10,048 nucleotides of DNA from Candidatus Aenigmatarchaeota archaeon. Its GTDB lineage: Archaea; Aenigmatarchaeota; Aenigmatarchaeia; Aenigmatarchaeales; JAHLMR01. A program made the translations under genes and the position numbers. Below are positions 1 through 10,048 of the stretch, piece after piece (the stretch's first letter is position 1; each line of letters begins with the position of its first letter). The DNA lies in NCBI GenBank assembly GCA_018920255.1, contig JAHLMR010000017.1, positions 1 to 10,048 on the forward strand, read 5' to 3'. The notes below the pieces were generated by a model. The model ran no database searches. It was not told the origin of the DNA and saw nothing but the letters and a program-made list of their open reading frames with translations.

Positions 1-3000
1 ATAATTTTAATTTTGGTGAGGATTGAGTTGTTGAATAAATTTTTGCCTTAACAGTTATTTGAGTATCTGTATAAATTTCTTGAGGTTCAATTAAGATATC
101 TTGGACCGATAAGTCTCCTATTACTATTTGTATTGAATTGTTTGCATAGTTTGTTCCTGTGGTATCATTACAATAAACATTTATGTTATAAATTCCTTCT
201 GAGGAAATTTCTGAAAATTCAAATCTTGTTTCTTGAAAATCAGAAACACTGTCATTAATTGAAATTAAAGTATTATTAACTCTAAAATAGCATGATGCTG
301 GAGAAAATAAAATGTTTGAAACGTTTACTGAAATATTTGAAAATGATAATATCCAAGAAGATGGTGGATTAATAAAATCTGCACAAAATGTATTGTTATC
401 TATTATATTTGTTCCAATTATATTAAATAAACCTTTAGTATTATAACAAATTGTATTGTTTACAAAATTAATATTATTTGAAAAATCTAAATTTGCTCCC
501 CATTCTGTATTATTTTTTAAAGTATTATTTATTACAGAAATATTAAAACATGATATTAGCTCTATTCCATATGTAAAATTTTTAATTATACAGTTTTTTA
601 TTGTGTTGTTTTGTTTATCAGTTAAAAGTATTCCATTATCATGAAATTCACCACCCAAAGAAATGGCCATTCCTGTTATTATGTTTCCTTTACAATCAAA
701 GACTTTATTATTAAAATTTTCTGGATTGTCTATGCATCTAAACTCCTGTGTTATATTATTAATAAGATCTACTTCTGAACATAAAGGATGAGATAATTCA
801 TAGTTGCATTCTCCACAAGATGTACAATTACAACCGTTTGAATTTACTTCACAAATATTATCACAACCAGAAGATCCATCATCATTATATTGAAATGTTA
901 AAATACATTTATTATTATCTCCATAGGTAGAAGGTATTTCATTGTAAATATCTTTATAATAATTATAGCAAAAGCTATTGAAATATAAAATATTATTTTC
1001 ACTACTGCCTCCTATGTCAATTCCTCTACTATTTTCTGTAGCTGTTATGTTTTCTATTAAATTATTATTAGACGAAAATATTGTTTCTATACCATAAAAA
1101 TTTTTGTTTGCCATTATATTTGATAAAATATTGTTTGAGGAAGACTCTAAATAAATTCCAGTATACTCATTTGAGCTTGCATTGTTGTTTGTCAGAATGT
1201 TGTTTGAAGAAGATTCTAAATAAATTCCATTATAATTTGAATTAGCTATAATATCTTTCAAAGTATTATTTGACGAAAAGTATAGATAAACTCCATAATA
1301 ATTTTCAGAAGAATTTATATTTTCAAACTTTGAATCGTTTGTATAATATACAAATAATCCATTATTATTTAATGTTTCAGATCCTATAATAGTAACATTA
1401 GTTATATTAGAACCTGAAGCATTACATAATATTAATTCTGCTAAAACTTTGTTTTGTATATTAGATGGAGAATTAACATATAAAAATTCTCTATTTTCAT
1501 AACTTTTTATATTTTCAAAAATGTTATTACATGCTTCTTCATTCTTTTCAAAAAAATAGATATTAATATCCATTTCTTCATTTTCGCTAACAGTTGCATT
1601 AGATATTAAATTGTTCATTGAATCAGATATTAAAAATCCATAATAATTTTTACTCGAATTTATATTAAATAAACTATTATAATTTGATTTTTCAATTTGA
1701 ATTCCATTAAAATTTTCACTTGCTGTTATGTTTGTTAAGGTATTATTATCTGATAGATAATATATATAAATTCCACTTCCTCCAGTACTTCCATATACTA
1801 CTATATTTGTTAAATTATTATACAAAGAATTGTAAAAACTTATTCCGCTATAACTATTATTATAAAAGGTTAAATTTATTAATAAACTATTATTTGAATA
1901 TAAATAAATTCCTGTATCAAAATTTGAAATTATACAATTTTTTATTGTATTGTTTTGTTTTCCGAATATGAAAAATCCATATTCAATATTATTAAATCCA
2001 CTAATTACATGTCCTTGACAATCAAAAACTTTGTTGTTAAAGTTTTCAGGATTATATATACATGTTCTAGGGTGTTCTAAAATATCAGAAGTAAGTTTTA
2101 TATTTCCACAACTCTCATTATTTATTTTTTCTATACAATCTTCACAATAGGAGCACTCACAAATATTTAATTCACCTAATACACCAAATAAATCTCCAAA
2201 ACTTGTTGTATTCATATAAACATAATTATTTTCAATATCTATCCCACAATTATTTGCAAATTCTGAACAAGAAAACCAACCAGAATTATTAAATTTCCAA
2301 AAAGATAAAGAACTTTCATTTGCATCGATAGATAAATCTATATCATTATAACTTAAATTTAAAAATAAAAATGAATTAGCGCTTGTATTCGTTATGTTAA
2401 TAAATTTAACATATCTAAGGTCTCTTGGAATCGAAGGAATAGAATAAATACTTCCTATTTTCAAATCTCTTAATTCTCCGTATATCACATTAGAATCTAT
2501 ATTCAATTCATGTACAGAAATATTGGAATTTTGTATAGAGTTTAAATTGTATTCAGTATTATTTTGTAAAATATTATAAAATAAGTTAATATTTGAAGAT
2601 GATGCAAAAATTCCACGGTTGTTATTATAAATATTATTAATATAAACATTAGCATTTGAAGACGAGTCTAAATATAATCCTGTTTCAAAATCTTTAATAG
2701 CACATTTAATTATTGTAAAATCACTTTTTCCATTAATTCTAATTCCATAACCACTCCCACTGCCATCAATTACATGTCCTTGACAATCAAAAACTTTGTT
2801 GTTAAAGTTTTCAGGGTTGTCTATACATGTTCCAGAATTGTCTAAAATATCAGAAGTTAAATAAACAATATTACATGAGGGGTTATTTAATGCATCTATA
2901 CAATTTCCACAAGAATTACATTCACATTCATTCCCTTCTGGAATAATTCCTAATGGAGCAAAAATACTTCCAAAATCTATAATATCTAAATTAATAATAT

Positions 3001-4594
3001 TATTATCTTTATCTAAGTTATATTTATTTAAAAATTCAAAAATATTTAATTTCCATTTATTGTTTGTATATTTTGAGGGAAACAATGAATTTTCACTTAT
3101 ACCATTTAAATTTTCATTTTTATAATGAAATGTTATATTTAATTCAGCTGGATTTTCTGTTATTTTTGTAATATTTAAGTAAATTGATATGTTTTTAAAT
3201 TCTAAAGGATCGTTTGGTGCTTCATTTATTGCATTTATTCCTATATCACCAGACAAAACTTCAAAATCTATTACTACTGGATAGGTTTCAGGTGTTTCTC
3301 CTGCTATTGTTTCATTTATAAATGTATTATTTATACTATAAGATCCATAAACAGTATAAGCATTTGTATAGGTTGGATATTCACCATCATAAAATTTTGA
3401 AGTTACATTATAAACAAAATTATTTTTAAAAATATTATGTGACCCTGAATAAATTGCTATTCCATTATCAAGGGTATTAAAAATTGTATTATTTTCAAAA
3501 TAATTATATTCTGAATCTAATATACTTATACCATCTGCGGAATATGGGCTTTCTTCATAGCTAATATCCCAAATAATGTTGTTTTTAACAGTATTATTAT
3601 AAGAATTATCTTCAAATGATATACCTCCAGTATTTATATTCCAAGCCCAAAATCCACATTCATATTTTATATTATGAATTTTATTATTACTTATAATATT
3701 ATTTTTTGAATTTTCAACTGATATGCCACCTATACAACAACTACAATTTATTGTGTTGTTTATAATTCTATTATTATCTGCTCCTATTATAATTCCTTTC
3801 CATGTACCTTCACTATATATAATATTATTTTCAATCGAATCATTAGCGGATTCATATTCTGATATAATGTAATAATTTTTTTCTATATCGCTAGTATAAT
3901 AAAATTTATTATCTTTTATTAAATTTCCACTTCCATAGGAATTTTCAAAAACTGCATTTAAAAAATTATTATTTAAAAATTTATTTGATTCTGAAAGATA
4001 ATTCCAAAAATATAACGATTTAGAATCACTGCCCATAAATGTATTATTTATAAAAGAGTTATTATTTCCTTGACAATTACCATATTCACACATTATTGTT
4101 ATTTCTCCACCATAACAACTATTATTTATAATAAAATTGTTTGAACATTGATAAAAGTATATTGGATAACTCATCTGTAAAGAAGCATTTAAAGTATTAT
4201 TATCTAAAGTATTATTATCTGAATTTTCTAAATAAATTTGCGTATTAAATTCTTTTATTATACAATTTTTTATTGTATTATTGTGCTTCCCGATTAAATA
4301 AATACCCTCCCAGTTTCCAGTTCCGTCAATTACATGCCCCTGGCAATCAAAGATTTTATTAGTAAAATTTTCTGGATTGTCTATACATTTTCCAGAATTG
4401 TCTAAAATATCTGCTGTTAAATAAACAATATTACAATTAGGACTATTCAAAGCATCTATACAATCTCCGCATGAATTGCATTCACATTCTCCATTTCCTA
4501 AATCTATAAAATAACCTGTAATTTTAGGATTATAAAATGAGAATAAAAATAATGAAATAATTACTATTATTCCTACTAAATATCTAACGTGCAT
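1..4594 (-). CDS. Giant Cys-cassette right-handed beta-helix surface protein (C-terminus beyond window)
   Basis: I followed one minus-strand frame from the ATG at 4592-4594 to the left edge and found no stop: 1531 codons, still open. The N-terminus (about residues 5-21, YLVGIIVIISLFLFSFY) is a signal peptide or membrane anchor. The rest is Asn-rich NosD/PbH1-type beta-helix with motifs such as NNTIKNCII, GIYLESSSNN and NNT. Four Cys-rich cassettes begin at residues 37, 557, 812 and 1255, each leading into helix coils. Beta-sandwich domains lie at about 432-550 and 712-808, ending FGSIFAPLG and FGDLFGVLG, like the 'HFSxFA' ends common in surface proteins. From about 1412 come an Ig-like region and a CARDB-like stretch (GDLSVQDILIEP...). 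The family is typically extracellular and binds glycans or partners; the ligand here is unknown. It starts 22 bases after the DUF167 gene, without a ribosome site, so it may be leaderless. N-glycosylation sequons are abundant. The total length and any C-terminal anchor cannot be seen. Confidence 0.9.
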   Translation of the reverse strand, partial: MHVRYLVGIIVIISLFLFSFYNPKITGYFIDLGNGECECNSCGDCIDALNSPNCNIVYLTADILDNSGKCIDNPENFTNKIFDCQGHVIDGTGNWEGIYLIGKHNNTIKNCIIKEFNTQIYLENSDNNTLDNNTLNASLQMSYPIYFYQCSNNFIINNSCYGGEITIMCEYGNCQGNNNSFINNTFMGSDSKSLYFWNYLSESNKFLNNNFLNAVFENSYGSGNLIKDNKFYYTSDIEKNYYIISEYESANDSIENNIIYSEGTWKGIIIGADNNRIINNTINCSCCIGGISVENSKNNIISNNKIHNIKYECGFWAWNINTGGISFEDNSYNNTVKNNIIWDISYEESPYSADGISILDSEYNYFENNTIFNTLDNGIAIYSGSHNIFKNNFVYNVTSKFYDGEYPTYTNAYTVYGSYSINNTFINETIAGETPETYPVVIDFEVLSGDIGINAINEAPNDPLEFKNISIYLNITKITENPAELNITFHYKNENLNGISENSLFPSKYTNNKWKLNIFEFLNKYNLDKDNNIINLDIIDFGSIFAPLGIIPEGNECECNSCGNCIDALNNPSCNIVYLTSDILDNSGTCIDNPENFNNKVFDCQGHVIDGSGSGYGIRINGKSDFTIIKCAIKDFETGLYLDSSSNANVYINNIYNNNRGIFASSSNINLFYNILQNNTEYNLNSIQNSNISVHELNIDSNVIYGELRDLKIGSIYSIPSIPRDLRYVKFINITNTSANSFLFLNLSYNDIDLSIDANESSLSFWKFNNSGWFSCSEFANNCGIDIENNYVYMNTTSFGDLFGVLGELNICECSYCEDCIEKINNESCGNIKLTSDILEHPRTCIYNPENFNNKVFDCQGHVISGFNNIEYGFFIFGKQNNTIKNCIISNFDTGIYLYSNNSLLINLTFYNNSYSGISFYNSLYNNLTNIVVYGSTGGSGIYIYYLSDNNTLTNITASENFNGIQIEKSNYNSLFNINSSKNYYGFLISDSMNNLISNATVSENEEMDINIYFFEKNEEACNNIFENIKSYENREFLYVNSPSNIQNKVLAELILCNASGSNITNVTIIGSETLNNNGLFVYYTNDSKFENINSSENYYGVYLYFSSNNTLKDIIANSNYNGIYLESSSNNILTNNNASSNEYTGIYLESSSNNILSNIMANKNFYGIETIFSSNNNLIENITATENSRGIDIGGSSENNILYFNSFCYNYYKDIYNEIPSTYGDNNKCILTFQYNDDGSSGCDNICEVNSNGCNCTSCGECNYELSHPLCSEVDLINNITQEFRCIDNPENFNNKVFDCKGNIITGMAISLGGEFHDNGILLTDKQNNTIKNCIIKNFTYGIELISCFNISVINNTLKNNTEWGANLDFSNNINFVNNTICYNTKGLFNIIGTNIIDNNTFCADFINPPSSWILSFSNISVNVSNILFSPASCYFRVNNTLISINDSVSDFQETRFEFSEISSEGIYNINVYCNDTTGTNYANNSIQIVIGDLSVQDILIEPQEIYTDTQITVKAKIYSTTQSSPKLKL
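590..832 (-). repeat. Cys cassette, copy 4 (residues 1255-1335)
   Basis: Most diverged copy: CNCTSCGEC followed by a Cys at 1272, FRCIDNPENF (Cys 1287), FDCKGNII (Cys 1301) and IKNCII (Cys 1335). The spacing of the first five cysteines is the same as in the other copies; the later part carries small length changes. The beta-helix that follows it is short and runs into Ig-like sequence. Confidence 0.8.
1131..1229 (-). repeat. Tandem beta-helix coil repeat (23-residue period)
   Basis: The 30-base segments 1131-1160 and 1200-1229 differ at only two positions by eye and lie 69 bases apart, 23 codons. They encode GIYLESSSNN followed by IL. This is one turn of a right-handed beta-helix, with Asn pairs at the ladder position, and the same motif recurs more loosely through the protein. 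Confidence 0.8.
1934..2161 (-). repeat. Cys cassette, copy 3 (residues 812-887)
   Basis: Cysteines at 812, 814, 817, 820, 829, 845, 859 and 887. The first seven are exactly 255 residues after those of copy 2. The segment encoding ENFNNKVFDCQGHVI is identical to copy 2 at the DNA level (see the 48-base repeat). The linker before it (CSYCEDCIEKINNESC) is more diverged than the NFNNKVFDCQGH part. Confidence 0.85.
2003..2050 (-). repeat. 48-base perfect direct repeat, copy B
   Basis: Partner of 2768-2815, in cassette 3. The flanks diverge quickly (attatatata here against gttgtctata there, then both read catgtt), so the identical tract is shorter than the protein repeat that contains it. Confidence 0.92.
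2165..2460 (-). other. Beta-sandwich domain 2 in the giant protein
   Basis: Residues about 712-808, the counterpart of domain 1: LFLNLSYNDIDLSIDANESS, then FWKFNNSGWFSCSEF, then GIDIENNYVYMNTTSFGDLFGVLGE. It lies directly before cassette 3, just as domain 1 lies before cassette 2. The module 'cassette, helix, sandwich' is therefore repeated. Two extra cysteines in this copy (SCSEFANNCG) could form a local disulfide. Confidence 0.5.
2702..2926 (-). repeat. Cys cassette, copy 2 (residues 557-631)
   Basis: Cysteines at 557, 559, 562, 565, 574, 590, 604 and 631. Every one sits exactly 520 residues after its counterpart in copy 1, with no insertion or deletion in the unit. The DNA is also similar, including shared runs of about 20 bases near 2832-2852/4392-4412 and 2857-2876/4417-4436. 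This points to duplication of a whole cassette. Confidence 0.85.
2768..2815 (-). repeat. 48-base perfect direct repeat, copy A
   Basis: This segment is base-for-base identical to 2003-2050. It is in frame, 765 bases (255 codons) apart, and encodes the PENFNNKVFDCQGHVI core of cassette 2. Identity at third codon positions indicates recent duplication or gene conversion rather than protein-level selection alone. Confidence 0.92.
2945..3300 (-). other. Beta-sandwich domain 1 in the giant protein
   Basis: Residues about 432-550. It has the rhythm of a recurring surface-protein domain: an ITFHYKNENLNGISENSL segment, then NKWKLNIFEF, then LDKDNNIINLDIIDFGSIFAPLG. In relatives this reads roughly 'DE.sL.ly.yn.g.W ... 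d...N.v...v.HFS.FA'. It separates the first beta-helix from cassette 2. Assignment is from memory of the pattern. Confidence 0.55.
4262..4486 (-). repeat. Cys cassette, copy 1 (residues 37-111)
   Basis: Coding repeat unit. Cysteines at residues 37, 39, 42, 45, 54, 70, 84 and 111 form the pattern CxCxxCxxC, a further Cys after ALNSPN, then GKCIDNPENF, FDCQGHVIDG and IKNCII. The first five lie before the first beta-helix coil, so they probably form a disulfide-stabilised N-cap; a metal site is also possible. Confidence 0.85.
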
Positions 4595-4612
4595 ATACAA
4601 TTATTATTTTTT

Positions 4613-4623
4613 TAATTTAAAAA
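4613..4623 (-). promoter_or_regulatory. Putative TATA box of the giant surface-protein gene
   Basis: On the minus strand this reads TTTTTAAATTA, centred about 24 bases before the ATG at 4594. That is the spacing expected for archaeal leaderless transcription. No GGTG-type ribosome site lies between it and the start, which agrees with leaderless initiation. The TAA stop of the upstream DUF167 gene lies inside the box. High AT content makes chance matches common. Confidence 0.4.
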
Positions 4624-4841
4624 TTTATGTTTTTTATTTCAATAATTTTATTTTTTGATTTAAATCCAGATAAAATTTTAATATCTGATTTTTTTATTTT
4701 AAAATAATCAGAAAGAAGTTCAATAACTTCAATATTTGCTTTTCCTTTTTCTGGTTGAGAATTAACATAAACTTTTAAAATATCAGATTTTTCAATTTTT
4801 CTTATCTTTGAATTTGGTATAACTTTAATTTTTAAAATTAT
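4617..4841 (-). CDS. DUF167/YggU (UPF0235) family protein with non-canonical start
   Basis: A 74-residue frame matching the small DUF167 alpha/beta family throughout: an N-terminal strand ILKIKVIPNSK, then LKVYVNSQPEKGKAN (family: P.eGkAN), a helix IEVIELLSDYF, then KKSDIKILSGFKSKNKIIEI (family: ..ISG..sr.K.v.I). The family is widespread in bacteria and archaea and its function is not settled. The frame has no ATG, GTG or TTG: an in-frame TGA lies just upstream, then AAG GGT GGT ACC, then ATA ATT TTA. Because the conserved strand begins at once, initiation at ATA (4839-4841) or ATT (4836-4838) is the likely explanation; ATA overlaps the aspS stop as ATAA. GGTGGT lies three bases before it. 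A sequencing error is the alternative. Translation is probably coupled to aspS. Confidence 0.8.
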   Translation of the reverse strand: MILKIKVIPNSKIRKIEKSDILKVYVNSQPEKGKANIEVIELLSDYFKIKKSDIKILSGFKSKNKIIEIKNINF

Positions 4842-6178
4842 GGTACCACCCTTTCAATAGTTCTTGGGAATAAAATTACTTCTTGAATTGTAGGAAGATC
4901 TAACATTAATTGAACTATTCTTTCTATTCCTATTCCTGCCCCACCATGAGGTGGCATTCCATATTTAAATGCATCTAAATAAAATTTTATTTTCTCAGGT
5001 GTTATCTTTTTTTCCTTTGCTTGTTTAACTAAAATGTCATACCTATGTTCTCTTTGTGCAATCGTTGCTATTTCAACGCCCTTATAAATTAGATCTGCTC
5101 GAACTGCAACTTTTGGATTTTGTTCATTTCTCATATGATAAAATTTTGCTTCTGCCCATGGAAATTCTGTAAGAAATATAAAATCTGAATTAAATTTATC
5201 TTTTGCATATTCACCTAAAAATTTTTCTCCAATATGATCTATTTCTTCATCTTCTTTATATTTTAATCCTCTTTTTTCTAAAATTTCTTTTGCCTCTTTT
5301 ACAGTTATTCTAGGAAATGGAAGTTTAGGAATATTTATTTTTTTATTAAGAATTTTTAACTCTTCACTACAATTTTTATTTACATATTCAAAAACATATT
5401 TCATCATTGATTCAATAGTTTTTAAAATATCCTCTAAATCTCTAATAAAAGACATTTCTATATCTAACATTAAAATTTCAGCAACATGTCTTGTAGTTTT
5501 TGATGGTTCTGCACGAAATGCTGGTCCTATTTCATATACTTTATCAAATCCAGCAGACATCATTATTTGCTTATAAAATTGTGGGCTTTGAGATAAATAT
5601 GCTTCTCTATCAAAATATTTTACAACAAAGACTTCTGAACCACCTTCACTTTTTTCTGAAATTATTTTTGGTGTATGTATTTCTACAAATCCTTCTTTTT
5701 CAAAAAAAGATCTAAAACCAGTTATAACTTTACTTTTTATTTTAAATATACTTGCAATATTTGGTTTTCTTAAATCAATAAATCTTGCATTAAGTCTTGT
5801 TGGAAGTTCTGCTGGTGTTTTCTTTTCTATAACTTCTAATGGGAGTGGTGTTTCTGCTAAGTTTAAAATTTTCATTTCTATTGGAATTATTTCTATACCG
5901 TTTGGCGCTGTTTTATTTTCTCTTACAGTACCCTTTACAGCAATAACAGATTCTCTTTGAAGAATTTCAAATTTTTTAATAACTTCTTCATTAACAAGTT
6001 CAGGATTTAATAAAATTTGAATGCTACCTGTTCTATCTGATAATTGTATAAAAACTAATTTTCCAATTTTTCTTATTGCTCTTACCCAACCCATTAATAT
6101 TACTACCCTTCCATTATCTTCTGGTTTAATCTCATTAGCATAATGCGTTCTTTTCCAATTTCCTAAAGATTCTATCAT
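4838..6178 (-). CDS. aspS: Aspartyl-tRNA synthetase, archaeal type, probably non-discriminating
   Basis: Class II synthetase that charges tRNA-Asp, and probably tRNA-Asn, with aspartate in the cytosol, releasing AMP and pyrophosphate. The 446 residues fit the archaeal/eukaryotic type, with no bacterial insertion domain. An N-terminal OB-fold anticodon-binding domain (about 10-110, GWVRAIRKIGKLVFIQLSDR) is followed by the catalytic core: motif 1 around FVEIHTPKI (164-172), QSPQFYKQ (197-204), motif 2 FRAE...TTRH (221-231), and motif 3 GIGIERI (415-421). Against Thermococcus AspRS, as I remember it, the anticodon-discriminating Trp26 and Lys85 correspond to Arg33 and Pro92. Loss of that Trp/Lys pair, with Pro at the second site, is a mark of non-discriminating enzymes, which make Asp-tRNA-Asn for later amidation. 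The ATG at 6178 has GTGAT four bases upstream. Confidence 0.96.
   Translation of the reverse strand: MIESLGNWKRTHYANEIKPEDNGRVVILMGWVRAIRKIGKLVFIQLSDRTGSIQILLNPELVNEEVIKKFEILQRESVIAVKGTVRENKTAPNGIEIIPIEMKILNLAETPLPLEVIEKKTPAELPTRLNARFIDLRKPNIASIFKIKSKVITGFRSFFEKEGFVEIHTPKIISEKSEGGSEVFVVKYFDREAYLSQSPQFYKQIMMSAGFDKVYEIGPAFRAEPSKTTRHVAEILMLDIEMSFIRDLEDILKTIESMMKYVFEYVNKNCSEELKILNKKINIPKLPFPRITVKEAKEILEKRGLKYKEDEEIDHIGEKFLGEYAKDKFNSDFIFLTEFPWAEAKFYHMRNEQNPKVAVRADLIYKGVEIATIAQREHRYDILVKQAKEKKITPEKIKFYLDAFKYGMPPHGGAGIGIERIVQLMLDLPTIQEVILFPRTIERVVP
4845..4850 (-). promoter_or_regulatory. Shine-Dalgarno-like GGTGGT before the ATA start
   Basis: The minus strand reads AAAGGGTGGTACCATAA. GGTG matches the archaeal GGTGAT consensus seen at hppA, and its three-base spacing to ATA is like that at hppA. 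It also encodes the RVVP C-terminus of AspRS, so the match may be partly coincidental. It favours the ATA over a start further inside. Confidence 0.4.
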
Positions 6179-6182
6179 TTAT

Positions 6183-6187
6183 ATCAC
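6183..6187 (-). promoter_or_regulatory. Ribosome binding site of aspS
   Basis: GTGAT, four bases before the ATG at 6178, matches the 3' part of the archaeal GGAGGTGAT Shine-Dalgarno sequence. It supports this start, which gives about seven residues more at the N-terminus than Thermococcus AspRS. Confidence 0.6.
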
Positions 6188-6210
6188 TATAAATAAAAAG
6201 ATAGTAATAA

Positions 6211-6219
6211 TTTTTAAAG
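6211..6219 (-). promoter_or_regulatory. Putative TATA box of aspS
   Basis: CTTTAAAAA on the minus strand, centred about 37 bases before the aspS ATG, which would give an 11-base leader carrying the GTGAT site. hppA has the same geometry. The box contains the TAA stop of the upstream ThyX-like gene. Read-through from upstream is equally possible. Confidence 0.35.
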
Positions 6220-7425
6220 TTGAAGTATTTCATAATTAGAAGAAAGTTTTTCTAGGAAATCTATTAAATCTAATTTTTCTTTATTATAAATAGGACAAGT
6301 CGAATGCTTTGATTTAAATGTTGAAGGTTCTGTACATCTTTTTTCTCTATAACATTTTGGTCCTATATCTCTTTTTCCCAATTCATATAATTTTTTTGTT
6401 ACAGGAATAGCAAGATTTCTTATTTCCCATTGTGATGTTCCGCATATTCTAGAATTACAAAAATTATAAATTCCTTTATCATATCCATATATGTCAACTT
6501 CTGCAGATTGTCCTAAAAGTAAATAATAAACAAAATTAGGATTTTTTTCTTCAAGAAGTTCTGTTTGCTTTTCCAATGAATCTTTTGCTACTTCTTTATA
6601 TATTTCTTTTGCATCTTTTCCAAAGTTAGGTGGTATTATAAATTTTCTTTTTCTTACTATACTTTCAACTGGTTCAATTTTTATTTCTAATTCTCTTTGA
6701 CGAACAAGCTGAGCAAGTGAAGATAAACTATTATGCTCTGAATGAAAATATAATGAATATTTTTCTTTACATTTTGAGAAACTCATATAACTTTCTTTAG
6801 ATTCATAATTTCCAAAAATTTTCCATTCTTCTACTTTTTCTTCTTTTGGTTCAAAACCTTCAATATCTTTCACTATTTTAGATAAATTTTCTCCAATATC
6901 TTTTAATTCTTTAAGTTCTGAATTTTTTAATGTAGAACCAAGCTTATTTATATATCTTGAAGGCATAGAAATAATTGCTCTTGTAGTTGCTGCTTCAGGA
7001 ATTATATATCTTGCATCTTGAATTGGTATTCCTTTTTCAATTAATTTTTCATATTTTTCTAATATATTATAATAATAATTCTTATCTATTTCTTTAACAT
7101 GATTTTCAGGTTTAACTAATCTTAAAGATGTTTCAATTCCTGAACCATAAATTTCTTTTTGTGAAGATATCATATTCCAAATTGAAAGCATTGAAAATCT
7201 TGAAATATCATCGAATATAACTGCTGGAGAATTTATTTCATAAATTATATTGTGACCAAAACTATTAACTATTTTTTCTATTAATTTTGATTTTTCTTTC
7301 TCTGACATTTCTTTAACTTTATTTATAATTTCATTTGTAGATATTTTAAAATTTGTTTGTGAAAAATAAGCTGCAATACACTGAATTGTTAAAATATCTT
7401 CATTTATTAAAGAAATATTTGGCAT
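6214..7425 (-). CDS. Tandem, degenerate ThyX-like protein (flavin-dependent thymidylate synthase family)
   Basis: 403 residues that read as two ThyX-like domains; single-domain ThyX is usually about 220-300. ThyX makes dTMP from dUMP using FAD, NADPH and methylene-tetrahydrofolate. Domain 1 (about 1-190) has NSFGHNIIYE (54-63), DDISR (72-76) and the strong GIPIQDARYIIPEAATTRAI (132-151), but where the flavin-binding RHRx7S motif belongs it reads ISSQKEIYGSGIETS. Domain 2 (about 205-403) keeps a variant LVRQR (240-244), YYLLLGQ (300-306), CGTSQWEIR (328-336) and a Cys tail (GPKC, KRC, TC at 358, 364, 377) resembling the end of the QWEIR-type ThyX subfamily, but lacks the DAR motif. The halves have thus lost different motifs; active sites could be shared between them, or the enzyme may be inactive. 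The gene appears leaderless, with a TATA-like box 25 bases upstream. Confidence 0.75.
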   Translation of the reverse strand: MPNISLINEDILTIQCIAAYFSQTNFKISTNEIINKVKEMSEKEKSKLIEKIVNSFGHNIIYEINSPAVIFDDISRFSMLSIWNMISSQKEIYGSGIETSLRLVKPENHVKEIDKNYYYNILEKYEKLIEKGIPIQDARYIIPEAATTRAIISMPSRYINKLGSTLKNSELKELKDIGENLSKIVKDIEGFEPKEEKVEEWKIFGNYESKESYMSFSKCKEKYSLYFHSEHNSLSSLAQLVRQRELEIKIEPVESIVRKRKFIIPPNFGKDAKEIYKEVAKDSLEKQTELLEEKNPNFVYYLLLGQSAEVDIYGYDKGIYNFCNSRICGTSQWEIRNLAIPVTKKLYELGKRDIGPKCYREKRCTEPSTFKSKHSTCPIYNKEKLDLIDFLEKLSSNYEILQL

Positions 7426-7445
7426 GAAAATAAATAATTAGAAAA

Positions 7446-7454
7446 ATTTATAAG
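7446..7454 (-). promoter_or_regulatory. Putative TATA box of the ThyX-like gene
   Basis: CTTATAAAT, the best TATA match in the window, is centred about 25 bases before the ATG at 7425, with no ribosome site between. This is the classic arrangement of an archaeal leaderless transcript. It starts just one base past the TAA stop (7456-7458) of the pyrophosphatase-like gene, so the ThyX-like gene has a plausible promoter separate from hppA. Confidence 0.55.
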
Positions 7455-7455
7455 A

Positions 7456-7923
7456 TTATTCCTTAGAATGTTTTCTTAAATACAATTCATATGATTTTTT
7501 TAAGATTTTTTTTGCTTCTTCATTATTAAAATATTTAATATTACTTGCATTTGGATAAATTGAAAAAATAATTTTTTCAATATTTTCTACTTGTGATTTA
7601 GATAAATGTTTTATATCGGAAATTTTTTTAAAATTGTTATCTTCTTTTAATGTTAAAAGAATTTTATCATCATATAAGCTTTTATTTAAAAATATTCTTA
7701 TGCACCCTATTACATTAAATTCAGCAAAACTTCCTTGTGTAATTTTTTCTTCTGTTAAAATTATAGCATCTAATGGCTCTAAATCAAGTCCATATGTATT
7801 TAAAATTAAACCTAATGGGAATGGAATTTCATTTTTAAGAATAGAGTTTAAATAAAATTTTCCATTTTTATATTTATAAATAATTCTACTTCCAGATTCT
7901 GAAACAACTAAAACTTCTGACAT
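7456..7923 (-). CDS. Divergent class I inorganic pyrophosphatase homologue, probably catalytically impaired
   Basis: 155 residues from the ATG at 7921-7923. By eye it aligns over its whole length with soluble class I pyrophosphatase (ppa, about 175 residues): VVSESG with VIEIP, then NTYGLDLEPLDAIIL with the DGDPxDvlv metal loop, QGSFAEFNVIGCIRIF with the pG...vG.l.m strand, YDDKILLTLKED with D.K.lav..ed, ISDI with the di.Dv segment, and a C-terminal helix EEAKKILKKSYELYLRK. Against E. coli numbering Asp65, Asp70, Asp102 and Lys104 are kept (here D47, D52, D85, K87); Asp67 is Glu49, Asp97 is Asn80, and Lys29, Glu31, Arg43 and Lys142 appear replaced. An N-terminal metal-ligand Glu20 may survive as Glu9. 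Activity is therefore doubtful. It follows hppA by 12 bases, so it is probably co-transcribed, and a regulatory or scaffold role is conceivable. TTG at 7932 is a weaker start. Confidence 0.7.
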   Translation of the reverse strand: MSEVLVVSESGSRIIYKYKNGKFYLNSILKNEIPFPLGLILNTYGLDLEPLDAIILTEEKITQGSFAEFNVIGCIRIFLNKSLYDDKILLTLKEDNNFKKISDIKHLSKSQVENIEKIIFSIYPNASNIKYFNNEEAKKILKKSYELYLRKHSKE

Positions 7924-7927
7924 ATTT

Positions 7928-7932
7928 ATCAA
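7928..7932 (-). promoter_or_regulatory. Weak ribosome binding site choosing the ATG at 7923
   Basis: TTGAT four bases before the ATG resembles the GTGAT and GGTGAT sites of aspS and hppA at the same spacing. The upstream TTG at 7930-7932, which would add three residues, is part of this site and has no such sequence before it, so the ATG is preferred. Confidence 0.4.
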
Positions 7933-7935
7933 TTT

Positions 7936-9906
7936 TTACATTAAAGCAAAACTTGCAATTAATGCTGCAAACAGCAAAGCAATAATATTAACTACTTTTA
8001 TTAATGGATTTATTGCTGGTCCTGCTGTATCTTTAAATGGATCTCCAACAGTATCTCCTACAACAGCTGCTTTGTGTGCATCTGAACCCTTTCCACCAAA
8101 GTTTCCCTCTTCTATATATTTCTTAGCATTATCCCATGCTGCTCCTCCTGTTGTCATTTGCAATGCTAACAAAAGACCAGAAATTATAATACCTCCTAAA
8201 AGACCACCCAATGCATATAATCCAAATACAAAACCAACAATTAATGGTGCTAAAACAGCAATTAATCCTGGAATTATTAATTCTTTTTGTGCTGCAGCTG
8301 TTACTATATCAACACATTTTGCATAATCTGGTTTTGCTTTAAATTCCATTATACCTGGAATTTCTTTAAACTGTCTTCTTACTTCATTTACAATTTTAAA
8401 TGCTGCTCTTCCAACTGCTTGCATGCAAAATGAAGAAAATAGAAATGGTAATGAAGCACCAATAAATAATCCAACTAAAACTTTTGGATTCATTAAATCT
8501 AAAACAAAATTAGATATTCCTAAACTATATACCGTATCTACATATGCACTAAATAAAACTAGAGCTGCTAAACCAGCACTTCCTATTGCAAATCCTTTTG
8601 TTACAGCTTTTGTTGTATTACCAACTGCATCTAAAGCATCTGTTACTTTTCTAGTATTTTCAGGGAGACCTGACATTTCAGCAATTCCACCAGCATTATC
8701 AGTTATAGGGCCAAACGAATCAATTGAAATAATTATTCCCGTCATAGATAGCATTGCCATAGCAGCTATTGCTATACCATATAAACCTCCAAGCATATAT
8801 GCAAAAATTATTCCTAAAGAAATAATTATAACCGGAATAAATGTACTCTTTAAACCAACAGCAAGACCTGTTATTATATTAGTACCTGGTCCTGTTTTAG
8901 AAGATTCAGCAATTGATTTTACTGGAGAATATTTTTTTGATGTCCAATAATCTGTTATAATAATCATAGCAGCAGTTACAAATAAACCTATTAATGAAGT
9001 ATAAAATAAATTAATTTCTAAGTTTAAATTAATAGTTGCATAATAAAAACCTATTGCTGTTATTATAGATGCAACGATAACTCCCTTATATAATGCTCCC
9101 ATTATTGACTCTGATTTTCCAAGTCTTACAAAAAATATACTTATAATTGTTGCAATAATAGCAACAGCACCTAAAACAAGTGGGTAAATGATGTTTATTG
9201 TTGTTGTAGCTAAAAGCATTGCTGCTAAAGCTGTAACAACATATGTTTCAAACAAATCTGCTCCCATTCCAGCACAATCTCCAACATTATCTCCAACATT
9301 ATCTGCTATAACTGCTGGGTTTCTTGGATCATCTTCAGGAATTCCTTTTTCAACCTTTCCAACTAAGTCAGCACCTACATCTGCTGCTTTTGTATATATT
9401 CCTCCTCCAACTCTTGCAAAAAGAGAAATTAAGGATGCACCAAAACCAAAACCAACTAATAATTTTGGATCTCCAAATAAAATGTAAAGAAAACTTATTC
9501 CAAGTAAACCTAAACTAACTATTGTTAAACCTGTAACTGCACCAGCTTTAAATGCAAGACCAAAAGCTTTTTTAAGACCTTCTGATGCTATTGCTGCTGT
9601 ACGAACATTTGCTCTAACTGAAATATTCATTCCTATAAATCCTGCTAACGCAGAAAGAAATGCTCCTAAAAGAAATCCTAATGCTGTTTGCCAATTTAAA
9701 GAAATATAAAGTATTATTGCTAATATAACAGCAAAAACTGATATTACCTTATATTGTCTTAATAAATATGCTGAAGAGCCTGATTGTATTGCATTTGCTA
9801 TTTCCTTCATTTTTTGATTTCCTGCATTTTTTCTTAAAACATCCCATGTTAAAAATGCTGCAATTAAAATGCCAAGTATTCCTGCTAAAAATGCTATTTC
9901 TATCAT
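7936..9906 (-). CDS. hppA: Membrane-bound proton-pumping pyrophosphatase, K+-independent type
   Basis: Integral membrane enzyme that couples pyrophosphate hydrolysis to proton export. The 656 residues are close to the family's lower size range, with about 15-17 hydrophobic segments. The catalytic motifs are complete: [20 protein letters not shown] (176-195), [19 protein letters not shown] (202-220), [19 protein letters not shown] (394-412), and the C-terminal [10 protein letters not shown] (591-600) with [20 protein letters not shown] (606-625), which supply the acidic Mg-pyrophosphate ligands and lysines. [15 protein letters not shown] (429-443) carries Lys433 where K+-dependent enzymes have Ala, and Thr436; this marks the K+-independent H+-pumping class. 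The ATG at 9904-9906 has GGTGAT three bases before it. A divergent soluble pyrophosphatase homologue follows 12 bases downstream. Such pumps let energy-limited cells recover energy from biosynthetic pyrophosphate. No truncation or frameshift is visible. Confidence 0.98.
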
Positions 9907-9909
9907 GAA

Positions 9910-9915
9910 ATCACC
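9910..9915 (-). promoter_or_regulatory. Ribosome binding site of hppA
   Basis: GGTGAT three bases before the ATG at 9906, in the context AAGGGTGATTTCATG. This is the best Shine-Dalgarno match in the window and fixes the hppA start. Confidence 0.75.
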
Positions 9916-9937
9916 CTTTAAAATTTTATTAAACCTA

Positions 9938-9947
9938 ATATTTAAAT
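9938..9947 (-). promoter_or_regulatory. Putative TATA box of hppA
   Basis: ATTTAAATAT on the minus strand, centred about 37 bases before the ATG, implying a leader of about 12 bases that carries GGTGAT. It contains the TAA stop (9942-9944) of the upstream gene. Good match and spacing, in an AT-rich background. Confidence 0.45.
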
Positions 9948-10048
9948 CTTTTCTAATTTAAACTTAAATCTCTTTTCTTGTTTTTTAATAGCTTCTGTTG
10001 CTTCTATTGTAGAAAGTCTTTCTTCAATTTCACTTAATCTTTCTTTAT
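9942..10048 (-). CDS. C-terminal end of an unrecognised charged, helical protein (5' part outside window)
   Basis: Only the last 34 codons are visible, from the window edge to a TAA at 9942-9944. The visible peptide opens with [19 protein letters not shown] and ends RFKFKLEKI. It is rich in Lys and Glu with Leu/Ile spaced every three to four residues (L4, I7, L11, I14), which suggests an amphipathic helix or coiled coil, followed by a basic tail. The other two minus-strand frames here have early stops. Too little is present to name a family. The gene reads in the same direction as hppA and ends 35 bases before it. Confidence 0.6.

Follow-up and report, generated by a model that had tools for sequence, protein, structure and literature searches.

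A degenerate class I pyrophosphatase, probably retained for a non-catalytic role, beside the ion-pumping pyrophosphatase gene of an aenigmatarchaeon

The stretch of DNA analysed here (the window) is a whole contig of 10,048 bp, from a genome of 552 kb that is 94.6% complete and has 25% G+C. Its minus strand carries hppA (7936..9906), which encodes a membrane-bound ion-pumping pyrophosphatase of 656 aa that is intact by profile (PF03030, 919.7 bits; NF001959, 1014.6 bits, over the cut-off), contains a 19-residue motif and the motif GNTTKA, and is single copy in the genome. The lysine of GNTTKA is typical of K+-independent H+-PPases. On the same strand, after an unstranded gap of exactly the 12 bp noticed earlier (7924..7935, from the hppA stop to the ppa ATG), lies a gene for a degenerate class I inorganic pyrophosphatase, which we call pseudo-ppa (7456..7923 including the stop; 155 aa, or 158 aa from an alternative TTG start at 7932). 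Since no terminator-like site was found on either strand of 7300-8100, the two genes are likely co-transcribed, and pseudo-ppa is presumably expressed. Downstream lies a ThyX-like gene (6214..7425, minus strand; PF02511, 73.1 bits), whose product is unusual in its length (403 aa) and divergence (TIGR02170, 49 bits for a cut-off of 87.9). At the far end of the window (2-4600, minus strand), an open frame of more than 1,500 codons with NosD and right-handed beta-helix repeats runs off the contig and probably encodes a large surface protein.

The hppA-ppa pair precedes thyX and aspS in this genome and stands outside the operon in which relatives carry ppa, as the rpo7-S24e-kae1 genes are on a different contig (G000:C2); hppA and rpo7 each lie at a contig end. 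The gene order has thus been rearranged, as the thyX-like gene occupies the place that rpo7 has in relatives. We found no second soluble pyrophosphatase of class I or class II in the genome, HAD-type pyrophosphatases being inseparable by profile, and HppA is, by these profiles, its only recognised intact pyrophosphatase.

Judging from profile and predicted fold, the 155-aa gene is a class I pyrophosphatase by descent. Its product matches PF00719 with 54.9 bits (cut-off 23.5; E 1.1e-14), with residues 16-148 aligned to positions 15-152 of the 153 of the profile. A phmmer search of the PDB returned only class I pyrophosphatases or unnamed relatives (best E 1.3e-8). The AlphaFold2 model (mean pLDDT 76, pTM 0.72, poor at the N-terminus) had class I pyrophosphatases as all of its 50 listed top Foldseek matches (probability 1.00, TM ~0.65). 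The end-to-end homology to soluble class I enzymes that the earlier note had read from the letters is thus borne out by the two checks it had proposed, a profile search and a structure prediction. The protein shares this near full-length homology and predicted fold with members of the family such as E. coli Ppa and the Thermococcus thioreducens IPPase, and it scores below the cut-off of the NCBIfam equivalog models for inorganic pyrophosphatase (best 44.3 bits vs 247). A search for related loci with the 155-aa protein as query returned none, and the alignment of the degenerate copies described below is too variable to serve as a search model. The frame itself appears to be under selection, as its codon-position composition (G+C of 0.30/0.23/0.08 at positions 1/2/3, a pattern shared by the neighbouring genes) and its lack of stops both exceed chance. 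A chance open reading frame was rejected: 155 open codons have a probability of ~7e-7 at the given base composition, and none of 20,000 shuffled sequences kept the frame open.

The degeneracy concerns the active site. Residues were numbered after the E. coli enzyme in a MAFFT alignment, for a catalytic set of 14 (E20, K29, E31, R43, Y51, Y55, D65, D67, D70, D97, D102, K104, Y141 and K142). The window protein differs from class I pyrophosphatases in having replaced nine of them (E20V, K29I, E31K, R43S, Y51F, Y55L or a gap, D67E, D97N and K142P), and it retains D65, D70, D102, K104 and Y141. All five replacements suspected from the sequence at the outset (Lys29, Glu31, Arg43, Asp97 to Asn and Lys142 to Pro) are among the losses, and the aspartate region and D.K segment thought to be conserved did keep D65, D70, D102 and K104, but D67 has become a glutamate. 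This last residue corresponds to yeast Asp117, which contacts the attacking water (PMC11210485). R43, D67, D97 and K142 lie in nearly ungapped blocks relative to bacterial pyrophosphatases, which makes their assignment nearly independent of the alignment and rules out a misalignment masking an intact site at these positions. Y51/Y55 and Y141/K142 move between alignments, and the two tyrosines Y51 and Y55 are the weakest assignments. We infer that the protein lacks catalytic activity. Taken on its own, it shows no excess of catalytic loss, having kept 5/14 active-site positions and 7/19 of the other invariant ones.

Similar proteins occur elsewhere in the phylum. Among its 156 genomes surveyed (G000-G155), 17, from seven families, encode degenerate class I pyrophosphatases that miss 8-13 of the 14 residues. 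Most intact class I copies lack only 0-1 of them, so that loss is bimodal; one more protein, in G108, lacks six residues, and we excluded a short one from G004. The latter is an extra PF00719 protein of 115 aa (L081:1110-1457) beside the degenerate operon copy, and short PF00719 matches with low scores are found repeatedly in the phylum of G156. None of the 17 degenerate copies keeps D67 or D97, while Asp70 is kept in 82% and Asp102 in 65% of them, and the D65/D70/D102 triad is retained in families f1, f2 and f6. Mean retention across the 17 copies is lower at catalytic than at other invariant positions (0.31 vs 0.51, p = 0.025). These relatives of the window gene are under purifying selection, with dN/dS of 0.17 (G006/G007) and 0.24 (G091/G092) in same-genus pairs; synonymous changes are saturated in the pairs of family f26. 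The window gene, whose family is represented here by a single genome, is without close relatives and sits on the longest terminal branch of the pyrophosphatase tree (1.84); its own evidence for selection is the coding signal. The pyrophosphatase and Rpo7 trees did not recover the number of independent loss events. In place of hppA, two genomes with a degenerate copy (G010 and G011) carry another copy that is intact. As many as 33 of the 156 genomes, some of them incomplete, lack intact class I pyrophosphatase, class II pyrophosphatase and HppA altogether, and it is possible that they encode an unrecognised pyrophosphatase.

Divergence alone does not strip these residues, because divergent pyrophosphatases elsewhere keep them. 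A second set of class I pyrophosphatases, from the phylum to which a named Micrarchaeota genome belongs (L234-L248, in G533, G588, G600 and others), resembles the window protein in being full-length, in its low Pfam scores (~98-134 bits) and in its small archaeal host genomes. Unlike the window protein, these enzymes keep K29, R43, D65, D67, D70, D97, D102 and K104 (with D67E in one), are changed mainly at E31 (to V/I/A), Y51 and Y141 (to N), and have no operon markers nearby. Several of their host genomes also carry a canonical copy. The aspartates are also retained in two operon copies with low scores from the phylum of Candidatus Nanoarchaeia STA_6. Of the 20 pyrophosphatases examined in these comparison phyla, only those of G558 and G775 appear degenerate. 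The loss of catalytic aspartates is thus mostly confined to the phylum of the window.

The degenerate copies share a genomic location. All but one of the 17 lie in the order PIN-ppa-rpo7-S24e-kae1, some truncated by contig ends, where rpo7 encodes RNA polymerase subunit E', and many intact ppa copies of the phylum occupy the very same slot as the degenerate copies of their relatives. In 12 genomes (families f8, f11 and f15), the slot contains hppA instead of ppa, flanked by both PIN and rpo7. Both genes are present in G013 and G093, where hppA is followed by a degenerate ppa and then by rpo7 (G013 also has the PIN gene upstream), and in f26, where the degenerate ppa is in the slot and hppA lies on the opposite strand between S24e and kae1. 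Operonic hppA genes are scattered in a quickly built hppA tree, which suggests that the slot was entered several times or that it was exchanged between lineages. One contig (G143:C3, L130) has a tandem hppA pair. In STA_6 (L144), whose genome has no PF00719 protein, hppA stands divergently beside rpo7-S24e-kae1, so that it has reached this operon in another phylum as well.

We favour, with a probability of roughly 0.64, the explanation that the pseudo-ppa protein is a displaced class I orthologue, catalytically dead and kept for a non-catalytic role after hppA took the ppa slot. The order of events that we infer would start from a soluble class I ppa within PIN-ppa-rpo7-S24e-kae1. The entry of hppA into this slot, which would be the historical reason for the adjacency of the two genes, would have transferred pyrophosphate removal to the pump. 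The catalytic residues of the soluble copy would have disappeared next, which at the same time would have stopped it from wasting pyrophosphate, the fuel of the slower pump. Finally, this copy would have been spared the deletion that it suffered in most hppA lineages, and the folded non-catalytic protein kept. Experimental work makes the first steps plausible. Soluble pyrophosphatase is essential in E. coli since pyrophosphate needs removal, and the HppA of Rhodospirillum rubrum can substitute for it, more slowly (PMC9959109; PMC8575175); against an active soluble enzyme, it is believed to lose the competition for pyrophosphate (PMC9959109). That HppA can replace the soluble enzyme but presumably not compete with it gives a reason for displacement and for the loss of catalysis, not for retention. 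In agreement with displacement, hppA and intact class I ppa avoid each other, sharing only 5 genomes of the 74 and 39 that have them (p = 3e-7), and the operon ppa is degenerate in 12/17 genomes with another pyrophosphatase vs 3/19 without (p = 0.002, although genomes are not independent).

The dead protein might instead be a partner that binds HppA and regulates it, acts as a sensor or helps in its assembly, at least where the two genes are adjacent. The two genes are indeed neighbours on the same strand in G000 (the window genome, 12 bp apart), G013 and G093, they have remained together outside the operon in G000, and the HppA proteins of G000, G013 and G091/G092 form one clade whose four genomes all keep a degenerate ppa. 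Yet, adjacency is expected after insertion into the ppa slot, hppA is missing or unlinked in most other genomes with a degenerate copy, and in f26 it lies on the opposite strand, separated from ppa by rpo7 and S24e. The survey of relatives suggested by the earlier note thus recovered the same kind of substitutions in 17 genomes, and adjacency to hppA in three of them. Degenerate copies are not enriched in genomes with hppA (10/17 vs 64/139, p = 0.44), seven of the 17 genomes that have them lack hppA, a degenerate ppa is absent from most of the 74 genomes with hppA, and most of these 74 have no ppa whatever. Similarly, none of eight named archaea with HppA encodes a PF00719 protein. Hence, neither gene needs the other as a rule, the HppA-bound function first envisaged is not supported as a generality, and we regard even its lineage-specific version as unlikely. 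A pyrophosphate sensor, another of the early suggestions, is also unlikely because K29, R43, Y55 and K142, with which class I enzymes hold their pyrophosphate, are among the losses.

Could the protein still be an enzyme that hydrolyses pyrophosphate slowly, or another phosphoanhydride, using what is left of its metal site (D65, D70, D102 and K104)? The triad kept in f1, f2 and f6 would fit such an activity, and so would the five f2 genomes (G004-G008) that have a degenerate copy and lack hppA, class II and intact class I pyrophosphatases: either an unrecognised pyrophosphatase is present there or the degenerate copies still work, which counts against the favoured explanation. These five are part of the 33 genomes mentioned above, the other 28 of which likewise lack all three enzymes. 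The universal loss of D67 and D97, with K29, R43 and K142 also gone from the window protein, argues against residual catalysis, as does the persistence of the catalytic Asp, Lys and Arg in the divergent Micrarchaeota enzymes, and we find this explanation quite improbable. A functionless gene on its way out, held for now by its place in the operon, would account for the loss of ppa in one f26 genome (G101) whose relatives keep it, for the at least 12 operons that have hppA and no ppa, and for the window copy being the most divergent. It is difficult to reconcile with open frames persisting in 17 genomes of seven families across deep divergence, with the low dN/dS of the same-genus pairs (0.17-0.24) and with the codon-position signal of the window gene, and is in our opinion very improbable.

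Retention of a displaced orthologue for a non-catalytic role is therefore the explanation that we retain. That these proteins keep their fold, are under purifying selection and occur with and without hppA points towards a role that is non-catalytic and independent of HppA, most likely binding or scaffolding. If one has to guess, the transcription-translation machinery would be the obvious starting point for a search, given the neighbouring gene for RNA polymerase subunit E'. One may go further and speculate that the soluble pyrophosphatase of archaea fulfils, besides catalysis, a second function that is linked to this transcription-translation operon and that the takeover by HppA exposed; we hold this broader idea only tentatively.

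How unusual is this pair of genes? The earlier note knew of no description of such a pair, and this needs to be separated into two parts. Neighbouring hppA and soluble ppa genes do occur in bacteria: ppa was found within 5 kb of hppA in 15/80 named loci, all bacterial and mostly from Proteobacteria. In species of Polynucleobacter, Variovorax and Methylibium, for example, the class I ppa is within a few kb, as here. However, the soluble enzyme has 14/14 catalytic residues in 15/15 of these loci, and gene order and strand mostly differ from those of the window. HppA itself, of which the window gene is an intact member (PF03030), is not homologous to the pseudoenzyme. The degenerate state, on the other hand, was absent from the open-access literature that we searched, which reported no class I pyrophosphatase pseudoenzyme, no archaeal PIN-ppa-rpo7 operon and no hppA in its place. 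Older work reportedly described natural inactive family I pyrophosphatases in photosynthetic bacteria. The family is thus a known one, and what is new is that the gene is degenerate yet conserved, and that this state is linked to displacement in place.

Overall, pyrophosphatase is usually viewed as a purely housekeeping enzyme. A dead ppa that is under selection, in the same operon as an ion pump, would be a natural experiment separating the catalytic from the other roles of this protein. It would also show how small archaeal genomes may stop wasting the energy of pyrophosphate and charge the membrane with it instead.
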